From contig SHZD01000002.1 of the NCBI GenBank assembly GCA_009692465.1, positions 1 through 64,000 on the forward strand: a stretch of 64,000 nucleotides of DNA. The letters are read 5' to 3'. The notes under the pieces are model-generated. The model was not told the DNA's origin, did no database searches, and worked only from the letters and a program-made list of their open reading frames with translations. This DNA is from Myxococcales bacterium. Its GTDB lineage: Bacteria; Myxococcota_A; UBA9042. The position numbers were made by a program, and so were the translations under genes. Below are positions 1-64,000 of the stretch, one piece after another; positions within the stretch are counted from its first letter, which is position 1; each line of letters begins with the position of its first letter.

Positions 1-17
1 TCGGCGTCACTGCGTCA

Positions 18-61
18 CTTTTCTGTCAGGGACGTACGAGAGTACGCCCCTGACAGAAAAG
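18..61. repeat. Perfect-arm hairpin, 20-bp stem
   Basis: Arms 18-37 and 42-61 are inverted repeats with one mismatch and a GAGA loop. The stem starts with CTTTTCTGTCAGGG. There is no T-run outside the stem on either strand, so it is not a standard intrinsic terminator, although the A4/T4 inside the stem could act in either direction. It may also be the end of a mobile element that starts left of the window. Confidence 0.6.
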
Positions 62-225
62 CTCCTTGCTCCTTGTCGAGCGACAGCGAGCGACAGGGCA
101 CTGGCATCCCAAATCGGGGGCCGCGGGGAATTTCGGTGGTGAATTTGGGTCAAGCCCCCCTACAATGCTCAACGCGGCGGTGTTGTGCACGAAAGGCAGT
201 ACCGCTGGCGGCTGCAAGGAGCATC

Positions 226-1059
226 ATGACGACCTTGAACTTCGAATTTGACGGCTACCGCGGGAGTTGGGCCACAATCGGCCATTGGCTTGGGCTCAGT
301 TGCTGGATTTGGTTCGCCAGTTGTGCGGGCCTGCCCGGGCCTGCTGGCTTGGCTGATCGCAAGGGCCGTCACCTCAATGAGCGCCTTAGGGTCTGGCCGG
401 CACCAGCGCACGGATTGGCCATCTCTCTGCCTGGGGCGGTGACTGCCACCGCGCTAGTGCTACACAAGCCGCGGGTCGTGATAAGCGAGGTCCTAGTCGA
501 TCCGCTCTTGCGCGCTGAGGGCGTCGGCGAATACCTCGAACTGGTCAACCTGAGCCCCAGCGCGGTCCGCCTTATTGACCTGACGTTCGTGTTGCCGTCG
601 GGCAAGCGGGTCACTCTGGACCGCTCCTCGGCGTCGGTGTTGCGCGTTGGCGAAGTCGGCGTGGTTCGCCCGCAGCCTCGGGCGGACGAGATCGGCGGCA
701 AAGGCTTGCGGCTACCCAATGACGCGGGTCGGCTGGAGTTGTGGTGGCGCAACGAGTTAATCGACACCGTTCAGTGGCACACCAAGCGCCGCCGGGTCCA
801 TGCCGGGATTGCTCTCGAACGCCTTGATCCGCGAAGCGATGGCGCCAATCCACACAGTTGGCGTCGCGCGATCGCACGGGTCGACAAACTGGAGCGCGGG
901 TCGCCCGGCTATATCATTTGGCCGTGTGCAGCTCTCACAGGAACCGCGCTGGCATCTGCGTGCGGTAGTGCTGTAGCGAGCCAGCCACGGGCAAAAACGA
1001 CAAGGGGCCGGAACTTATGCGGTTCCGGCCCCGTCGTGGGTCGCTGGGGGGGGACTTGA
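226..1059 (+). CDS. Lamin-tail-domain (LTD) protein, 277 aa
   Basis: The start at 226 is chosen because AAGGAG lies at 216-221. The N-terminus is hydrophobic around residues 17-36 (WLGLSCWIWFASCAG), a possible signal or anchor. Roughly residues 80-235 read as a lamin tail beta-sandwich: VVISEVLVDP, then GEYLELVNLS, then KGLRLPNDAGRLELW, closing with HSWRRA and GSPG. LTD domains occur on secreted bacterial proteins and are usually binding modules. The last 45 or so residues run through the convergent tRNA terminator and into the tRNA gene, so the natural C-terminus may be shorter or frameshifted. No catalytic motif is visible. Confidence 0.6.
   Translation: MTTLNFEFDGYRGSWATIGHWLGLSCWIWFASCAGLPGPAGLADRKGRHLNERLRVWPAPAHGLAISLPGAVTATALVLHKPRVVISEVLVDPLLRAEGVGEYLELVNLSPSAVRLIDLTFVLPSGKRVTLDRSSASVLRVGEVGVVRPQPRADEIGGKGLRLPNDAGRLELWWRNELIDTVQWHTKRRRVHAGIALERLDPRSDGANPHSWRRAIARVDKLERGSPGYIIWPCAALTGTALASACGSAVASQPRAKTTRGRNLCGSGPVVGRWGGT
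993..1032 (-). terminator. Rho-independent terminator of the tRNA (minus strand)
   Basis: An 11-bp perfect stem (1004-1014 with 1022-1032) and a 7-nt loop lie directly downstream of the tRNA on the minus strand. A short spacer and a run of five T (complement of 993-997) follow. This is the expected intrinsic terminator for the leftward tRNA and possibly for the rplM-rpsI transcript. It lies inside the 3' end of the convergent LTD gene. Confidence 0.85.
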
Positions 1060-1114
1060 ACCCTCGACCTAGCGATTATGAGTCGCTCGCTCTAACCACC
1101 TGAGCTACCCAGCG
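1041..1114 (-). tRNA. tRNA with CAU anticodon (elongator Met or Ile2)
   Basis: On the minus strand the molecule folds as a cloverleaf. The acceptor stem CGCTGGG pairs with CCCAGCG, followed by T8-A9 and the D-stem GCTC. The anticodon stem AGCGA/TCGCT carries the loop CTCATAA, giving anticodon CAU. The T-loop is TTCAAGT with one A-C mismatch in its stem. The discriminator is A and the 3' CCA is not encoded (CCC instead). The C1-G72 pair and lack of initiator features argue against fMet. CAU can be elongator Met or lysidine-modified Ile2, and the anticodon arm resembles Ile2. It lies 119 bp downstream of rpsI on the same strand. Confidence 0.88.
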
Positions 1115-1233
1115 ACCGCAGCCGTCGGCAGTGCAATAGGCGAAAATTGCACAGCCACGGCGTTCGGACTGGCGCTGTGCGCCGGTTGACGAGCACCGCG
1201 GTGCCCGCAACCTTGGCCAGCGCCGCAGATTGA

Positions 1234-1656
1234 CTAGCGCTTGGAGAACTGGAAGCGCGCGCGAGCAGCGACACGGCCGTATTTCTTGCGCTCTTTGGCG
1301 CGCGGATCGCGAGTCAGCATACCGGCTGCCTTTAGGGGGCCGCGCATATCCGGCTGAAACGTGGTCAACGCCCGAGCGATGCCATGGCGAATCGCCCCAG
1401 CTTGCCCAGCGAGGCCGCCGCCATCGACATTGACATTGACGTCAAACTTGCCCGGCAACTCGACCACAGAAAATGGCTCGTTGATGACCATTTCCAAGGT
1501 GGGCCGCCGCATATATTCGGCGATTTCACGATGGTTGACCGTAATCTTGCCGGTACCCTGAGATAAGTACACGCGCGCGGTGGCTTGTTTGCGGCGGCCG
1601 GTCGCGTACCAGCGCTTGGCTGGACCTTGGGATTCGGTGACTCGTTTCGTTGCCAT
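1234..1656 (-). CDS. rpsI: 30S ribosomal protein S9
   Basis: This is a 140-residue S9 with the family core [15 protein letters not shown] near the N-terminus, [19 protein letters not shown] in the middle, and the conserved basic tail ending RARFQFSKR, which reaches into the ribosomal P site. Length is near the usual 130. The start ATG at 1656 has an AGG-type site six bases upstream. It follows rplM by 121 bp on the same strand, the near-universal rplM-rpsI pair, and the CAU tRNA follows downstream. Confidence 0.97.
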
Positions 1657-1777
1657 GGACTACCTGTTGAGGCGAAAAGCCTGAAGTGTGGACGGGCGTA
1701 CGCTTGTTACTGCCCGGATTGGGACCCAGTTTCTACACGGTCAAGGTCAACCGCACAGCTGCTTGGGGCGTAAGGCC

Positions 1778-2218
1778 CTAAGCTGGCAGGGATTGCGGTT
1801 CCTGGGCGGCGTGCGGATGATTGGCGCCGGCATAGACTTTGAGCTTAGTGATGAGACGGCGACCCAAAGCGCCCTTAGGCAACATGCCCCAAACGGCCAA
1901 GCGCACCGCATGCTCGGACTTGCGTTGCAAATACACCCGAGCCGGCTCGCTTTTGATGCCGCCGGCAAATCCGGTGTGCCGATGGTAGACCTTGGTTTCC
2001 ATTTTCTTGCCGGTCAAGGTCGCCTTGCTGGCGTTGACGACGACCACGAACGAGCCGCAGTCGGCATTGGGCGTGTAGCTCGGTTTATCCTTGCCACGCA
2101 AGATGTTGGCCAACTTGACCGCAGCGCGGCCCAAAACCGCACCATTGAGGTCAACGATGTACCACTGGTGGGGTACAGATTCTTTCTGCATGCTTGCGGT
2201 TTGTTTGGTCAGTGACAT
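1778..2218 (-). CDS. rplM: 50S ribosomal protein L13
   Basis: The 146-residue protein carries the L13 signature: WYIVDLNGAVLGRAAVKLA, LRGKDKPSYTPNADCGSFVVVVNA, the KVYHRHTGFAGG stretch, and the VWGMLPKGALGRRL motif. L13 is an early-assembly protein of the large subunit. The start at 2218 has AAGG seven bases upstream. It is the first gene of the rplM-rpsI unit. Its upstream region holds two tandem-repeat arrays that could influence its expression. Confidence 0.97.
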   Translation of the reverse strand: MSLTKQTASMQKESVPHQWYIVDLNGAVLGRAAVKLANILRGKDKPSYTPNADCGSFVVVVNASKATLTGKKMETKVYHRHTGFAGGIKSEPARVYLQRKSEHAVRLAVWGMLPKGALGRRLITKLKVYAGANHPHAAQEPQSLPA

Positions 2219-2290
2219 GGGAAAACCTTGCTTTCGGTGACAGCCGTCGCCTGCGCGACTTGGGCTGAAGTGGGTTCAGGAAACTCTTTG

Positions 2291-2379
2291 TCAATTCGCA
2301 GTACTATTGTCAATTCGCAGTACTATTGTCATTCGCAGTACTATTGTCATTCGCAGTACTATTGTCATTCGCAGTACTA
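2291..2379. repeat. Tandem repeat, 18/19-bp unit, 5 copies
   Basis: Units begin at 2291, 2310, 2329, 2347 and 2365. The first two are 19 bp and the rest 18 bp, because one A of TCAATTCGCAG is lost. On the minus strand the two 19-bp units carry TTGACA-like hexamers close to the rplM start, so the array may sit in the rplM promoter region. Confidence 0.9.
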
Positions 2380-2550
2380 GTGGCACGATGCGACGATCAT
2401 GTACCTCATTGAACTGCAGGCGTCGCGTCAAGCGTCCGGGCGCTTTGGGCCCAGCAGAGTCGCCGCACCACCTGCCCGTTCCGGGTCGCCGGGATTGGAC
2501 CCGTACCCGCGATCGCCAACCGACTCAGGGTTCTGGTCAACAGGCGGTAT

Positions 2551-2598
2551 TGCGCATATCGATGCGCATATCGATACGCATATCGATACGCATATCGA
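2551..2598. repeat. Tandem repeat, 12-bp unit, 4 copies
   Basis: Four contiguous copies of TRCGCATATCGA run from 2551 to 2598, two with TG and two with TA at the start. Each unit contains the palindrome ATCGAT across the junction, giving evenly spaced dyads. It is about 230 bp downstream of metK on that gene's strand. Confidence 0.9.
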
Positions 2599-2826
2599 TT
2601 CGACTGCAATCCAAATCGATTGATGTTGGATATTTGCCGCAGCGGCGCTTCTTGTTGGATGCAAAATCCAGAAGTTAGGCCGCGACCGGTGGTCAAGTCG
2701 AAAAGTGTGGCCGGCCGAAGGGCATTTGGCCACACGAGGGCGCGAAATTTTAGAGGAGCCTGTGACGACTGTCAACGCCAAATCCGGCAATTTCAGGCTG
2801 CTCAACGCCCGTGTCAGCCGAGTTAG

Positions 2827-3990
2827 CTAGTACCCGCAGGCGGCGCGCAGGGCTTGCACGTGAGTGATGCGCTCCCACGAAAACGTGTTCTCGCCGCGGC
2901 CAAAATGGCCACCGGAGGCTGTAGCCGAATAGATCGGCCGTTGCAGGTTGAGGTGGTTGATGATCATTCGCGGGCGAAAATCGAACACTTCCAGCGCCGC
3001 TTTTTCGATTCGCTGGGGATCGACTTTTTCGCCGCCAAAGCAGTCCACTTTTACACTAGTCGGTTCGGCGACCCCGATCGCGTACGAGACCTGAACTTCG
3101 CACTCATCGGCAAGTCCGGCTGCCACAATGTTTTTTGCCACGTAGCGCGCGAAATAGGCAGCCGACCGATCGACCTTGGATGGATCTTTGCCCGAAAAAG
3201 CCCCTCCGCCGTGGCGACCCCAGCCGCCGTAGGTGTCGACGATGATCTTGCGGCCGGTCAGCCCTGCGTCGCCGTGCGGGCCGCCAATGATGAAAAGGCC
3301 GGTCGGATTGATGTGGTACTTGGTGCCCGCGTGAAGCAACTCGGCCGGAATAACTGGCGCAATCACATGTTCGTGGATCGCCGCCACGAGATCGTCGTGG
3401 CTGACATTGTCGCGGTGCATCGTGCTGATCACCACCGCATCGACAGCCACCGCCTGGCCTTGAGCGTAACGCACTGAAACTTGGGATTTACCGTCCGGGC
3501 GCAGCCATGCCAGAGTGCCGTCGCGCAGCAATTGCTCCATCCGACGAGTCAATTTGTGGGCCAAAGTAATCGGCATCGGCATCAGTTCTTCGGTCTGATT
3601 GCAGGCATAGCCGAACATCAGGCCTTGATCGCCGGCGCCTTGCTCCTTGTGCAAGCCCTCGCCTTCGGTGACGCCTTGGGCGATGTGCGCCGACTGTTGG
3701 CCAATCGACAGCAGCACGCCGCACGACTCAGACTCAAAACGATCCATGGGATCGCAGTAGCCGATGCGCTTGATGGTATCGCGGACCACTTTGCGGTAGT
3801 CGACGTTGGCCGAGGTCGTGATTTCGCCCGCCAAGACTACAAGTCCGGTCGTGGCCAGGGTTTCACAAGCAACTCGCGCCGTGGGGTCGGTCGTCAAGAT
3901 TGCGTCGAGCACGGCGTCCGAGATCTGGTCGCAAATCTTGTCAGGGTGGCCGGCAGTGACGGATTCGCTGGTAAAGGTAAAGTCGCGCAT
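2827..3990 (-). CDS. metK: S-adenosylmethionine synthetase
   Basis: The enzyme makes S-adenosylmethionine from methionine and ATP, releasing phosphate and diphosphate. At 387 aa it matches the family length. Visible signatures are the N-terminal ATP/methionine motif with [12 protein letters not shown], the central [17 protein letters not shown], and the P-loop-like [19 protein letters not shown] with catalytic Lys and Asp. The ATG at 3990 is preceded by AAGGA-like sequence. The short upstream region (3991-4157) is shared divergently with the Cys-rich lipoprotein gene. I see no SAM riboswitch fold in it. Confidence 0.97.
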
Positions 3991-4157
3991 AGTCCTTAGC
4001 TGTCCCCAAAGGATGGTTTTGGGGGCGCGGACTATCTAAGCGCAAGCGCATGTTGTCAAGGGGCGCGCGCACCCCATCGGGCGGTGCAACTGGCGGCAGC
4101 CGCAGGTTTTGCGGTACACTAATGCCCCAAGTTCGGGTGACGGGCAGCCACAAAGCC

Positions 4158-6479
4158 ATGATTTTGCTAAATAATAGCGATTGGACCCTTCGTCTGAGGG
4201 ATCTTACAGAATCGAATGGTTTTTGTTGGCGACCGCTGGCTGGTGGCCTTCGCCGCTCAGGGGTAGCGCTCGCGGCCAAGGGTGTTTGTGCTGCCCTTGC
4301 GGTCAGTGTCCTTGCTAGCACGGCCTGCGTCGGCGGCAGCAGTGACGGCTCCTCTGGACCCGCCATTGCCAGCGTGACCGACGCTGCGGTGGCCCGCTTT
4401 AACGTTGACGTCGGCAAGTCTGCCCCTAAAACCAGTAGCGATGCCGCTCAGGACAGCAGTGGCGGCAGCGCACCGACCGGCCAATCCGGCGACAGCGCAT
4501 CACCGCCGTCTGGCACCGTCGATAGCGGCGAGCAGGCCGACTCTGCGGTGGCAGCCAGTGCGGAGGGCGTCGATTCCAAGAGTCCAGATAGTTTGGCTAA
4601 TTCGCAGAACTGTGAAAAGGACAAGTTCTGCATCGACGCCAGCGACTGCCCGGTAACCCCGTGTACTCAGGGGCAATGCAAAGGTGGCTGCTGCATCGTG
4701 TCTCCCGTTGTCGACGGCAAGACTTGCGACGACAGCAACAAGTGCACCGCCACCGACACCTGCAAAGTCGGCGTGTGCACCGGCAAGGCCAAAAGCTGCG
4801 ACGACGGCAAGGACTGTACCGCCGACAGCTGCAACACGGTCAACGGCAAGTGCGTGAGCGTCATCGCCGACAAATCGTGTTTGATCGTCGGCAAGTGCGT
4901 GGCTCAAGGCGAGGTTAGCCAAGCGAGCGCCTGCAAAACTTGCGACCCCGTCAGCAGCACTGACAGTTGGACTGTTGCCGCCAATTGCTGCGCCGACGCC
5001 AGCGAGTGCCCGCCGGCCGGTGTGTGCGATACCCCTGTGTGCGACCCTGTCGCCCATACCTGCGGGTTCGAGAAGAAAGTCGGTTGCTGCATCCAAGACA
5101 GCGACTGCAGCGACGCCAATGCGTGCACCAAGGACAGTTGCGATGTGGCGCTTGGCGTGTGCAGCTACGCGGCGATCAGTTGCGTGGATCCCAACCCGTG
5201 TCAGGCCGCAACATGCGTGGAAGCGACCGGCGAATGCAAAGCGGTCACCAAGCCCGGCTGGTGTATGGTCGATGGCAGTTGCCACACCGAGGGCGCTACC
5301 AGTTCAGCGAACCCGTGCTTGGTTTGTAACTCGGCGAAATCAAATACGGAGTGGAAAACCGCTATCGGCACTGCTTGCAGCGACAGCAACCCGTGCACCT
5401 ACGGAGACAGCTGTCAGGTCGGCGGCAAGTGCGTCGGTTCACCCCAACAGGGTTGCTGTCAAAGCAACGCCGACTGCAAACCCACCGGCGATCCCTGTGC
5501 CGCCAACGTCTGCGATCTTGGGCAAGGCTTGTGCATTTCCAAGAGCTTAGCTGGGTGTTGCACTAGCGGTACCTGCTGCGACGCGGCCACTAATTCGGTC
5601 AAGCCGGCCAAAAGCACCTGTGGCGGAGGCGCGATCAGCGTCCAGTACCAGTGCAGTGGCCAAATTATACAAAGTCAAGAAATTTCGCCTGGTTGTAATG
5701 GGGCGAGCGCCACCGGTTGCTCCAGCCAGACCCAGTTCTTGGTCAGCGGGCCGTGGCAAAACGTACAGACCTGTCCCGCCAACACCCAGTGCGCGGCGGC
5801 GGGCAGCGGCCAAAAGCCGACTTGTGCCAGCACCCAACCCGCCGGTTCTTGTGCCAATTCGTGCGGGTCCAAGAGTATCACCGGCGTTTGTTATTGTGAC
5901 GCAATTTGCACCGGTGCCGGCGATTGTTGCAAGGATTATATGACGTTTTGTGGCTGCGCTAGTGGCGAATGTTGCGATGTCACCACCAAATTCCCAAAAA
6001 CGGCTGGAACGACCTGTGGCGCGGTCAAGACCCAGTTTCAGTGCAGCGGTAAGTTGGTGCAAAAGCGCACGGGCAACCCAACTTGCGACGGCAAGAACAT
6101 CTGCGCCACCGCCACAGCGAGTATCAAGTGGGGCAGCTATGGCACCACGCAAACCTGTGGATCGACGCAGAATTGCCACGCCGCGGCCGATGGTTCGTCC
6201 GCCAGTTGCGTGGCAATTCCGACTGGCACCTGCATGGGCCACTGTGGCACCAAGAGCACTGGATCGTGCTATTGCGACACGGCGTGCAAGGGCCTAGGCG
6301 ACTGCTGCGCTGACTTTGACAGCGTCGGCTGTGCCACAATGCAAACCTGCGGCGCCAAGGCCACCACCACCTGCAAAGGCAAGTGCGGCGGCCAGGGCAT
6401 TGGCCTGTGCTGGTGTGACTCGTTGTGCGAGTCTATCGGCGACTGCTGCCCTGACAGGGCCGTTTGCGCTTGCAACTAG
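4158..6479 (+). CDS. Cys-rich lipoprotein with three C-terminal somatomedin-B-like modules
   Basis: This 773-residue exported protein has a long n-region, a hydrophobic stretch and the lipobox LASTAC. A Ser/Ala/Asp-rich linker follows (about residues 60-150). Next come repeats of the CDDGNxCTxxDxC type found in giant Cys-rich surface proteins of Myxococcota. The C-terminus holds three modules of the form CxxxCGxxxxxxCYCDxxCxxxGDCCxD (about 561-598, 690-725, 736-770), matching the Cys pattern of somatomedin B, a disulfide-knot binding domain known mainly from animals. The start is not certain; in-frame ATGs exist at 4050 and 4122. The stop codon lies in the CTAG where a family I element begins. 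Function is unknown; a binding or adhesive surface role is inferred. Confidence 0.8.
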   Translation: MILLNNSDWTLRLRDLTESNGFCWRPLAGGLRRSGVALAAKGVCAALAVSVLASTACVGGSSDGSSGPAIASVTDAAVARFNVDVGKSAPKTSSDAAQDSSGGSAPTGQSGDSASPPSGTVDSGEQADSAVAASAEGVDSKSPDSLANSQNCEKDKFCIDASDCPVTPCTQGQCKGGCCIVSPVVDGKTCDDSNKCTATDTCKVGVCTGKAKSCDDGKDCTADSCNTVNGKCVSVIADKSCLIVGKCVAQGEVSQASACKTCDPVSSTDSWTVAANCCADASECPPAGVCDTPVCDPVAHTCGFEKKVGCCIQDSDCSDANACTKDSCDVALGVCSYAAISCVDPNPCQAATCVEATGECKAVTKPGWCMVDGSCHTEGATSSANPCLVCNSAKSNTEWKTAIGTACSDSNPCTYGDSCQVGGKCVGSPQQGCCQSNADCKPTGDPCAANVCDLGQGLCISKSLAGCCTSGTCCDAATNSVKPAKSTCGGGAISVQYQCSGQIIQSQEISPGCNGASATGCSSQTQFLVSGPWQNVQTCPANTQCAAAGSGQKPTCASTQPAGSCANSCGSKSITGVCYCDAICTGAGDCCKDYMTFCGCASGECCDVTTKFPKTAGTTCGAVKTQFQCSGKLVQKRTGNPTCDGKNICATATASIKWGSYGTTQTCGSTQNCHAAADGSSASCVAIPTGTCMGHCGTKSTGSCYCDTACKGLGDCCADFDSVGCATMQTCGAKATTTCKGKCGGQGIGLCWCDSLCESIGDCCPDRAVCACN

Positions 6480-6682
6480 GAGCCTGTCGGAGATCAAACG
6501 CATTTTGAATATCTGTCCGGTTATACACAATGAATCTATTACGATCCGACAGTCTCCTAGCCATTCAGATATTCTCAACTGTCCAAGAACTGTCCGGAGT
6601 AAATCCGTGCAGTTTCGGACAGTTGCCGCCGTCTAGCCAGGCGGCGCTAGGAGCGAGTCGGAATACTCCGACACGCTCCTAG
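6476..6682 (+). mobile_element. Family I MITE-like element, copy 1
   Basis: A 207-bp unit runs from CTAG to CTAG. Ends are CTAGGAGCCTGTCGGA and its near-complement. Four consecutive hairpins can form, the first from the left end and an internal inverted copy near 6560. A perfect DnaA box TTATACACA lies at 6521-6529. The left CTAG contains the stop codon of the preceding lipoprotein gene, and the right end abuts the ribosome-binding site of the next gene. Confidence 0.85.
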
Positions 6683-6697
6683 AGGCAAGGACTCGCA

Positions 6698-7489
6698 TTG
6701 TCGCCCGCCATCTTCGATAGCCACGCCCATTTTGATGACAGTCAGTGGCCACCAGCGACGCTAGTCGCCGATTTGGGCCGCATTCAGGGTTTGGCTGGAG
6801 CGGTCAGCGCCGGCTTTGGCCCCGAGCGATTTGCCGCCAGCCGCGCCGTGTGCCGGGCGGTGCGCAAAGTCCGGCGCGCTGTCGGTTTGCATCCGTGGTG
6901 GCTGGCCGCCCATGACCAAACCCAGCGCGAGGCCGGTTGGCAAGCCGTTGTCGCCGAACTGGACGGGGCCGATTCCGACACGATCGTGGCGATCGGCGAA
7001 CTGGGTGTCGACAAGAATCGCAAGCACCTGATGGATGCAGACCAGCAGATGCGCTGGATGACCCTCGCTCTGCACCAAGCCAAGCGGCGCAATTTGCCGA
7101 TCGTGCTGCATATCGTCGGTTGGCATGGCCACGCGCTGGACGCGTTGCGCGCGGTGTCGCCGCGGTGGCGCGGCGTGGTGCACCGGTTTTCTGGTTCGCC
7201 CGAACTGATACCGCGCTATACTGACCTCGGGCTGCACGTGGCGCTGGCCTTGGAGCCGCGTTTGGACGTGAGCAAGCGGCAGGTAGTGGCGCGCGCGGTG
7301 CCGGCAGATCGGCTGCTGCTGGAAACGGACTGGCCGTTTCTCGATCTCGACTATCCGCAGGCCGTGCAGGAATTGCGGTTGATGGCTGCACAGATCGCCG
7401 ATGCCCGCGGTGAGGACCTGTCGAGTTTGATAGCGACGAACAACGCCAATTGCCGTCAAGTTTACGGTTTAGGGCTCGTAAATGAATAA
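6698..7489 (+). CDS. TatD-family metal-dependent hydrolase
   Basis: The 263-residue protein has the TatD/amidohydrolase TIM-barrel metal-ligand series in order: HAHFD near residue 9, GELGVD near 108, LHIVG near 143, VHRFSG near 168 and LETDWP near 210. TatD enzymes are Mg-dependent nucleases acting in DNA repair or turnover, though substrates of most paralogs are unknown. The start is TTG at 6698 with AAGGA six bases before it; no ATG fits. It is isolated on its strand, directly after a family I element whose end lies only 15 bp upstream, so the element may supply or alter its promoter. Confidence 0.85.
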   Translation: MSPAIFDSHAHFDDSQWPPATLVADLGRIQGLAGAVSAGFGPERFAASRAVCRAVRKVRRAVGLHPWWLAAHDQTQREAGWQAVVAELDGADSDTIVAIGELGVDKNRKHLMDADQQMRWMTLALHQAKRRNLPIVLHIVGWHGHALDALRAVSPRWRGVVHRFSGSPELIPRYTDLGLHVALALEPRLDVSKRQVVARAVPADRLLLETDWPFLDLDYPQAVQELRLMAAQIADARGEDLSSLIATNNANCRQVYGLGLVNE

Positions 7490-7651
7490 GTCATTCATGT
7501 ACCGCGCCCGTTTGCCTGCTAGAGAGTTCCGCATGCCGCCAAATCGGCACCCTCGACGCATCAAACTCATGGAGCGGCAGGTGGAATGTGGGCCGCAAAT
7601 GCGGACCACCGCCGGGGTTTGGGGGCGGCGCGCCCCCAAGTTTCTAGTTAC

Positions 7652-7802
7652 AGACCCGATCAAGTGGGATTTGCTCGGCGGCTCAGTGCTTGCTTGGTGG
7701 GTCGCGAGCCTGCGGCACTTATTCAGTGGCCTGCGGGTTGGCCTCAGGCCGCTCCGTTTTGTTTGGGAATTCTTTGAGGTTCGGCGTCAATTGCTCGGGT
7801 CT
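7652..7802 (+). mobile_element. Family III MITE-like element, copy a
   Basis: The ends are AGACCCGATCAA and TTGCTCGGGTCT, inverted repeats, with CTAG after the right end. Inside is the core CTTGCTTGGTGGGTCGCGAG and a palindromic CCTGCGGGTTGGCCTCAGG segment. It closely matches the copies at 52942 and 58529. The preceding 7490-7651 shows no gene. Confidence 0.8.
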
Positions 7803-7889
7803 CTAGGTGGGTCGCAAGCTCGCGTCTTTACAGCCGACTCGCTGGTCTGCTCATTTCGCGGATCAATCGAGTTGTTCTTTTACACGCCC
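7803..7889 (+). mobile_element. Right half of a family II element
   Basis: GTGGGTCGCAAGCTCGCG through ATCAATCGAGTTGTTC and TTTTACACGCCC matches the right half of the intact family II copy at 32116-32250. The left half is not found upstream of the adjoining family III element, so this is a remnant. It contributes the non-native N-terminal extension in front of tcdA. Confidence 0.65.
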
Positions 7890-7908
7890 TTTGTTGGAGA
7901 ATGGCGAC

Positions 7909-8874
7909 GTGAGCACCGTGCAACCTATCGATCTCACTAGCGCGGAACGGCCGCGCAAACTGGCCAAATCGCGGCCGGCCGAGCGACGCTTCGATCGCTT
8001 GGTGCGGTTGGTCAGCGTGCCCGGTTTTCGGCGGCTGCAAGATGCGCACGTCATCGTATTTGGCGTCGGCGGCGTCGGTGGCTACGCCGCGGAGGGGTTG
8101 GCGCGCTGTGGGGTCGGCCACCTGACGCTGGTCGACTACGACGTGGTGTGCGCCACCAATCTCAATCGCCAGATTCAAGCCTTGGCCGGCAACGTCGGCA
8201 AGCCCAAGGCCCAACTTTTGGCCGAGCGGATTGCCGCCATCAACCCTCAGTGCACTGTTCGGGCTGAGATCGCGTTTTACAACGCCACTACTGCCGATCG
8301 GTTGTTGCCATTGCACGCTCCGCCCACTTTTGTGGTCGACGCCATCGACAATGTGACGGCCAAGCTGCATCTGCTCGACCGCTGTCGGCACAACGGCATT
8401 GCGGTGGTGTCGTCGATGGGTGCGGCGGGCAAGCTGGATCCCACCCAAATTCGGGTGGCCGACTTGTTTGAAACGCATACCGATCCGTTGGCCCGCGCGA
8501 TTCGCAAAGCGCTGCGCAAGAACTACGGTTGGCCGCAGGCATCAGCGCAAGGCAAGGCCGCCAAGTCTGGAATTACGGTAGTGTATTCAATGGAGTCGCG
8601 GCGCTACCCGCTGCCGCCCGATTGGGATGCGGAGCACGGTTTTCAGTGCATTTGTCCGCCCAACGAGGCTGACATTCACCAGTGCGGCCATCGCAACTTG
8701 ATCGAGGGTTCCGCGGTGTTTGTGACTTCGGTGTTTGGTATGACGGCGGTAAGCGTGGTGGTGCAGGCCATTGTCGCCGAACTGGTCGCTCCGACCATTG
8801 CTGCGCAACCGGATCGCTTCAATCAGCAACAGCCGTCGCAAGACGCCGTCATGGCGCTCAACTCAGTAATCTGA
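7909..8874 (+). CDS. tcdA: tRNA threonylcarbamoyladenosine dehydratase (TcdA/CsdL)
   Basis: This ThiF/E1-like enzyme catalyses ATP-dependent cyclisation of t6A37 to ct6A in ANN-decoding tRNAs. It has 321 residues from the GTG at 7909, which follows GGAGA. Further upstream in frame is only mobile-element sequence. Family features are RRFDRLVRLVS near residue 27, the nucleotide-binding VFGVGGVGGYAAEGLARCG, the DYDVVCATNLNRQ segment, VDAIDNV, the C-terminal YSMESRRYP and the QCICPPN region. Its 3' end overlaps the convergent gene 8863-9864 by 12 bp. Confidence 0.92.
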   Translation: MSTVQPIDLTSAERPRKLAKSRPAERRFDRLVRLVSVPGFRRLQDAHVIVFGVGGVGGYAAEGLARCGVGHLTLVDYDVVCATNLNRQIQALAGNVGKPKAQLLAERIAAINPQCTVRAEIAFYNATTADRLLPLHAPPTFVVDAIDNVTAKLHLLDRCRHNGIAVVSSMGAAGKLDPTQIRVADLFETHTDPLARAIRKALRKNYGWPQASAQGKAAKSGITVVYSMESRRYPLPPDWDAEHGFQCICPPNEADIHQCGHRNLIEGSAVFVTSVFGMTAVSVVVQAIVAELVAPTIAAQPDRFNQQQPSQDAVMALNSVI

Positions 8875-9864
8875 CAGCGACTTCTTTGGGTCACTGCCGC
8901 TAGGCCCGCCCGGCGTGCCCGTCCCCGCAAACGCCATCATCACGTAAAACGTGGTCCAACTGGCCGCCTGCTTGGCCGCGCCGCGGACTTTTTCAGGCAC
9001 CGGTTCGCCTTCCTGCTTGCCGCCTTGCCGCCATGCCGCCAAGTGGTCGCGCACCGCTTCGATGGCAAAGGTCATTTCGGACTTGCGCACGGTGGCTTGT
9101 TGATCGTGACGATCCAACCAATGATCGGCCAGCAAGTTATCGCCAGCGGCCAAGCACAGATACGCGCACAGCTCACAAAAGCCGGCGTCCAGTGGCGCGT
9201 CCATTGGCACTTCCATGGCCGCCGCTTGCGCGCGATCAAACAGGCGGGCGGTCAGCAATGCGGCGGCCAAATACGCTAGACCGTGGCCACTACTGAGCGC
9301 TGTCGCCAACACGAAACCGCCGCGCAACGCCATCGACGCGTTGCCGATTTCGGCCCACTCCGCCATGGCGTCCAAAAGCTTGGTTGGCCAGGCGGCCGGC
9401 GGCAGTTCGCCCATGCCCGCTAGCTCGTCCATCGCGTCGCGCGGCGACGGGGCCGCGGCAAGATGAGCTTCGACGGCGTTGAGCACATGCGCAATGGTCG
9501 GCGCACTATGGCTATCCGCCCACTGCACCGAAAAATCAGCGTCAATCAAATACAGCAACATGCGCGCCAAGCGGTCTTTGGGCCATACGTCTGGCGCCCA
9601 GCGCTCCCACAGTTCGCGGACCGCCATCCACGCCAGCACTCGCTGTTGCTCATCGTCGCTGGTGCATTGGGTCAGCCAGCTGTCCTCGATGTCAGCTTGC
9701 ATCTGCGCTTGTACGGCTTCTTGAACAAACGGGTCGCGCGCGGTTGCAATGCCCAACTGGCTCAGCATGTCGATCAGATCGGCATCCGAAAAATCGCGCA
9801 ACACAGGTTCGGCGGCATCCCAAGAGGCCAATTTGCCGGTGGGTTCGTTGCTAGCATTGCTCAT
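8863..9864 (-). CDS. Unknown soluble alpha-helical protein, 333 aa
   Basis: I do not recognise a family. The protein is Ala- and Leu-rich and predicted to be helical, with no signal peptide and no clear transmembrane segment. The N-terminus contains FSDADLIDMLSQLGIATARDPF, and the middle is rich in helix-turn-helix-like repeats (LAWMAVRELWERWAPDVWP). The ATG at 9864 has AGG eight bases upstream. It is the second gene after bcp on the same strand with a 101-bp gap, so co-transcription with the peroxiredoxin is possible. Its end overlaps tcdA convergently. Confidence 0.65.
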   Translation of the reverse strand: MSNASNEPTGKLASWDAAEPVLRDFSDADLIDMLSQLGIATARDPFVQEAVQAQMQADIEDSWLTQCTSDDEQQRVLAWMAVRELWERWAPDVWPKDRLARMLLYLIDADFSVQWADSHSAPTIAHVLNAVEAHLAAAPSPRDAMDELAGMGELPPAAWPTKLLDAMAEWAEIGNASMALRGGFVLATALSSGHGLAYLAAALLTARLFDRAQAAAMEVPMDAPLDAGFCELCAYLCLAAGDNLLADHWLDRHDQQATVRKSEMTFAIEAVRDHLAAWRQGGKQEGEPVPEKVRGAAKQAASWTTFYVMMAFAGTGTPGGPSGSDPKKSLSDY

Positions 9865-9965
9865 AAAAGTACCTAATATTAAATAGTTAGACGCCGAGGC
9901 TGCGCGAGACTTTGGCTGGGTAGGCGCCCACGTCGCTGACCCAGACCTCCTACCGACTGTGGCGA

Positions 9966-10436
9966 TCAGCGTTTGAGTTGCTGCAACGCAGCCTGCACGG
10001 CTTCGGCGTGGCCTTTGACCGCGACCTTGGGCCACGCCTTGACCAGCACGCCCTGAGCGTCAATCAAAAAGGTCGAGCGAATGATCCCCATGATTTGCTT
10101 GCCATACATGACCTTGGCACCGAAGGCCCCATAAGAGCGCATGACTTCTTTGTCTGCGTCGGTCAACAGCACAAAATTGAGGCCATATTTTTTGCGAAAT
10201 CGCTGGTGAGCAGCGGCCCCATCAGCAGAAACGCCCAGCACCACCGCGTCTAGGTCGTCCGCCCAAGCCTGATTGTGGTCGCGAAAATCGCAGGCCTCGA
10301 TCGTACACCCCGGCGTATCGTCGCGCGGATAGAAATACAGCACGACCGGACGACCGTGCAGACCAGCCAACGACACCGTGGTGCCGTCATCGGCGGGCAG
10401 TGAGAATGGCGGCGCTGGTTGACCAATTTCGGGCAT
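9966..10436 (-). CDS. bcp: Thioredoxin-dependent peroxiredoxin (Bcp family)
   Basis: The 156-residue protein is a standard Bcp/PrxQ peroxidase that reduces peroxides and alkyl hydroperoxides with thioredoxin. The active-site block is YFYPRDDTPGCTIEACDF, with the peroxidatic Cys followed by a resolving Cys five residues later, as in E. coli Bcp. The C-terminal STFLIDAQG motif is present. The start at 10436 has GGAGA upstream. A shared divergent promoter region of about 140 bp separates it from the metallophosphoesterase. Confidence 0.95.
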   Translation of the reverse strand: MPEIGQPAPPFSLPADDGTTVSLAGLHGRPVVLYFYPRDDTPGCTIEACDFRDHNQAWADDLDAVVLGVSADGAAAHQRFRKKYGLNFVLLTDADKEVMRSYGAFGAKVMYGKQIMGIIRSTFLIDAQGVLVKAWPKVAVKGHAEAVQAALQQLKR

Positions 10437-10574
10437 GGCGATCTCCGCGGCTGGGCTGACCACAACCCTTTGCGGCGAGGGCCCAACACAGCAAAGCATG
10501 GTCCGCGGCGCTAACTTGCGCAAGTATGCTTGCTCAAGCTGCGATTGTGCCGTACGGTTGCGGTGGAGGTCGCC

Positions 10575-11309
10575 ATGCGGATCGCAATCATCAGTGACAT
10601 TCACGCCAACATTCAAGCGCTCACCAAAGTCTTGGAGCGCTGCGAACGCGAAGACGTCGACGAAGTCGTGTGCCTCGGTGACGTGGTCGGGTACGGCGGA
10701 AATCCCAATGAATGCTGCGAATTGTTGCGCGAATGGTGCAACGTCGTGCTCATGGGCAACCACGACGCGGCTACCGTAGGCGTGATGGATGCCGACTACT
10801 ACTACGACTCGGCGCGCCGGGTGTTGTATTGGTCGCGCCAAGAGTTGACCGACGAGAATTTTCGCTGGTTGTACTCGCTGCCGTACACCCATCAACGGCC
10901 CCACGCCGACGTCGCGTTTTACCACGCGGCGCCGATCATGCCGTCAGGGTTTTTCTATGTCGTTCGCGGTGAAGAGGCCGAAGCGCTGACGCGGATGAAA
11001 GAGGGCTTTTTTACCCATAATTTCATTGGACATTCGCACCTGACCACCGCCTATGAGTACACCGGCAAGAAGGTCAAAGAAGTGACCGGCCACTATCAAT
11101 ATCACGAAGGCAGCCGCTATTTGGTCAACGTCGGCTCCGTTGGCCAACCGCGCGATCGCAACCCTCAGGCCTGCTTTGTAATTTTCGACTGTGAAACCAA
11201 GGCGATGCAGCACGCGCGCGTGGCGTACGACATTGCCGGTGCCCAAGCCCGCATTCGTGAAGTCGGCCACGACGACAAATTCGCCAAGCGATTGCAGGTC
11301 GGCCAGTAG
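10575..11309 (+). CDS. Calcineurin-like metallophosphoesterase
   Basis: The 244-residue enzyme has the dinuclear-metal motifs in order: SDIHAN (D-x-H), VCLGDVVGYG (GD), MGNHD (GNHD), FYHAAP, and FIGHSHLTTAY (GHSH). This is the YfcE/MJ0936-like single-domain class, acting on phosphomonoesters or diesters; the physiological substrate cannot be read. The start ATG at 10575 follows GGAGGTC. A 17-bp tandem repeat begins just after its stop codon. Confidence 0.88.
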   Translation: MRIAIISDIHANIQALTKVLERCEREDVDEVVCLGDVVGYGGNPNECCELLREWCNVVLMGNHDAATVGVMDADYYYDSARRVLYWSRQELTDENFRWLYSLPYTHQRPHADVAFYHAAPIMPSGFFYVVRGEEAEALTRMKEGFFTHNFIGHSHLTTAYEYTGKKVKEVTGHYQYHEGSRYLVNVGSVGQPRDRNPQACFVIFDCETKAMQHARVAYDIAGAQARIREVGHDDKFAKRLQVGQ

Positions 11310-11313
11310 AACT

Positions 11314-11380
11314 GACCGGCCAGCAGCACCGACCGGCCAGCAGCACCGACCGGCCAGCAGCACCGACCGGCCAGCAGCAC
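11314..11380. repeat. Tandem repeat, 17-bp unit, 4 copies
   Basis: Four copies of GACCGGCCAGCAGCACC run from 11314 to 11380, starting four bases after the metallophosphoesterase stop. A further GACCGGCCAGAACAG lies near 11489. The unit is not a dyad; it may be a slippage array. Confidence 0.9.
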
Positions 11381-11591
11381 GCGTCGGTTGCGCTAGGTGC
11401 TCGGTTCGAACTGCTCGCGCCATAACTAGTGAACATCGCTATTGACTTGCCTCCAATGACCGTTGGGGCTGGCTGGGCGTCGGCCAGACCGGCCAGAACA
11501 GTTACTGCGCTAGATCTTGCGCGGCTGGCCGCCTGTCCTAACTTTGCCGATTCTGTGGCGCCGTGCGGGCGCGATTAGGCAGGCTAAATCC

Positions 11592-13004
11592 ATGAAAAAA
11601 GAACAAGTTATCCTCGTTTTAATTCTAGTTTTTGTGGGCGGCTATGTGGCGGGCCGGGCCTCGCACAAGCCCAGTTCGTCGTCCACTTCGGCTTCGCCGC
11701 CGACGCTGGCGCCAGCAAGCCCTATGCCTCAGGTCGCGGCTGGCAGTCCGACACCGTCGCCTTCGCCTGCGCCCAGTTCGAATCCGAGTCCGACACCCAG
11801 TCCTAGCCCTAGTCCGAGTCCCAGCCCGAGCGCGGCACCCAGTGCCCCAGCCGATCCGAATCAGATCTGGCGCGCCGTGATCCATGATGACGACGCCAAA
11901 AAGGGCCCAGATTCGGTCAACGTCAAAATCGTAATCTTTGGCGCATTTGGCAATCAGGAAACCGTCGACTTTGCGCCGACCCTGCAAAACGTGGTCCAGG
12001 ACTTTGGCGACAAGGTGCAGATTCGCTGGAAGCACAAAGTGGTACCCATGCCGCATCCCGATTCGATCTTCGCTTCCGAAGTGGCAGCTGCGGCCAATGC
12101 ACAAGGAAAATTCTGGCCGCTTTTCGACAAGCTCATCAAAAGCTCGTCGATCTCGCCCAATTCGATCGAAACGGCCGCCAAGGAATCCGGGATCAACTGG
12201 GACAAGGTCAAGAAGGAAGTCGATGCCGGCAAGTGGCGTATGCAGGTGCTGCGCGACAGTTTGCTGGCCAGCGAGATCGCCGCCAATACCTATCCCAACA
12301 TCATGGTCAACGGCGTGCGGTTGGCCGCGCCTAAGACCTACGATCGGCTCAAGCCCATTATCGAAGAGCAGCTCAAGAAGTCCGAGGAGCAAGCCAAGAC
12401 AATGGGCAAGAAAGGGGTGGAGTTTTATCAAGAAATTGTCAAAGCCGGCAAAAACTTTGAACAAATGGGCGGACCCAAGCAGACCTTTGACGCCGCCGGC
12501 AGTCCCATTTTGGGCAAGGCCAACGCTAAGATTCAGGTCGCGGTGTTTGAGGACTTTCAGTGTCCCTTTTGTTCCAAGGTTGGTCCGAGCTTGAAGGAAT
12601 TCGCCAAAAAATTCCCCAACGACGTCGCCATTGTCTACAAGCACATGCCACTCGATATCCACGACAAGGCCCAAGGCGCGGCGGAGGCATCGATGGCAGC
12701 TCTGCAACAAGGACAAGACAAGTTTTGGGCGTACCACGACATCTTGTACAACAATCAGAACTCGCTGGAACAAGACAACTTGGTCAAATACGCCGAGCAG
12801 GCCGGCTTGGATATGGCTAAATTCAAGAAGGATTTGGAGCAGGGCACCGGTAAGCAGGTCATTGGCCGCGATGTCAGCGAGGGTCAACGGGCTGGCGTGT
12901 CCGGTACTCCTTCGGTGTACATCAACGGCATGAAATACCAAGGTCCGCGCGGGTATCCGCCTGAGGGCCTCGAAGCGGTCGCCCGTACCTACTACGGCCT
13001 GTAA
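11592..13004 (+). CDS. Membrane-anchored tandem DsbA/thioredoxin-fold protein
   Basis: The 470-residue protein begins with one membrane anchor (residues 5-21), then a low-complexity Pro/Ser linker (about 27-88). Two DsbA-like domains follow. The first (about 95-280) has the fold but no CxxC: where the motif should be it reads GAFGNQETVDF. The second (about 310-470) has an intact CPFC at 324-327, the helical insertion and the cis-Pro region GTPSVYINGM. The second domain resembles DsbA/BdbD oxidases. A membrane-tethered thiol oxidase or isomerase with one dead substrate-binding domain is inferred. The start ATG at 11592 gives a clean signal anchor. Confidence 0.85.
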   Translation: MKKEQVILVLILVFVGGYVAGRASHKPSSSSTSASPPTLAPASPMPQVAAGSPTPSPSPAPSSNPSPTPSPSPSPSPSPSAAPSAPADPNQIWRAVIHDDDAKKGPDSVNVKIVIFGAFGNQETVDFAPTLQNVVQDFGDKVQIRWKHKVVPMPHPDSIFASEVAAAANAQGKFWPLFDKLIKSSSISPNSIETAAKESGINWDKVKKEVDAGKWRMQVLRDSLLASEIAANTYPNIMVNGVRLAAPKTYDRLKPIIEEQLKKSEEQAKTMGKKGVEFYQEIVKAGKNFEQMGGPKQTFDAAGSPILGKANAKIQVAVFEDFQCPFCSKVGPSLKEFAKKFPNDVAIVYKHMPLDIHDKAQGAAEASMAALQQGQDKFWAYHDILYNNQNSLEQDNLVKYAEQAGLDMAKFKKDLEQGTGKQVIGRDVSEGQRAGVSGTPSVYINGMKYQGPRGYPPEGLEAVARTYYGL

Positions 13005-13065
13005 GCGAACTCGCCAGTTCGTCGCAGCAGTAGATTGTCTGAGCGCTGGCAAAAAGCCTTGCAGG

Positions 13066-13635
13066 TCACCGCTCGCCGGTCGTCTCACCTTCGGGTGCCA
13101 AGCGGGCCAGCACGGCTTCCAAGGCTAATTCGGCGCCGCCATCGTCCGTCATCCAATCATGGGCATCGAATCGGCTCAGATCGCACACCCGCTGGCCCGG
13201 CGCAGCGTCTGGGATCGCGGCACACGCCTGCAGTTTGGCCACCAACGATCGCAGCGATCGGGTCGGCACTCGGGAAAACTGCAGCTGAGGGACGGGGTGG
13301 CAAGCCACCCAGCCGCCGTGATTGTTGCCGCAATACATCGCGGCGGTCCAAGTCAACTGCTCGCTATTTAAGGCTAAAATCGTCGGTCGGTAACCCAAGC
13401 GCCGCAGCGCCGCCGCCGCCATCAGCCCGCCGTCTAGCGGATGAACCTGACGGTCGCGCAGCGCGGTCAACGGGCTATGCAACCGCGACCAGTCGACCGC
13501 GGCGATGCGGTTGAGCCAATCTGCGATGGCTGCCGGATCACTCAGGCGTTCGATCTCGCGCAGCGCCAAATCCGGCCATTGCGCGGTCAACGCCGTGAAA
13601 CTCGCCATGCTGCTTTGGACTGCGCCTGCTGCCAT
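13066..13635 (-). CDS. Unknown protein, 189 aa
   Basis: No family is recognised with confidence. The segment VHPLDGGLMAAAALRRLGYRPTILAL followed by CGNNHGGWVAC recalls transglutaminase/NlpC-like layouts, but the nucleophile Cys is absent at the usual place, so I do not claim it. There is no signal peptide. The start at 13635 has a purine-rich GAGGCAGGGG upstream; an alternative ATG lies at 13608. It is convergent with the tandem-DsbA gene and divergent from ilvE. Confidence 0.55.
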   Translation of the reverse strand: MAAGAVQSSMASFTALTAQWPDLALREIERLSDPAAIADWLNRIAAVDWSRLHSPLTALRDRQVHPLDGGLMAAAALRRLGYRPTILALNSEQLTWTAAMYCGNNHGGWVACHPVPQLQFSRVPTRSLRSLVAKLQACAAIPDAAPGQRVCDLSRFDAHDWMTDDGGAELALEAVLARLAPEGETTGER

Positions 13636-13763
13636 CCGTGCCCCTGCCTCTAGCGCAACCGACCCCAGCGCCGGGCGGCCACTGTGCCCCGCGCGGCGAT
13701 GACAAGCAAATCCAACGCGCGCTAGACTGAGATCACGGTGCCGGGCGGCGCCCAGAGATCAGG

Positions 13764-14717
13764 ATGGCAATAGCAGTAATTCCAGGCAACTCGCCCGATG
13801 TGCGTGTGTGGCTCAACGGCAGTATCGTCGATGCGCAGGCCGCCCGATTGCCGCACCTGACCCACTCTTTTCACTATGGTTTAGCTGCGTTCGAGGGCAT
13901 TCGCGCCTATGAAACAGCGTCAGGGCAGGGTGCGGTGTTTCGCCTGCACGACCACTGCAAGCGCTTGGTGAACAGTGCCCACATTGCAACTCTGGATGCT
14001 GGCTTGCAATTTACTGCCCAAGACATTGCCGACGGCTGTGTGCAGGCGCTGCAAGCCAATAAACTTGCTGCGGGCTACCTGCGGCCTGTGATCTACATCG
14101 CCGACGGCGCCATGGGCATTGGTGCGGCGGCCAACCCGATTCATGTGCTGATTGCGGCGTGGAAGTGGGGCGCGTATTTGGGCGAAGAAGGATTGCGCAA
14201 CGGTATTGCCGCCAAGATTTCTGCCTTCCAACGTCCGGGCCACGCCACCGTCATGTCCAAGGCCAAAATTACCGGACATTATGTCAACTCGATCTTGGCC
14301 AAACGCGAAGCGCTGGCTTGTGGGGCCGATGAGGCGATTCTGCTCAATGAGCAAGGGTATGTCACTGAAGCTTCTGGCGAAAATATCTTTATGGTCCAAG
14401 ACGGCGTGTTGATTACGCCGCCGCTCGGTCTCAATATTTTGGGCGGCATTACCCGGGCGACCATTTTGAAAATGGCCCGCGATCTCGGGGTGCCGACCGA
14501 AGAGCGCTTGTTCGCTCGCGATGAATTGTACTGCGCGGACGAGGTGTTTTTGACCGGCACCGCCGCCGAAGTGACCCCGGTCCGCGAGGTCGATGGGCGC
14601 AAGATCGGCGCAGGCGGCCGCGGCCCGCTAACGACGCAACTGCAGCGCGCCTATTTTGAGGTCGTTCAGGGCCGCAATGCGGATTACGCTCGCTGGCTGA
14701 CCCCATTTTCGGTGTAA
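13764..14717 (+). CDS. ilvE: Branched-chain amino acid aminotransferase
   Basis: This class IV PLP enzyme transfers amino groups between glutamate and Ile, Leu or Val in branched-chain amino acid synthesis. It has 317 residues. Signatures are HSFHYGLAAFEGIRAY near residue 33, the PLP Lys in KAKITGHYVNS, ADEAILLNEQGYVTEASGENIF, and GLNILGGITRATILKMARD. D-amino-acid transaminases and aminodeoxychorismate lyases share the fold, but the match over the whole length favours IlvE. The start ATG at 13764 follows GAGATCAGG. A family I element lies 60 bp after its stop. Confidence 0.95.
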   Translation: MAIAVIPGNSPDVRVWLNGSIVDAQAARLPHLTHSFHYGLAAFEGIRAYETASGQGAVFRLHDHCKRLVNSAHIATLDAGLQFTAQDIADGCVQALQANKLAAGYLRPVIYIADGAMGIGAAANPIHVLIAAWKWGAYLGEEGLRNGIAAKISAFQRPGHATVMSKAKITGHYVNSILAKREALACGADEAILLNEQGYVTEASGENIFMVQDGVLITPPLGLNILGGITRATILKMARDLGVPTEERLFARDELYCADEVFLTGTAAEVTPVREVDGRKIGAGGRGPLTTQLQRAYFEVVQGRNADYARWLTPFSV

Positions 14718-14776
14718 AATTCGAGCGGTCGCTTGGCCCTGCCAACCGCTGCACCAAACCTGACAGAAAGTAGCGA

Positions 14777-14982
14777 CTAGGAGCCTGTCGGAAATCAATC
14801 GGCTGTGAAATGTCTATCAGGTTATACACAATGAATCTATTACGATCCGACAGGCTCCTAGCCAGTCAACTATTCTCAACTGTCCGAAACTGGCCGAAGT
14901 GAATCCGTGCAGTTTCGGACAGTTGCCGCCGTCTAGCCAGACGGCGCTAGGTGCGAGTCGGAATACTCCGACACGCTCCTAG
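14777..14982 (+). mobile_element. Family I MITE-like element, copy 2
   Basis: The 206-bp unit is bounded by CTAG on both sides, in the same orientation as copy 1. The 15-bp arms AACTGTCCGAAACTG and CAGTTTCGGACAGTT form a perfect internal hairpin, followed by GCCGTCT/AGACGGC and a third near the right end. The DnaA box TTATACACA is at 14822-14830. It fills most of the gap between ilvE and the next gene. Confidence 0.88.
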
Positions 14983-15035
14983 AGCGCGAATTCAGGCCGC
15001 AATATGGGCGGCACGGCGAAATTAGGGCGGAAGTC

Positions 15036-16409
15036 ATGGCGTTTTTCGAGCAATTTGCGGCGTGGATGCCTGAAGATTTTGCCGCTTGGCAACCAGCCAA
15101 ACGAGCATCCAACCGCTTTACCCCCGAGCGCAGTCGGGTGCGCGAGCGCCTCAAGTCGTTGGTCGAACAGGCGTTACTCCGTCAAAGTCTGCAGCGCGGT
15201 GACTTGGAACTGTGGGCCAGCAAAGCCGAGCCGCATTTTTTCAATGACCACGTAGTCGACCACGCCATCGCCCTTTTGGCGCGACCGCAGGCCTTTCGCG
15301 ATCGGCTGGAGGCGCTGAATTCTGCGGTATCCAGTGCTAATCCAGAGAAATTTCATGCGCATATTGGCGTGCGCGTCGATGTGGACGGCGTAGTCATCGA
15401 GCTGAGTGCGCCGGCCGGCGCCGCTTTTGAGCTGGAGGCCGCCCGCGCCGCCGTACACGACTGGTCGATGTGGGCGGAGTTATTGGGTTGGGCGCTGCCG
15501 GCCAGTGATGCGCGCGATGTCAGTGTGGCCCGTCGGTGGTCGGTGCAAGAGGCGCTTGACTGGGCCGACCCGATCGGTGATGTCGGGATGTGGGCGAGCC
15601 AAGCATTGCCCGCTCTGGCACAACTGCTTGAACAGACTGATAAAAACTCGAACACTCCGCCAAGCGCGGCGCTGCCAGTGCCTGCAGCCGCGGCGCTGCC
15701 GCCTGCCACGATTCAAGCTCCACCGCGCCAATGGCAGCCCTATCGGCCAACCGCCCCGGCCCCACCACGGCGGGCCCCGATCGAGCCGCGACCCAGTCTG
15801 ATCGAGCGCATCGTACCGTATATGCAAGCGCCGCCTGAGCCGCCGCCCCTGCACCACCACGACCAGCATGGGCACGGCCATGAACGGCGAGAGCCGCCGC
15901 GCGATCGCGGTGCTGAGGGCAATTGGCAGGGTTCGCCACCCGCTGGGCGCCACCGGGATACACAGTGGCGGCCCGACAGTCAGCGCCAGCCCGACCGGCC
16001 CGAGGCGCATGGGCCGCCAGATACGCGCGGTGGGCAGCGCTCAGTTGCTGATCCACGAATGGGCGACGGGCGCCCGCGGCCTGATTCCCGGTTGGGCGAC
16101 CCGGGCTCCGATGCCCGCGGCGGGCTTGCTGGAATCGATCAGCGTCGGCGTCACCCAGACGAGCACCGACCGCCTGATCGTGGCCGAGCGCCGCCGCGAA
16201 GTCACGGCGATCACCAGTCGAGTTCGCGGCCGCCTGCTGCCCCGCCGCCGCCGCAAGGCCCTCAGTCCGGTGCGCTAGTGGTGCTGACCGGTGGCTTGTT
16301 GGCCGGCAAAGAGGGCCAAGTCGTGGCCAATCTGGGTCGAACAATCAAAGTGCGCGTTGGCAAACTGGAATTCGAGCTGCCGGCCTATCAGGTTCAAGCC
16401 GCCGCCTAA
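15036..16409 (+). CDS. Disordered protein with C-terminal KOW-like module, 457 aa
   Basis: Residues 1-205 form an uncharacterised globular part, starting AFFEQFAAWMPEDFAAW. Residues 210-405 are a Pro/Arg/Asp/His-rich, probably disordered linker with many RPDS- and HPD-type steps. The last 45 residues, ALVVLTGGLLAGKEGQVV then KVRVGKLEFELP, read as a KOW motif, an RNA- or protein-binding beta-barrel seen in NusG, L24 and L26. An RNA-linked role is inferred from the KOW only. The stop codon TAA is part of the CTAA at the left edge of a family II element. Confidence 0.6.
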   Translation: MAFFEQFAAWMPEDFAAWQPAKRASNRFTPERSRVRERLKSLVEQALLRQSLQRGDLELWASKAEPHFFNDHVVDHAIALLARPQAFRDRLEALNSAVSSANPEKFHAHIGVRVDVDGVVIELSAPAGAAFELEAARAAVHDWSMWAELLGWALPASDARDVSVARRWSVQEALDWADPIGDVGMWASQALPALAQLLEQTDKNSNTPPSAALPVPAAAALPPATIQAPPRQWQPYRPTAPAPPRRAPIEPRPSLIERIVPYMQAPPEPPPLHHHDQHGHGHERREPPRDRGAEGNWQGSPPAGRHRDTQWRPDSQRQPDRPEAHGPPDTRGGQRSVADPRMGDGRPRPDSRLGDPGSDARGGLAGIDQRRRHPDEHRPPDRGRAPPRSHGDHQSSSRPPAAPPPPQGPQSGALVVLTGGLLAGKEGQVVANLGRTIKVRVGKLEFELPAYQVQAAA

Positions 16410-16682
16410 GGGCCCGTGCAAAATTAAGTCGATTTTGAACCCCGGCCCCTTGCTTGCCTGCTGGGTCGCTAAAGAACTGTCCTCAACTAACTCGATCGAT
16501 CTGGGCACCACAGGAGCGGCGAGTCGGCCTTTGAGGACGCGAGCTTAGCGACCAACAAAGCCAGCAAACGGAATCAGTCCCACAATGACTTATTCTGGGA
16601 CAGTTCCTAACTCGCGGCCTTGCAATCCGGCTCGACGCTGCATTCCTATCCCGAAGCGATCGCGTCGTTCTTGCACGCGCCC
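16410..16682 (+). mobile_element. Family II MITE-like element, copy a (interrupted)
   Basis: The left end GGGCCCGTGCAAAATTAAG and right end TTGCACGCGCCC are inverted repeats. The element is split at 16473-16606 by a family IV element. Rejoining the halves gives CTGGGTCGCTAACTCGCGGC, which matches the uninterrupted copy near 32160-32180. It begins right after the TAA stop of the preceding gene. Confidence 0.85.
16473..16606 (-). mobile_element. Family IV MITE-like element, copy a, nested in family II
   Basis: The 134-bp unit has ends AGAACTGTCC and GGACAGTTC(C) and is directly flanked by CTAA on both sides (TAA if the duplication is 3 bp). It is the reverse complement of copy b at 38297-38431. 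It contains its own version of the shared core GTTGGTCGCTAAGCTCGCG. Confidence 0.88.
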
Positions 16683-16710
16683 CAAGGCCAAGATGAGCGT
16701 AAATGCTCCA

Positions 16711-18084
16711 TTAAATCAAGCCAATCCGGACCAACGTCGCAATGGTGCTCCAGCCTAGGGCGAACACCAACGCCACCGCACCCACCCACAAAAACTGCCG
16801 CACCACTCGCCGGGTCGGCCACCACGGCGGGGTCGCAGCCGATGTCCATTGCGCCTGGCTGATCACTGGATCGGGATGCGTCGAATGGGCGGCGGCCATA
16901 TCCAGATCGGCGCGCTGGTCAGGGGTCAGGTAGGCGCGCGGATACATCATCGAAGGCTGACGGGCACTGGCTGGCGCAAAGGTTTCCGGTGCAGTTTGAC
17001 TATGTTGGGGCCGACGGGGCCGAGCTTGCGGGTGCTCTAGAGGGCTTTGCGCCACCACCGACAGCTGCGAAGGCTGGTACTCGTCGGCGCCCATTTTCGC
17101 CAACGGCGGGGTCGCAATCGCGTTTTGTGGCACCGAGCCCGGCGGCGCAGCTTGCAGCAGTTTGCGCACGTCTTCGGCGAGACGCGCGTTATCGTAACCA
17201 GGCGAAGTGGTGCGCAGCCAGCCTTCCAAATCGGCGGCCAGTAGCCCCATCGACTGATAGCGGGTCGCTTTGTTGCGCTCCAAAGCCATGTGAATGATCG
17301 CCGATAGTTCGGTAGACAGCCCGTCGGCCAGGTTATGCGCCTTGGTGATCGGATCTTCGCGCACGGCGCGCAACACCGCAAACGGCGAACCGGAGCCCAT
17401 CGCGCGAAACAGTGGCTTGCCGGTCACCATTTCCCACATGCACACGCCGAGGCTGAACACGTCGCTGCGGCCGTCGACCAGCTCGGCGCTGGCCTGCTCG
17501 GGGCTCATGTAGGCGTATTTGCCTTTGATGATGCCAGCCATCGTCTGCTGGATGCGGGCGGCGACCTTGGCGACGCCAAAGTCGATGATCTTGACCTCGC
17601 CGCCGCGCGCAATCAGCACGTTTTGTGGGCTGACATCGCGGTGGACAATGCCCAGCCGGGTGCCATTTTCGTCGAGCAGCTCGTGCGCGTGCTCCAAGCC
17701 GCGGGCAATGCCGGCGCAGACATAGGCGACCATCGTCGGCGACGCTCGCGCTCCGCGGTTTTCGCAGGTCGCCGCCAGCGTGCCCAAATCGACGCCGTCG
17801 ACGTACTCCATAATGAAAAAATAGGTGCCATCGTGGCAGCCGAGCTCAAAAGTCTGAGCGATATTGCTGTGATCAAAGCGCATCGCTAGGCGCGCTTCTT
17901 GAACCAACATCTCGACTGCGCTTTGGTCCTCGGTCAACTGGGCGTGCATGCGCTTGAGCGCCACCAACTTGTTGTCGCCGTGCGTCGTCGGCGCCTTGGC
18001 CAGATAAACCTCGGCCATGCCGCCGCGACCTAGGCGCCGCAGTAGCTCATAGGGTCCAAATTGTTGAGGAAATTCGTTGCGCAC
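16711..18084 (-). CDS. Membrane-tailed Ser/Thr protein kinase
   Basis: The 457-residue protein is a complete Hanks-type kinase. It has the glycine loop LGRGGMAEVYLA near residue 18, Lys in VALKRM, the catalytic loop HRDVSPQN, DFGVAK with the Mg-binding Asp, and an APE-like SPEQ region. After the kinase domain comes a Pro/Gln/Ser-rich linker. A single C-terminal transmembrane helix (FLWVGAVALVFALGWSTIATLV) leaves almost nothing outside. HRDVSPQN is typical of myxobacterial PknB-like kinases. The start is GTG at 18084 with a weak ribosome-binding site. The alpha/beta hydrolase lies upstream on the same strand. Confidence 0.93.
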   Translation of the reverse strand: MRNEFPQQFGPYELLRRLGRGGMAEVYLAKAPTTHGDNKLVALKRMHAQLTEDQSAVEMLVQEARLAMRFDHSNIAQTFELGCHDGTYFFIMEYVDGVDLGTLAATCENRGARASPTMVAYVCAGIARGLEHAHELLDENGTRLGIVHRDVSPQNVLIARGGEVKIIDFGVAKVAARIQQTMAGIIKGKYAYMSPEQASAELVDGRSDVFSLGVCMWEMVTGKPLFRAMGSGSPFAVLRAVREDPITKAHNLADGLSTELSAIIHMALERNKATRYQSMGLLAADLEGWLRTTSPGYDNARLAEDVRKLLQAAPPGSVPQNAIATPPLAKMGADEYQPSQLSVVAQSPLEHPQARPRRPQHSQTAPETFAPASARQPSMMYPRAYLTPDQRADLDMAAAHSTHPDPVISQAQWTSAATPPWWPTRRVVRQFLWVGAVALVFALGWSTIATLVRIGLI

Positions 18085-18156
18085 GGCCCAGCCACAGACA
18101 AGGGCATTACTCTAACACTGCGTCCGCAGCCAGCCAACTTTGGCGACGTCTCAAAA

Positions 18157-19098
18157 TTAGCATAAAAATTCAAGAAGTTCCACGTTGACCGCCTCTGGTT
18201 CTTCTTGCTGCAGCCAGTGGCCGGCGTCGGCAAAATAGCGCACTTCAAACGGCCCGCTGCACCAGTGTTGCGCTTCGGGTGCCAGAAAATCGCCCAACGC
18301 CGGATCCTTGCGACCCCACAGCGTCAGCACCGGACACGCGATCGGCCGCGCCAATGAGTCGGTCAGCGCCAAGAACTTGGGGATCGAGCGGTAATAGGCC
18401 AGCGCCGCTTGGGCAACTCCCGGCCGGGCGATACGCTCGCCGTAGACGGCAAAATCGGTGCGCGCAAAGGCCGAACGCTTGCCAGCGGCCCCCAAAAACG
18501 ATCGAGCCATGGCGGTCACGGGGTCTTTGGCAATCCAACGCTCGGTCAAGCCGGGAATCTGAAACATCACCATGTACCAAGACTTGAACAACTGCGACGG
18601 ATGGCGCCACAAGGACCGACGAAAAGCCAACGGGTGCGGGGCATTGAGAATGACCAACCGCTGCACAACCTGCGGATGCACAGCCGCCAGCGCCCACGCG
18701 ATGGCGCCACCCCAATCGTGCGCCACCACCATCGCCGACTCTGCGTGGCCACGCTCGCTTTGCAACACCTTGATAAGAAGCGCGATGTCCTCGGCAAGAG
18801 TGGCGATATCGTACCCGCCTTGGCGCGGGTCCGGCTTGTCACTGTCGCCATAACCGCGCAAGTCGGGTGCCACGGCCAAAAATCCGGCGTCGCCCAGCGC
18901 CCGCAATTGGTGCCGCCACGACCACCAAAACTCGGGAAAGCCGTGCAAAAACACCACCAGCTGCCCATTGATGGGACCGTGGCTGGCCACATGCAGACTC
19001 AGGTGCGGGCGAACCGTTAGCCGTCGCTGAGAAAATCCTTCAGTTTTAGGTAGTTGCAACCCTAACCACCACAGCCAGGCAACGGAATATGGGTGCAA
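18157..19098 (-). CDS. Alpha/beta hydrolase, epoxide-hydrolase-like
   Basis: The protein has the alpha/beta-hydrolase layout with an aspartate nucleophile, as in epoxide hydrolases and haloalkane dehalogenases: FLHGFPEFWWSW (oxyanion HGxP), PDLRGYGDSDKP, nucleophile motif HDWGG, LWGRKDPAL with the acid region, and the catalytic His in DAGHWLQ. Epoxide hydrolase is the most likely activity. The ATG at 19098 overlaps the end of the upstream Cys-repeat lipoprotein gene by 37 bp. A TTG at 19059 just after that stop is an alternative start. Confidence 0.85.
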   Translation of the reverse strand: MHPYSVAWLWWLGLQLPKTEGFSQRRLTVRPHLSLHVASHGPINGQLVVFLHGFPEFWWSWRHQLRALGDAGFLAVAPDLRGYGDSDKPDPRQGGYDIATLAEDIALLIKVLQSERGHAESAMVVAHDWGGAIAWALAAVHPQVVQRLVILNAPHPLAFRRSLWRHPSQLFKSWYMVMFQIPGLTERWIAKDPVTAMARSFLGAAGKRSAFARTDFAVYGERIARPGVAQAALAYYRSIPKFLALTDSLARPIACPVLTLWGRKDPALGDFLAPEAQHWCSGPFEVRYFADAGHWLQQEEPEAVNVELLEFLC

Positions 19099-22000
19099 CT
19101 GCCGTTAAAGGTGTTGCAGAAGTCCTGGGTGCATGGGTTCTTGTCGTCGCATTCGACCGCGGACTTGCACACCGGCTTGGGGTTGCAGCCCGGAATTTTC
19201 TGGTGGGCGCACTTGCTCTGCAGCAAGTCGCAGAAGTCGACAGTGCACGAGTTAGCGTCATCGCAGTCGGTCTGCAACTTGCACTGTGGGTTGGGATTGC
19301 AGCCGGCAATGGGGGTGTAAATGCAGTTGCCGCTAAAGGTGTTGCAAGTGTCGAAGGTGCAACTGTTCTTGTCGTCGCACTCGGTGTTGACCTTGCATTG
19401 GGCGCCACAATTGCCGATTTTTTGGTAGACGCAGCCGACCAGCGGCAGGCACGCATCCACAGTGCAAGCGTCGTTGTCGTTGCAGGTTGCCACCTTGCCC
19501 GAGCACACGCCGTTGGCACAGGCGTCGCCGGTGGTGCAGGCGCTGTTATCGTCACAGCTACCGCCGCTCGCCGGTTTGACCCCGCACAGGCCTAGCACGC
19601 ACGCTGGGGTCAGGCACGCCATTGCGCTCGACTTGCACTCGCTATCGATTTTGCACTTGTTGCCACAGCTGGGCAGGTTGGTGAATTGGCACTTGCCGGT
19701 CAGGGTCACGCACACGTCCACGGTACAGGCGTCCGAATCCGTGCAGGCCACCGCGGGACCGCCGACGCACACCCCGACCTTGCAGGTGTCGCCCTGGGTG
19801 CACAAGTTGGGGTCGTCGCATTTGGCGCCGTCAACGACCACGCTGAACACGCACTTGGCGGTTTTGGCGTCGCAACTATCCTTGGTACACGGATTTTTGT
19901 CGTCACAGATCAACGCGACTCCAGCCTGGCAGGCGCCGCCCTTGCACACATCGCCGCTGGTACACAGGCTGCCATCGTCACAAACCGAGCCACCATTGTT
20001 GAATTGGCAGATGCCAGCCGCGCACTTGTCGACGGTGCACACATTGGCGTCGTTGCAGTCGGTGGTGGCCTTGCAGGTGGTTCCACAGCCGGCGATCGCG
20101 GTGTGACTGCAAGCGCCGGAAGCGGGATCGCACTTGTCGGCGGTGCAGTCGTTGTTATCATTGCAGTTCTTGGCGGTGCCGCCGCATTGGCCCTTGGCGC
20201 AGATATCGGCGCTGGTGCACAAGCTTTTGTCGTCACAGGCGCTGCCGTTGTTGCCCAAATTGTGGGTGCACTTGCCGTTTTCCTTGTTGCACAAATCCAC
20301 CGTGCACGGGTTGGTGTCGTCGCACCCGACTTTGGTGCCGCCACACACGCCAGCGCTGCAGACGTCGCTGCCGGTACACAGATCGCCGTCGTTGCAAGCC
20401 GCGCCGGTCAGTGCCTTGTTTTGACACAGCTTAGCCACGCAGGCGGGTTGAAAACAGACGTTCTTGGCGCCGCAATCCGCGTCAGTGGCACAGTTGGCTC
20501 CGCATTTGGGAATGCCGGTGAAAGCGCACTTGCCCGTGACCACGGAACAAGCATCGACCGTGCATGGATCGTTGTCAAAACAGGCAATTGCGGTGCCAGC
20601 GCAGCTGGCTGCCTTGCAGGTATCCCCTTGGGTGCAGCCATTGCCGTCGCTACACCCAGCGCCGTCCTGGGCGGCCAGCGCCGCGCACTTGCCGGTCGTT
20701 TTGTTGCAACTGTCGATCGTGCAAGGGTTTTTATCGTCGCAGACCACGGCTTTGCCGACGCCGCACAGGCCTTGCGCGCACACTTCGCCGACCGTGCAGC
20801 CGTTGCCATCGTCGCACAGGCCACCACTGGCGTTGGCAACCGCACAGGTGCCCACGTTGCATGTGTTCTTCGTGCATGGATTTTTGTCGTCGCAATCGCC
20901 GTCCGCTTTGCAGTCACTGCCACAGCCCGCAATCGGCGTCGCCACACACTTGCCGGTGCCCTTGTCGCAACTGTCTGCGGTGCAAGCATTGTTGTCGTTG
21001 CAGGTCACTGCGCCGGTGCCGCTGCACATGCCCAGCTTGCAGGCGTCGCCCAGCGAACACAGGTTGCCGTCGTCACACGGAGTATTGGTGGCCAGTGGGC
21101 TGGCGAGACAGGCGCCGTTGCCCTTGTCGCACGTGTCGAGCGTGCACGGATTCTTGTCGTCGCAAACCACTGTTTTACCTTTGCATACACCTGCTTGCGC
21201 TTCGACGGCACAGGCGTCACCACTGGTGCAGGCGTTGCCATCGCTGCATGCCCCGCCCGCTTGTGGTTTCTGCTGGCACAGGCCTTGTACGCAACTGTCG
21301 GTGGTGCATGGATTCTTGTCGCTGCAGTCGGCGGCAGTCTTGCAAGCGTCGCCGCAGTTGGGGATGTCCTTGAAACTACACTTGCCGCCCGCACAGGCAT
21401 CGAGCGTACACGGGTTGGCGTCCGTGCATGGCAAGGCCGAGCCCGCGCATTTTCCGGTGACGCAGCTGTCTTTTTCGGTGCAGGCGTCTTTGTCCGTGCA
21501 AGCCGCGCCATTGGCCAGCGCGATGGCGGCGCATTTGCCGGTAGTTTTGTCGCAACTGTCCGTGGTGCAAGGATTGCCGTCGTCGCATACCGCGGCAGCG
21601 CCCGCCACGCATACGCCGACTTTGCACTGATCCGAGAGTGTGCATAAGTTAGCGTCTTCGCAAGCAGAACCGTCCGCGGCATTGGCGACTACACACTTGC
21701 CGGTGGCCTTGACGCAGCTGTCGATGGTGCACGGATTGCCGTCGTTGCAGATCTGGGCGCTACCAGCGACGCATTTGCCCGCCGCACAGCTGTCGGCCGC
21801 AGTGCACAAGTCGCCGTCGTCGCACGGGCCGTCTTTGGCGGCGTTGACGCACTTGCTTTTTTCGCAACTATCAGCTGTGCAAGGGTTTTTGTCGTCACAG
21901 GGGCTGGCGTCTTTGCAGTTGCCACCGCAGCCGGCGATCGGGTCCGAAGTGCAAGCGCCAGTTTGCAGAGCGCAGGTGTCTAACGTGCAAGCGTCTTTGT

Positions 22001-23522
22001 CGTCACAGCTTTTCGCCGCCGATGCGCACACCCCCTTGCTGCAGGCGTCTTTGTCCGTGCAGGGATTGTTGTCGCTGCACGGGCCGGCCTCGGCAAACAC
22101 GCTGGTGCATTTTGCGGTCGCGCTAGCGCAACTATCGGTGGTGCACGGATTGCCGTCGTCGCAACTGAGCGCGCCGCCAGCGCACTTGCCGCCAGAGCAA
22201 GTGTCCTTGTCCGAGCAGGCATTGGCGTCGTCGCAGGCCTTGCCGTCGTCGTTCTTGCTGGCGCATTTGCCGGTGGCCGGGTCGCAACTGTCCACGGTGC
22301 ACCCATTGGTGTCGTCACACACCAGCGCCGCGCCAAAGCAGCCACCGCCCACGCAGGCGTCCTTGTCGGTGCACAGGTTGTCGTCACTGCAGGTGGCAGT
22401 GTCCAGCGGGACAGGGGTGCAAAAACCGGCGGCGCACTGGTCTTTGGTACACGGATTCTTGTCGTCGCAGTCGGCGCTAGCCTTGCACTTGCTGCCACAA
22501 CCGGCGATGGCAGTGGCCTTGCACTTGCCAGACGCCGCGTCGCAAGAATCTTCGGTACAGGGGTCCCCATCGGCGCAAACCGTTGCCGACCCTGAGCATT
22601 TGCCAGTTTTGCACGTTTCGCCGGTGGTGCAGCCGTTGTTGTCGTTGCACACATCGCCGTCGGCGGTCGCACTAACCGAGCAAGCGCCGGTTTTGGCCTC
22701 ACAGGCATCGGTTGTGCACGGATCGCCATCGTCGCACGGCACAATGACGCCGACGCAAATGCCGGTCTTGCAGGCCTCGCCGCCAGTACACAAGTTGCCG
22801 TCGTCACAGGCGGTGCCATCGGCTTGCGGTTCACTGCTGCAAGCACCGGTGGAAGCGTTGCAGCTGTCACTGGTGCAGCCATTCTTGTCGTCACAGTCGG
22901 CGTCGGTCGCGCAGCCGGTCTTGGCGCAACCAGCAACCGGGCTGAACACGCAAGCGTTGCTGGTGGCATCGCAGGCATCGCTGGTACACAGATCGCCGTC
23001 GTCGCACACTTTGGCTTTGCCTACGCACTGACCTGCAGCGCAGGCTCCACCGACTGTGCAATTGGCGCTGGCGGTGCAGGCCGCGCCGTCAGCAGCCACA
23101 CTTACTGAACAAATGCCGGCGACGCAGACTGCGACACTGCAGGAGCCCACGGCCAATTGGCAGTCGTCGTCCGTCGCGCACTGCGGCGCTGAGTCCGCTC
23201 CGCCATCCGCTGGCGCTAAATCGGTCGGCCCGCCGTCTGCGGTACCGTCACCACCCACGGCGCTATCGCCAACTGCTGGCACATCGGCAGTGGGCAGGCC
23301 ATCGCCAGCAGTGCCGTCGGGGCTCTTGGCGGTGCTGTCGCCGATGGCATCCACGCTGGCAGCGCCGACGTCGGTGCCGGTTGCACCTGAGGCCTGCGCG
23401 GACCCGGCCACAGCGGCAGTGTCCTCACCGCAGCCGACCAGCGCCGCAGGTCCACCACCTGCCGCCGCCCACGCTACTGCCAACCATGCGAACTGCCGAC
23501 GCGAACCATGCGAAACCTGCAT
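19062..23522 (-). CDS. Giant Cys-repeat lipoprotein, 1486 aa
   Basis: After a signal peptide ending in the lipobox AALVGC and an Ala/Gly/Asp-rich spacer (to about residue 110), the whole protein is a tandem array of Cys repeats. Typical units read CDDGNPCTTDSC, then GxGKCxxxxxxGxxCDDGNxCTxGDxC, alternating with CGxxCKxxxDCDDKNPCTxDxC. In sampled stretches about one residue in seven is Cys, implying well over 100 disulfides if all pair. Such proteins are known in Myxococcota but have no assigned activity; a rigid surface fibre or Ca-binding adhesin is plausible because of the Asp/Asn-rich loops. The ATG at 23522 follows GGGAGG. Long open frames on the opposite strand are by-products of the repeat composition. 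Confidence 0.88.
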   Translation of the reverse strand: MQVSHGSRRQFAWLAVAWAAAGGGPAALVGCGEDTAAVAGSAQASGATGTDVGAASVDAIGDSTAKSPDGTAGDGLPTADVPAVGDSAVGGDGTADGGPTDLAPADGGADSAPQCATDDDCQLAVGSCSVAVCVAGICSVSVAADGAACTASANCTVGGACAAGQCVGKAKVCDDGDLCTSDACDATSNACVFSPVAGCAKTGCATDADCDDKNGCTSDSCNASTGACSSEPQADGTACDDGNLCTGGEACKTGICVGVIVPCDDGDPCTTDACEAKTGACSVSATADGDVCNDNNGCTTGETCKTGKCSGSATVCADGDPCTEDSCDAASGKCKATAIAGCGSKCKASADCDDKNPCTKDQCAAGFCTPVPLDTATCSDDNLCTDKDACVGGGCFGAALVCDDTNGCTVDSCDPATGKCASKNDDGKACDDANACSDKDTCSGGKCAGGALSCDDGNPCTTDSCASATAKCTSVFAEAGPCSDNNPCTDKDACSKGVCASAAKSCDDKDACTLDTCALQTGACTSDPIAGCGGNCKDASPCDDKNPCTADSCEKSKCVNAAKDGPCDDGDLCTAADSCAAGKCVAGSAQICNDGNPCTIDSCVKATGKCVVANAADGSACEDANLCTLSDQCKVGVCVAGAAAVCDDGNPCTTDSCDKTTGKCAAIALANGAACTDKDACTEKDSCVTGKCAGSALPCTDANPCTLDACAGGKCSFKDIPNCGDACKTAADCSDKNPCTTDSCVQGLCQQKPQAGGACSDGNACTSGDACAVEAQAGVCKGKTVVCDDKNPCTLDTCDKGNGACLASPLATNTPCDDGNLCSLGDACKLGMCSGTGAVTCNDNNACTADSCDKGTGKCVATPIAGCGSDCKADGDCDDKNPCTKNTCNVGTCAVANASGGLCDDGNGCTVGEVCAQGLCGVGKAVVCDDKNPCTIDSCNKTTGKCAALAAQDGAGCSDGNGCTQGDTCKAASCAGTAIACFDNDPCTVDACSVVTGKCAFTGIPKCGANCATDADCGAKNVCFQPACVAKLCQNKALTGAACNDGDLCTGSDVCSAGVCGGTKVGCDDTNPCTVDLCNKENGKCTHNLGNNGSACDDKSLCTSADICAKGQCGGTAKNCNDNNDCTADKCDPASGACSHTAIAGCGTTCKATTDCNDANVCTVDKCAAGICQFNNGGSVCDDGSLCTSGDVCKGGACQAGVALICDDKNPCTKDSCDAKTAKCVFSVVVDGAKCDDPNLCTQGDTCKVGVCVGGPAVACTDSDACTVDVCVTLTGKCQFTNLPSCGNKCKIDSECKSSAMACLTPACVLGLCGVKPASGGSCDDNSACTTGDACANGVCSGKVATCNDNDACTVDACLPLVGCVYQKIGNCGAQCKVNTECDDKNSCTFDTCNTFSGNCIYTPIAGCNPNPQCKLQTDCDDANSCTVDFCDLLQSKCAHQKIPGCNPKPVCKSAVECDDKNPCTQDFCNTFNGSCTHIPLPGCGG

Positions 23523-23547
23523 CACTGCCCTCCCGTTTCCGAGTCGC

Positions 23548-23935
23548 CTAGGGCGACACCATTTCTAAATCGCTTACGGCGACAAAATACTGCAAGATCA
23601 GTGCTGAATTGCTGATCTGCACGTTCTCTTCACGCAAATCCACGGACAAGGGCCGCAGGTGCCGATCGCAATCGGGCGGATACTGGTGGTGCGATCGCCC
23701 ACCGTTGTTCCGTCGACTTGCGGCAGGCGCAAGGGTGCGTCTACCGCCGCGTCAAGCCAAACGACCCTGCCCACCAATGCTACAGAACACTGCTCGTAGA
23801 TGCCTCGGACCACTTGCAGCGCGGCAATCAAGTAGCACTCCAATTGTAGCATACGGGTCGACTGCGCGCGCAACCTCAACCGTGCAGCGCTTACACCCTT
23901 CCCCTGCCTGCCAAAACGTCCTACCATCGCCCCGC
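23548..23935 (-). pseudogene. Possible decayed small gene in three frames
   Basis: Three stretches with protein-like codon use follow each other in different minus-strand frames: WQAGEGCKRCTVEVARAVDPY (about 23930-23755), VVWLDAAVDAPLRLPQVDGT through RPIAIGTCGP (about 23850-23660), and LSVDLREENVQISNSALILQ to VSP with a TAG at 23548. Joined by two frameshifts they would give one ORF ending 26 bp before the lipoprotein start. It is either a broken gene or chance; no homologue is recognised. The rest of the 23523-23960 gap shows nothing else. Confidence 0.25.
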
Positions 23936-23960
23936 GTCAGCCCGCAGGCTGGAGGCAAGC

Positions 23961-24587
23961 ATGAGTCCGGTACTGGCAGGTTTGGCATTGGTGATCGCGC
24001 TCGCCGTCGTGGTGATCTTGATCGCTATGCGCAAAAAAACAGCGTCGCCTGCAGCGCATGCCCCAGTGTCGCCGACAGCATCTGCCCCTGTGTCGCCTCC
24101 AGCGTCTGCCCCTGTGTCGCCTCCAGCGTCTGCCACGGCCGGTCGCGCCACCTTGGCGGCCGCTACGCGACCCGTTTCAGCCCCTGCGCCCATCGCCGCT
24201 GCCGCTAAGCCCGCGCCTGCAGTCGGTGAACTTCCAGCGGTGCTCGACAAGGTCAGTTGCACCTTCAACACCGCCTTGCATGGGGCGATGCCGCCCTTTG
24301 GGAAATTGTCGTTTAGTGGTGGCGTTGTGTTGTTTGAGGCTAGCTCACGGGTCGTCACCAAAGCGGGCGGACTGGGCGAAGATGGCTCGTCAACGCTGCA
24401 GTCGCTGGGCGCCATTGAGATGGGCAAATTTCGCTTCGAAATCGAGGCGGCGACGGTTCAGCGCATCGATTTTGGCCCTAAAAGCGCCACGGTCCACGCC
24501 GATTCGGGGACCTACCTGTTTGAGGGGCTGGCGACCTGCGGCCCATTGCTCAAGCCGTGGTTTGGTTCCCATGGGCTGGAAGACTGA
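23961..24587 (+). CDS. Single-pass membrane protein of unknown function, 208 aa
   Basis: The N-terminal anchor (LAGLALVIALAVVVILIAM) is followed by an Ala/Pro/Ser linker built of three 24-bp repeats. A small C-terminal domain (about residues 95-208, from VSCTFNTALHGAMPPFG to GPLLKPWFG) is unrecognised. The start ATG at 23961 has GGAGG six bases upstream. It lies divergent from the giant lipoprotein gene. Confidence 0.65.
   Translation: MSPVLAGLALVIALAVVVILIAMRKKTASPAAHAPVSPTASAPVSPPASAPVSPPASATAGRATLAAATRPVSAPAPIAAAAKPAPAVGELPAVLDKVSCTFNTALHGAMPPFGKLSFSGGVVLFEASSRVVTKAGGLGEDGSSTLQSLGAIEMGKFRFEIEAATVQRIDFGPKSATVHADSGTYLFEGLATCGPLLKPWFGSHGLED
24060..24131. repeat. In-frame 24-bp repeat, 3 copies
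   Basis: GCCCCAGTGTCGCCGACAGCATCT-type units at 24060, 24084 and 24108 encode APVSP(T/P)AS three times in the linker of the membrane protein. The last two copies are identical. Confidence 0.9.
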
Positions 24588-24752
24588 GTTTGTGCAGGGC
24601 TGAACGGCTGTAGTTTTAAACAGTTGTAGTCTTGCGCCGCCGAAGCCGTGAGCAAGCGAAGTCGCGAGCAACCGAAGCCCTGGGCAGCGCTCAGTCTGAG
24701 CCACATCGGCGGACCAACTGACCACCAGTACCAGCTAAACGTGTTGAATTGA

Positions 24753-24998
24753 CTAGCGAATGCTGGTTGACGACGGCTCATTGCCACTGAGCGGGCGCAC
24801 AGAAAATAACGGCCGCGGTCCACGCTTGGTCGCCGCGATGGCATTGACTGCGCGCACCTCTTGCGGTTGCAGTCCAGCATCGCCCGGCATTTGGGTGGCA
24901 GTAGCGCAGCAGCCTGTCGCCACGGTCGCAAAGACGGCAGCAAGCGCGCCGACAAGTAAATGCACTAAGAGAGTTGGTGATTTGCCTAAGCGCTTCAT
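24753..24998 (-). CDS. Small putative lipoprotein, 81 aa
   Basis: A short frame starts at ATG 24998 and reads a classic lipoprotein signal: basic KRLGKS, a hydrophobic core, then the lipobox VATGC. The mature part (about 55 residues) has no recognised motif. The ribosome-binding site is weak. It lies 110 bp downstream of the acyltransferase gene on the same strand, suggesting a two-gene unit. It is too short for certainty. Confidence 0.5.
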   Translation of the reverse strand: MKRLGKSPTLLVHLLVGALAAVFATVATGCCATATQMPGDAGLQPQEVRAVNAIAATKRGPRPLFSVRPLSGNEPSSTSIR

Positions 24999-25108
24999 CT
25001 TCACGGTCCAGCAGCGAGCGAGCGCCCGCGGCCGGTGAGACGGTTGGTGGTGCCCTACGGTTTGGGCGCCAGTCCCACCCTGCTCCAAAGGCCGCCCACC
25101 GGACCCGA

Positions 25109-26098
25109 CTACAAGAAGCGATCCATGCCGCTGACACCGTCGCTGGTTTGGCTGTCGCCGGCTTGATACTCAGGATCCAGCAACGCATTGATGTGGGCCA
25201 TCACCACATCGGTGGCCGCGCGAAACTTGGGCCCATGCGTTTCTGCAGCGGCCCGGGTCAGAGGCGCATACGCTTCGGTCACCCGGTGAGGTGCCAATTG
25301 CGGGCCATTGAGCTCCAATGGCTGACCAAACCGGTAGACAATGCGCCCCCCTTTCGACAACGGCCGATTGGTCGGATACGCCTTGTCGCTGCCATTGCAC
25401 CCAACCGGCACGATGGCCGCGCCCAGATGCTGCGCGACTTGCACCAACCCCGTATGACCGCGGGCCAAGCGGGTGCTGCGGGTGCCTTGCGGAAAAACCA
25501 AAACATTGACCCCCAACTCACAAATCGCCTGCCGATTCAGGCGGATGACGTGATCCAGCAATGGCGCAAAGCGGGCCTCAAACCAGGCGACAAAACCCTC
25601 CGCGTTGCCACCAAATTGAGCAATAAATGTCTGAACTTCAGGTGATTGTGCGCCAGTATCAACCGCAAGTGGGTCCATCGTCCCGTCGACGAGGTTGCGC
25701 AAGAAGCGGTACTCGGGGTCGGCCATCGGGCGCTTGAAGTGAGCACGAAAATCGGTTGCCAGCACATAACCGCGTGACGGCAATGGAATATTATTCATCA
25801 GGTCCAAAAACTTGGCGGTCGGCCGATGGTCGTAGTACTTGCCTTTGACCCAGGTCGCCGTGAACGGGAATCCGCGCCGGTACATGCTGTACTGTGCTGG
25901 CCAATAGTTGTAGCGATCCGTGTGGTTCATCGCCAAGAACACCGTGCGGTCCCGCGGCAAGTTGTCCAAGCCCTCCATGATGATTTCGGTGCGGCGTGGC
26001 AGCAGGTAGTCCCACGACAACACTAGATTTGCAAAGGCAATTTGGCCAATCGGGCGGCGATGTAGCCGCAGTTTGCTTAGGCGGTCGATGTCGATCAT
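25109..26098 (-). CDS. PlsC-like 1-acylglycerol-3-phosphate acyltransferase family protein
   Basis: The 329-residue protein has the acyltransferase arrangement: motif I near residue 58, LMNNIPLPSRG near 100, motif III near 202, and IVPVGCNGSDKAYP as motif IV. Motif I reads NHTDRYN, where a strict HxxxxD would need Asp rather than Asn at the last position. Motif III reads FPQGTRS, with Gln where most members have Glu (EGTRS). Either it is a divergent subfamily with changed chemistry or its substrate specificity differs. Role in phospholipid or lipid A-like acyl transfer is inferred. No transmembrane segment is obvious. Confidence 0.7.
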   Translation of the reverse strand: MIDIDRLSKLRLHRRPIGQIAFANLVLSWDYLLPRRTEIIMEGLDNLPRDRTVFLAMNHTDRYNYWPAQYSMYRRGFPFTATWVKGKYYDHRPTAKFLDLMNNIPLPSRGYVLATDFRAHFKRPMADPEYRFLRNLVDGTMDPLAVDTGAQSPEVQTFIAQFGGNAEGFVAWFEARFAPLLDHVIRLNRQAICELGVNVLVFPQGTRSTRLARGHTGLVQVAQHLGAAIVPVGCNGSDKAYPTNRPLSKGGRIVYRFGQPLELNGPQLAPHRVTEAYAPLTRAAAETHGPKFRAATDVVMAHINALLDPEYQAGDSQTSDGVSGMDRFL

Positions 26099-26231
26099 GG
26101 ATGGAAGGCCTGTGCAGCGTTAAGCGGTGTTGGTCAGCACTTGCCGATGGTAGCGTGCGCGGCGCAAAAACGGCAACCGCTGGCGCGATTCGTCAGCAAT
26201 ATCACACGATCACTGGTCCGGGCGCGCCCAA

Positions 26232-26248
26232 TTGGCACGGTACTTGCG
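26232..26248 (+). promoter_or_regulatory. Candidate sigma-54 promoter (-24/-12)
   Basis: TTGGCACGGTACTTGCG matches the TGGCAC-N5-TTGCW pattern at every position except the final W, with GG at 26234-26235 and GC at 26246-26247. Transcription would start near 26259 and run into the helical-repeat gene 26441-28687, which is followed by a sigma-54 activator gene. A GC-rich hairpin follows at about 26250-26266. The rest of the 26099-26440 gap shows no gene. Confidence 0.65.
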
Positions 26249-26440
26249 GTGGGGGGGCGCCGCCCCCTGTTGCTCGTGCAGCAAAAAATGCGCACGATAC
26301 GTCGGCCCCCGTGGACCTAGGCGTTTGTCGCAGTAGTGTTCCGACGCACTCTTGGACCGCGGCCGTACCTGTTCGGATTGGTGCACAGAGGCCATCGGGC
26401 CAAGCCGCTATCGCGTACAATAGGCACTTGCGAGGCAGAT

Positions 26441-28687
26441 TTGAGCGAGTTTGCGGATGAGCAACGAGAAATCTTAGCATCTGCAAGACGTTTGCGGCGC
26501 CAAGGGCACGTCGATGCCGCTCGCCAGGCGCTTGGCGCAGGATGGCAGCAGGCTGAACAGGAGCAGCGACCGCACGGCTGGCTGGCCCTTGAACTGGCGG
26601 ATATCTGTTTTGATCAAGCCGATTTGGCCCAGTCTGCCCACTGGGCAGCGCAAGCGGACCGCTCCCACCAATACCACGCCGACGCCGCAGGCTGTGCGGC
26701 TGCCGCACTGGTACTGGGCGACGTTGCTTGGGCCATCGGCCAACCGGTGCAGGCGCGGTCGCATTGGGCCAATGCGCGCTCGATTGCGGACGCCGCTGGA
26801 GCTGGCCCCCTAGCCAGCCGCGCCCTGCTGGCCTTGGCCATTGCCCAAGTCGGCGGGGACGCCGCGGTAGCCGACGCCCAATTGGATGCCGCCGAGGCCC
26901 GCGCCGCGGTCGTGCCAGTCACCGATGACCCCGATGCCCTTGAAGTCTGGAAAAAGCAAGCGGATGCCGTGCGGGCATCGCTGGCGATTCACCGTGCCTA
27001 TCAAGCGGTAGCGGCACGCCGGTGGCCAGAAGCCCGGCTGTTGCTGGGCGCCGCCGCGCAATCCGCTGGTCAACTCGCTGATCCATCGCTGTACGCCAAT
27101 TGTTTGCGCGTGGATGCCGCGTTGGCGCGCAAGGCCTGTGATCCGGATGCGGCCGTTGTTTCATTGCGCTTGGCGGTGCGGGCTGCCACCGCTGCCGGAG
27201 CCACACCGCTGGCGTGGCAATGCCGCTGTGAGCTGGCGCTGGCGCTAATCGACAACGAAGCCTGGGCCCAAGCGGCAGAATTGATACCCGCCGAGTTGCC
27301 CCAAGAACTGACACAGTTGCCCGCGATCGCCGCCGCGGTCCTGGAGTCGTTTGCGGCAATTGCACTTGCCAGCGGTGACCCGTCCGCGGCTGAGCCTGCG
27401 CTATACCGCGCCATTGAAGAGCGCCGCCGGGCCGCCGACGTCGGCGGTGAACTACGGGCCTTGGCTGCTTTGGCCGATGCGCTGCGTTTGAGTGGTGCTC
27501 GAACGGAGGCAGTGGCGGTCGAGCGGCGCCTGCAAGCACTGGCGGCTTCTACCGGCCAACTAGGCCACCAACTTGTGGTCTGCCAAGTTGCCTGTCGGTT
27601 GGCTGGCGAAGGAGTCTCGGTCGAGTTGGCCAACCGGGCCGTCCAATTGGCCGCGGCGGCCGGCGGCATCGTCGATCAATTGGTCGCCTTGGACGGTGCC
27701 GCTGACAGCCGATTGCGCCATGGCGATGCCCAAACCGCGCTCGCCATTGCCAATCAAGCGGTGGCGTTGGCCTACGAGCAACCGTTGGTTCGCCTGCAAG
27801 CCCGCAGTCAAGCCCGCCGCTGTCAGGCCCTGTTTGCGGTCGGTGACATCGCGCACGGGCAAAACGCGGCGCAACTTGCCGCTGAACTTGCTGAAACTGC
27901 AAATGATTGGCAATCACGGGCCTGTGTGTTGTTGGTGGTGGGTGGTCAGTTTGCCGCCGAAGGCCGGGCAGATGAGGCCGTACTGGCCTTTAGCCGGGCC
28001 CAACAGGCTGCAGACAGCGCCAAGCGCACCGATTTGCAAGGAGAATCTTGGCTGGCGTTGGGTCAAGTGTGGGCTGGGCTGCGCACTTTTGACGACGCTG
28101 GGGTTGCCTTCGCCAGAGCGGCCCAAGTGGCCCAAGCTTGTGGAGCGATTGGACTATGGGTGCGAGCCTTGCGCGGTCAGGCGTGGTGCGCGCGCGAGCA
28201 AGGGCAGAGCTCGCGGGCATTGGCACTGCTGGCCCAAGCCCGGCAGACGGCTCACGCCGCAGACCTGCCCGCGATTGCCTGCGCCGTGGAGGTCGATGAG
28301 GCGCAACTATGGATCAGCACAGGCGATTTGACTGCAGCCGCCCAGCAATTGACCGCGATCGACTTGCACCTGGTGTCCACCGCGGTGCGCGGCGAAGCAC
28401 TGGCGCTTTTGGGGCAAATTCACGCCAAGCAAGGCGATTTTGCCCGCGCCGACGCTCTTTTGGTACGCGCTTTGGTCGAGTTGCGCAGGGCCGGTGAGCC
28501 GCGCAGCCTAGGTGCCGCCTTGTATGTGGCCGGTCAAGTCGCTGGCGCTCGCGGCGATGGCGAGCGCGCCGGACAGGCGTTGGCGGAGGCACTGGCTTTG
28601 GCGGTGCGCGGCGGTTTGCCCGAAGTTGCCCTGATTCGCGCCACCATTGACCGTATCGGTCGGCAGGCTAGCGAGCAACAGCTGTGA
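26441..28687 (+). CDS. Tetratricopeptide-like helical-repeat protein, 748 aa
   Basis: The whole protein is a run of short Ala-rich amphipathic helix pairs spaced about 35-40 residues apart (for instance LALELADICFDQADLAQSAHW and GEALALLGQIHAKQGDF), the pattern of TPR/SEL1-like solenoids. No catalytic domain, signal or membrane segment is visible. TTG at 26441 with GAGG five bases upstream is the best start; the frame extends to 26336 without a better one. It sits downstream of a sigma-54 promoter candidate and 139 bp upstream of the FHA sigma-54 activator on the same strand. A scaffold role in the same signalling unit is inferred. Confidence 0.7.
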   Translation: MSEFADEQREILASARRLRRQGHVDAARQALGAGWQQAEQEQRPHGWLALELADICFDQADLAQSAHWAAQADRSHQYHADAAGCAAAALVLGDVAWAIGQPVQARSHWANARSIADAAGAGPLASRALLALAIAQVGGDAAVADAQLDAAEARAAVVPVTDDPDALEVWKKQADAVRASLAIHRAYQAVAARRWPEARLLLGAAAQSAGQLADPSLYANCLRVDAALARKACDPDAAVVSLRLAVRAATAAGATPLAWQCRCELALALIDNEAWAQAAELIPAELPQELTQLPAIAAAVLESFAAIALASGDPSAAEPALYRAIEERRRAADVGGELRALAALADALRLSGARTEAVAVERRLQALAASTGQLGHQLVVCQVACRLAGEGVSVELANRAVQLAAAAGGIVDQLVALDGAADSRLRHGDAQTALAIANQAVALAYEQPLVRLQARSQARRCQALFAVGDIAHGQNAAQLAAELAETANDWQSRACVLLVVGGQFAAEGRADEAVLAFSRAQQAADSAKRTDLQGESWLALGQVWAGLRTFDDAGVAFARAAQVAQACGAIGLWVRALRGQAWCAREQGQSSRALALLAQARQTAHAADLPAIACAVEVDEAQLWISTGDLTAAAQQLTAIDLHLVSTAVRGEALALLGQIHAKQGDFARADALLVRALVELRRAGEPRSLGAALYVAGQVAGARGDGERAGQALAEALALAVRGGLPEVALIRATIDRIGRQASEQQL

Positions 28688-28826
28688 GTGTCAGCTCCGC
28701 CTTTTGTGGGTATCAACGCGCGCGGACGCTTACGCCACCATCGCCAGTGCGGTGCACCGACCCTGATCTGGGCGCGGTCGGCGGCCAGCCAGCCAATGCA
28801 ATTTTTTTGACCGTGCCGGAGCTGCC

Positions 28827-30419
28827 ATGATCAAACTGCTGTTGCCGCGCAAACTTGCCGGGCTAGCCGCGCCGAGTTCACCGAACGATGACGTCGACAC
28901 CCTGGATTTCAAACCTACCACCGGTGTGCGGCCCATGGATATCATTCCGTGCTTGACGGTCCTGTGCCACCCGGACATCGCCATGATCGGCGCTCAGCAC
29001 GTGCTGGGACTGGGCGCAGAGCCGGTGTTGCTGTCGCGGCTGGAACCGCTTTTCACGTTGCCGCCCGGACCCGATCAGGCGCCCCTGCAAGATCCTCACG
29101 TCAGCCGGCGGGCGATTGCCATCTCGCGCAACGGCGACGGCCTGCAATTTCGCGCCCCGGACGGTGGCGTCGCCTGCCATATCGGCGGCGTGCCGTTGCT
29201 ACAAGTCCAGCATGTCGCCATGACCGCGCTCGAACGCGGAGTTACGCTGCGTCTGGGTCGCCACGTGGCGCTTCTACTGCACAACCGGCCAGCGCTGGAG
29301 CTGGCCCGACCGACCGACTTCTTGGTTGGGCAGTCGCACGTCATCACCGACCTGCGCAACAACGTCAAAAAGGTGGCTCAGCACGCCGTTCACGTCATGT
29401 TGCAGGGCGAGTCCGGAGTGGGCAAGGAATTGGTGGCGCGGGCTCTGCACGAAGTGTCGCCGTGGCGTGGCGGGCCGTTTATCACAGTGAACACCGGGGC
29501 GATTCAGGCATCTCTGGCCAATTCTGAACTTTTCGGCCACGTCAGGGGCTCTTTTACCGGTGCCGTTGGCGATCACGATGGCTTTTTTGCCCGTGCTGAC
29601 GGCGGTTCGCTGTTTTTGGACGAGATCGGCGAGCTGCATTCGGACGTTCAAGCCCTGCTGCTGCGCGCGCTGGAATCTGGCGAAATTCAGCGCGTTGGCG
29701 ACCGCAAGTCGCGGCAGGTCAAAGTGCGGGTGATTGCCGCCACCGACCGGCCCGATGTGGAAGATCGTCTGCGAATTCCGCTAATTCAACGGCTCAGTGG
29801 CTATCGAGTCACGGTGCCGCCGTTGCGGGCGCGGTTTGAAGACTTGGGCCTGCTGCTGTACCACGCGCTGCGCGTCGAATTTGCGCGTATTCGCATGGCC
29901 TTTCCGCCGGTGCTGCGGGTCCGCCCTCAAGAGCCCGTCGTGCCCCCCGAAGTCTTTGAGCGCCTAGTGCAGCATGGGTTTTCTGGCAATGTGCGCGAGC
30001 TTTTCAATGTGGCCAAGCGCCTGACGATCGACGGATTGGACCGCGGCACTTCCGAAATTGTCGCCAGCGTTGAGCAAGCACTGGTGCACACCCAGGCTGA
30101 ACAATCGCCAGCGCCGCAGCTTGCGGCAGTCCAAGCTCGCGGTCATCCTTCGCCGTCCCAGATCGACGACACCATGCTGATCGCGGCCTTGCATCGCAAC
30201 AACTGGCAAATGGCCCCGACTGCCCGCGACTTGGGCATTGCCCGCAGTTCACTGTATTTGTTGGTGGATGACTGCCCCAAGGTGCGTAAAGTCGTGGAAA
30301 TCTCTCAGCAAGAGCTGCAAAGCGCGCTCAACGCCACCAGTGGCGATCTGGACCGGGCCGCGTCGCTGCTGCAGGTGTCGGCACGCGGGTTGAAGGCTCA
30401 CGTCAAGAAAACTGGGTAA
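28827..30419 (+). CDS. FHA-domain sigma-54-dependent transcriptional activator
   Basis: The 530-residue protein begins with an FHA-like domain (about 45-155), with SRRAI at the phosphothreonine-binding position and LLQV and VTLRLGRH strands. A complete AAA+ sigma-54 interaction domain (about 165-400) follows: Walker A GESGVGKE, then SELFGHVRGSFTGA (the sigma-54 contact loop, Ser for the usual Ala), Walker B GGSLFLDEIGEL and a FSGNVREL sensor-II region. The C-terminus has a Fis-type helix-turn-helix (about 465-500). FHA input implies control by a Ser/Thr kinase; the nearest kinase is 10 kb away and any link is speculative. Confidence 0.93.
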   Translation: MIKLLLPRKLAGLAAPSSPNDDVDTLDFKPTTGVRPMDIIPCLTVLCHPDIAMIGAQHVLGLGAEPVLLSRLEPLFTLPPGPDQAPLQDPHVSRRAIAISRNGDGLQFRAPDGGVACHIGGVPLLQVQHVAMTALERGVTLRLGRHVALLLHNRPALELARPTDFLVGQSHVITDLRNNVKKVAQHAVHVMLQGESGVGKELVARALHEVSPWRGGPFITVNTGAIQASLANSELFGHVRGSFTGAVGDHDGFFARADGGSLFLDEIGELHSDVQALLLRALESGEIQRVGDRKSRQVKVRVIAATDRPDVEDRLRIPLIQRLSGYRVTVPPLRARFEDLGLLLYHALRVEFARIRMAFPPVLRVRPQEPVVPPEVFERLVQHGFSGNVRELFNVAKRLTIDGLDRGTSEIVASVEQALVHTQAEQSPAPQLAAVQARGHPSPSQIDDTMLIAALHRNNWQMAPTARDLGIARSSLYLLVDDCPKVRKVVEISQQELQSALNATSGDLDRAASLLQVSARGLKAHVKKTG

Positions 30420-30428
30420 AATCATTCA

Positions 30429-31640
30429 CTACTCGGCTTCTTGCAGCCACTTTACCGCTGCGCGCAGCATCAGTTCGCCCCCAATCGGCAGCGCGGCCTC
30501 GTCGACCACAAAGCGCGGTGAGTGGTGTGGCTCGCTGGAGCCATCCGCTAGGCCACAGCCGACAAAGAAAAAGCACGCTGGCACCTGCTCCGCAAAATAG
30601 GCAAAATCTTCGCCGGCCATCATCCGCAGCTCGGTATCCACCGTCGCCACATTGGGCATTTGCCCAGCGCACTGAGCCACCAACTGGGCCATGTGGGCAT
30701 CATTGTGCAGCGCCACGGTGTAGCGGGTGTATTCGCAATCGGCCTTGGCGCCATAGGCCCCCGCCGCCCGCACCGCCGTCGACCGCAACCAACTGGGCAG
30801 TTGGTCGGCAACTTGGCGGCCAAAAGAGCGGCACGTCCCACGCAACTCGACGGTTTCGGCGATGACGTTGAAGGCCGAACCGCCGTGAATGCTGCCCACG
30901 GTGACCACCAGCGGCTCTAGCGGGTTGTTTTGGCGCGATACCATGGCTTGCAGCGCCTGCACCACCGCGCTGGCCGCCACCACTGCATCGATCGCTTGAT
31001 GGGGCAGCGCGCCGTGGCCACCGCGACCGCGCACGATAATCTTGAAGTCGTCGACGTTGGCCATGATCGGCCCGGCTGTCGCGCTGATGTGGCCTACCGG
31101 CAGACCCGACCACACATGCAAGCCCAGCGCCGCTGTCACTTGCCGCGTCAAATCGCCGCACCATCCACCACTGAGCAGACCCTGCTCGATCATGGCGACC
31201 GCGCCGCGGCCGTTCTCTTCACCCGGCTGAAAGGCCAATACCAGCCTAAAGTCGAGCTGATCCCGATACTTGGCCAAGCGTGCCGCCACGCCCAACAGGC
31301 ACGCCATGTGCGCGTCATGCCCGCACGCGTGCATCTGACCCGCCCGCCGCGAAGCAAAGTCCAAACCGGTTTGCTCTTCGATCGGCAAGGCGTCCATGTC
31401 GGCGCGCAACAGCAACGTCGGCCCACTACCGTGCCCCACCGCGATCGCCAGCCCGGTGCCGCCGACGTCCTGCGGTTGCCAACCCATGTCCTGCAGAGCT
31501 GTGCGGACAAACGCCTGGGTATCGGTCTCGCACAGCGACAACTCAGGTTCAGCGTGCAAATGCCGCCGCCACCTGACGATTGCCGCGACTTCTTCAATCG
31601 AAAACGGCGCACACAAATCATCGCATAACTTTGAATTCAC
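30429..31640 (-). CDS. M20-family amidohydrolase (N-acyl amino acid deacylase/hippuricase type)
   Basis: The 403-residue enzyme is an M20D-type metallopeptidase. It has RRHLHAEPELS, GGTGLAI, the metal motif RADMDALPIEE, MHACGHDAHMA with Cys/His ligands, the catalytic FQPGEENGRGA, and GHGALPHQAIDAV in the lid domain. Such enzymes hydrolyse N-acyl amino acids or peptides; substrate is not readable. The start is GTG at 31640, with AAGGA seven bases before it, overlapping the upstream gene's stop in GTGA. It is therefore translationally coupled to 31637-32011. Confidence 0.92.
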   Translation of the reverse strand: MNSKLCDDLCAPFSIEEVAAIVRWRRHLHAEPELSLCETDTQAFVRTALQDMGWQPQDVGGTGLAIAVGHGSGPTLLLRADMDALPIEEQTGLDFASRRAGQMHACGHDAHMACLLGVAARLAKYRDQLDFRLVLAFQPGEENGRGAVAMIEQGLLSGGWCGDLTRQVTAALGLHVWSGLPVGHISATAGPIMANVDDFKIIVRGRGGHGALPHQAIDAVVAASAVVQALQAMVSRQNNPLEPLVVTVGSIHGGSAFNVIAETVELRGTCRSFGRQVADQLPSWLRSTAVRAAGAYGAKADCEYTRYTVALHNDAHMAQLVAQCAGQMPNVATVDTELRMMAGEDFAYFAEQVPACFFFVGCGLADGSSEPHHSPRFVVDEAALPIGGELMLRAAVKWLQEAE

Positions 31641-32011
31641 TTGTTATTCCTTGCTAGACGCTGATGAATGTAGTGGCTTGGCTCCACCGCGGCGATCACG
31701 GTTTCGAGCACATGGCCGACTTGGTGGATACCGCCAACCGCGGGGCGCAAGCCGACAAACTCCGCGCCCATCCTGCCTTTCTGGCGCAAATCAAGCTGAC
31801 GAGCGCGCATCAGCGCCCGGGCCGCGATCTGGCTGTCGCACGCTTCACAAGCCACCAGTTGGGCTGGCGGCACGCTGTACACGACCTGATCATTGGCCAT
31901 CCAGCGCACGGACACCTCAGATTTTTCGACGCGATCGGCGTTGACTGCGCACACCGTGCTCGCGCCGTGCTCGGTCATGCGGATCGTCAGCACGAAAAAA
32001 GGCATCTGCAT
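31637..32011 (-). CDS. Small unknown protein coupled to the M20 gene, 124 aa
   Basis: The frame runs from ATG 32011 (MQMPFFVLTIRM) to a TGA that overlaps the GTG of the M20 gene by four bases, which supports real translation. It contains a CEAC pair and a compact alpha/beta-like sequence with no recognised family. An ATG two codons on is an alternative start. No ribosome-binding site is strong. Confidence 0.55.
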   Translation of the reverse strand: MQMPFFVLTIRMTEHGASTVCAVNADRVEKSEVSVRWMANDQVVYSVPPAQLVACEACDSQIAARALMRARQLDLRQKGRMGAEFVGLRPAVGGIHQVGHVLETVIAAVEPSHYIHQRLARNNK

Positions 32012-32115
32012 TCGCTTTTGGCAAGGTGTGGAAATCGAAAAAGGCGGCTCCAAGCTCCAGCGCTTTCAAGGTCGGATCGGTTGAGCACCCTAAAGTGTCG
32101 CCCAGCCCGCAATTA

Positions 32116-32250
32116 GAGCCAGTGCAAAATCAAGTCGATTTTGCTCCCCGGCCCATTGCTTGTTTGGTGGGTCGCTAACTCGCGGCTTTGCAAGCCGCCA
32201 GTACGCCTCGTTCCAATCGCGGATCGATCGAGTTATTTTTTCACGAGCCC
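32116..32250 (+). mobile_element. Family II MITE-like element, copy b (uninterrupted)
   Basis: The 135-bp unit has left end GAGCCAGTGCAAAATC and right end TTTTTTCACGAGCCC, which pair with small mismatches. TTA precedes it. The central GGGTCGCTAACTCGCGGC is the intact version of the site split by elements in the copies at 16410 and 36341. It is the reference empty site for both nested insertions. Confidence 0.85.
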
Positions 32251-32291
32251 TTTCGGCTTTCGGCAGTGTAAAGTCATCGACGAGGGCGGGC

Positions 32292-32657
32292 TCAGCCCTG
32301 TTCGGTTGGCAGGCCCGCTTGCAACCAAGCTTTGTAGCCACCCACCAAGGAAAACACATTCGCGTATCCCATCTTCTGCAAATTATCTGCCGCGAGCGCG
32401 GAGCGAAAGCCACCGCCACAGTACAACACGATCGTGGCCTCCTTGTCCGCGACGCTGGCGACGATGTCCCGCTCCAGCACGCCGCGGCCCAAATGGCGCG
32501 CACCGGTGGCATGTCCGCTCATCCACTCGTTGTCTTCGCGCACGTCGACTAGGATGGCCTGTCCATTGGCCAAAAACGCCCACTGGTCGATAGTTGCCTC
32601 GCGAATCCGCGACTTGGCGTCGACCACTAGCGCCAAAAACTCATCACTATGCTGCAT
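32292..32657 (-). CDS. Rhodanese-domain protein
   Basis: The 121-residue single-domain rhodanese has ILVDVREDNEW in strand 1 and the active-site loop YCGGGFRSALAA, with Cys as the sulfur acceptor. A Lys/Arg-rich C-terminal KAWLQAGLP ends it. Such proteins carry persulfide sulfur or act in redox signalling. The ATG at 32657 follows GGAGG; a GTG four codons upstream is less likely. It is divergent from the rplY operon. Confidence 0.92.
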   Translation of the reverse strand: MQHSDEFLALVVDAKSRIREATIDQWAFLANGQAILVDVREDNEWMSGHATGARHLGRGVLERDIVASVADKEATIVLYCGGGFRSALAADNLQKMGYANVFSLVGGYKAWLQAGLPTEQG

Positions 32658-32709
32658 CGGCACCTCCACCTCGATAGTAGGTCAGGCACGGGGCGACGGC
32701 AATTCGCCA

Positions 32710-32737
32710 TTGACAACGGCATTGTGCCCTCTACAAT
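32710..32737 (+). promoter_or_regulatory. Promoter of the rplY operon (sigma-70 type)
   Basis: TTGACA at 32710-32715 and TACAAT at 32732-32737 are separated by 16 bp. This is the best housekeeping promoter in the region. Transcription would start near 32744, giving a leader of about 240 nt before rplY. Confidence 0.7.
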
Positions 32738-32761
32738 GCGCCCCCCGCAGCGGTCTGGGTA

Positions 32762-32875
32762 CGGTTGTCCGCACCAAGCCCGAAGAAAAACCGCAGCGAA
32801 TACAGTAGTGTTTTCAAGCGCAACGGCATCAACCTTGCCGCGGACAACCGATGCCTATCCGCACTTGTATTCGCT
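32762..32875 (+). promoter_or_regulatory. Structured rplY leader with interleaved stems
   Basis: CGGTTGTCCGC (32762-32772) is complementary to 32840-32850 over 11 bp, and AGCGAATACA (32795-32804) to 32866-32875 over 10 bp. The arms interleave (A, B, A', B'), so they form either a pseudoknot or two alternative hairpins. It lies between the promoter and the rplY start; an autoregulatory leader is inferred. Confidence 0.5.
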
Positions 32876-32984
32876 CACTGTGCGCGTCCACGGTGTTGGC
32901 ATTCGCCTCACCTAACGCGCTGGACCACAGGCCATGCCCACGCACTTTGATCTGAATTCGGATCCGGTGCTCACAAGGTAAACG

Positions 32985-33617
32985 ATGGAAACTGTCTCAA
33001 TTTCAGCGCGGCCGCGCCTGCTTGCTGGCTCCGATGTGGCGAACAAGGTGCGCCGCGCCGGTTTTTTGCCAGCGATCATGTACGGAGCCGGCACGCCGAC
33101 CCGCATGGTCGCGGTCGATCCGCAAGCGGTCCGCAAGGGCTTGTCGAGCGCCTATGGGCGCAACCAGCTGTTTTCGGTCGATTTTGAGGGCAAGCAGCAC
33201 TTGGTGATTTGCAAAGATGTGCAGATCTGCCCGGTCAAGCGCACCCTGAAACACGTCGATTTCTTTGTCGTGACGCCGGCTTCCGCCATCACGGTGACGC
33301 TGTCGGTGACGCTGTCGGGTCGGTCCGCGGGCCAAAAAGCCGGTGGTCGCCTAGAGCAGATTACCCGTTACGTGACCGTCGCTTGCACGCCAACTACGCT
33401 GCCCAAGTCCATCGACATCGACGTGACCCCGTTTGAAAACGGCACCGTCATGACGGTCGACACGCTGCCGTTGCCGCAAGGTGTCACGGCTGTGTTCAAG
33501 AAATCGTACAAGATTTTCGAGCTGTTCACGGCCAAGGCCGAAGAAACGGCCGTGGTTGACGACAAGAAGAAGCCGGCTACCGCTGCCGCTGCCCCAGCCG
33601 CGGCTGCCAAGAAATAG
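32985..33617 (+). CDS. rplY: 50S ribosomal protein L25/general stress protein Ctc
   Basis: L25 binds 5S rRNA. The 210-residue form is the long Ctc type: an L25 domain (residues 5-95, with RRAGFLPAIMYG and HLVICKDVQICPVK), a beta-barrel TL5-type C-terminal domain (about 96-185, with LSVTLSGRSAGQKAGG and IDIDVTPFENG), then a Lys/Ala tail. Ctc-pth-rpsF-rpsR-rplI is a familiar gene order. The start follows AAGGTAAACG. Confidence 0.95.
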   Translation: METVSISARPRLLAGSDVANKVRRAGFLPAIMYGAGTPTRMVAVDPQAVRKGLSSAYGRNQLFSVDFEGKQHLVICKDVQICPVKRTLKHVDFFVVTPASAITVTLSVTLSGRSAGQKAGGRLEQITRYVTVACTPTTLPKSIDIDVTPFENGTVMTVDTLPLPQGVTAVFKKSYKIFELFTAKAEETAVVDDKKKPATAAAAPAAAAKK

Positions 33618-33720
33618 CCAACGCTAAGCGGATCAGACGTGGCTCGCGCCACTGCCAGGCGATGCGCTGGGTGACTGCTTGTCACTTGGTCGCACCGAAA
33701 AACGGTCAGGCGGCGCTGCG

Positions 33721-34596
33721 ATGTCCAACGGCAAACCAGCGTCAGCCGGCCTTGAGCCACCCGTGCGAGCCATCGTCGGTTTGGGCAATCCCGGCAAGGC
33801 CTACGCAGCCACGCGTCACAACGTCGGCTTTATGGCGATCGAACTCCTGGCTGCGCGCCATGGAGCGAGCTGGAACGCGAAATTCAACGGGTTGTTTGGC
33901 CGTTGCCAAGTCGTCAGCACTCCAACTGGCGGCGCTACTGGCATTGAGGCCCAGACCTCCAGCCGCGATCGAACGGTGACCACCAGTACCGGCGACCACC
34001 GTACCGATGTCGTGCTGCTGCAGCCGCAGACATTTATGAATTTGAGCGGCCACCCGACCCAACAGTTGGCGGCCTTTTTCGGCTACAAGGCCGAAGAATT
34101 GCTGATTATTCATGACGATTTGGACCTGCCGTTTGGCAAAGTGCAAATCAAAGTGGGCGGCGGCCACGGTGGCCACAACGGCTTGCGGTCGTTGGTCGCG
34201 CAACTGGGGAGCAATGCGTTTGTGCGGGTGCGGATCGGCATCGGTCGACCCACTACGGCCGATGACAGCCCCAGTCGCGATACCGGCAGGGGCGGCGATT
34301 CTGGCAGGGGCGGCGATTCTGGCAGGGGCGGCGATTCTGGCAGGGGCGGCGATTCTGGCAGGGGCGGCGATTCTGGCAGGGGCGGCGATTCTGGCAGGGG
34401 CGGCGACGCCGCAGTGACCCAGTGGGTGCTTTCGCCGTTTAGCCTCGACCAACGCATCGCCTTGCCGGATGTCCTCCAGCGCGCGGTTGCTGCGATCGAG
34501 GCGGTGCTTCGCAGCGGCGCCCGCGCCGCGAGTAATAGCCACAACGGCAATGCTAGCCACACCGGCAGCGGTGGCACCAATCGCGCGAGTTCCTGA
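33721..34596 (+). CDS. pth: Peptidyl-tRNA hydrolase with repeat insertion
   Basis: Pth releases peptides from prematurely dropped peptidyl-tRNAs. It has 291 residues where about 190 is usual. The family core is intact: VGLGNPGKAYAATRHNVGF with the catalytic His, QPQTFMNLSG, IIHDDLDLPFGKV, GGGHGGHNGLRS and the RIGIGRP strand. Two additions explain the length. One is about 30 residues between FGRCQVV and the QPQTF strand (Thr/Ser-rich, with one GDH). The other is six or seven GRGGDS hexapeptides (34285-34410) in the loop just before the conserved VLSPF. The tail is Ser/Asn-rich. The loop lies at the substrate end, yet the rest looks functional. Confidence 0.92.
   Translation: MSNGKPASAGLEPPVRAIVGLGNPGKAYAATRHNVGFMAIELLAARHGASWNAKFNGLFGRCQVVSTPTGGATGIEAQTSSRDRTVTTSTGDHRTDVVLLQPQTFMNLSGHPTQQLAAFFGYKAEELLIIHDDLDLPFGKVQIKVGGGHGGHNGLRSLVAQLGSNAFVRVRIGIGRPTTADDSPSRDTGRGGDSGRGGDSGRGGDSGRGGDSGRGGDSGRGGDSGRGGDAAVTQWVLSPFSLDQRIALPDVLQRAVAAIEAVLRSGARAASNSHNGNASHTGSGGTNRASS
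34285..34410. repeat. In-frame 18-bp minisatellite in pth, about 7 copies
   Basis: Six perfect GGCAGGGGCGGCGATTCT units (34285-34392) are followed by a diverged seventh ending GACGCC (34393-34410). Each encodes GRGGDS. Perfect identity suggests recent expansion and possible copy-number variation. Confidence 0.95.
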
Positions 34597-34652
34597 GCGG
34601 AATTTGCATTCTTCGAACTGCGACGAGCCTGTCTGGGCCCACGCAGTTTGGG

Positions 34653-34790
34653 CAAACCACAGAAGGTCTGCGGTTTGTTCTCCTCGCTCACACGACTGGC
34701 ACCATGCCAGTGGGCTGTGGGCGAAAGCGCCAAGGCAACTGCCCATACACCGGCAGCCTTGCGCCTAACCATGGGGAGTTCTAGGGAGTT
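34653..34790 (+). promoter_or_regulatory. Hairpin-rich leader upstream of rpsF
   Basis: Stems seen are CAAACC-CAGA/TCTG-GGTTTG at 34653-34677 and ACTGGCA/TGCCAGT at 34695-34711. A third, GGGCG-AAAG-CGCC, lies near 34720-34735. Bacterial S6:S18 operons often have a leader bound by the S6:S18 complex, so this is a candidate. I cannot place the known bulged CCG motif with confidence. Confidence 0.35.
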
Positions 34791-34799
34791 ACAAGCGTC

Positions 34800-35261
34800 A
34801 TGCTGGTTCGAATGTATGAAACGCTGTTCATCACGCGAGTCGATGTCGATGCGGAAGTGGCGGAGAAAATCCACCAACGTCTGGTCAAGTCGCTCGAGGC
34901 GCTGGGCGGTGCTGAAATCAAGCTCGTCGATTGGGGTAAGCGCAAGCTCGCCTATGAAATCGCACGCCAAAAGAAAGGCAACTATTGGTATTTCGGCTAT
35001 ATCGCCGATCCGCAGTTCGTCAAGGAGTGCGAGCGTCAGCTGCGCATCTCCAATGATGTAATTCGCTACCAGACGGTCTGTCTGTCCAAACTCAAGCAAC
35101 TGACCGACTTTGATGTCGAGGCAGAGCGCAAACGCGCTGAAAGCCTGACCCCAGAGCGCGAAGAAGACGAAGAAGATCAGTACCTGCGGCGCAGCGATGA
35201 GCGGCGTCCCCGGCGTGGCGATCACGATGACGACGACGACGTCGGCGAGGAGGGCGTATGA
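34800..35261 (+). CDS. rpsF: 30S ribosomal protein S6
   Basis: The 153-residue S6 has the ferredoxin-like core [34 protein letters not shown] and the acidic, Arg-rich tail ([13 protein letters not shown] then poly-Asp) common in S6. The start is ATG at 34800 or, four codons on, at 34812. It overlaps rpsR by ATGA, so the two are coupled. Confidence 0.95.
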
Positions 35262-35557
35262 GAATGGCTGACCCACAACAACAGCAGCAGACCGGAGACA
35301 AAGGCCAAGGGGCCGCCCCTGCTCGCCAGCCGCGCCGCTTTGGCCGCCGCAAGGTGTGCCCATTTTGCGCCGACAAGACGTTGTATATCGACTACAAGAC
35401 GCCAAGCATGCTCAAGCGCTTTATTTCCGAACGGGGCAAGATCGTGCCGCGGCGGATTTCAGGCGTGTGCGCCCAGCATCAGCGCAACTTGCAGCTCGAA
35501 ATCAAGCGCGCGCGCATTATGGCTTTCATGCCGTATTCGAGCGCGACGGCTGATTAG
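35258..35557 (+). CDS. rpsR: 30S ribosomal protein S18
   Basis: The 99-residue S18 has [12 protein letters not shown] with a Cys pair that can bind Zn, [20 protein letters not shown], and the tail [11 protein letters not shown]. It forms a heterodimer with S6 in the 30S platform. ATG at 35258 overlaps the rpsF stop; an in-frame ATG at 35264 is an alternative. Confidence 0.95.
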
Positions 35558-35874
35558 TCCGGCCGCAACTCGAACACCGCCGCCAGCGCGCAGGTCCCGG
35601 CAGATAGCCGGGAAGCCAGCGTCGCTCGCTGCGGGCGAATCGACAGCCGTAGTCGACCAGTCGCGACGCGACGCCTGATGACTTGCAAGGGTCCTGCACC
35701 GGAATAGCTTATTCTTGTGCAGGACCGACTGCTTACCTCAAGAGGGGCACGCTGACGGCGCCGCGGTGGAACCACTGGTCTTGGCCAACGCGGTCGACCG
35801 ATAGTGTGCTCCAAGGTGTTCTGCAGCCCTACCGCAGCGAAGATTTTGCCAATTAGTCCCAATGGGAGGACAAC
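35558..35874 (+). other. Structured 317-bp spacer between rpsR and rplI
   Basis: No gene is seen. Strong inverted repeats are CCCGGC-AGATA-GCCGGG (35596-35612) and an extended hairpin at 35690-35726, with 10-bp GGTCCTGCAC/GTGCAGGACC arms and an inner GAATA/TATTC stem. No T-run follows, so these are not terminators by sequence. A DUF2232-type membrane gene, often found here, is absent. Confidence 0.5.
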
Positions 35875-36321
35875 ATGAAAGTGATTTTGCGCGAAAATGT
35901 GCCCAATGTTGGCCGAATCGGCGACGTTCTCGACGTGGCCGATGGCTTTGGGCGCAACTACCTGTTGCCTCGCAATTTGGCCACTCAGGCCGACGAGCGC
36001 AACGTGCGCCAGATGGACCACACCAAGCGCATTGCCGCAGCTCGGCTGTCGAAGGCGCGGGCTGAGGCTACCGAAGAAAGCAAGAAAATCAGCGGCTTGA
36101 AGCTGTCGGTTGCGAAGCACACTGGCGACGAAGGTCGCTTGTTTGGTTCGGTAACCGTCCGCGAAGTGGCTGATTTGTTGGCAGAAAAGGGCTTCAACAT
36201 TGATCGCCGTGACATCGGAGTGCCGGACAATATCCGCACAACGGGTGAGTACGCGGTGACCGTCAAGTTGCACCACGATGTGGTGGCCAAACTGACGTTG
36301 GAAGTCACCGCGGCCGAGTAG
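35875..36321 (+). CDS. rplI: 50S ribosomal protein L9
   Basis: The 148-residue L9 has MKVILRENVPNVGRIGD, VADGFGRNYLLPR (the conserved N-domain), the long connecting helix and the C-terminal GRLFGSVTVREVADLL domain. L9 bridges ribosomes and helps frame maintenance. The start follows GGGAGGACAAC. It ends the ribosomal cluster. Confidence 0.96.
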   Translation: MKVILRENVPNVGRIGDVLDVADGFGRNYLLPRNLATQADERNVRQMDHTKRIAAARLSKARAEATEESKKISGLKLSVAKHTGDEGRLFGSVTVREVADLLAEKGFNIDRRDIGVPDNIRTTGEYAVTVKLHHDVVAKLTLEVTAAE

Positions 36322-36340
36322 CCTTGCTGGCCCTTGGTTA

Positions 36341-36698
36341 GGCTCTGCGCAAAATCTTATCGATTTCGCACTTCGGCCCACGGATTGCACTTCGGCCCAC
36401 GGATTGCTTGGTGGGTCGCAGACTTGCGGCCTAGGAGCGTGTCGGAGTATTCCGACTCGCTCCTAGCGCCGTCTGGCTAGACGGCGGCAACTGTCCCAAA
36501 CTGCACGGATTCACTCCGGGCAGTTCTTGGACAGTTGAGAATATCTGAGAAGCTAGGAGACTGTCGGATCGTAATAGATTCATTGTGTATAACTGGATAG
36601 ACATTCTATAAACGATTGATTCCCGACAGGCTCCTAGCAAGCCGACTCGGCGCTCCGTTCTTTTTGCGGATTGATCGAGTCATTCTTGCACCTGCTCC
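36341..36698 (+). mobile_element. Family II MITE-like element, copy c (interrupted by family I)
   Basis: The left end GGCTCTGCGCAAAATCTTATCG follows TTA. The right end ATTGATCGAGTCATTCTTGCAC finishes near 36698. The core GGGTCGCAGACTTGCGGC is split from CAAGCCGACTCGGCG by a 207-bp family I element at 36431-36637. In the left half TTCGGCCCACGGATTGCACT is partly duplicated. Confidence 0.8.
36431..36637 (-). mobile_element. Family I MITE-like element, copy 3, nested in family II
   Basis: The unit is bounded by CTAG on both sides and lies in reverse orientation. The DnaA box TGTGTATAA (complement of TTATACACA) is at 36584-36592. Insertion is between TGCGGC and CAAGCCG of a family II element, where the uninterrupted copy reads CGGCTTTGCAAGCC. 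Confidence 0.88.
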
Positions 36699-36780
36699 TA
36701 GGCACACGATCGGTCGCCGGCAGCGGCGAACGGTGGTGCTGCATTTTTGGCCGCAGTTGTCGCGGTCGCCGGGCACAACA

Positions 36781-38262
36781 ATGACCGCACACTCAACCAG
36801 TTCGCTTGCCGTGGTGGTGCTCGCTGCGGGCCTTGGCAAGCGGATGTTTAGCCAAAAGCCTAAAGTTCTGCACGAGTTGCTCGGCGAGCCTATGCTTGGC
36901 CACGTGTTGACCGCGGCGGCAGCACTGCAGCCCAGCAAGATCGTGGTGGTGTGCGGGCATGGCCGCGCTCAAGTCGAGGCGTTTGTTCAAACTTGGACCC
37001 AGCGCCAGCGCGCCAGTTTGCCCGCCGGTCTGCAGCCTCGCTGTGTCGAGCAACCGTATCAAGGTGGGACGGGTCACGCGGTGTTGTGCGCTCAGCCCGA
37101 GTGGAGCGATTGCGACGAAGTGCTTATCTTGTATGGGGATACTCCGCTCCTGACCACCGAAACGCTGGGCGAGTTGCGCCGAGCTCGCGGTCAGGGCGTG
37201 CTGTCCCTGTTGGTGGGCGAGCTCGCCGATCCGAGCGGCTACGGCCGAGTCATTCGCGATGCCCACGGCCAAGTCAGCCGTATTATTGAGCATAAAGACG
37301 CGGACGCCACCACTCGCGCGATCGGGCTGATCAACGCCGGTATGATGTGCGTTGCCGCACCCTTTTTGGCGACAGCCTTGCCGCAGTTGCGGCCGGACAA
37401 CGCCCAAGGCGAGTTGTACCTGACCGATTTGTTGGCGCTAGCGGCGGCGGCGGGCAGCCCGGGTAATCCGCATTTGGTGGACGATCGCAGAGAGATCGCT
37501 GGTGTCAACAACCGTGCCGAATTGGCGACAGCCACTGCCCACCTGCGCGAGCGCATCAACCGCAGCTGGCAGGTGCAAGGCGTCACCTTTGACAACCCCG
37601 CCACCACCTCGGTCGGCGCAGCTGTCACCCTGAACGCCGACTGCCACCTCGGCGCACAGGTTGAACTGCGCGGAGCGACCACAATCGGTGCCGGGGCGCG
37701 CATCGACACCGGTTGTGTGCTGACTGACTGTGAAGTCGCAGAAAACGCTCATATTTTTCCCTATTGCGTCGCTACGGCCGCCACAATTGGTCCGCGCGCC
37801 CACGTCGGCCCTTTTGCGCACTTGCGGACTGGTACAGTGCTTGAGTCTGAGGTCAAGGTCGGCAATTTCGTCGAAACCAAAAAGGCCCATCTGGGCCCAC
37901 GGGCCAAGGCCAGTCACTTGTCCTACCTCGGCGATGCGGAGATCGGTGCTGATTGCAACATTGGCGCCGGCACAATTACCTGCAATTACGACGGTGTCGA
38001 CAAGTTTCGCACCATTTTGGGTCGCGGAGTCTTCATCGGCTCGGATAGCCAATTGGTCGCCCCGATTACGCTGGGCGACGACGCCTATGTGGGCGCGGGC
38101 ACTACGGTTACCGCCGACGTTCCAGCGGGCGCGTTGGTAGTGACGCGCGCTGCCACCACGGTAAAGCTCGGGTGGGTAGCCAAAAAGCGCCAGGCTCGAG
38201 CAGCGGCAAAGGCCTCAGGTGCCGACGCCACCCGTCCCGCTGGCCCCGCAGAAAGCCACTGA
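36781..38262 (+). CDS. glmU: Bifunctional GlmU: GlcN-1-P acetyltransferase and UDP-GlcNAc pyrophosphorylase
   Basis: GlmU makes UDP-GlcNAc for peptidoglycan and lipopolysaccharide. The N-terminal uridyltransferase (residues 1-235) has VVVLAAGLGKRM, the YQGGTGHAV motif, LYGDTPLL and the NAG-binding INAGM. The left-handed beta-helix acetyltransferase (about 255-470) has hexapeptide repeats and the block GDAEIGADCNIGAGTI with CNYDGVDK. The Ala/Lys-rich tail is long. Its 493 residues fit the family. ATG 36781 is chosen because the upstream frame crosses a mobile element. Confidence 0.96.
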   Translation: MTAHSTSSLAVVVLAAGLGKRMFSQKPKVLHELLGEPMLGHVLTAAAALQPSKIVVVCGHGRAQVEAFVQTWTQRQRASLPAGLQPRCVEQPYQGGTGHAVLCAQPEWSDCDEVLILYGDTPLLTTETLGELRRARGQGVLSLLVGELADPSGYGRVIRDAHGQVSRIIEHKDADATTRAIGLINAGMMCVAAPFLATALPQLRPDNAQGELYLTDLLALAAAAGSPGNPHLVDDRREIAGVNNRAELATATAHLRERINRSWQVQGVTFDNPATTSVGAAVTLNADCHLGAQVELRGATTIGAGARIDTGCVLTDCEVAENAHIFPYCVATAATIGPRAHVGPFAHLRTGTVLESEVKVGNFVETKKAHLGPRAKASHLSYLGDAEIGADCNIGAGTITCNYDGVDKFRTILGRGVFIGSDSQLVAPITLGDDAYVGAGTTVTADVPAGALVVTRAATTVKLGWVAKKRQARAAAKASGADATRPAGPAESH

Positions 38263-38296
38263 TTTGGGGCCTGGCTCAGAACTGTCGGCGCTGTTA

Positions 38297-38431
38297 GGAA
38301 CTGTCCCAGAATAAGTCATTGTGGGACTGGTTCCGTTTGCTTGCTTTGTTGGTCGCTAAGCTCGCGTCCCCAAAGGCCGACTCGCCGCTCCTGTGTTGCC
38401 CAGATCGATCGAGTTATTTGAGGACAGCTCC
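38297..38431 (+). mobile_element. Family IV MITE-like element, copy b
   Basis: The 135-bp unit has ends GGAACTGTCC and GGACAGCTCC, flanked by TTA on both sides (38294-38296, 38432-38434). The core GTTGGTCGCTAAGCTCGCG is present. The right TTA is also the left flank of a family V element. Confidence 0.88.
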
Positions 38432-38434
38432 TTA

Positions 38435-38632
38435 GAGGGTGTTTATATTCATTGCGGAAGCGAGCGGAAACAGGCGCCCGCAAGGCGAGGCGGAGGCACT
38501 CTGACGACTGAGGCGCACTTGTGGTGCGTCGCAAGGAGGAAGAGGGCTGACAACAAAGCATGGCGGGGTCGATGAGTCCAGCGAACTCATCGACGGGTTA
38601 CGCGCCGCAGGCGTTTGAAGATAAACACCCTC
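38435..38632 (+). mobile_element. Family V MITE-like element
   Basis: The 198-bp unit has ends GAGGGTGTTTAT and ATAAACACCCTC, flanked by TTA on each side. Inside are a 10-bp-armed hairpin (GTCGATGAGT/ACTCATCGAC, about 38566-38593) and GC-rich dyads. No coding capacity is visible. The following 38633-38791 shows nothing recognisable. Confidence 0.85.
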
Positions 38633-38791
38633 TTAGAGCATCCCCGCCGTGATCTCGCCGCCGTGCCACTCCACCGCGGACTAGCTTGAACTGAGCGCCT
38701 AGCTGCGTGCCACCACGACGATCAGGAATAGAACGACTCACTTGCGTGCTGTGTACCGGCCCGCCTAAGCCGCCCATTGTGGTCGCATGGT

Positions 38792-39009
38792 CTAGGAGCA
38801 TGTTAGGAGCATGTCGGAGTGTTCCGACTCGCTCCTAGCGCCGTCTGGCTAGACGGCGGCAACTGTCTGAAACTGCACGGATTCACTCCGGGCAGTTCTT
38901 GGACAGTTGAGAAAATCTGAGAAGCTAGGAGACTGTTGGATCGCAATGGATTCATTGTGTATAACCGCAAAGATATTTAATAACCGATTGATTTCCGACA
39001 GGCTCCTAG
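38792..39009 (-). mobile_element. Family I MITE-like element, copy 4
   Basis: The reverse-oriented unit has a DnaA box TGTGTATAA at 38956-38964. At its left edge the end sequence is doubled: CTAGGAGCATG, then TTAGGAGCATGTCGG. The right flank is CTAG at 39006-39009. Confidence 0.85.
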
Positions 39010-39116
39010 GCATCGCGCCTGCCCGTACTCGACTGTTGGGCTGCCAAAAATGAACCGTGCTCGGGCCCTGCGCGTCGCTATCGGACCGCAGTACCGCGCG
39101 GCGACCGGAGTTGTCC

Positions 39117-39881
39117 ATGCCTGCGCCCGTAGCGAAGGGTTTTCTAGCCCGAAATTGGTGGACGATGCTCGGCATCGCGCTGGTCGCCAATGTGGTCTTG
39201 GTGGCGACCATCTTGGCCGAACCTGATCGGTCGCGCACCCCTAGAATTGCACAAGAAAGTGGTGAGTCGACGGCTGCCGGCGCATCGGAGGCAGAGCTGG
39301 CTGCGCCAACCACCAGCCATTCGCCCCAAACGGGCACGCCGGAGCCAGATCTGCGGCTGCCTGGTTACCTGCCGCCACTCAAGGGCATGCCTGCGCCGCA
39401 AGCTGTCGCGCAACCAGCGCAGCCTGCGCCTCAAGAGCCCAACGTCAGTCCATCCTTGCCGGCGCCCAGTCCCCAATTGCAGACCGGCATGGCGATGGTC
39501 GACGAGTTGACCGTGCGCTTGAACGCACACCTGGATCGCATCGACGCGGCGACGGACAAGACCGCCGCGCTCGAGGAACTCAATCGGGACTTCAACGAGA
39601 TCGCGCGCAGTCTAGGCTCCCGGATGCAACAACTGCAGCTCGAAAAATGGCCCAATGAGGACCAGCAGCGGCTGCGCACGTACGCCGAGACCAAATTAAT
39701 GCCGACCATTGAGCGCATGCAGCGCCTGACCAATCTGCTTGGAGTGAGCGACGAGGACACGGTGGAGCACGGTAATCCCCTCGAGGAGCAGTTGGATGGC
39801 ACCCCTGCCGATGCCGAAGAATCAGAGCCGGTACAGGCTCCGCTGGTGCCGATCGACCCCGCGCCGGCCGTGGATCGCTAG
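39117..39881 (+). CDS. Single-pass membrane protein with coiled-coil, 254 aa
   Basis: The N-terminus (residues 10-33, WWTMLGIALVANVVLVATILAE) is a membrane anchor. A Pro/Gln/Ala-rich linker (about 40-120) follows, then a likely coiled coil (about 122-205, with MVDELTVRLNAHLDRIDAATD and MQQLQLEKWPNEDQQRL). The tail is acidic. No family is recognised. The start ATG at 39117 has GGAG upstream. Confidence 0.65.
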   Translation: MPAPVAKGFLARNWWTMLGIALVANVVLVATILAEPDRSRTPRIAQESGESTAAGASEAELAAPTTSHSPQTGTPEPDLRLPGYLPPLKGMPAPQAVAQPAQPAPQEPNVSPSLPAPSPQLQTGMAMVDELTVRLNAHLDRIDAATDKTAALEELNRDFNEIARSLGSRMQQLQLEKWPNEDQQRLRTYAETKLMPTIERMQRLTNLLGVSDEDTVEHGNPLEEQLDGTPADAEESEPVQAPLVPIDPAPAVDR

Positions 39882-40035
39882 CTCGCCCCGCCGGGTTGGC
39901 CAATTGGACCCTGAACTGTTAGCGCAGTGCTTGTCTGCCGATTATCGCCAAGCAGCGCACGCATCTGCCGCCAGACCACTCACTTGACACCTCCGGCAGC
40001 ACCGCGCTAAGTCCGGTTGGCGCCGCAGCAATCGG

Positions 40036-42507
40036 TTGGACCCCGCCGAATGCACGCGCCTGAGGTTTGCCCTGTCCTCGCCCACACTTGGTCTTCGCCC
40101 ATTGGCGCTGAGCGTGCTCCTGCTGTCGTTGGCGGCGCTGGCCCTTGAGCTGCTGATTACGCGGATATTCTCAGCAACACTATATTATCACTATGCATTT
40201 TTGGTGTTGTCGCTGGCAATGCTCGGTCTGAGTGCCGGCGGTCTATGGGTGTACCTGCGCGATCCGCCCAAGCTGGGCTTGGGTCAGCGACTGGCCCACT
40301 TGGCCGTTGGATTTGCCCTATCGGCGGTGCTAGCCACCGGTCTGCACTTGTGGCTGCCGCACGGTTCGCTGCCCGAGGCGTTGCACTTGTTTGTCAACTA
40401 CGTGGCCTTTGCGGTGCCGTTTGGCTTTGCCGGCGCGTTTTTCGCCGATGCATTTGCCGAAAATCAACAGGCGATCGGCAAACTGTATGCCGCTGATTTG
40501 ATTGGCGCTGCGCTAGGGGCAGCGGCCGCGGCTGGCTTGCTGGCGGTGCTCGATGGCCCCAGCGCGGTCATCGCCGTCGCCTTGGTCGGCCTGCTGCCAG
40601 CCTTAATCTTGCCCGAGCGCCGGGCGTGGCCCAGTGGGGTTGCCGCCTTGCTTTTGGTCGGGCTGGCCCTAAATTTGACCTCGCCATGGTTTCGAATTCG
40701 TTGGGTAAAGGGTCGGCCATGGGCGATGCAGCAGACCACGCTCGAGCGTTGGAACGCGTTCAGCTACATTCAAGTCGAGGCCGAGCGCGCGCCCGGCTAC
40801 CCATCGTGGGGGGCCAAACCGCGGCCCACCGATCCTAAGGTCCGTTTTGTCAATTTGTCGATTGATGCGGGCGCCGGCACCTGGGCTGTTCAGCGCAGCG
40901 ACGACCGCACCGGTCTCAGCTATCTCGAAACCGACGTCGCCAACTTTGCCTACCACGCGCGGACGCCCGAAACCGTACTGACTATCGGCGTGGGCGGCGG
41001 TCGCGACATCGCCACTGCCCTCTATTTTGGCGCCAAACAAGTGACAGGCGTCGAGATCAACCCGATTTTTGACGAACTGCTGCGCACGCGTTTCGCTCAG
41101 TTCACCGGCCACCTCGCCACCGATCCGCGGGTGCGGGTGGTCATCGATGAAGGGCGTTCGTGGCTGCAAGCGTCCGGCCAGTCCTTTGATCTGATTCAAA
41201 TGTCGCTGGTCGACACCTGGGCGGCAACGGCGGCCGGGGCCTATGTGCTGTCGGAAAATACGCTTTACACCGTTGAAGCGATGCAGACATTTTTGCAGCA
41301 CCTGACGCCGAACGGCATGGTGGCCATTTCGCGTCACAGTTTCGTGCCGCCCAATCAATTGCTGCGAGTGGTGACCACTGCCCGCGAAGCGATGCGCCAA
41401 ATGGGGATCGCCGACTTTGGCGAGCGCGTCGCCGTGTTGCGCATGGAGCACCATCGCAACGAGGGCACCGGGGTGTGCCTGCTCAAGCGCAATCCATTTA
41501 CCGCCGGCGAAGTTGCGGCGCTGCGGCAGGCGGCGACGGCGATGGGCATGGAGGTCGTGTACCTGCCCCGCGAGCCAACCGCCGACACGTTGAGCGCGAA
41601 GATCTATCGCCAATTCATCCTGACCGCCGATCCGGCGCCGCTGTTGGCCGCTTACCCCTACGATCTGGAGCCGTCGACCGACGATTGGCCCTTCTTTTTC
41701 CACATTTCGCGCCTTGCGGACATCGTCAAGTCTGGATTCGGGTTTGCCAAAGTGGCGTCGCTGGGGCCGGCTCAAGAACAAAATATCCACGCCGTCGCGC
41801 TGCTATTTCAGGTTCTGGTCTTGGTGACGCTGCTGACGGCGGCGGTGATTCTGTGGCCGCTGCTGCGCGGGCTGCGCGCGAGAGGTCAAGCGAGCGGTCA
41901 CAATTCGGCACCCTTGCGCTGGCGATTGACCTATTTCGCCGCGCTCGGTGGCGGGTTCATGTTTGTCGAAGTGCCGTTAGTGCAACGCTTTGCCGTCTAC
42001 TTGGGCCACCCGATCTTGGCCTTGGCCGTGGTGTTGTCGGCGCTGCTGCTGTTTTGCGGACTGGGCGCGCTGTGGCTCGGTAGCGTTGCGGAACATCAAC
42101 TTGCGCGGCTGCGCATGCCGTTGCTGCTAGCGATTGCCGCCCTGACCATCGGCGGCGCTTTGGGGCTCGATTCGGCACTTGCGGCGGGTCGCGCTTTCCC
42201 GACTGCAGTGCGAATCGCCATTTCGGTCGCGCTTTTGGCCCCCGCTGGTTTGCTGCTCGGCACCGCGTTTCCCTTGGGAGTGCGCACCCTTTTGGGCGCG
42301 CGGCCGCACGAGTTGGCGTGGCACTGGGGGGTGAACGGCGCATGCGGAGTGCTCGGTTCGGTGGCAGTGATGGCGTTGGCCATTTACACCGGCTTTGCCG
42401 CGGCGCTGGTGCTGGGCGCGGCCATGTATTTGCTGGCGGCGTTGGCTATGCGCAGAGCGCTGGTTGGCGAATTACCCAGTAGTTCTCTAGATATCCCGCA
42501 GCAGTAG
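40036..42507 (+). CDS. Spermidine-synthase-like multi-pass membrane protein
   Basis: This 823-residue protein fuses membrane segments to a spermidine-synthase-like domain. Seven or so helices come first (residues 20-215). A SAM-type Rossmann domain (about 290-530) has VLTIGVGGGRDIATAL and VTGVEINPIFDELL, then IDEGRSWLQASGQSFDLIQMSLVDTW. Further membrane helices follow (about 580-810). Such fusions are common in bacteria and their substrate is unknown; the DTW loop departs from canonical polyamine synthases. The start is TTG at 40036 with a weak ribosome-binding site; a TTG near 40100 is possible. No neighbour suggests a role. Confidence 0.85.
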   Translation: MDPAECTRLRFALSSPTLGLRPLALSVLLLSLAALALELLITRIFSATLYYHYAFLVLSLAMLGLSAGGLWVYLRDPPKLGLGQRLAHLAVGFALSAVLATGLHLWLPHGSLPEALHLFVNYVAFAVPFGFAGAFFADAFAENQQAIGKLYAADLIGAALGAAAAAGLLAVLDGPSAVIAVALVGLLPALILPERRAWPSGVAALLLVGLALNLTSPWFRIRWVKGRPWAMQQTTLERWNAFSYIQVEAERAPGYPSWGAKPRPTDPKVRFVNLSIDAGAGTWAVQRSDDRTGLSYLETDVANFAYHARTPETVLTIGVGGGRDIATALYFGAKQVTGVEINPIFDELLRTRFAQFTGHLATDPRVRVVIDEGRSWLQASGQSFDLIQMSLVDTWAATAAGAYVLSENTLYTVEAMQTFLQHLTPNGMVAISRHSFVPPNQLLRVVTTAREAMRQMGIADFGERVAVLRMEHHRNEGTGVCLLKRNPFTAGEVAALRQAATAMGMEVVYLPREPTADTLSAKIYRQFILTADPAPLLAAYPYDLEPSTDDWPFFFHISRLADIVKSGFGFAKVASLGPAQEQNIHAVALLFQVLVLVTLLTAAVILWPLLRGLRARGQASGHNSAPLRWRLTYFAALGGGFMFVEVPLVQRFAVYLGHPILALAVVLSALLLFCGLGALWLGSVAEHQLARLRMPLLLAIAALTIGGALGLDSALAAGRAFPTAVRIAISVALLAPAGLLLGTAFPLGVRTLLGARPHELAWHWGVNGACGVLGSVAVMALAIYTGFAAALVLGAAMYLLAALAMRRALVGELPSSSLDIPQQ

Positions 42508-42578
42508 TTCCGCGCGGTCGCCATTGCCCGACGCTGGTGAACCTGGGAACTCAGGTTGCGGCCGCTATCACTTCGGCT

Positions 42579-42785
42579 CTAGGAGCCTGTCGGAAATCAA
42601 TCGGTTGTGAAATGTCTATCAGGTTATAGACAATGAATCTAGTACGATCCAACGGGCTCCTAGCCAGTCAACTATTCTCAACTGTCCGAGAACTGCCCAG
42701 AGTGAATCCGTGCAGTTTCGGACAGTTGCCGCCGTCTAGCCAGACGGCGCTAGGAGCGAGTCGGAATTCTCCGACACGCTCCTAG
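42579..42785 (+). mobile_element. Family I MITE-like element, copy 5
   Basis: The unit is 207 bp, CTAG to CTAG, in plus orientation. The DnaA box position reads TTATAGACA (42624-42632), one mismatch. The internal end copy reads CCAACGGGCTCCTAG rather than CCGACAGG. It lies 71 bp after the spermidine-synthase-like gene. Confidence 0.85.
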
Positions 42786-42846
42786 GCGCAGGCTGCACCA
42801 AGGCCCGGACAGTTCGTCAACCAAAGCAACAATTCCCAGCAGTTGC

Positions 42847-44133
42847 CTAGTGGCCCATTAGCGATTGGCACCAGGCAAGGTTTGCTTGAGCCAGACGCAG
42901 GCTTTCGCCGCGCTGGATCGCCTGCGCAAAAGCCGGCGCCGCTTGGTCACAGCGGCCCTCCCGCGCCCACAACACGCCCGCCACAAAGCTAGCTGGATAG
43001 GTCGGATCCGCCGCCACCATGGTCTGGATCAGCTCCAGCTTGCGCTCGACCCGCAGGCCGGCGTGGGCCTCAATGCGAAAACGCAGCAGCAGCGCTTGCA
43101 GGTCGGTGGCAAGGTGCGGAGCTTGCCGCACCCGCACGGCGAACTGCAAAAAGCGCGACTGAGCGAGCGCTTGCACCACCAGTTGGGCCGCCACAGTCAA
43201 GCCCTGCCCCTGTCCTTGCCCCTGTGAGTGCGCAGCAAGCCCAGAGTCCGCCAACAGCTTGATCAAGCCCGGCGCCAGCGCCTGCAGGGCAGCTGCCTGC
43301 GGATCCGCCATCCCATCACGAACTTGCACTTGCCGTAGCTGAGCGCCTGCGACCACTTGGCCAAAAATGTGAGCGACGTCGCGCCCCCAACGCACGGCCA
43401 TGGCCTGCACAGCTTGAACACCATGCAGTTCAGCGATGGTGCGCACCGTCTCTTCAATTTGACCTAGAATCTGCCGCGCTTGGCTGTCGTGTTGGACCTG
43501 TACCGTACCCATTTGCGCTTCGAGCGCCAGCCACTGGGCGACGTTCTTGCGCAAGCCAGCTTCTTGGCCGCGGGCTTGCTCGGTCTGCCGGCCGGCGTCA
43601 GCGGCGAGCAGTCGATCATCGCGCCGCACGATTTCATCCAGTTCGCGCTCGTCACTGTGCCAAAAGGTCAGCTGCAGTTGCGGCTGTAGCTCCCGTTTGA
43701 CCCCTGGTGCCACCGCGATCGCCAGCGCGCAAGTCGCCACCAACAGGGCCAATGTCGTCGCCACCAATCCGCGCGGAGGGATCAAGGCCGGCTCAATCAG
43801 ACCGTCGCTTGCGGCAGTTTGGGCACCGTCCGCTGGCGCTGCGTCTGCTGATTGCGCCCTTGCGGCGGCCGGCGGTTCCACTGGTCCAGCCGCAGTTCCA
43901 GTCTCAGCTCCAGCCGCAGTTCCAGTCCCAGCTCCAGTCTCGGCTCCAGTCTCGGCTCCAGTCTCAGCTCCAGTCCCAGCTCCAGTCTCGGCTCCAGTCT
44001 CGGCTCCAGTCTCGGCTCCAGTCTCAGCTCCAGTCTCAGCTCCAGTCCCAGCTTCAGCCACAGATTCACTTGCAGGTTCAGCCACAGGCGTCTGCGGCAA
44101 TTCGGGCTCTGGCGTCATCGGGTCGTCGGACAT
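42847..44133 (-). CDS. Membrane protein with Gly-Ala-Glu-Thr repeat region, 428 aa
   Basis: The N-terminus (residues 1-90) is a Glu/Pro/Ala-rich cytoplasmic segment dominated by about 14 GAET/GAGT tetrapeptides. One membrane helix (VATTLALLVATCALAIAVAP, about 120-140) follows. The extracytoplasmic part is long and helical, with a coiled-coil stretch (about 150-230) and a C-terminal TPR-like ending (FAQAIQRGESLRLAQANLAW). No family is recognised. The ATG at 44133 overlaps the TlpA-like gene's stop by 19 bp, so the two are co-transcribed. Confidence 0.7.
   Translation of the reverse strand: MSDDPMTPEPELPQTPVAEPASESVAEAGTGAETGAETGAETGAETGAETGAGTGAETGAETGAETGAGTGTAAGAETGTAAGPVEPPAAARAQSADAAPADGAQTAASDGLIEPALIPPRGLVATTLALLVATCALAIAVAPGVKRELQPQLQLTFWHSDERELDEIVRRDDRLLAADAGRQTEQARGQEAGLRKNVAQWLALEAQMGTVQVQHDSQARQILGQIEETVRTIAELHGVQAVQAMAVRWGRDVAHIFGQVVAGAQLRQVQVRDGMADPQAAALQALAPGLIKLLADSGLAAHSQGQGQGQGLTVAAQLVVQALAQSRFLQFAVRVRQAPHLATDLQALLLRFRIEAHAGLRVERKLELIQTMVAADPTYPASFVAGVLWAREGRCDQAAPAFAQAIQRGESLRLAQANLAWCQSLMGH
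43885..44063. repeat. 12-bp tandem repeat in coding sequence, about 14 copies
   Basis: On the plus strand the unit is close to CAGTCTCGGCTC, with C/T and A/G variants. On the coding strand it encodes GAET or GAGT. It is imperfect, which suggests an older array than the pth minisatellite. Confidence 0.85.
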
Positions 44134-44792
44134 TGGGCCGCCAGCCAGCGTCGCATTTTGGCACTGGTCCATTTCTGCCCCGCAACAAAGCGCGCTCGCA
44201 CCTTGCCCTCGCTCAGCACCCACGTTTCGGGCAGTTTTTCGCTGCCAAACCGCACCCGCAACATCTTGTCGGCCTGACCAGATTGGCCTTGCGGATCGCG
44301 CAACCAACTGCCCGAGGGCGGCGCGATAGTTGCCAGCGTCCGCTGCAGCGTGGAGTCCGCTGCCGCCCACTCATCGTCGTACGACACCGCCACCACTTTG
44401 CAATTGCGGCCCTCGGCACTGTCGGCTAATGCCGCGATTTCAGGCAGTTCGTCGATGCACGGCGGGCACCACGAGGCCCAAAAATGCAGCAGCACCGTGT
44501 CGTGCTTGGCCAGCAATTCGCGCAGCGAGGTCGTTTTGGCTGCGGCAGCGCCGATCGGACGCAGTTCTAGCGCCACGTCGAGCTCGCCGGCCTGCAGCGG
44601 CCGGTCAAAAGTCTCCGCCCCAAGCTCGGAGGCTATGCGAACCGCGCGCGTGTGACTGGCGGCTGGTGTCACGACCCGCCACCCAACCAAGGCCATGGCA
44701 AGGACCACTAACCCAAAGCCTAAGCGCGTTCGATAGGCGGGCAACACTGCCGGTGTCAGCGACGGAGTGGATGGGGCTGCGGGTGAAGTCAT
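44115..44792 (-). CDS. TlpA-like thioredoxin-fold protein
   Basis: The 225-residue protein has an N-terminal membrane anchor (RLGFGLVVLAMALVGWRVVTP) and a TlpA/ResA-type domain with the active site WASWCPPC, followed by KVVAVSYDDEW. The cis-Pro region is EKLPETWVL. It acts on disulfides or cytochrome c maturation outside the membrane. A TTG three codons earlier is an alternative start. Its partner downstream, 42847-44133, overlaps it by 19 bp. Confidence 0.9.
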   Translation of the reverse strand: MTSPAAPSTPSLTPAVLPAYRTRLGFGLVVLAMALVGWRVVTPAASHTRAVRIASELGAETFDRPLQAGELDVALELRPIGAAAAKTTSLRELLAKHDTVLLHFWASWCPPCIDELPEIAALADSAEGRNCKVVAVSYDDEWAAADSTLQRTLATIAPPSGSWLRDPQGQSGQADKMLRVRFGSEKLPETWVLSEGKVRARFVAGQKWTSAKMRRWLAAQCPTTR

Positions 44793-45007
44793 CGTCGCCA
44801 AAGGCTGTGGGTCGGCCTGCCGCCGATTTTGACCGGTTCTGCGCCTTACAGCAAGCGCCGCGTGGTGTTCAGATCCAGCTACTGAGCTTGAATGCTCCGC
44901 AATGTCACAGACTTTTCAGGCTGAGAGGCGCTCGTTGGCCGGCGCTACCCAACCGCACGTGAAACAGGCACCATCGCGGCCCGCCCACTCGAGGCGGCTG
45001 CGCAAAC

Positions 45008-46627
45008 ATGCAACGACATCAGGGGCGCACCGCCCGCCAAACCCGCATCGTAGCTACGATTGGCCGCGCCCCCGATGGCGACTGGCCGCCGTTTTTGAGC
45101 CAGCTGTGCGCGGCCGGCGCCGACGTCTTGCGCCTCAATTTCTCCCATGCCGATGCCGATTACGCCAAGGAACGCGTGGTGTTGCAATGGGCAAATCAAC
45201 CGACCCCCAACCTTGAAGCTCCGCGTGTCGCCACCATGGCCGACTTGCAGGGTCCCAAATGCCGCATCGGCGCTCTGGGCTCGGACGGCTTGACGCTGAT
45301 CGAAGGGGGTCTGGTTGCCCTAGTTGCCGATTCGGATTCAGACACCGCGATTGCCGCCACGGCCGCCATCGGCGTTGGCGTCATCGTGCCAGTCCCGCAA
45401 CCGACCGCCGGCTGTCTGATCAATGGGTTGCGCGCCTATTTGGCTGAACATCCCGATGAGCAGCCGACAATTCTGTTTGGCGACGGTGACTTGGTGGTTC
45501 AAGTGAGCCATTTGCTTGGCGACGCCGTGATCACCACCGTGGTCGCGGGGGGCGTCCTAGGGAGCAAGAAAGGGCTGACGGTGCGCGAGATCGATCTCGA
45601 TCTGGATCCGTTTCCTGAAAAGGACCAAAACGACCTGTTGTTTGCGCTGGATCACGCGGTCGATTTCGTCGCGCTGTCGTTTGTCCGCAGCCCCGCCGAC
45701 CTGCACCGGGTCCGCGCCTTTATCGACCTCAACCTGCGCGCTGGTCATCCGGCCCCGCGCTTAGTGGCGAAGATAGAAACGCTTGCCGCCGTCCACAACA
45801 TCGAACCCATCTTGCAGGCGGCCGACGGCATCATGGTTGCCCGCGGCGATTTGGGTTTGCAGCTTGGTTTTGACGAAGTGCCCGCGGTGCAAAAGTTTTT
45901 GGTCGATGCCGCCCGCCGCCATGGGCGTCCGTGCATTGTCGCTACCCAGATGCTCGAGTCGATGATCACGGCGACCCTGCCAACGCGTGCCGAAGCGACC
46001 GATGTTTTCAATGCGATTCTCGACGGCGGCGACGCGGTCATGCTGTCCGGCGAAACGTCGGTTGGGTCTCGGCCGTGTCTAGTGGTGCAAACTATGGACC
46101 AAATTGCGCGCAAAGCAGAGCAATTTCGTAGTGCTCAGCGCCATACCCGTCCATCGTTGGCGTTGCCGCCGGCGGAGAATTCGGGCCACGTCGAGCGCAT
46201 CAATGCCGAGTTTGCGCGCACGGCAGTTCAGTTTGCCGAAAGCCTACCGGCGTTCGCCATCGCTTGTTTTACCCGAACTGGCAATACGCCGGAACGCATT
46301 AGTCGCTTTCGCCCGCCGGTCCCGATCATGGCGTTTTGTGCCACCGAGCGCACCGCTCGCCAGAGCTTGTTGTACTGGGGAGTTCACCCCTTTGTTCTTC
46401 AAGGGTTTGATGCTAAACAGGATCGCATGGCCATGATGGTCCAACGCGCGCGCACGATCTTGCGCGAGCATTACCACATGGGTGCTGGCGATGCCTTGGT
46501 TCTGACCGCCGGGGTCGACTGGGTGCGCGGCGGCACTAACGTGCTGCAAGTGTTGATCGAAGACCACGCGGCTGCGGTGGTGGCTAGCGATCTGGTCAAC
46601 GGGGTTGGCGAGGCATCGCCGAATTAG
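45008..46627 (+). CDS. pyk: Pyruvate kinase
   Basis: Transfers phosphate from phosphoenolpyruvate to ADP in the last step of glycolysis. The 539-residue protein has RIVATIGRAPD, LRLNFSHADADYAKE, the K-E pair KIET in the active site, IMVARGDLGLQLGFDEVPAVQK, and the CIVATQMLESMI/PTRAEATDV motif. It lacks any extra domain. The ATG at 45008 has GGCGG upstream. It is divergent from the TlpA-like gene. Confidence 0.95.
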   Translation: MQRHQGRTARQTRIVATIGRAPDGDWPPFLSQLCAAGADVLRLNFSHADADYAKERVVLQWANQPTPNLEAPRVATMADLQGPKCRIGALGSDGLTLIEGGLVALVADSDSDTAIAATAAIGVGVIVPVPQPTAGCLINGLRAYLAEHPDEQPTILFGDGDLVVQVSHLLGDAVITTVVAGGVLGSKKGLTVREIDLDLDPFPEKDQNDLLFALDHAVDFVALSFVRSPADLHRVRAFIDLNLRAGHPAPRLVAKIETLAAVHNIEPILQAADGIMVARGDLGLQLGFDEVPAVQKFLVDAARRHGRPCIVATQMLESMITATLPTRAEATDVFNAILDGGDAVMLSGETSVGSRPCLVVQTMDQIARKAEQFRSAQRHTRPSLALPPAENSGHVERINAEFARTAVQFAESLPAFAIACFTRTGNTPERISRFRPPVPIMAFCATERTARQSLLYWGVHPFVLQGFDAKQDRMAMMVQRARTILREHYHMGAGDALVLTAGVDWVRGGTNVLQVLIEDHAAAVVASDLVNGVGEASPN

Positions 46628-46755
46628 CGTTTGGCCACTCAAGGGTCCATTGCCCGCGCCAAAATCACCGCCGCCCCGCTTTGCTCTTGCCAACCCCACG
46701 TTTTCTCGCTACACCCAAGGCTAGCCTGCCAGTGTGCGGCCCCTCGGCAAGACGG

Positions 46756-47802
46756 ATGCACGTATCGCCTTTTTCGCTTCGCCGTCTCGCCTTGTTCGGG
46801 GCGATGTTGACCGGTTGGAGCGCTTGTTCGGACTCCAAAGCTGGGCCATCTGTCGGTTCAAAGGCAGTGGCCGCCGGCGACACCACAGGGACCGAGTCCG
46901 GCGACGGCATCGGCGGGGACGGCAGCGGCAATACTGGCAACGGCAACGGCGACAGCAGCGGTGGCTCTGGCTATTCGGCGCTCGACCCGGCGGTCAAGGG
47001 CAATTGGATGAAGCCGATTTTGGGCAATTGCATCAACGCCGAAGAGTGGTTGGTGTTGGCGCCACCCGAGACGCTAGTGCGCACGCTCATCGATCGCAAC
47101 GACTGCGGGCCCCATTCGTTGGCTAAAGTCGCCGGGACTATGAAGATCCTGCCCAATCAGATCCTCGAGCTGACGTTTCAGGATAAGGCCGCTTATCAAC
47201 AATGGAAACGCACCGCGGCGGTCCTCGATTCTGTGGTCGGCGTGCCCGAGCCGCAATTGGCGGACCCCAACTACAAGCGTGGCAAGCGCGGCCTGACGAT
47301 GCTCGCGTTCGTGCGCGGGACCACGGGCGGCCCCTTTGTGCGCAGTGACATCCATCAAACCGTTATCGAAAAGCCCAAACCTTTGGATACCAAGACCACC
47401 ACCAATGTCCAGCTTTTGATATCGCCGCCGCCCGATACTGCTCAAGATGGCCAGGCCTGCACGATGAGCGCGACCATTTCGGCCCAATACGAGCCGGGCG
47501 GCACCGAAAAGATCACCTACGGCAGCGAAAAACTGGACTTGCCGTGCCATTTTTCCGTCGACAAGAACACCGGTTGGCTGCGCATCGTCGCCGACGGCCA
47601 TGAGACTTCGCTGGCCTGGGACAAGCTATTTGAATCCAAAGGCTTGTGGAAAAAATACTCGAGCCAAGTGGGTCAATTGCTCTACGACAGCTTTCGGCCC
47701 AACTTGCTCCAACCGCCTGAACAGCGCGGGGTCTTAGTGTCGCTGGCAACGCTGGGCTGGTACTACGAATTCATCAACGAAGCGCCAACTTCGGTCAAGT
47801 AG
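46756..47802 (+). CDS. Lipoprotein of unknown function, 348 aa
   Basis: The signal reads SLRRLALFGAMLTGWSAC, with a lipobox-like GWSAC. A Gly/Ser/Asp/Asn-rich flexible linker follows (about 30-75), then a soluble domain (about 80-348) with four Cys (GNCINAEEW, NDCGPHS, QACTMSA, DLPCHFS), probably two disulfides. No family is recognised. The ATG at 46756 is preferred because it gives the signal; the frame extends upstream to 46681. It is the only gene between pyk and the convergent phosphatase. Confidence 0.65.
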   Translation: MHVSPFSLRRLALFGAMLTGWSACSDSKAGPSVGSKAVAAGDTTGTESGDGIGGDGSGNTGNGNGDSSGGSGYSALDPAVKGNWMKPILGNCINAEEWLVLAPPETLVRTLIDRNDCGPHSLAKVAGTMKILPNQILELTFQDKAAYQQWKRTAAVLDSVVGVPEPQLADPNYKRGKRGLTMLAFVRGTTGGPFVRSDIHQTVIEKPKPLDTKTTTNVQLLISPPPDTAQDGQACTMSATISAQYEPGGTEKITYGSEKLDLPCHFSVDKNTGWLRIVADGHETSLAWDKLFESKGLWKKYSSQVGQLLYDSFRPNLLQPPEQRGVLVSLATLGWYYEFINEAPTSVK

Positions 47803-47895
47803 AACGCCCGCGCAGTCCATACTGAGGGTCATCGCGGTCCGCGTAAGCGCCAAGTCGCGCTCCATAGCGTCTTGGTGGCTGAGTCGGCTAAACGG

Positions 47896-50163
47896 CTACT
47901 TCCACTCAAATTTTGCGGGATTCCACGTTTTCCACGTGCCCTGCATGTTTTGCTGCAAGTCGCGGGTGCCCGCCGGGGTGCGAAACTCCACGGTTTTGAA
48001 TAGCGCTTTGAGTTTGTCGTCCGGCTGGCGTTTGGCCAGATCGCCTTCTTCGATTTGGTAAAACGTAGCCGTCATGTGAGCGGCATCAGCCTGCATCACC
48101 ATGAAACCATTGAGGTCCACTCGACAATAGCCCAAGTTGGGGTTCACAGGGGCGGTGCCCACCCCCAACAAGAAATTGTTGGCCGTATACGCCAAGTTGG
48201 CTGCTCCAGCGTCTCGAAGCGCCTGGTCGCTGTTGGCTTGCCGAATCAGCAAGGTTTGGTAGGTCCCCGACGAAATGGCGCCAGTCACGAATTCGACCAG
48301 CTTTTGAGTGGCGTCGCCATCCCGCATCGGTGTCCCGGCGAAAAAGGCATGAATATCGCCAGAAACCACCACTGAATTGACGACTTTGGCCAGTGTTTCC
48401 AAGATTTGATCGCGGCGGTTCGGCATGCCATCCCAGTCCTCCGCCGACAACAAGAAGCGCTGGCGAAAGGCCGCCGGCAGCGAGTCAATGCCCGACAAGT
48501 CAATTTCGCGTCGCTGAAGGGTGTACTCGTTGCCCCACACTTTCCACGTCTGCGCCGCTTCGGTCATCGACTTGACGAACCAAGCTTGCTGTTCGTCGCC
48601 CATCGCCTGCTCGCTGGCGCCCTTGGTCTGGGCCCAGCGCATCTTGGCGTACAGCTCAAAAGGGGTACGCGACACCAAATAGCGAGTACCCAGCGCGCTG
48701 TAGCCGCTCAATTTGAGCATTTGTTGAAACGACACGCCCTTGAGCATCTTGGCCAATTCGGCGTCGGCGATCATGGGCGGAGCGCCGGCGACCTTAGCCA
48801 AGTCCTTGAGGCGGGCGTTGATCCACAGTGCCGACACCGGCCCCGCTACCGTCGCCGCCGAGATTTTGAGGTCCTTGGCGTTGTCTTTGAAAAACTTCGC
48901 ATACTTGCCGCCCTCAAAATCATCAATCTTCACATAAGGCTGGGCATCGTCTGGCACTTTGCCGGCATACAGCTTGAGGGCCTCATCGTCCAGCGCAATG
49001 GCGCCGGGCAGCGCGTCCTCGGGCACCACATGGTCCGAGCGATAGCGACGCAAATCGGTCATCGCCAAGTGCAGGTGCTTGCCGAATTTGAAATCTCGGT
49101 AAATCTTTAGGTTATTTGGAAACGCCGCCTTGGGGTCAAACTCAAAATCGGCTCCCGCGGCGAAATCTACTGGCATATATTCAAACCACGCCTGATCAGC
49201 GGCAGAGCGGCGCGCAGGATCGTTTTCGTCTTTAGTTCCATCGAAATACGTGGCGTTCGCCTGCCAGCAGTCGTCGCTGAACTCGTGGTCGTCCCAAATC
49301 GCGATCATCGCGAACCGCTCGTGCATCTGCTGCAGGTCGGCATCGCTGCGGTACACCTTGTATAAGTCGCGATAGTTGCTCAACGACTTCGCGGCGAAAA
49401 AGGCGTCCTTGGTGTTGGCGTTGAAGGCAATGGCGCTGGCCGGGTCGCTGAACTTGACGACCCGATCGGGAGTCTTGTCCTGAAATTCTGGATTACCAGT
49501 TGTTTCATAGACATAGTCGCCCAAATGGATGACAAAGTCCAGGTCTTCCTGATTCAATCTTGCGTAACTATTGTAGTACTTGCCGTTGAAGTCCTGGCAC
49601 GACACCACGGCAAATTTGACGGCCACGTCAGCCGTCGCCGCAGCCGCTGTCTTGAAACGACCCACTGCCGTTTTATGGGCGCCATTGGCAGTGGCAAAGC
49701 GATACCAATACAACGTGGCCGGCGCAAGTCCGGTCAGCCGGACCTTGGCACAGCCGTCGTGGTTGGCCGTTGCCGTGATGCCTTTGCTCGGTTTGCCACC
49801 AAACTGGACTAAAGTCTTCAATTCCTTGTCCGTTGCCACGGACAACTCCAGTGCGACGTCCGCGGTGGGTTTTGCAGGATCCACCGCGCGCACCCACACA
49901 ATTGCCCCGTCGGCGCGCGGATCGCCCGAACAAATCGACTGTGGAAAGAAGGCCTTGTCCCCGCCGCTAGCAACCGCCGCATCGCCAGCAGTTTCGGTAC
50001 TGCCATCGACTGCCGCTGCGTCAGTTGCGCCGGTATCCGCGGTCGAACGCGCATTTGCACCCGCATCCGTTGCCGGTGCCGTCGGTTTGGGGTCGTCAGC
50101 GCATTTGGCCAAAGTGGCGCCGGCAGCGACCACGGTGGCGCGAAGGAAAGCGCGGCGTTGCAT
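47896..50163 (-). CDS. PhoD-like alkaline phosphatase/phosphodiesterase
   Basis: The 755-residue protein starts MQRRAFLRATVVAAGATLAKC, a twin-arginine-type signal joined to a lipobox. A PhoD Ig-like domain (GDPRADGAIVWVRAVDP) leads to the metallophosphatase domain: VVSCQDFNGKYYNSYARL, FVIHLGDYVYE, MIAIWDDHEFSDDCW and VVSGDIHAFFAG. PhoD enzymes hydrolyse phosphomono- and diesters with Ca/Fe and are secreted by Tat. Lipid anchoring is inferred from the Cys. ATG 50163 follows GAGG at six bases. Confidence 0.9.
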   Translation of the reverse strand: MQRRAFLRATVVAAGATLAKCADDPKPTAPATDAGANARSTADTGATDAAAVDGSTETAGDAAVASGGDKAFFPQSICSGDPRADGAIVWVRAVDPAKPTADVALELSVATDKELKTLVQFGGKPSKGITATANHDGCAKVRLTGLAPATLYWYRFATANGAHKTAVGRFKTAAAATADVAVKFAVVSCQDFNGKYYNSYARLNQEDLDFVIHLGDYVYETTGNPEFQDKTPDRVVKFSDPASAIAFNANTKDAFFAAKSLSNYRDLYKVYRSDADLQQMHERFAMIAIWDDHEFSDDCWQANATYFDGTKDENDPARRSAADQAWFEYMPVDFAAGADFEFDPKAAFPNNLKIYRDFKFGKHLHLAMTDLRRYRSDHVVPEDALPGAIALDDEALKLYAGKVPDDAQPYVKIDDFEGGKYAKFFKDNAKDLKISAATVAGPVSALWINARLKDLAKVAGAPPMIADAELAKMLKGVSFQQMLKLSGYSALGTRYLVSRTPFELYAKMRWAQTKGASEQAMGDEQQAWFVKSMTEAAQTWKVWGNEYTLQRREIDLSGIDSLPAAFRQRFLLSAEDWDGMPNRRDQILETLAKVVNSVVVSGDIHAFFAGTPMRDGDATQKLVEFVTGAISSGTYQTLLIRQANSDQALRDAGAANLAYTANNFLLGVGTAPVNPNLGYCRVDLNGFMVMQADAAHMTATFYQIEEGDLAKRQPDDKLKALFKTVEFRTPAGTRDLQQNMQGTWKTWNPAKFEWK

Positions 50164-50363
50164 GGGAAACCTCAAAGATGTGGCGAGCGCAGCATAGTGC
50201 GCTTGGCTGGCCACTGGCAAACCTGCGGAATCGAGACCGGTCGCCCAGGCGCATGCCAGCGAAAAATCGGCGACTACCACCAAAAAATAAATGTAAACTG
50301 GCTCTTAGAAGTTGCCCGCCGCCCCAATGACTCGATCGACCTTGGTTGGACCCAAGGCGGTGG

Positions 50364-51281
50364 TTAGAGCGTGGTTCCGGCAGATTCTACATTAAGATCA
50401 AGAAGTTGAAGTGCGCGATCTGCTTGTGCGCTGCCAAAATGAAAGACGCGCAGCAACTGATACCCGCCGCGCTGACTGACCTCAGTGGGAACGCGCTCGC
50501 CTGGATCGAGAACGATGAACTGCGGCTTGCCCGCATCGTCCGTGACCTCAGTCACAACCGCTGCTAGCCGTCGCGAGCCCCGCGTGCGCTGCAAGATGGC
50601 GATGTCACCGGCCTGGGCATCGTTGTCGGCGCGCAGTTGAGCAAAAGCCCGCAAGAACACTTCCAAATTGGCGCCGTTCCACGCGCGTTTGCGCTCGTCC
50701 AACGTCAGAGCCGGCTTGAATGCCAAACCGTACAGATGGGGATTGCGCGCGCGATGGCGCACGATTGCGCGCCGCAAAGGCAACTGTCCGATCATGCCTC
50801 GCTCAATCAAGTCCAAGTGATTCCCAGAGTTGGCGCGCAAATCCTCAACACTGTACAGCGTCGGCGCGACCTTGCGCGCCAAATGATCGCGGGCGGCCGC
50901 GATCAAGGCCTCAGTTAGTGGATCGCGGTCAGCGGCAGACGCCGACTTGAGCCGCGGTGGTTTGATTGCCAGCGCAACCTGCCCGGTCCTGCGGTGCGCC
51001 GCCGAAGCTGCCGTCGCCTCGCCTTCCGTTTGGGCCACAGCCGTTGGCGGCAACACCAGCGCAGCCGACGGCGCACTGCCAGTGCCATGGTTGGCGGCCA
51101 AGTGGGTGCCACTGTGCAAATCGACGCCGATCACGCGCCAGCAGGCATAGGCGACCGCGGCGATCACGGCGCCCACCGCGGCGATGCTAATCAAGGCGCG
51201 CAACAAGGGGCGCCGACTGCGCCGACCGCCGGTAAGCGCTGGACCTGCTTGATGAAATGCGGATGACTGCGGGTGGGCCAT
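50364..51281 (-). CDS. Membrane-anchored protein, possibly DUF1287-like, 305 aa
   Basis: A transmembrane helix (LISIAAVGAVIAAVAYACW, about residues 28-46) and an Ala/Thr linker precede a soluble domain (about 120-305). The block NLEVFLRAFAQL then AGDIAILQR and VVTEVTDDAGKPQFIVLDPGE recalls DUF1287 cysteine-peptidase-like proteins, but the residues expected for catalysis are not clear. The ATG at 51281 is chosen; a TTG at 51371 would add 30 poor residues. It is upstream of the phosphatase on the same strand. Confidence 0.55.
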   Translation of the reverse strand: MAHPQSSAFHQAGPALTGGRRSRRPLLRALISIAAVGAVIAAVAYACWRVIGVDLHSGTHLAANHGTGSAPSAALVLPPTAVAQTEGEATAASAAHRRTGQVALAIKPPRLKSASAADRDPLTEALIAAARDHLARKVAPTLYSVEDLRANSGNHLDLIERGMIGQLPLRRAIVRHRARNPHLYGLAFKPALTLDERKRAWNGANLEVFLRAFAQLRADNDAQAGDIAILQRTRGSRRLAAVVTEVTDDAGKPQFIVLDPGERVPTEVSQRGGYQLLRVFHFGSAQADRALQLLDLNVESAGTTL

Positions 51282-51486
51282 GGCTGCTGGCTGTGCGCAA
51301 ACCGGCCGCCCTTGCTGAGTGCAAGGAGAGGGTTGCTGCAAAGCGTGGCGCCCACCTACGGCCAGCCGCAAAACCGGTCAATAGCCTTTGTGCAACTCAT
51401 TGATCTCGATCGTGTTTGTAAAACAACCTTTGGGATCGCCGATCTAGCTGCAAGCGCAAGCGATCGCCGCGCCTACAAAACTGGCA

Positions 51487-51507
51487 TTATCCACACCCTT
51501 ATCCACA
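51487..51507. promoter_or_regulatory. Two tandem DnaA boxes
   Basis: TTATCCACA occurs at 51487-51495 and again at 51499-51507, same direction, 12 bp apart. Both match the TTATNCACA consensus exactly. The second overlaps the stop codon of trmFO. The surrounding gap is not AT-rich enough to call an origin. Confidence 0.55.
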
Positions 51508-52845
51508 GGCCAGAGCCGAGGCAAACCGGGCGCGCCACTGGGCAAGATCGAGGCGGGCTCGGTCAGCATGGGCCTGTTTTCGTTGCCCTTTATCGCGTCT
51601 CTTGGCCGGGCCGTCCCCCTGTGGTTCGTCCAACGGCGCAAACAGGCCAAAATGCAGGTTCGACGGCTGAAAGTCGGGCACGCTGGCGTCGATCACGTGC
51701 AACATCAGCGCCCCCAGCGCCGTCGACGCCGGCGGTGGTTCCACAGGCAGATCGCGCAGTTGGGCGGCCAATGCCACCGCTACCCACCAACCACTCGCGG
51801 TCGATTCTACGTAGCCTTCGACCCCGGTGATCTGCCCCGCAAACCGCAGCTTCGGCTGGGTGTGCAGCCGCATGGTGGCGTCAAGCAAGCGCGGGCTATC
51901 CAAAAACGTATTGCGATGCACCGAACCGTAACGCAAAAACTCAGCCTCCTGCAGACCGGGGATCATGCCAAGCACCCGTCGCTGCTCAGCTTGGCGCATC
52001 TTGGTTTGAAAACCGACTAAGTTGAAGGCGGTGCGATGGCGATTTTCGGCGCGCAATTGCACGACGGCATAGGCCCAGCGTCCGGTTCGCGGATCGTCTA
52101 GGCCCGTGGGTTTCATCGGCCCAAACCGCAGCGATTTGGGCCCCGACGCGGCGATGACCTCGATAGGCTGACAACCGGGAAAGTAGCGGATGCCTTTTTC
52201 GAAGTCTTGTAGGGGCAACGACTCGGCAGTCACGATCGCCTCGACAAACGCCGTGTATTGAGCCTTGTCCATCGGGCAGTTCAAGTAATCGTCGCCGCCG
52301 CCCTTGCCCCATCGTGACGCCGCAAACACCTGTTGCATGTCAACCGATTCGGCCGAGACGATCGGCGCTATGGCGTCGTAAAATGCCAGCCGCTCTTGAC
52401 CCGTCAGCGTCACCAACTGCGCGGCCAAAGCGTCCGAGGTCAATGGCCCGGTGGCCACGACGGTAGTGATCGGACGATCAAGTGCAAGTTCAGTGACTTC
52501 ACCGGCGACCACCTCAATGCGCGGGTGTTGGCGAATGTGCTGCTCGACCGCCGCGGAAAACAGTTCACGATCAACGGCCAACGCATCGCCCGCCGGCACT
52601 CGGTGCTGGTCGGCCAGCCGAAAAATCAACGAGTCCAATGCGCGCAGTTCTTCGTGCAAAAGACCGATCGCATTCAAAGGGTTGTCGCTGCGAAACGAGT
52701 TGGAGCACACCAGTTCGGCTAGCGTGTCTGCCGTTTGGGCCGCTGTGCGCCGCAGGGGTTTCATTTCGTACAATTGAACCGAAATGCCACGCTGAGCCAG
52801 CTGCCACGCACATTCGCAACCGGCAAGGCCGCCGCCAACAATCAA
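51499..52845 (-). CDS. trmFO: Methylenetetrahydrofolate-tRNA-(uracil-5-)-methyltransferase TrmFO
   Basis: Makes m5U54 in tRNA using methylene-tetrahydrofolate and FAD. The 448-residue protein has the FAD motif VGGGLAGCECAWQLA at the very start, ELVCSNSFRSD with one catalytic Cys, the second Cys in YLNCPMDKAQYTAFVEA, and the tail with GYVESTASG and FGLFAPLDEP. The start is TTG at 52845; no ATG or GTG fits, and only a few upstream residues (QVL) look native. A family III element lies just upstream. Confidence 0.94.
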   Translation of the reverse strand: MIVGGGLAGCECAWQLAQRGISVQLYEMKPLRRTAAQTADTLAELVCSNSFRSDNPLNAIGLLHEELRALDSLIFRLADQHRVPAGDALAVDRELFSAAVEQHIRQHPRIEVVAGEVTELALDRPITTVVATGPLTSDALAAQLVTLTGQERLAFYDAIAPIVSAESVDMQQVFAASRWGKGGGDDYLNCPMDKAQYTAFVEAIVTAESLPLQDFEKGIRYFPGCQPIEVIAASGPKSLRFGPMKPTGLDDPRTGRWAYAVVQLRAENRHRTAFNLVGFQTKMRQAEQRRVLGMIPGLQEAEFLRYGSVHRNTFLDSPRLLDATMRLHTQPKLRFAGQITGVEGYVESTASGWWVAVALAAQLRDLPVEPPPASTALGALMLHVIDASVPDFQPSNLHFGLFAPLDEPQGDGPAKRRDKGQRKQAHADRARLDLAQWRARFASALACG

Positions 52846-52941
52846 AACTTGCGGTTCGATGGTTCCACTCCCACTGCGTCGCCAGCCGTGCCGGACGCGA
52901 TGGCCATGCTATACCGAACTGCGGTGGGCCAACACCAGTGG

Positions 52942-53100
52942 CTAGAGACCCGACCAATTAACGCCGAACCTCAAAGAATTTCCAAACAAAACGGAGCGGC
53001 CTGACGCCAACCCGCAGGCCATTGAATAAGTGCCGCCGGCTCGCGACCCACAAAGCAAGCACTAAGACGCCGAGCAAATCTTATTTGATCGGCTCTCTAG
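52942..53100 (-). mobile_element. Family III MITE-like element, copy b
   Basis: The 159-bp unit runs from CTAGAGACCCGACC to GATCGGCTCTCTAG, with CTAG at both ends and TIRs of about 13 bp. Reverse-complemented it matches copy a over CTTTGTGGGTCGCGAGCC and CTGCGGGTTGGCGTCAGG. The remainder of the gap, 53101-53255, shows no gene. Confidence 0.85.
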
Positions 53101-53255
53101 CCTACCGTCGGGCAGGAATCTTGCCGCGACTGCCCGTGTTCTGTCGCCCGCGGTCTTGCGCGGACTCAACGCTAGCCTAAATTACGCGCCCTGCGCGCGG
53201 TAACCAGTGCCGAGCAGATTGTAGAAACACAGCAAATTAGTTGGAGAATGGCCCG

Positions 53256-55907
53256 ATGGCAAAGAGCAAAGCACCGATTCCGCCACCGCCCAGCGCTGAG
53301 GCGCAGCAGGCTTCCCCACCGCCGCCAGACGCCCCCGCATTGCCGCCCCAAGGGCAAGAAGCTGGGCCGCCATCGACCAATTTATTAGCATTAACACTGG
53401 CTTTACTTGCCGTTGGCGTCGGCGTCTCCATCTATCTCGTCCGCCACAAATTGCACGTCCTACTCGATCCGGGCTACATGTCGAGCTGCAATCTGGGCGG
53501 CGCGATCAACTGCGACAAGGTCAACATGTCCGGCATGTCCGAGTTGTTCGGCCTGCCGATCAGCTTGTACGCCATCCCCACCTATGTGGCCCAAATTTAT
53601 TTGGTCGCCACCGCCATGCGCGCAGGCAGTGGCGGCGTCGATGCGGCCACCCGCCGCCGCGGGCTGGACATTGCCGCCGGCCTTGGCTTATTGGCCAGCG
53701 TATTTTCACTGTATTTAGCCTTGTATAGCTCGATTCGGGTGGAAGCCTACTGCCTGTATTGCATCTCGCTGTACGTCGTCAATTTTGGTTCAACCGCCTT
53801 ATTGCTGGCTGCCGGATCCAAAACCGTGGGCACGGCGGTGGCCAATTGCCTCAGTCTTCTCAAGAGCTTTGAGCAACCCGTGTTGACTTCGGTGTTGGTC
53901 GCCGGCATCGGCATGGGCTGCGCGTGGCTGGGCTACGACCACACCAAATCGGCGATGGAGCACAGCTACAAGGACTGCCTCGACTGCCAAATGGACTCGA
54001 ACTTGCCCAAGTGCAAGACGATCAAGTGTGGCAACGCCGCCGCTCCGGTCACCGTCGACGCGGCTGCCTCTGCAGCCGCCAGTGCGGCCGCCGCGAGCCA
54101 AGCCGGTGCCCAAACCAACCAAGGAGCCGCGACGGCCGGCATCGCCCCAGTCCAAGCGGGGCAGGCGATCCCAAGCGGTGCCGCGGCGGTCGGCATGGAT
54201 GGTTCCGAGTGCGGCAAGACTTACGGCGTGTTGACCAAAGAAGACGGGTGGACGATCTACAATCCGTGCTTTGATGAAGAGGACTTGCGCGATACGATTG
54301 GCCCCAAAGACGCCAAGGTCACGGTGGTCAAGTACTCCGACTTTGAGTGTCCGTATTGCAAGTACTTAGCGATGACCATGGAACCGGTCAAGACCAAGTT
54401 TAAGGATAAAGTTCGCTTTATTATGAAGCACTTTCCGATGAATCCGACCTGCAATCGCTATATGCAGGGCTACGACAAGCACCCCAATGCCTGCAATGCC
54501 CACGCCACCGGTCTGTGTGCTGGCCGCCAGAATAAGTTCTGGGAAATGCACGACAAGTTGTACGCCAATCAACCCAGCTTGGATCCAGCGGCCAACCGCA
54601 AAGCGGCTGAAGAATTGGGCTTGGACATGGCCAAATACGACGCTTGCATTGCAGATCCGTCGATTTGGCAGAAATTCAACAAGGATATCGATGCTGCGGT
54701 ACGCGCGGGCATCAACGGTGCGCCGCGAACCTACATCAACGGAATGTTGGTCACCGGCTCGGCAACCACCCAAATTTTGGAATATATGGTCCAAAAGGCG
54801 CTGGATGACCCGCGGCCGGCTTGGGTCCGTTTCGAGCAAGACAAGCTCAAGCAAGCCCAATTGGCCCCTAAACCCGACGGCACTCACATGATCGCCGCCA
54901 AGACGGCCAAAGGCGCGTTCTATATTGATCCCTATGAAGCGTCGATTGCCAAAGATGGGCGCGCGGTCAGCATTGCCGACGTCGATCCGGCGATGGCTTC
55001 GTGGGTCGAAGCCGAGCAAGCGTGCAAGCAGGCCGGCAAGCGCTTGTGCAGCGAAGAGGAGTGGGTGTCGGCCTGTTCGGGCGTGCCCGCGATCGACAAC
55101 AACACCAATCAGCAGTTTGCCGACGACGACGTCGAGGGCAATATGTATCCGTATGGCACGTTTTATGAGGCCGGCAACTGCGTCGATCAAGAGGACAAGT
55201 ACAAGGGCAAATACGTCAAGACTGGCACTAAGGACAAATGTCGCACCCCGGCAGGTATTTTCGATCTTGCTGGCAACATTGGCGAATGGACCGGCGCCAC
55301 CAAAGAAACCGCTGGCTTGATGGGCGGGCACAACAATTCGGGCGAACGGGCGGCGTGCAATCAAGGCTCACGCAGCTTTGGGGTCGGCAATCGCAATCAG
55401 ACTACCGGCTTTCGCTGTTGTGCTGATGCCGACGTTGCCCAAAAGAACGTTGCCCCGTCGGACCTCAAGGGTAGCGACACCGACTTGGTCGGCAAGCCGG
55501 TGCCCGCCTTCACCGGCAAAGACAGCAACGGCATCGTCATTGATTCCGATGGCTTCAAGGGCAAAGTCACGCTCGTTAATTTCTTTGCTTCGTGGTGCGG
55601 ACCGTGCAAGAAGGAGTTCCCCGAACTGGTCACCTTGTGGAAAGAGCACAAAAGCAAAGGATTTCAAGTCGTTAGTATTGGCGTCGACCGCGAAGAGGGG
55701 CGCTCGCTGGAATTCGCCAATGGTTTTGAATGTCCGTGGGGCGTCATCGCCGATCCGGAGTCTGAGCTGATGGGTAAATTCAACGTCTATTCGATGCCGG
55801 CGACCTTCATTGTCGACCGCAAGGGTGTGATTCAGTTCTACGACACTGGCTTTAAGCCCGAAGAGCAACTCCAAAAATTGCGCGACGCCATCACCAAACA
55901 GCTGTAA
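53256..55907 (+). CDS. Four-domain VKOR-DsbA-FGE-TlpA fusion
   Basis: The 883-residue protein joins four domains. Residues 42-225: a vitamin K epoxide reductase-like membrane domain with the loop Cys pair C78/C86 and quinone-site CxxC C166-C169 (YCLYC). Residues 325-530: DsbA-like with CPYC (365-368) and cis-Pro near GAPRTYING. Residues 550-722: a formylglycine-generating/sulfatase-modifying-like domain (GKRLCSEEEW, FDLAGNIGEWTG, TGFRCC). Residues 745-883: TlpA/AhpC-type thioredoxin with SWCGPCKKEF (781-784) and MPATFIVDRKG. VKOR regenerates oxidised DsbA using quinone, so the fusion could be a self-contained disulfide-forming machine. The FGE-like and TlpA additions are the odd part. ATG 53256 follows GGAG. 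Confidence 0.9.
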   Translation: MAKSKAPIPPPPSAEAQQASPPPPDAPALPPQGQEAGPPSTNLLALTLALLAVGVGVSIYLVRHKLHVLLDPGYMSSCNLGGAINCDKVNMSGMSELFGLPISLYAIPTYVAQIYLVATAMRAGSGGVDAATRRRGLDIAAGLGLLASVFSLYLALYSSIRVEAYCLYCISLYVVNFGSTALLLAAGSKTVGTAVANCLSLLKSFEQPVLTSVLVAGIGMGCAWLGYDHTKSAMEHSYKDCLDCQMDSNLPKCKTIKCGNAAAPVTVDAAASAAASAAAASQAGAQTNQGAATAGIAPVQAGQAIPSGAAAVGMDGSECGKTYGVLTKEDGWTIYNPCFDEEDLRDTIGPKDAKVTVVKYSDFECPYCKYLAMTMEPVKTKFKDKVRFIMKHFPMNPTCNRYMQGYDKHPNACNAHATGLCAGRQNKFWEMHDKLYANQPSLDPAANRKAAEELGLDMAKYDACIADPSIWQKFNKDIDAAVRAGINGAPRTYINGMLVTGSATTQILEYMVQKALDDPRPAWVRFEQDKLKQAQLAPKPDGTHMIAAKTAKGAFYIDPYEASIAKDGRAVSIADVDPAMASWVEAEQACKQAGKRLCSEEEWVSACSGVPAIDNNTNQQFADDDVEGNMYPYGTFYEAGNCVDQEDKYKGKYVKTGTKDKCRTPAGIFDLAGNIGEWTGATKETAGLMGGHNNSGERAACNQGSRSFGVGNRNQTTGFRCCADADVAQKNVAPSDLKGSDTDLVGKPVPAFTGKDSNGIVIDSDGFKGKVTLVNFFASWCGPCKKEFPELVTLWKEHKSKGFQVVSIGVDREEGRSLEFANGFECPWGVIADPESELMGKFNVYSMPATFIVDRKGVIQFYDTGFKPEEQLQKLRDAITKQL

Positions 55908-55935
55908 GCGAGCGCAGCAGCCCCCTAATCAGCGC

Positions 55936-56757
55936 GTGCGTCCGCAATCATTGCTCCTCGGCTTGCGGGACCTAGGCAAGCCGTACTGGCTGCTGATCGC
56001 CAATGCGGGGCTGCTCATCGGGTTGGCCTGCGGCTGCAGTCGAGTCGCGGCGCCCTCCCAAGTGGTGGATTGGCGATCGCTGCGGCCGGGCCTGAGCTAC
56101 GCGGCTGTTTCGATCGGCATCGACAACGGCGATCACCGCGCCAGTGCCCACGTGGTCCGCTTCGATCCCAGTCGGTACGAGTTGCAAGTGGTGCTGGCCG
56201 CCGAAACTGGCGCTTCGCTCGCGCAGGCTTCTGCCTTTCGCCAAGCTGCCCACGGTCTGGTCGCCTTTAATGGAGGCTATTTTGATCACCAATGGCGGCC
56301 TTTGGGGCTGCTGGTTAGCCGTGGCGCTGAACTGTCGCCGTTGCGCAAAGTCGACCACGGCGTGTTTGCACTGGCGCGGCACGCGGCACTGGTTCGCCAC
56401 GCCCGTCAATGGCTTGCCCCGCCCGACCTAGAGTTTGCGCTGGAGTGCGGGCCGCGGTTGCTGATCGGCGGCCAAGCCCCCCATTTTCGCTCTGCTGATC
56501 GCGCCCGCCGTACTGCACTGGCACTCGATGACCGCGGTCGGGTTGTGGTCGCTGTCACTGAAGGGGTTGTAAGTCTTGCTGAGTTCGCTAATTGGCTGAG
56601 CAAACCAGCCACTGCAGGTGGGGTCGGAGCGACAGAGGCACTCAACCTCGACGGCGGTCCGTCGTCTATGTTGGAGGTGGCGGTGGACGCTACTTTTGCG
56701 CAAGTGTTGGCGCCAACCCCCGTGCCGGTCGGTGTTGCGATTGTCGAGCGCAAGTAG
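55936..56757 (+). CDS. Phosphodiester glycosidase family (NAGPA-like) lipoprotein
   Basis: The 273-residue protein has a signal ending in LLIGLACGC, a lipobox-like end, then a NAGPA domain: LVAFNGGYFDHQW near residue 110 and EALNLDGGPSSML near 235. NAGPA removes GlcNAc from phosphodiesters in eukaryotes; bacterial members are thought to act on cell-wall glycan phosphodiesters. The start is GTG at 55936, 28 bp after the VKOR fusion, so the two probably form one operon. Confidence 0.85.
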   Translation: MRPQSLLLGLRDLGKPYWLLIANAGLLIGLACGCSRVAAPSQVVDWRSLRPGLSYAAVSIGIDNGDHRASAHVVRFDPSRYELQVVLAAETGASLAQASAFRQAAHGLVAFNGGYFDHQWRPLGLLVSRGAELSPLRKVDHGVFALARHAALVRHARQWLAPPDLEFALECGPRLLIGGQAPHFRSADRARRTALALDDRGRVVVAVTEGVVSLAEFANWLSKPATAGGVGATEALNLDGGPSSMLEVAVDATFAQVLAPTPVPVGVAIVERK

Positions 56758-56921
56758 AAGGCCCCTTTGCAACATCGGAGGATCACATGTGTTTGATCGA
56801 CGCTCTCAATTTTGGAATCGGCGGCAATTTGGTGCACACTATCAGGCTGCATTGGCGGCGCCTGCGGCCGCCAGTGCTTTCGGTCTGCGCGATTTCAGGC
56901 CGTATTTTCAAGGACTTTTTG

Positions 56922-58532
56922 ATGCTTTTCGCTCCCCAACGCCCCCTGCTGACGACGACGCGCCGAGCCGCTCGGCTGCTGGCGTTGCTCGTGCTGTTGC
57001 CGGTGACCACCCTTTTGGTCGGCACGCTGCCGGGCAACGGCGTGATCACCAGCGCGTACGCGGCCGACGAAGACAAGCCAGCGCTGGCCGTCGTCCACTT
57101 CGTCAAACGCGGCGACGCCGGCATGTTGAGCGTGCAACGCATCGAAGAATACCTGCGGCAGATGCTCGACGCCGGCGGTGCGGTCAAGATGTTGCCGGCC
57201 AAAGTCGTCGAACTGGGAAAGCCGCTGACGGGACCGGTTCGCCCGGCCGCCGCGGCCAATCTACCGGTGTCGCCTCAGGCCAAAGCTATTGAAAAAGCAG
57301 ATAAACTTGTCGCTGCAGCTCGCGATATCGTCGCCGAGGGCGAGGCGCTGGCCGATGGCATCAAGCTTTTGGCGGCGGCTGTGGAGCGGTATGAGGCCAA
57401 CTTTGTCGAGTTGGCTGATTTCTCTAAGTTAGTAGATGCGTACGCGCTAAACGCCCAGGCGTTGCTGATGCAAGGCGACACCAAAGGCGCCGCTGAGTGG
57501 GTAGCCCGCGCTTTGGCGATTCAGCCGACTTTTGTGGTCGATGGGCGCAAGCAAAACAAGGACCTCAAGGCCGTAGTGGACAAATCCCGCGACGGGTTGG
57601 AAGCCAAGCCGCGCACGACCATTGCCGTCGAATCCACCCAACCCGATTCGGAGGTTTACGTCGACGGCGTCAAGATTGGCACCGCTCCGGCCACCGCCAG
57701 CGATCTGCTTGCCGGCGTTCATTTCGTTCAGGTGCGCAAGGCTGGAGCATCGCCGTGGGGCCAACAGCTACTCGCCAAAGGTAAGCCTTTGCAAACAAAG
57801 GCTATACTTCAAATGCAGGTGGCACCAGAAAACGAGATCGCCATCTCAGTGAGCCCAGACGACATCAAGGAGTTTGCCAATAAGGGCAACTTTGGCGAGA
57901 AGATCTTTAAGAATTCTGCTGCGTTGTTCGCTCGGCAAATCGCGGCGACTCACATTTTATTTGGCCTGGTCAACCGGCGCCCTAGCACCCTAGAACTACA
58001 CCTTTTCGTGTTTTCCACCAAGACCAAGAAAACCTGCAGCGTTTCGCCGATTGAGTACGCAGCCAATCTCAACAACTTGCAGATGCAGACACTGGACGCT
58101 GAAGGCAAGGTGCGTATCGCCGTCCTCAACTGCGCCACCGATGTCAGCGGCGTACCCGCCATTTATGCCAACGCTCCCCAGCCGAAAGATGAACCGGTAG
58201 CGCCGGACATCGTGCCGACCCCGCCCGATGCCGAGCCCAAGGCCGATGTCACGGACGACCCCAAACCGGAGCCCAAGCCGGAGCCGAAACCGCAGCCCAA
58301 GCCGGAACCGCGGCGCGCGGATGTGCTCAAGAAAGTTGAAAAAGACGACCCTTACAAGGACTTACTGAAGGATTCCAATGCTGACGCCACCGATAAGCCG
58401 TTCTATACCACTTGGTGGTTTTGGACAGCCGTCGGCGTGGTGGCCGTCGGTGGTGGCGGTGCGGGCGCCTACGCGGCGACTCGCGGTGGCAATGTGGTGA
58501 CCGGGTATGGTGTCAAGGTGACAGTGCCCTAG
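56922..58532 (+). CDS. Secreted PEGA-domain protein, 536 aa
   Basis: A signal peptide (residues 1-47, to SAYA) is followed by a domain with helices (about 60-210). A PEGA module (about 225-275: TTIAVESTQPDSEVYVDGVKIG and LAGVHFVQVRKAG) comes next, then a mixed domain, a Pro/Lys/Glu linker (about 425-445) and a final membrane helix (WWFWTAVGVVAVGGGGAGA). PEGA domains bind surface glycan or scaffold proteins; the family role is structural. An ATG at 56787 with a strong GGAGG would add 45 residues and lose the clean signal. Its TAG stop is in the CTAG at the left edge of a family III element. Confidence 0.75.
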   Translation: MLFAPQRPLLTTTRRAARLLALLVLLPVTTLLVGTLPGNGVITSAYAADEDKPALAVVHFVKRGDAGMLSVQRIEEYLRQMLDAGGAVKMLPAKVVELGKPLTGPVRPAAAANLPVSPQAKAIEKADKLVAAARDIVAEGEALADGIKLLAAAVERYEANFVELADFSKLVDAYALNAQALLMQGDTKGAAEWVARALAIQPTFVVDGRKQNKDLKAVVDKSRDGLEAKPRTTIAVESTQPDSEVYVDGVKIGTAPATASDLLAGVHFVQVRKAGASPWGQQLLAKGKPLQTKAILQMQVAPENEIAISVSPDDIKEFANKGNFGEKIFKNSAALFARQIAATHILFGLVNRRPSTLELHLFVFSTKTKKTCSVSPIEYAANLNNLQMQTLDAEGKVRIAVLNCATDVSGVPAIYANAPQPKDEPVAPDIVPTPPDAEPKADVTDDPKPEPKPEPKPQPKPEPRRADVLKKVEKDDPYKDLLKDSNADATDKPFYTTWWFWTAVGVVAVGGGGAGAYAATRGGNVVTGYGVKVTVP

Positions 58533-58668
58533 AGAGCCGATCAAATTAGATTTGCTCGGCGTCTCCTTGCTTGTTTCGTGGGTCGCGAGCGTGCGCCCGA
58601 GGCTTGCCGCCGCTTCGGTTTTGTTCGGGAATTTATTGAGTGTCGGCGATAGTTGGTCGCGTCTGCGA
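58529..58668 (+). mobile_element. Family III MITE-like element, copy c
   Basis: The left end CTAGAGAGCCGATCAAA and core CTTGTTTCGTGGGTCGCGAG are clear; the right end is eroded (ends near GGTCGCGTCTGCG). CTAG at the left edge contains the stop of the preceding PEGA gene. Confidence 0.7.
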
Positions 58669-58745
58669 AGCGGTCGACCAAGGCGTACGTAACCGGCGCC
58701 AAATTTGGACTGCGTGTGCGTATGATCAGGGGCGGAGTGACACGA

Positions 58746-60566
58746 ATGGAACAATTGGCACACTCTTGGGCAAGGCCGTTCGCGCCGAGTACTTTGCGGT
58801 GGTTAACCGTTGCTCGGCACTGGTCAAAGTGCGCCGCGCTCGTCGGCGCGGTTGCGTGTGCTGGCGAGGTCAAACCGCCGACGACGGTCGAATTGGCCGT
58901 TCGCAAACCGGTTGCCAGCGAGGACAACCCGTTCGGCTTGGCCGGCGACAAGTTTGTGGCCATTACTGCGGAGGTCCCCGGGGTTCTGGACGGCACCTAC
59001 CGCTCGGTCAAACCCTACGCCCCAGGCGCCGCGCTCGATTTGGGTTGTACCTCTGCAACCGCATGTCCTGGTATCCCTTACGCAACTGGTGTCCAGGTCC
59101 GCGTAGAGTTATGGTCCAGCGACAAAGGTGCGCCCGCGCCGCCCGTTGTCGGCCGCGGTCGTTCGGTGCCGTTTGAGCAAGCCAAGGGCGGCGCCACCAA
59201 GAAACTCATGCCGTACGTCACCCGCACCAATCGCTTTGCCCCCGCCGAGTCCGACGCCGGAAGCAAGGCGCTCATTGCGGCCAAAGCCGGCGCCGCCACT
59301 GCGACTCAACCCGGGCCGGATGGCAATGTCTATATTATCGGCGGCGCCGAGCCATTACCAAACAAAAACAATGCATTTGATATCGCCAGCTATACCAATT
59401 TTTCCGACGCCATCGCCAAGTATTCGCCCAATTTGCGCCAAGTCGGTATGGTCAGCGACCTAGGCCCAGACTACCGCCTAAAGGTGGCGCGCGCGTTTCA
59501 TTCCGCGGCAGCCAGCCGCAACATCGTCGCCATTGTCGGCGGTTACATCGCGGGTCAAAACAGCGCCAAATTCACCAACTCCATTGAGTACATTGAAAGC
59601 AACGACAAGGTGCGCACAAGCATTGGCAAGTCGCCCGATTTGGTCTTCGCCCGCGCCGGCGCGAGCGTCGTGTGCCTTTTTGACGACGACGAGTATTTTC
59701 TGATTCTGGCCGGCAAAGGCGAAATCGACTGCACCAAGGAGGCCTACTGCGCCGGTAACACTTGGGAATTATGGCATAAAACTGCAGGAAACCTGGCTCA
59801 AGGACAACTCAAGGATCCGCGCTGGAATCACGCGGTCGTCAAAGTACCAAGTGCCGATGGCGGCTATGTCATGCTCATCGGTGGCGAAAATGACGTCGGC
59901 GTGCTGCAGACCTTTGAAGTAATTCAGTATTCTAAACAAGGGTTTGTGTCCAAAAAGGGTCAGGCCTGCAAGCCCGAAGCCAAAGGCTACGGCACCTGCG
60001 AACCACCGACTTCTTCGACATTTTACTGGGAACCGCTTACTCAGGGGCTTCCCGTTGCCCGCACGCTGCCCGGCGCGTTGTTTTCAACCGTCCCCCGTGG
60101 TACGGCCAACTTCGACTATCGCTACGTGTACATCGTGGGTGGCTTTGAAGACACCGCACACACCAAACCGTTGGCCCGTATGGATGTTTTCAACATTGGC
60201 AAAGGCAGTTATCTCAATCCAGATGGTTACCCGATGCAGGTCGCGCGCGGCGCGCCGATGGTAGCGCTGGTGCCCCATGGGCCCACCGAAGGGCAAGTCT
60301 TGATTGCCGGCGGCAGTAAGTCGGACACCCAGCATCTGAACAGCGCGGAATTCGTGTTTGTTCGCGTGGTTGATCGCACAGTGTCGCCGCCGACCACGTC
60401 GATCGAAATCGCCCCAGTGGACAATGATCTGCCCGACGGCGTGCGCGTCTTGGGCAACGCGGTGGCTCTCAACACCGGGCACGTCCTCGTGGTCGGCGGC
60501 GTCGGCACCGGTGCTGGCAATGCCCTTGAAGTTCGCAACGAGATTGCCTTATGGAATCCTTTTTGA
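58746..60566 (+). CDS. Kelch-like beta-propeller lipoprotein, 606 aa
   Basis: The signal ends in GAVAC, a lipobox-like sequence (about residue 38). The mature protein has six or so repeats with the kelch signature of a GG pair after hydrophobic residues: VYIIGGAEPL, IVAIVGGYI, FLILAGKGE, YVMLIGGEND, VYIVGGFEDT, VLIAGGSKS, VLVVGGVGTG. This resembles galactose-oxidase/kelch propellers, usually ligand-binding. No enzyme motif is seen. The ATG at 58746 has GGAG eight bases upstream; the frame continues to 58653. Confidence 0.78.
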   Translation: MEQLAHSWARPFAPSTLRWLTVARHWSKCAALVGAVACAGEVKPPTTVELAVRKPVASEDNPFGLAGDKFVAITAEVPGVLDGTYRSVKPYAPGAALDLGCTSATACPGIPYATGVQVRVELWSSDKGAPAPPVVGRGRSVPFEQAKGGATKKLMPYVTRTNRFAPAESDAGSKALIAAKAGAATATQPGPDGNVYIIGGAEPLPNKNNAFDIASYTNFSDAIAKYSPNLRQVGMVSDLGPDYRLKVARAFHSAAASRNIVAIVGGYIAGQNSAKFTNSIEYIESNDKVRTSIGKSPDLVFARAGASVVCLFDDDEYFLILAGKGEIDCTKEAYCAGNTWELWHKTAGNLAQGQLKDPRWNHAVVKVPSADGGYVMLIGGENDVGVLQTFEVIQYSKQGFVSKKGQACKPEAKGYGTCEPPTSSTFYWEPLTQGLPVARTLPGALFSTVPRGTANFDYRYVYIVGGFEDTAHTKPLARMDVFNIGKGSYLNPDGYPMQVARGAPMVALVPHGPTEGQVLIAGGSKSDTQHLNSAEFVFVRVVDRTVSPPTTSIEIAPVDNDLPDGVRVLGNAVALNTGHVLVVGGVGTGAGNALEVRNEIALWNPF

Positions 60567-60891
60567 CAGGTTCGGTGCCGGTTGAGCCCAAGTCGAGTCT
60601 GCAAATCGCTCGGTGTGATGCGGTTCAGACCGCTAATGTGGTGTCGCCCGGGCCGGGGTAGTTCGGTTCGGTCAGCCGTTGTGCCTTCACAATTGCACGT
60701 TGACGACGGTTCAATTGCACTTTGACGACGGCGCCCGCTCGGGCACACTATGGGTCCCGCGCCGCTGGCGACAGCTGCGTAGCTAAGGCCGCCTCCGAGC
60801 GCTCAGGTTATCTCGTACAAGTTACCCCCGCAGTGCGCTTGCCCTGCCACCCATCCTAGAGCCGATCGGCCACCCTGGAGAGCAATCCACC
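60567..60891 (+). promoter_or_regulatory. 325-bp gap with a two-copy 22-bp direct repeat before the surface protein
   Basis: Two near-identical copies, CAATTGCACGTTGACGACGG and CAATTGCACTTTGACGACGG, start at 60690 and 60712 (22-bp period). Each contains a TTGACG hexamer, and CACTAT follows the second at about 18 bp. They could be binding sites in the promoter of the next gene. The rest of the gap shows no gene. Confidence 0.4.
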
Positions 60892-63800
60892 TTGCAGCGC
60901 TTGCCTACACCTCACCGGCAGAGCACAGCGCGCGCTCCAGCCTATTCGTGTCCGAAACCATTACATGCCTTTGTCGGAAAACTATTTGCAATTGTTGCTA
61001 CTATTTGCGCTTTGGTTGCCGCGCCAGACGCTCATGCTGTCGTCATTGGCACCTATCCGCAAACGCCGACGGAATTCAAAGTTCATGGCAAGGCCGTCCA
61101 ACTGGGGGCGTCGCTTGTCACCAACTTCACCGACTACCGCTTCAACGACAAGCTCAAGCCGGAATCCGCCGACACCGTCAAGATTGCTCAAAAGTTACCG
61201 CAAGATGCGGTGATCATTGCCGCCTACTTGTATTGGGGCGGCTCCCAATTGGCCGCCGAGGCCGACAGCAACGCCACATTTACGGTAGCCGACGGATTTT
61301 CATCCAATGTCGAGGCTGACGTCTGTCAGGCCCGCACGGATACCGCGGGCAGTGGCACCCACTTTTTGTGTCGCAAAGACGTGACAGCGCTCATCGCCGC
61401 CCACCCCGGCAGCGATTTTTGGAACGGCAATTACAAAGTCGGCGACGTCAGCGCCAAAGTGGCGGCCATCAAGTTCAAATCGCCTAACACCAATGATTGC
61501 GGGACCAAGCCCACGGGCGTGCCCGAAGATGTGTGCTGCGCGCCCAGCGACGGCTTCTGTCAGGCCCGCCATGCCTCGTGGTCGCTGGTCATGGTTTACG
61601 ACACCAAGTTCAGCGAATCCACCCAGCGTGACATTTTCCTGTACGACGGCTTCGTTCTGCTCGACGAGACTCCGACCAGCACTGGCCAGATTTTCTTTAC
61701 CATCAACAACTTCTTGGTCGGCGACCCGCCAGACGCCCAATTGGCCTACTACGCCATGGAAGGTGACAAGCAATTGGGCAATCCGGCGCAGGACCCGCCG
61801 GGCACCGCCGATAGCCCACCGTGTGGAACATGTTTTGATTTCGTGCAGTTTAACGGCACCAAGCTGACGGGCGGCGCCGGTAACAACGACGTTAACAACA
61901 TCATGAACTCGACGCCAGAAGCGGGTATCGATCTGGATTCATTCGATATCTCGCCACTGGTCAAGACCGGTGACACGTCGGCGACGTTTCTGGTGTCGTC
62001 CGGCAATGGCTCACTGGCCGACAACACCCAGCAGGTCAACAACGCCGGGGCCGGCGAGATGTTTCTGTACGGCTATACGTTGCTGCAGATCAATCGCAAA
62101 GCCCCAAATTTCAAGAACATTATCAGCGGGTTGTCGGTCAATGCCAGCGAGGCTTCCGCTGGCGACGTGCTCACTTTTACGCTCGACCTGCTCAACAACG
62201 GCCAACTTGACGCCGAAAACAGCGTAGCCAAGCTCGGGTCCTTTCCGCCGCCCGGCCTCGACTATGTGGCCAATTCAACAACTGTCGACGGCGTGGCCCA
62301 GCCCGATGTCGGTGGCACGTCACCGCTCGCGACCGGCCTCAATTTGGGCAACATCACCAATACAGCTGGCGGCAAATCGGTCCGCAAGATCACTTTCAAA
62401 TTCAAAGTGAAATCGCCACCGGGCGTCAATGAGGTCACCGCATTTTCGGTGCTGGACTACCAGTACAAGGGCAGCGCCGCCTCCACCACCATCTACAAGG
62501 ACCAGTACGTCGGCAACCCCGTGACGGTCAAGATCGTTGCGCCCAAGCTGGCGACGCCCAAGCTGACCGCCCAACCTACTGCCGCCGCACCGGGAGCGAA
62601 TATCACCTTCAATCTGGAACTGGAAAATATCGGCACCAACCCAATTCTGGTCAATTTTGACTGGGCCGCGCCGCCGGAAATGCAGTTGGGATTGACGCTC
62701 ACCTGCCCAGCCAGCGTGCTGATTGGAACCACCAAGCTCAGCGTGTCCCAAACGGCTGGGGTCAATGGCACCGGCGCGGTCGCAGCGGTCAACTTGCAAC
62801 TGGCTCCAGGGCAAAAAGTGCTGTGCAACTGGGAGGCTGCGGTGCTCAGCGCTCCGCAATTGACGGCCAAGGGCGTCAACCCGATCAACAACCACGCCGT
62901 TCTGTCCCAAGCCAGCGTGACCGCAGACGGTAAGCTGCTGGTGTCGGACGATCCGGCCCAATCTGGGGCCACTGATCCGACCAAAGTGCTGCTATCGGCG
63001 CTGTCGGTTTTTACGACGTCGAGCAAGTCGGTCACCGACCTGAGTCCGTCGACCCCGCTGTTGGCCGGTGATCAGGTGCAATTTACGCTGACGCTGGTCA
63101 ATACCGGACCCGTTTCAGGCACCGTAACCGTGACCGATCCATTGCCCTCGGCGCTCGAATTCGTGTCGACGAGCAGTCCAGAGTTGGTGCTCAACGGCGG
63201 AACGCTGCAAGCCAGTAATGTCGTGATTGCTGCCGGCGCGACTAAGAACCTGATTTTTATTGCTAAAATCAAGGATTCGACCCCGCCCGGTACGTCGTTC
63301 GCCAATGTGGCGACCATCAGCCCCAACGACGGCGGCCCGCCCAAAGTGATTCAAACCCTGCCGCAAACCGTGCCAGTCGGCCCCGATCTGGCCACTTCGA
63401 CCAAGAGCGCGGTGGACACCAATGGCGGTGACTTAGAACCGGGCGATTCGCTGCTCTACACGCTGACGTTTAAGAATTCGGGCAAAGAAGACACGGGCAC
63501 TTTTCAAGTTGTCGATCCGATCGACCCTAATATCGTTGAAGTTACCGGCATTACCGCTGGCGGTGTGCTCGATCAGGCTAGCAAGCAAATCTCCTGGAGT
63601 GTGCCGCCGATCGCCGCGGGTGGTCAGGTGCTCCTGCAGTTCACCGCCAAAATCGGGGCGCTGGTGCCGACAGGGACGACTATCACCAATCAGGCGACCG
63701 CCAGTGGCGGCGAACTGTCCAAGCCGACTGCGGTTTCGGCCTCGATCAAAGTCCAGGCGCAGCCCAATATCTCGGTGTTCACCAATTCCGTGACGTCGTC

Positions 63801-64000
63801 GGCTGGCAGTGCCTTTAATCCAGGCGACACCGTGACCTACGTGTATACCGTGCAAAATACCGGTAGCGGTGCGGTGCAAAAGGCCCTGCTTTCGGCCGGT
63901 TTTGATGCCAGCCTGCAGATTGTCTCGACCACAGGTGGTGGCCAAATAACCGGTCAGACGATCAACTGGGACTTGGCGACGCTGGCTAAGGGGCAACCTG
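60892..64000 (+). CDS. Large surface protein with DUF11-type repeats (runs off window)
   Basis: The frame is open from TTG 60892 to the window end, so at least 1036 residues. After a signal peptide (core LFAIVATICALVAA, cleavage about ADAHA), the N-terminal domain (about 55-400) includes VIIAAYLYWGGSQ and a Cys-containing DVCCAPSDGFC stretch. From about residue 400 DUF11-type Ig-like repeats appear: FTLTLVNTGPVSGTVTVTDP, YTLTFKNSGKEDTGTFQVVDP, YVYTVQNTGSGAVQ. DUF11 stalks are typical of long adhesins. The start is uncertain: GGAG lies 11 bases upstream, and a TTG at 60901 is possible. The C-terminus is not in the window. Confidence 0.8.
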   Translation, partial: MQRLPTPHRQSTARAPAYSCPKPLHAFVGKLFAIVATICALVAAPDAHAVVIGTYPQTPTEFKVHGKAVQLGASLVTNFTDYRFNDKLKPESADTVKIAQKLPQDAVIIAAYLYWGGSQLAAEADSNATFTVADGFSSNVEADVCQARTDTAGSGTHFLCRKDVTALIAAHPGSDFWNGNYKVGDVSAKVAAIKFKSPNTNDCGTKPTGVPEDVCCAPSDGFCQARHASWSLVMVYDTKFSESTQRDIFLYDGFVLLDETPTSTGQIFFTINNFLVGDPPDAQLAYYAMEGDKQLGNPAQDPPGTADSPPCGTCFDFVQFNGTKLTGGAGNNDVNNIMNSTPEAGIDLDSFDISPLVKTGDTSATFLVSSGNGSLADNTQQVNNAGAGEMFLYGYTLLQINRKAPNFKNIISGLSVNASEASAGDVLTFTLDLLNNGQLDAENSVAKLGSFPPPGLDYVANSTTVDGVAQPDVGGTSPLATGLNLGNITNTAGGKSVRKITFKFKVKSPPGVNEVTAFSVLDYQYKGSAASTTIYKDQYVGNPVTVKIVAPKLATPKLTAQPTAAAPGANITFNLELENIGTNPILVNFDWAAPPEMQLGLTLTCPASVLIGTTKLSVSQTAGVNGTGAVAAVNLQLAPGQKVLCNWEAAVLSAPQLTAKGVNPINNHAVLSQASVTADGKLLVSDDPAQSGATDPTKVLLSALSVFTTSSKSVTDLSPSTPLLAGDQVQFTLTLVNTGPVSGTVTVTDPLPSALEFVSTSSPELVLNGGTLQASNVVIAAGATKNLIFIAKIKDSTPPGTSFANVATISPNDGGPPKVIQTLPQTVPVGPDLATSTKSAVDTNGGDLEPGDSLLYTLTFKNSGKEDTGTFQVVDPIDPNIVEVTGITAGGVLDQASKQISWSVPPIAAGGQVLLQFTAKIGALVPTGTTITNQATASGGELSKPTAVSASIKVQAQPNISVFTNSVTSSAGSAFNPGDTVTYVYTVQNTGSGAVQKALLSAGFDASLQIVSTTGGGQITGQTINWDLATLAKGQP

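Follow-up and report, generated by a model that had tools for sequence, protein, structure and literature searches.

A family I repeat inserted in a family II copy between rplI and glmU of a Myxococcales bacterium: a probable IS1182-type MITE with a conserved covarying core

BOX elements of the pneumococcus and Correia elements of Neisseria are modular intergenic repeats that consist of hairpin modules, are mobile in trans and occur in nested copies. The repeat analysed here, family I, answers to much the same description; to our knowledge it is unrelated to either, and it is by description that it is set apart from them. Searches of the PMC literature retrieved no published account of the repeats reported below. 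In the IS1182 family of insertion sequences, inverted repeats of 16/16 and a duplication of 4 bp have been published for ISPse1 (PMC3281130), and a hairpin-replacing mode of insertion is known for IS1272 and TnSha1 (PMC5678879, PMC4923244).

The window, a stretch of 64,000 nucleotides from a lake-dwelling Myxococcales bacterium, carries between rplI and glmU a family II copy (36341–36697) that is interrupted by a 207-nt family I copy (36431–36637) with CTAG on either side. Both genes lie on the plus strand, rplI (ribosomal protein L9; 35875–36321; Pfam PF03948, PF01281) upstream and glmU (36781–38262; Pfam NTP_transf_3, Hexapep) downstream. Read directly, the order of letters is TTA-GGCTCTGCGC...TTGCGGC, then CTAGGAG...GGCTCCTAG, and then CAAGCCG...CTGCTC-CTA. 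Alignment to family II assigns positions 36341–36430 to the left half and 36638–36697 to the right half of the interrupted copy, both on the plus strand as is the family I element. An earlier note on this DNA had described a family I element inside a family II copy at 36341–36698, which the sequence bears out with almost exact coordinates; only the right end may have to be moved to 36697. The TTA at 36338–36340 represents the left target duplication of family II, since identical 3-mers flank other family II copies, and the CTA at 36698–36700 is its probable right counterpart. The same note had counted this as a second nesting. This is right in kind, the earlier nesting (7653–7805) being that of a third family, III, within another repeat. 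In this family II copy, the left half contains a perfect 19-nt tandem duplication (GCACTTCGGCCCACGGATT, 36368–36405). Another tandem repeat, of 18 bp in seven copies (98% matched), is located at 34277–34406 in the C-terminal part of an apparent pth (peptidyl-tRNA hydrolase) reading frame.

In L062 and L063, from two species of the same genus whose rplI is 90% identical, glmU also follows rplI, and neither element lies between them. From the rplI stop to the glmU start we counted 99 and 96 nt, respectively, versus 459 nt in the window; subtracting 361 nt (358 for II plus I, and 3 for the TTA duplication) leaves 98 nt. The empty spacers together with this arithmetic indicate that neither element is ancestral at the locus. 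The comparison covered one genome per species, and among these the two informative ones carry neither element and none carries family II alone. A further contig (L067), labelled Klebsiella pneumoniae, has an rplI 72% identical to this myxobacterial one and evidently belongs to a mislabelled MAG. That family I arrived after family II, as previously claimed, holds on three counts: family I splits II in register; it is closer to its own consensus (95.7% identity) than the II copy is to its own (80.6%; family II mean 90.9%); and the relatives lack both. Therefore, family II was present at this site before family I. Contig ends in this genome frequently fall within family I, so that misjoins at its copies are possible, and one could ask if there was an insertion at all, or if II plus I is a single composite repeat or the junction an assembly join. 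However, I and II are found apart from each other in dozens of copies, the two halves of II keep the register and complement each other in content, and rplI and glmU flank the locus as in the relatives, which leaves this explanation hardly any probability.

To define the mode of insertion, the flanks of each family I copy were joined and sought in the rest of the DNA examined. Twelve copies, including the one at 36431, sit in DNA with intact paralogues, and all twelve match ungapped with exactly 4 nt between the flanks. In total, there were 194 matches at gap 4, none at 6–10 nt and far fewer at 0–3 and 5, the latter being the only gap at which one further copy (L223:8933) matches. The intact tetramer is CTAG in several paralogues, and the others are mostly one or two changes off (CTCG, CTGG, CAAG, ATAG, CTGC, TTTG). 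Moreover, tandem family I copies have one CTAG in common, and in L229 the internal CTAG of one family I copy has received a family III copy, which has CTGG and CTAG at its sides. Taken together, the register, the tandem copies and the family III insertion show that family I inserts at CTAG with a 4-bp target duplication, which at our locus is seen at 36431–36434 (left) and 36634–36637 (right). The mobility of family I, which the earlier note had deduced from the nesting, thus finds support in twelve cases with intact paralogous sites.

Intact family II copies carry TTTG (54), TTTT (10), TCTG (2) or CTTG (1) at the split point. The tetramers named before, CTTG and TTTG, are thus correct, CTTG being rare. 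CTAG was seen at the centre of none of the intact copies counted, and therefore either a two-base change before insertion or the loss of TTTG at insertion has to be assumed. Presumably, the window copy carried CTAG at this point beforehand. According to the other scenario, an IS1272-like transposase would recognise a target hairpin and replace part of it; CTAG would then belong to the element, and the loop of CGGCTTTGCAAGCCG, the central palindrome of family II, would have lost its TTTG. Here the insertion site is indeed a palindrome centre, and one viral IS1182 copy (L159) also lies in a palindrome. Yet among 63 family I copies, matched flanks are no more palindromic than swapped ones (mean 4.33 versus 4.15, permutation s.d. 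0.13), no paired offset stands out among the flanks, and exactly 4 nt are missing in every case, whereas published deletions vary in size. We thus regard hairpin replacement as unlikely. Flanks that look palindromic by eye are no commoner than with swapped flanks, and no association of the insertion sites with inverted repeats emerged.

Intact family II copies measure about 130 nt (n=48 in the DNA examined) and have the ends GGGCCCGTGCAAAATC and GCACGAGCCC. Identical 3-nt flanks, mostly TAA/TAA or TTA/TTA, were found for 27 of 65 copies versus 9.4 expected, and we propose that family II is another MITE with a TNA target duplication. Family III is about 150 nt long, with the ends AGAGCCGATCAAATAAG and AGACCCGACCAATTAACG, and is represented in the window at 7653–7805, 52946–53095 and 58534 and elsewhere at L229:15311–15460. 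In 20 of 39 copies it has CTAG on both sides, and it also inserts into family I. An internal core (GTGGGTCGC...) is common to families III and II, although II has a TNA duplication. Variant family III ends are directly adjoined by a recurrent hairpin, GGGGGCGGCGCGCCCCCAAGTTTCTAGT (L244:234, L138:674, L191:17590 and about 7620 in the window), and a similar hairpin occurs in genome G005 (L042, L055). A family III end also adjoins an ISAs1-like transposase fragment that is fused, in frame, with a methyltransferase-like segment (L149:967–2325).

Family I is present in five copies in the window (6476–6682, 14777–14982, 36431–36637, 38803–39009 and 42579–42785). Its end motif CTAGGAGNNTGTCGGA, allowing up to two mismatches, occurs 21 times in the window versus 0.11 expected, and the exact motif CTAGGAGNNTGTCGG 666 times in the 5.8-Mb genome, against 0 for a reversed control pattern. 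A survey of stretches totalling 1.45 Mb of this genome listed full copies in 79 entries, among which the 38803 copy was called twice. Many contigs of the window's assembly (G000) start or stop inside family I (e.g. L194, L197, L199, L202, L206, L213 and L214), and the true copy number is therefore probably higher. All 67 copies with readable context are intergenic, in DNA that is 81% coding according to a simple codon-usage gene caller; this placement fits mobile DNA under selection against gene disruption. Relative to the left neighbour gene, 39 of these copies are in sense and 28 in antisense orientation, with no clear bias. Solitary A or B units (the palindromic ends, see below) were considered as independently mobile parts and discarded, as nearly all are copies cut at contig ends; only about two or three solo A units seem to be real. 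In another genus, whose own copies are far more diverged, a contig end (G013:C68:9048–9194, L040) bears a copy with 98% identity to family I of the window; either a recent transfer or a mis-binned contig may account for it.

The ends of family I, CTAG plus GAGNNTGTCGGA, are those of IS1182-family insertion sequences. A scan with the end motif led to complete insertion sequences bounded by this exact motif in viral contigs L159 (the same element in L166) and L156. The NCBIfam IS1182 transposase model matches the proteins they encode (2e-109 and 3e-113) as well as a partial copy in L158 (7e-73). Within the same bacterial family, contig L169 harbours an IS1182 gene (470-aa ORF) between CTAGGAGCGTGTCGGA...CCGACGGGCTCCTAG, with the exact end motif at both ends. 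In the same genus, L171 has an IS1182 gene with one complete matching end, the other being lost at the contig edge, and a relative (L173) has an IS1182 gene with a more divergent end pair. The elements of L169, L156 and L159 all have CTAG at both ends. Family I and autonomous IS1182 elements thus have terminal inverted repeats in common, as is expected of an IS1182-type MITE, and the 4 nt seen in 12 of 12 register tests equal the 4-bp duplication of ISPse1 (PMC3281130). The 207 nt of family I hold no transposase-sized ORF. Since its ends match IS1182-family insertion sequences in the same family (both ends) and genus (the one end preserved), family I is best read, from its sequence, as a non-autonomous IS1182-type element (MITE). 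No IS1182 transposase, and hence no autonomous partner, was found in the window's own assembly, where the only match to the model is an IS5-like gene (4.6e-8); other species of the genus have one. This assembly reaches 92% completeness and is broken at repeats, and the missing gene may reflect loss or assembly failure. Transposases of the IS5-like (L148) and ISAs1 (L149, L150) types encoded in the same genome were rejected as partners, as they lack matching ends.

Hairpins at both ends that stand on a tetranucleotide, hundreds of copies between genes and a conserved structure would also suit a REP/REPIN- or IS200/IS605-like element, which a single-strand transposase (HUH or RAYT type) moves via its hairpins, CTAG serving as the cleavage tetranucleotide. 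The genome even has two weak Y1_Tnp genes (L126, L127). Neither has the family I end motif or copies nearby, so that no cognate RAYT was detected, and the ends of family I exactly match elements with a DDE transposase (IS1182). Movement by such an enzyme therefore appears very improbable.

The 207 nt are predicted to fold into four stem-loops (RNA z -8.5, DNA z -12.4), all given here for the plus strand. Both ends, SL1 and SL4, are palindromes with CTAG on either side. SL1, or unit A (36431–36466), is the palindrome GAGCGTGTCGGA-gtat-TCCGACTCGCTC between two CTAGs, and its outer arm corresponds to the IS1182-type terminal repeat; SL4, or unit B (36553–36637), is a palindrome with an AT-rich body, likewise between two CTAGs, and its outer arm provides the second terminal repeat. 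The middle is formed by SL2 (36467–36486), a covarying stem, and SL3 (36488–36537), a long covarying stem with a near-invariant apical loop of the GAAUUCACUUC type. Comparison of 16 sequences (five genomes) showed changes on both sides in 24 of 42 pairs, including most SL2/SL3 pairs (24 was reached in 0 of 500 shuffles), and SL1 is conserved mainly by sequence. Of 52 genomes searched with a model built from these 16 sequences, 13 gave the element, all of them from the same family, and 0 of 30 genomes outside it did so; G002 and G000 gave at least 63–65 matches, among the 65 scored. From 20 sequences of nine to ten genomes, MAFFT with RNAalifold recovered the SL2-SL3 fold unprompted, with compensated changes at 23 of 27 pairs and a nearly invariant loop, and the covariation spans about eight genera. 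There are 46 G-U pairs against 6 A-C pairs, and still 23 against 6 once two wobble-rich pairs are set aside. This excess hints that one strand acts single-stranded, but the sequences are related and hence not independent, and a fold predicted on that strand by itself somewhat favours G-U. Rfam covariance models gave no gathering-level match and only sub-threshold matches of microRNA models to the hairpins, and the core was not found inside the IS1182 copies examined.

The core of family I represents more structure than a plain MITE needs, and it is the less ordinary part of this finding. That a MITE-like element at hundreds of copies retains its covarying core throughout a bacterial family suggests selection on the folded molecule, beyond the transposase-binding ends. 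Given the covariation over about eight genera, the near-invariant loop and the G-U excess, we tentatively consider that the MITE might carry SL2-SL3 as a functional structured RNA (or single-stranded DNA) that would serve the mobility of the element or the host, a possibility that we rate below even chances. Family I thus offers a testable system for the purpose of such structure.

Altogether, family I is very probably an IS1182-type MITE that was moved in trans, duplicated CTAG and was inserted into a family II copy already residing in the rplI-glmU spacer. For this lineage we infer the following order: family II would have entered the spacer first, the central tetramer of this copy would then have become CTAG, and family I would have been inserted there with duplication of the tetranucleotide, most likely by a putative IS1182 transposase acting in trans. 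Three points count against this explanation: G000 has no IS1182 gene, no intact II copy among those counted is CTAG-centred, and the core is superfluous for an ordinary MITE. As a phenomenon, the nesting of a MITE within a MITE is ordinary. Its value lies in dating two repeat families relative to each other and in revealing a target rule, the CTAG duplication, with no experiment needed. To what the earlier note had described, the present analysis adds the link to IS1182, the duplication of CTAG at the target and the conserved internal structure.

Compared with known systems, family I resembles MITEs of the IS1182 family, with ISPse1-like insertion sequences and those of L169 and L171 as partners, in its CTAGGAGNNTGTCGGA terminal repeat, 4-bp duplication, lack of coding capacity, intergenic location and high copy number. 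It differs from them in that each of its ends is a full palindrome bounded by CTAG, and in its two-stem-loop core that covaries and is conserved across genera. With REP, BIME and REPIN sequences it has in common short extragenic palindromes, hundreds of copies and paired hairpins around a spacer, but no RAYT gene lies alongside, and a DDE transposase suits both its ends and its 4-bp duplication. IS1272 and TnSha1 belong to the same transposase family (IS1182), whereas family I shows no general preference for hairpins and keeps a fixed 4-nt register.
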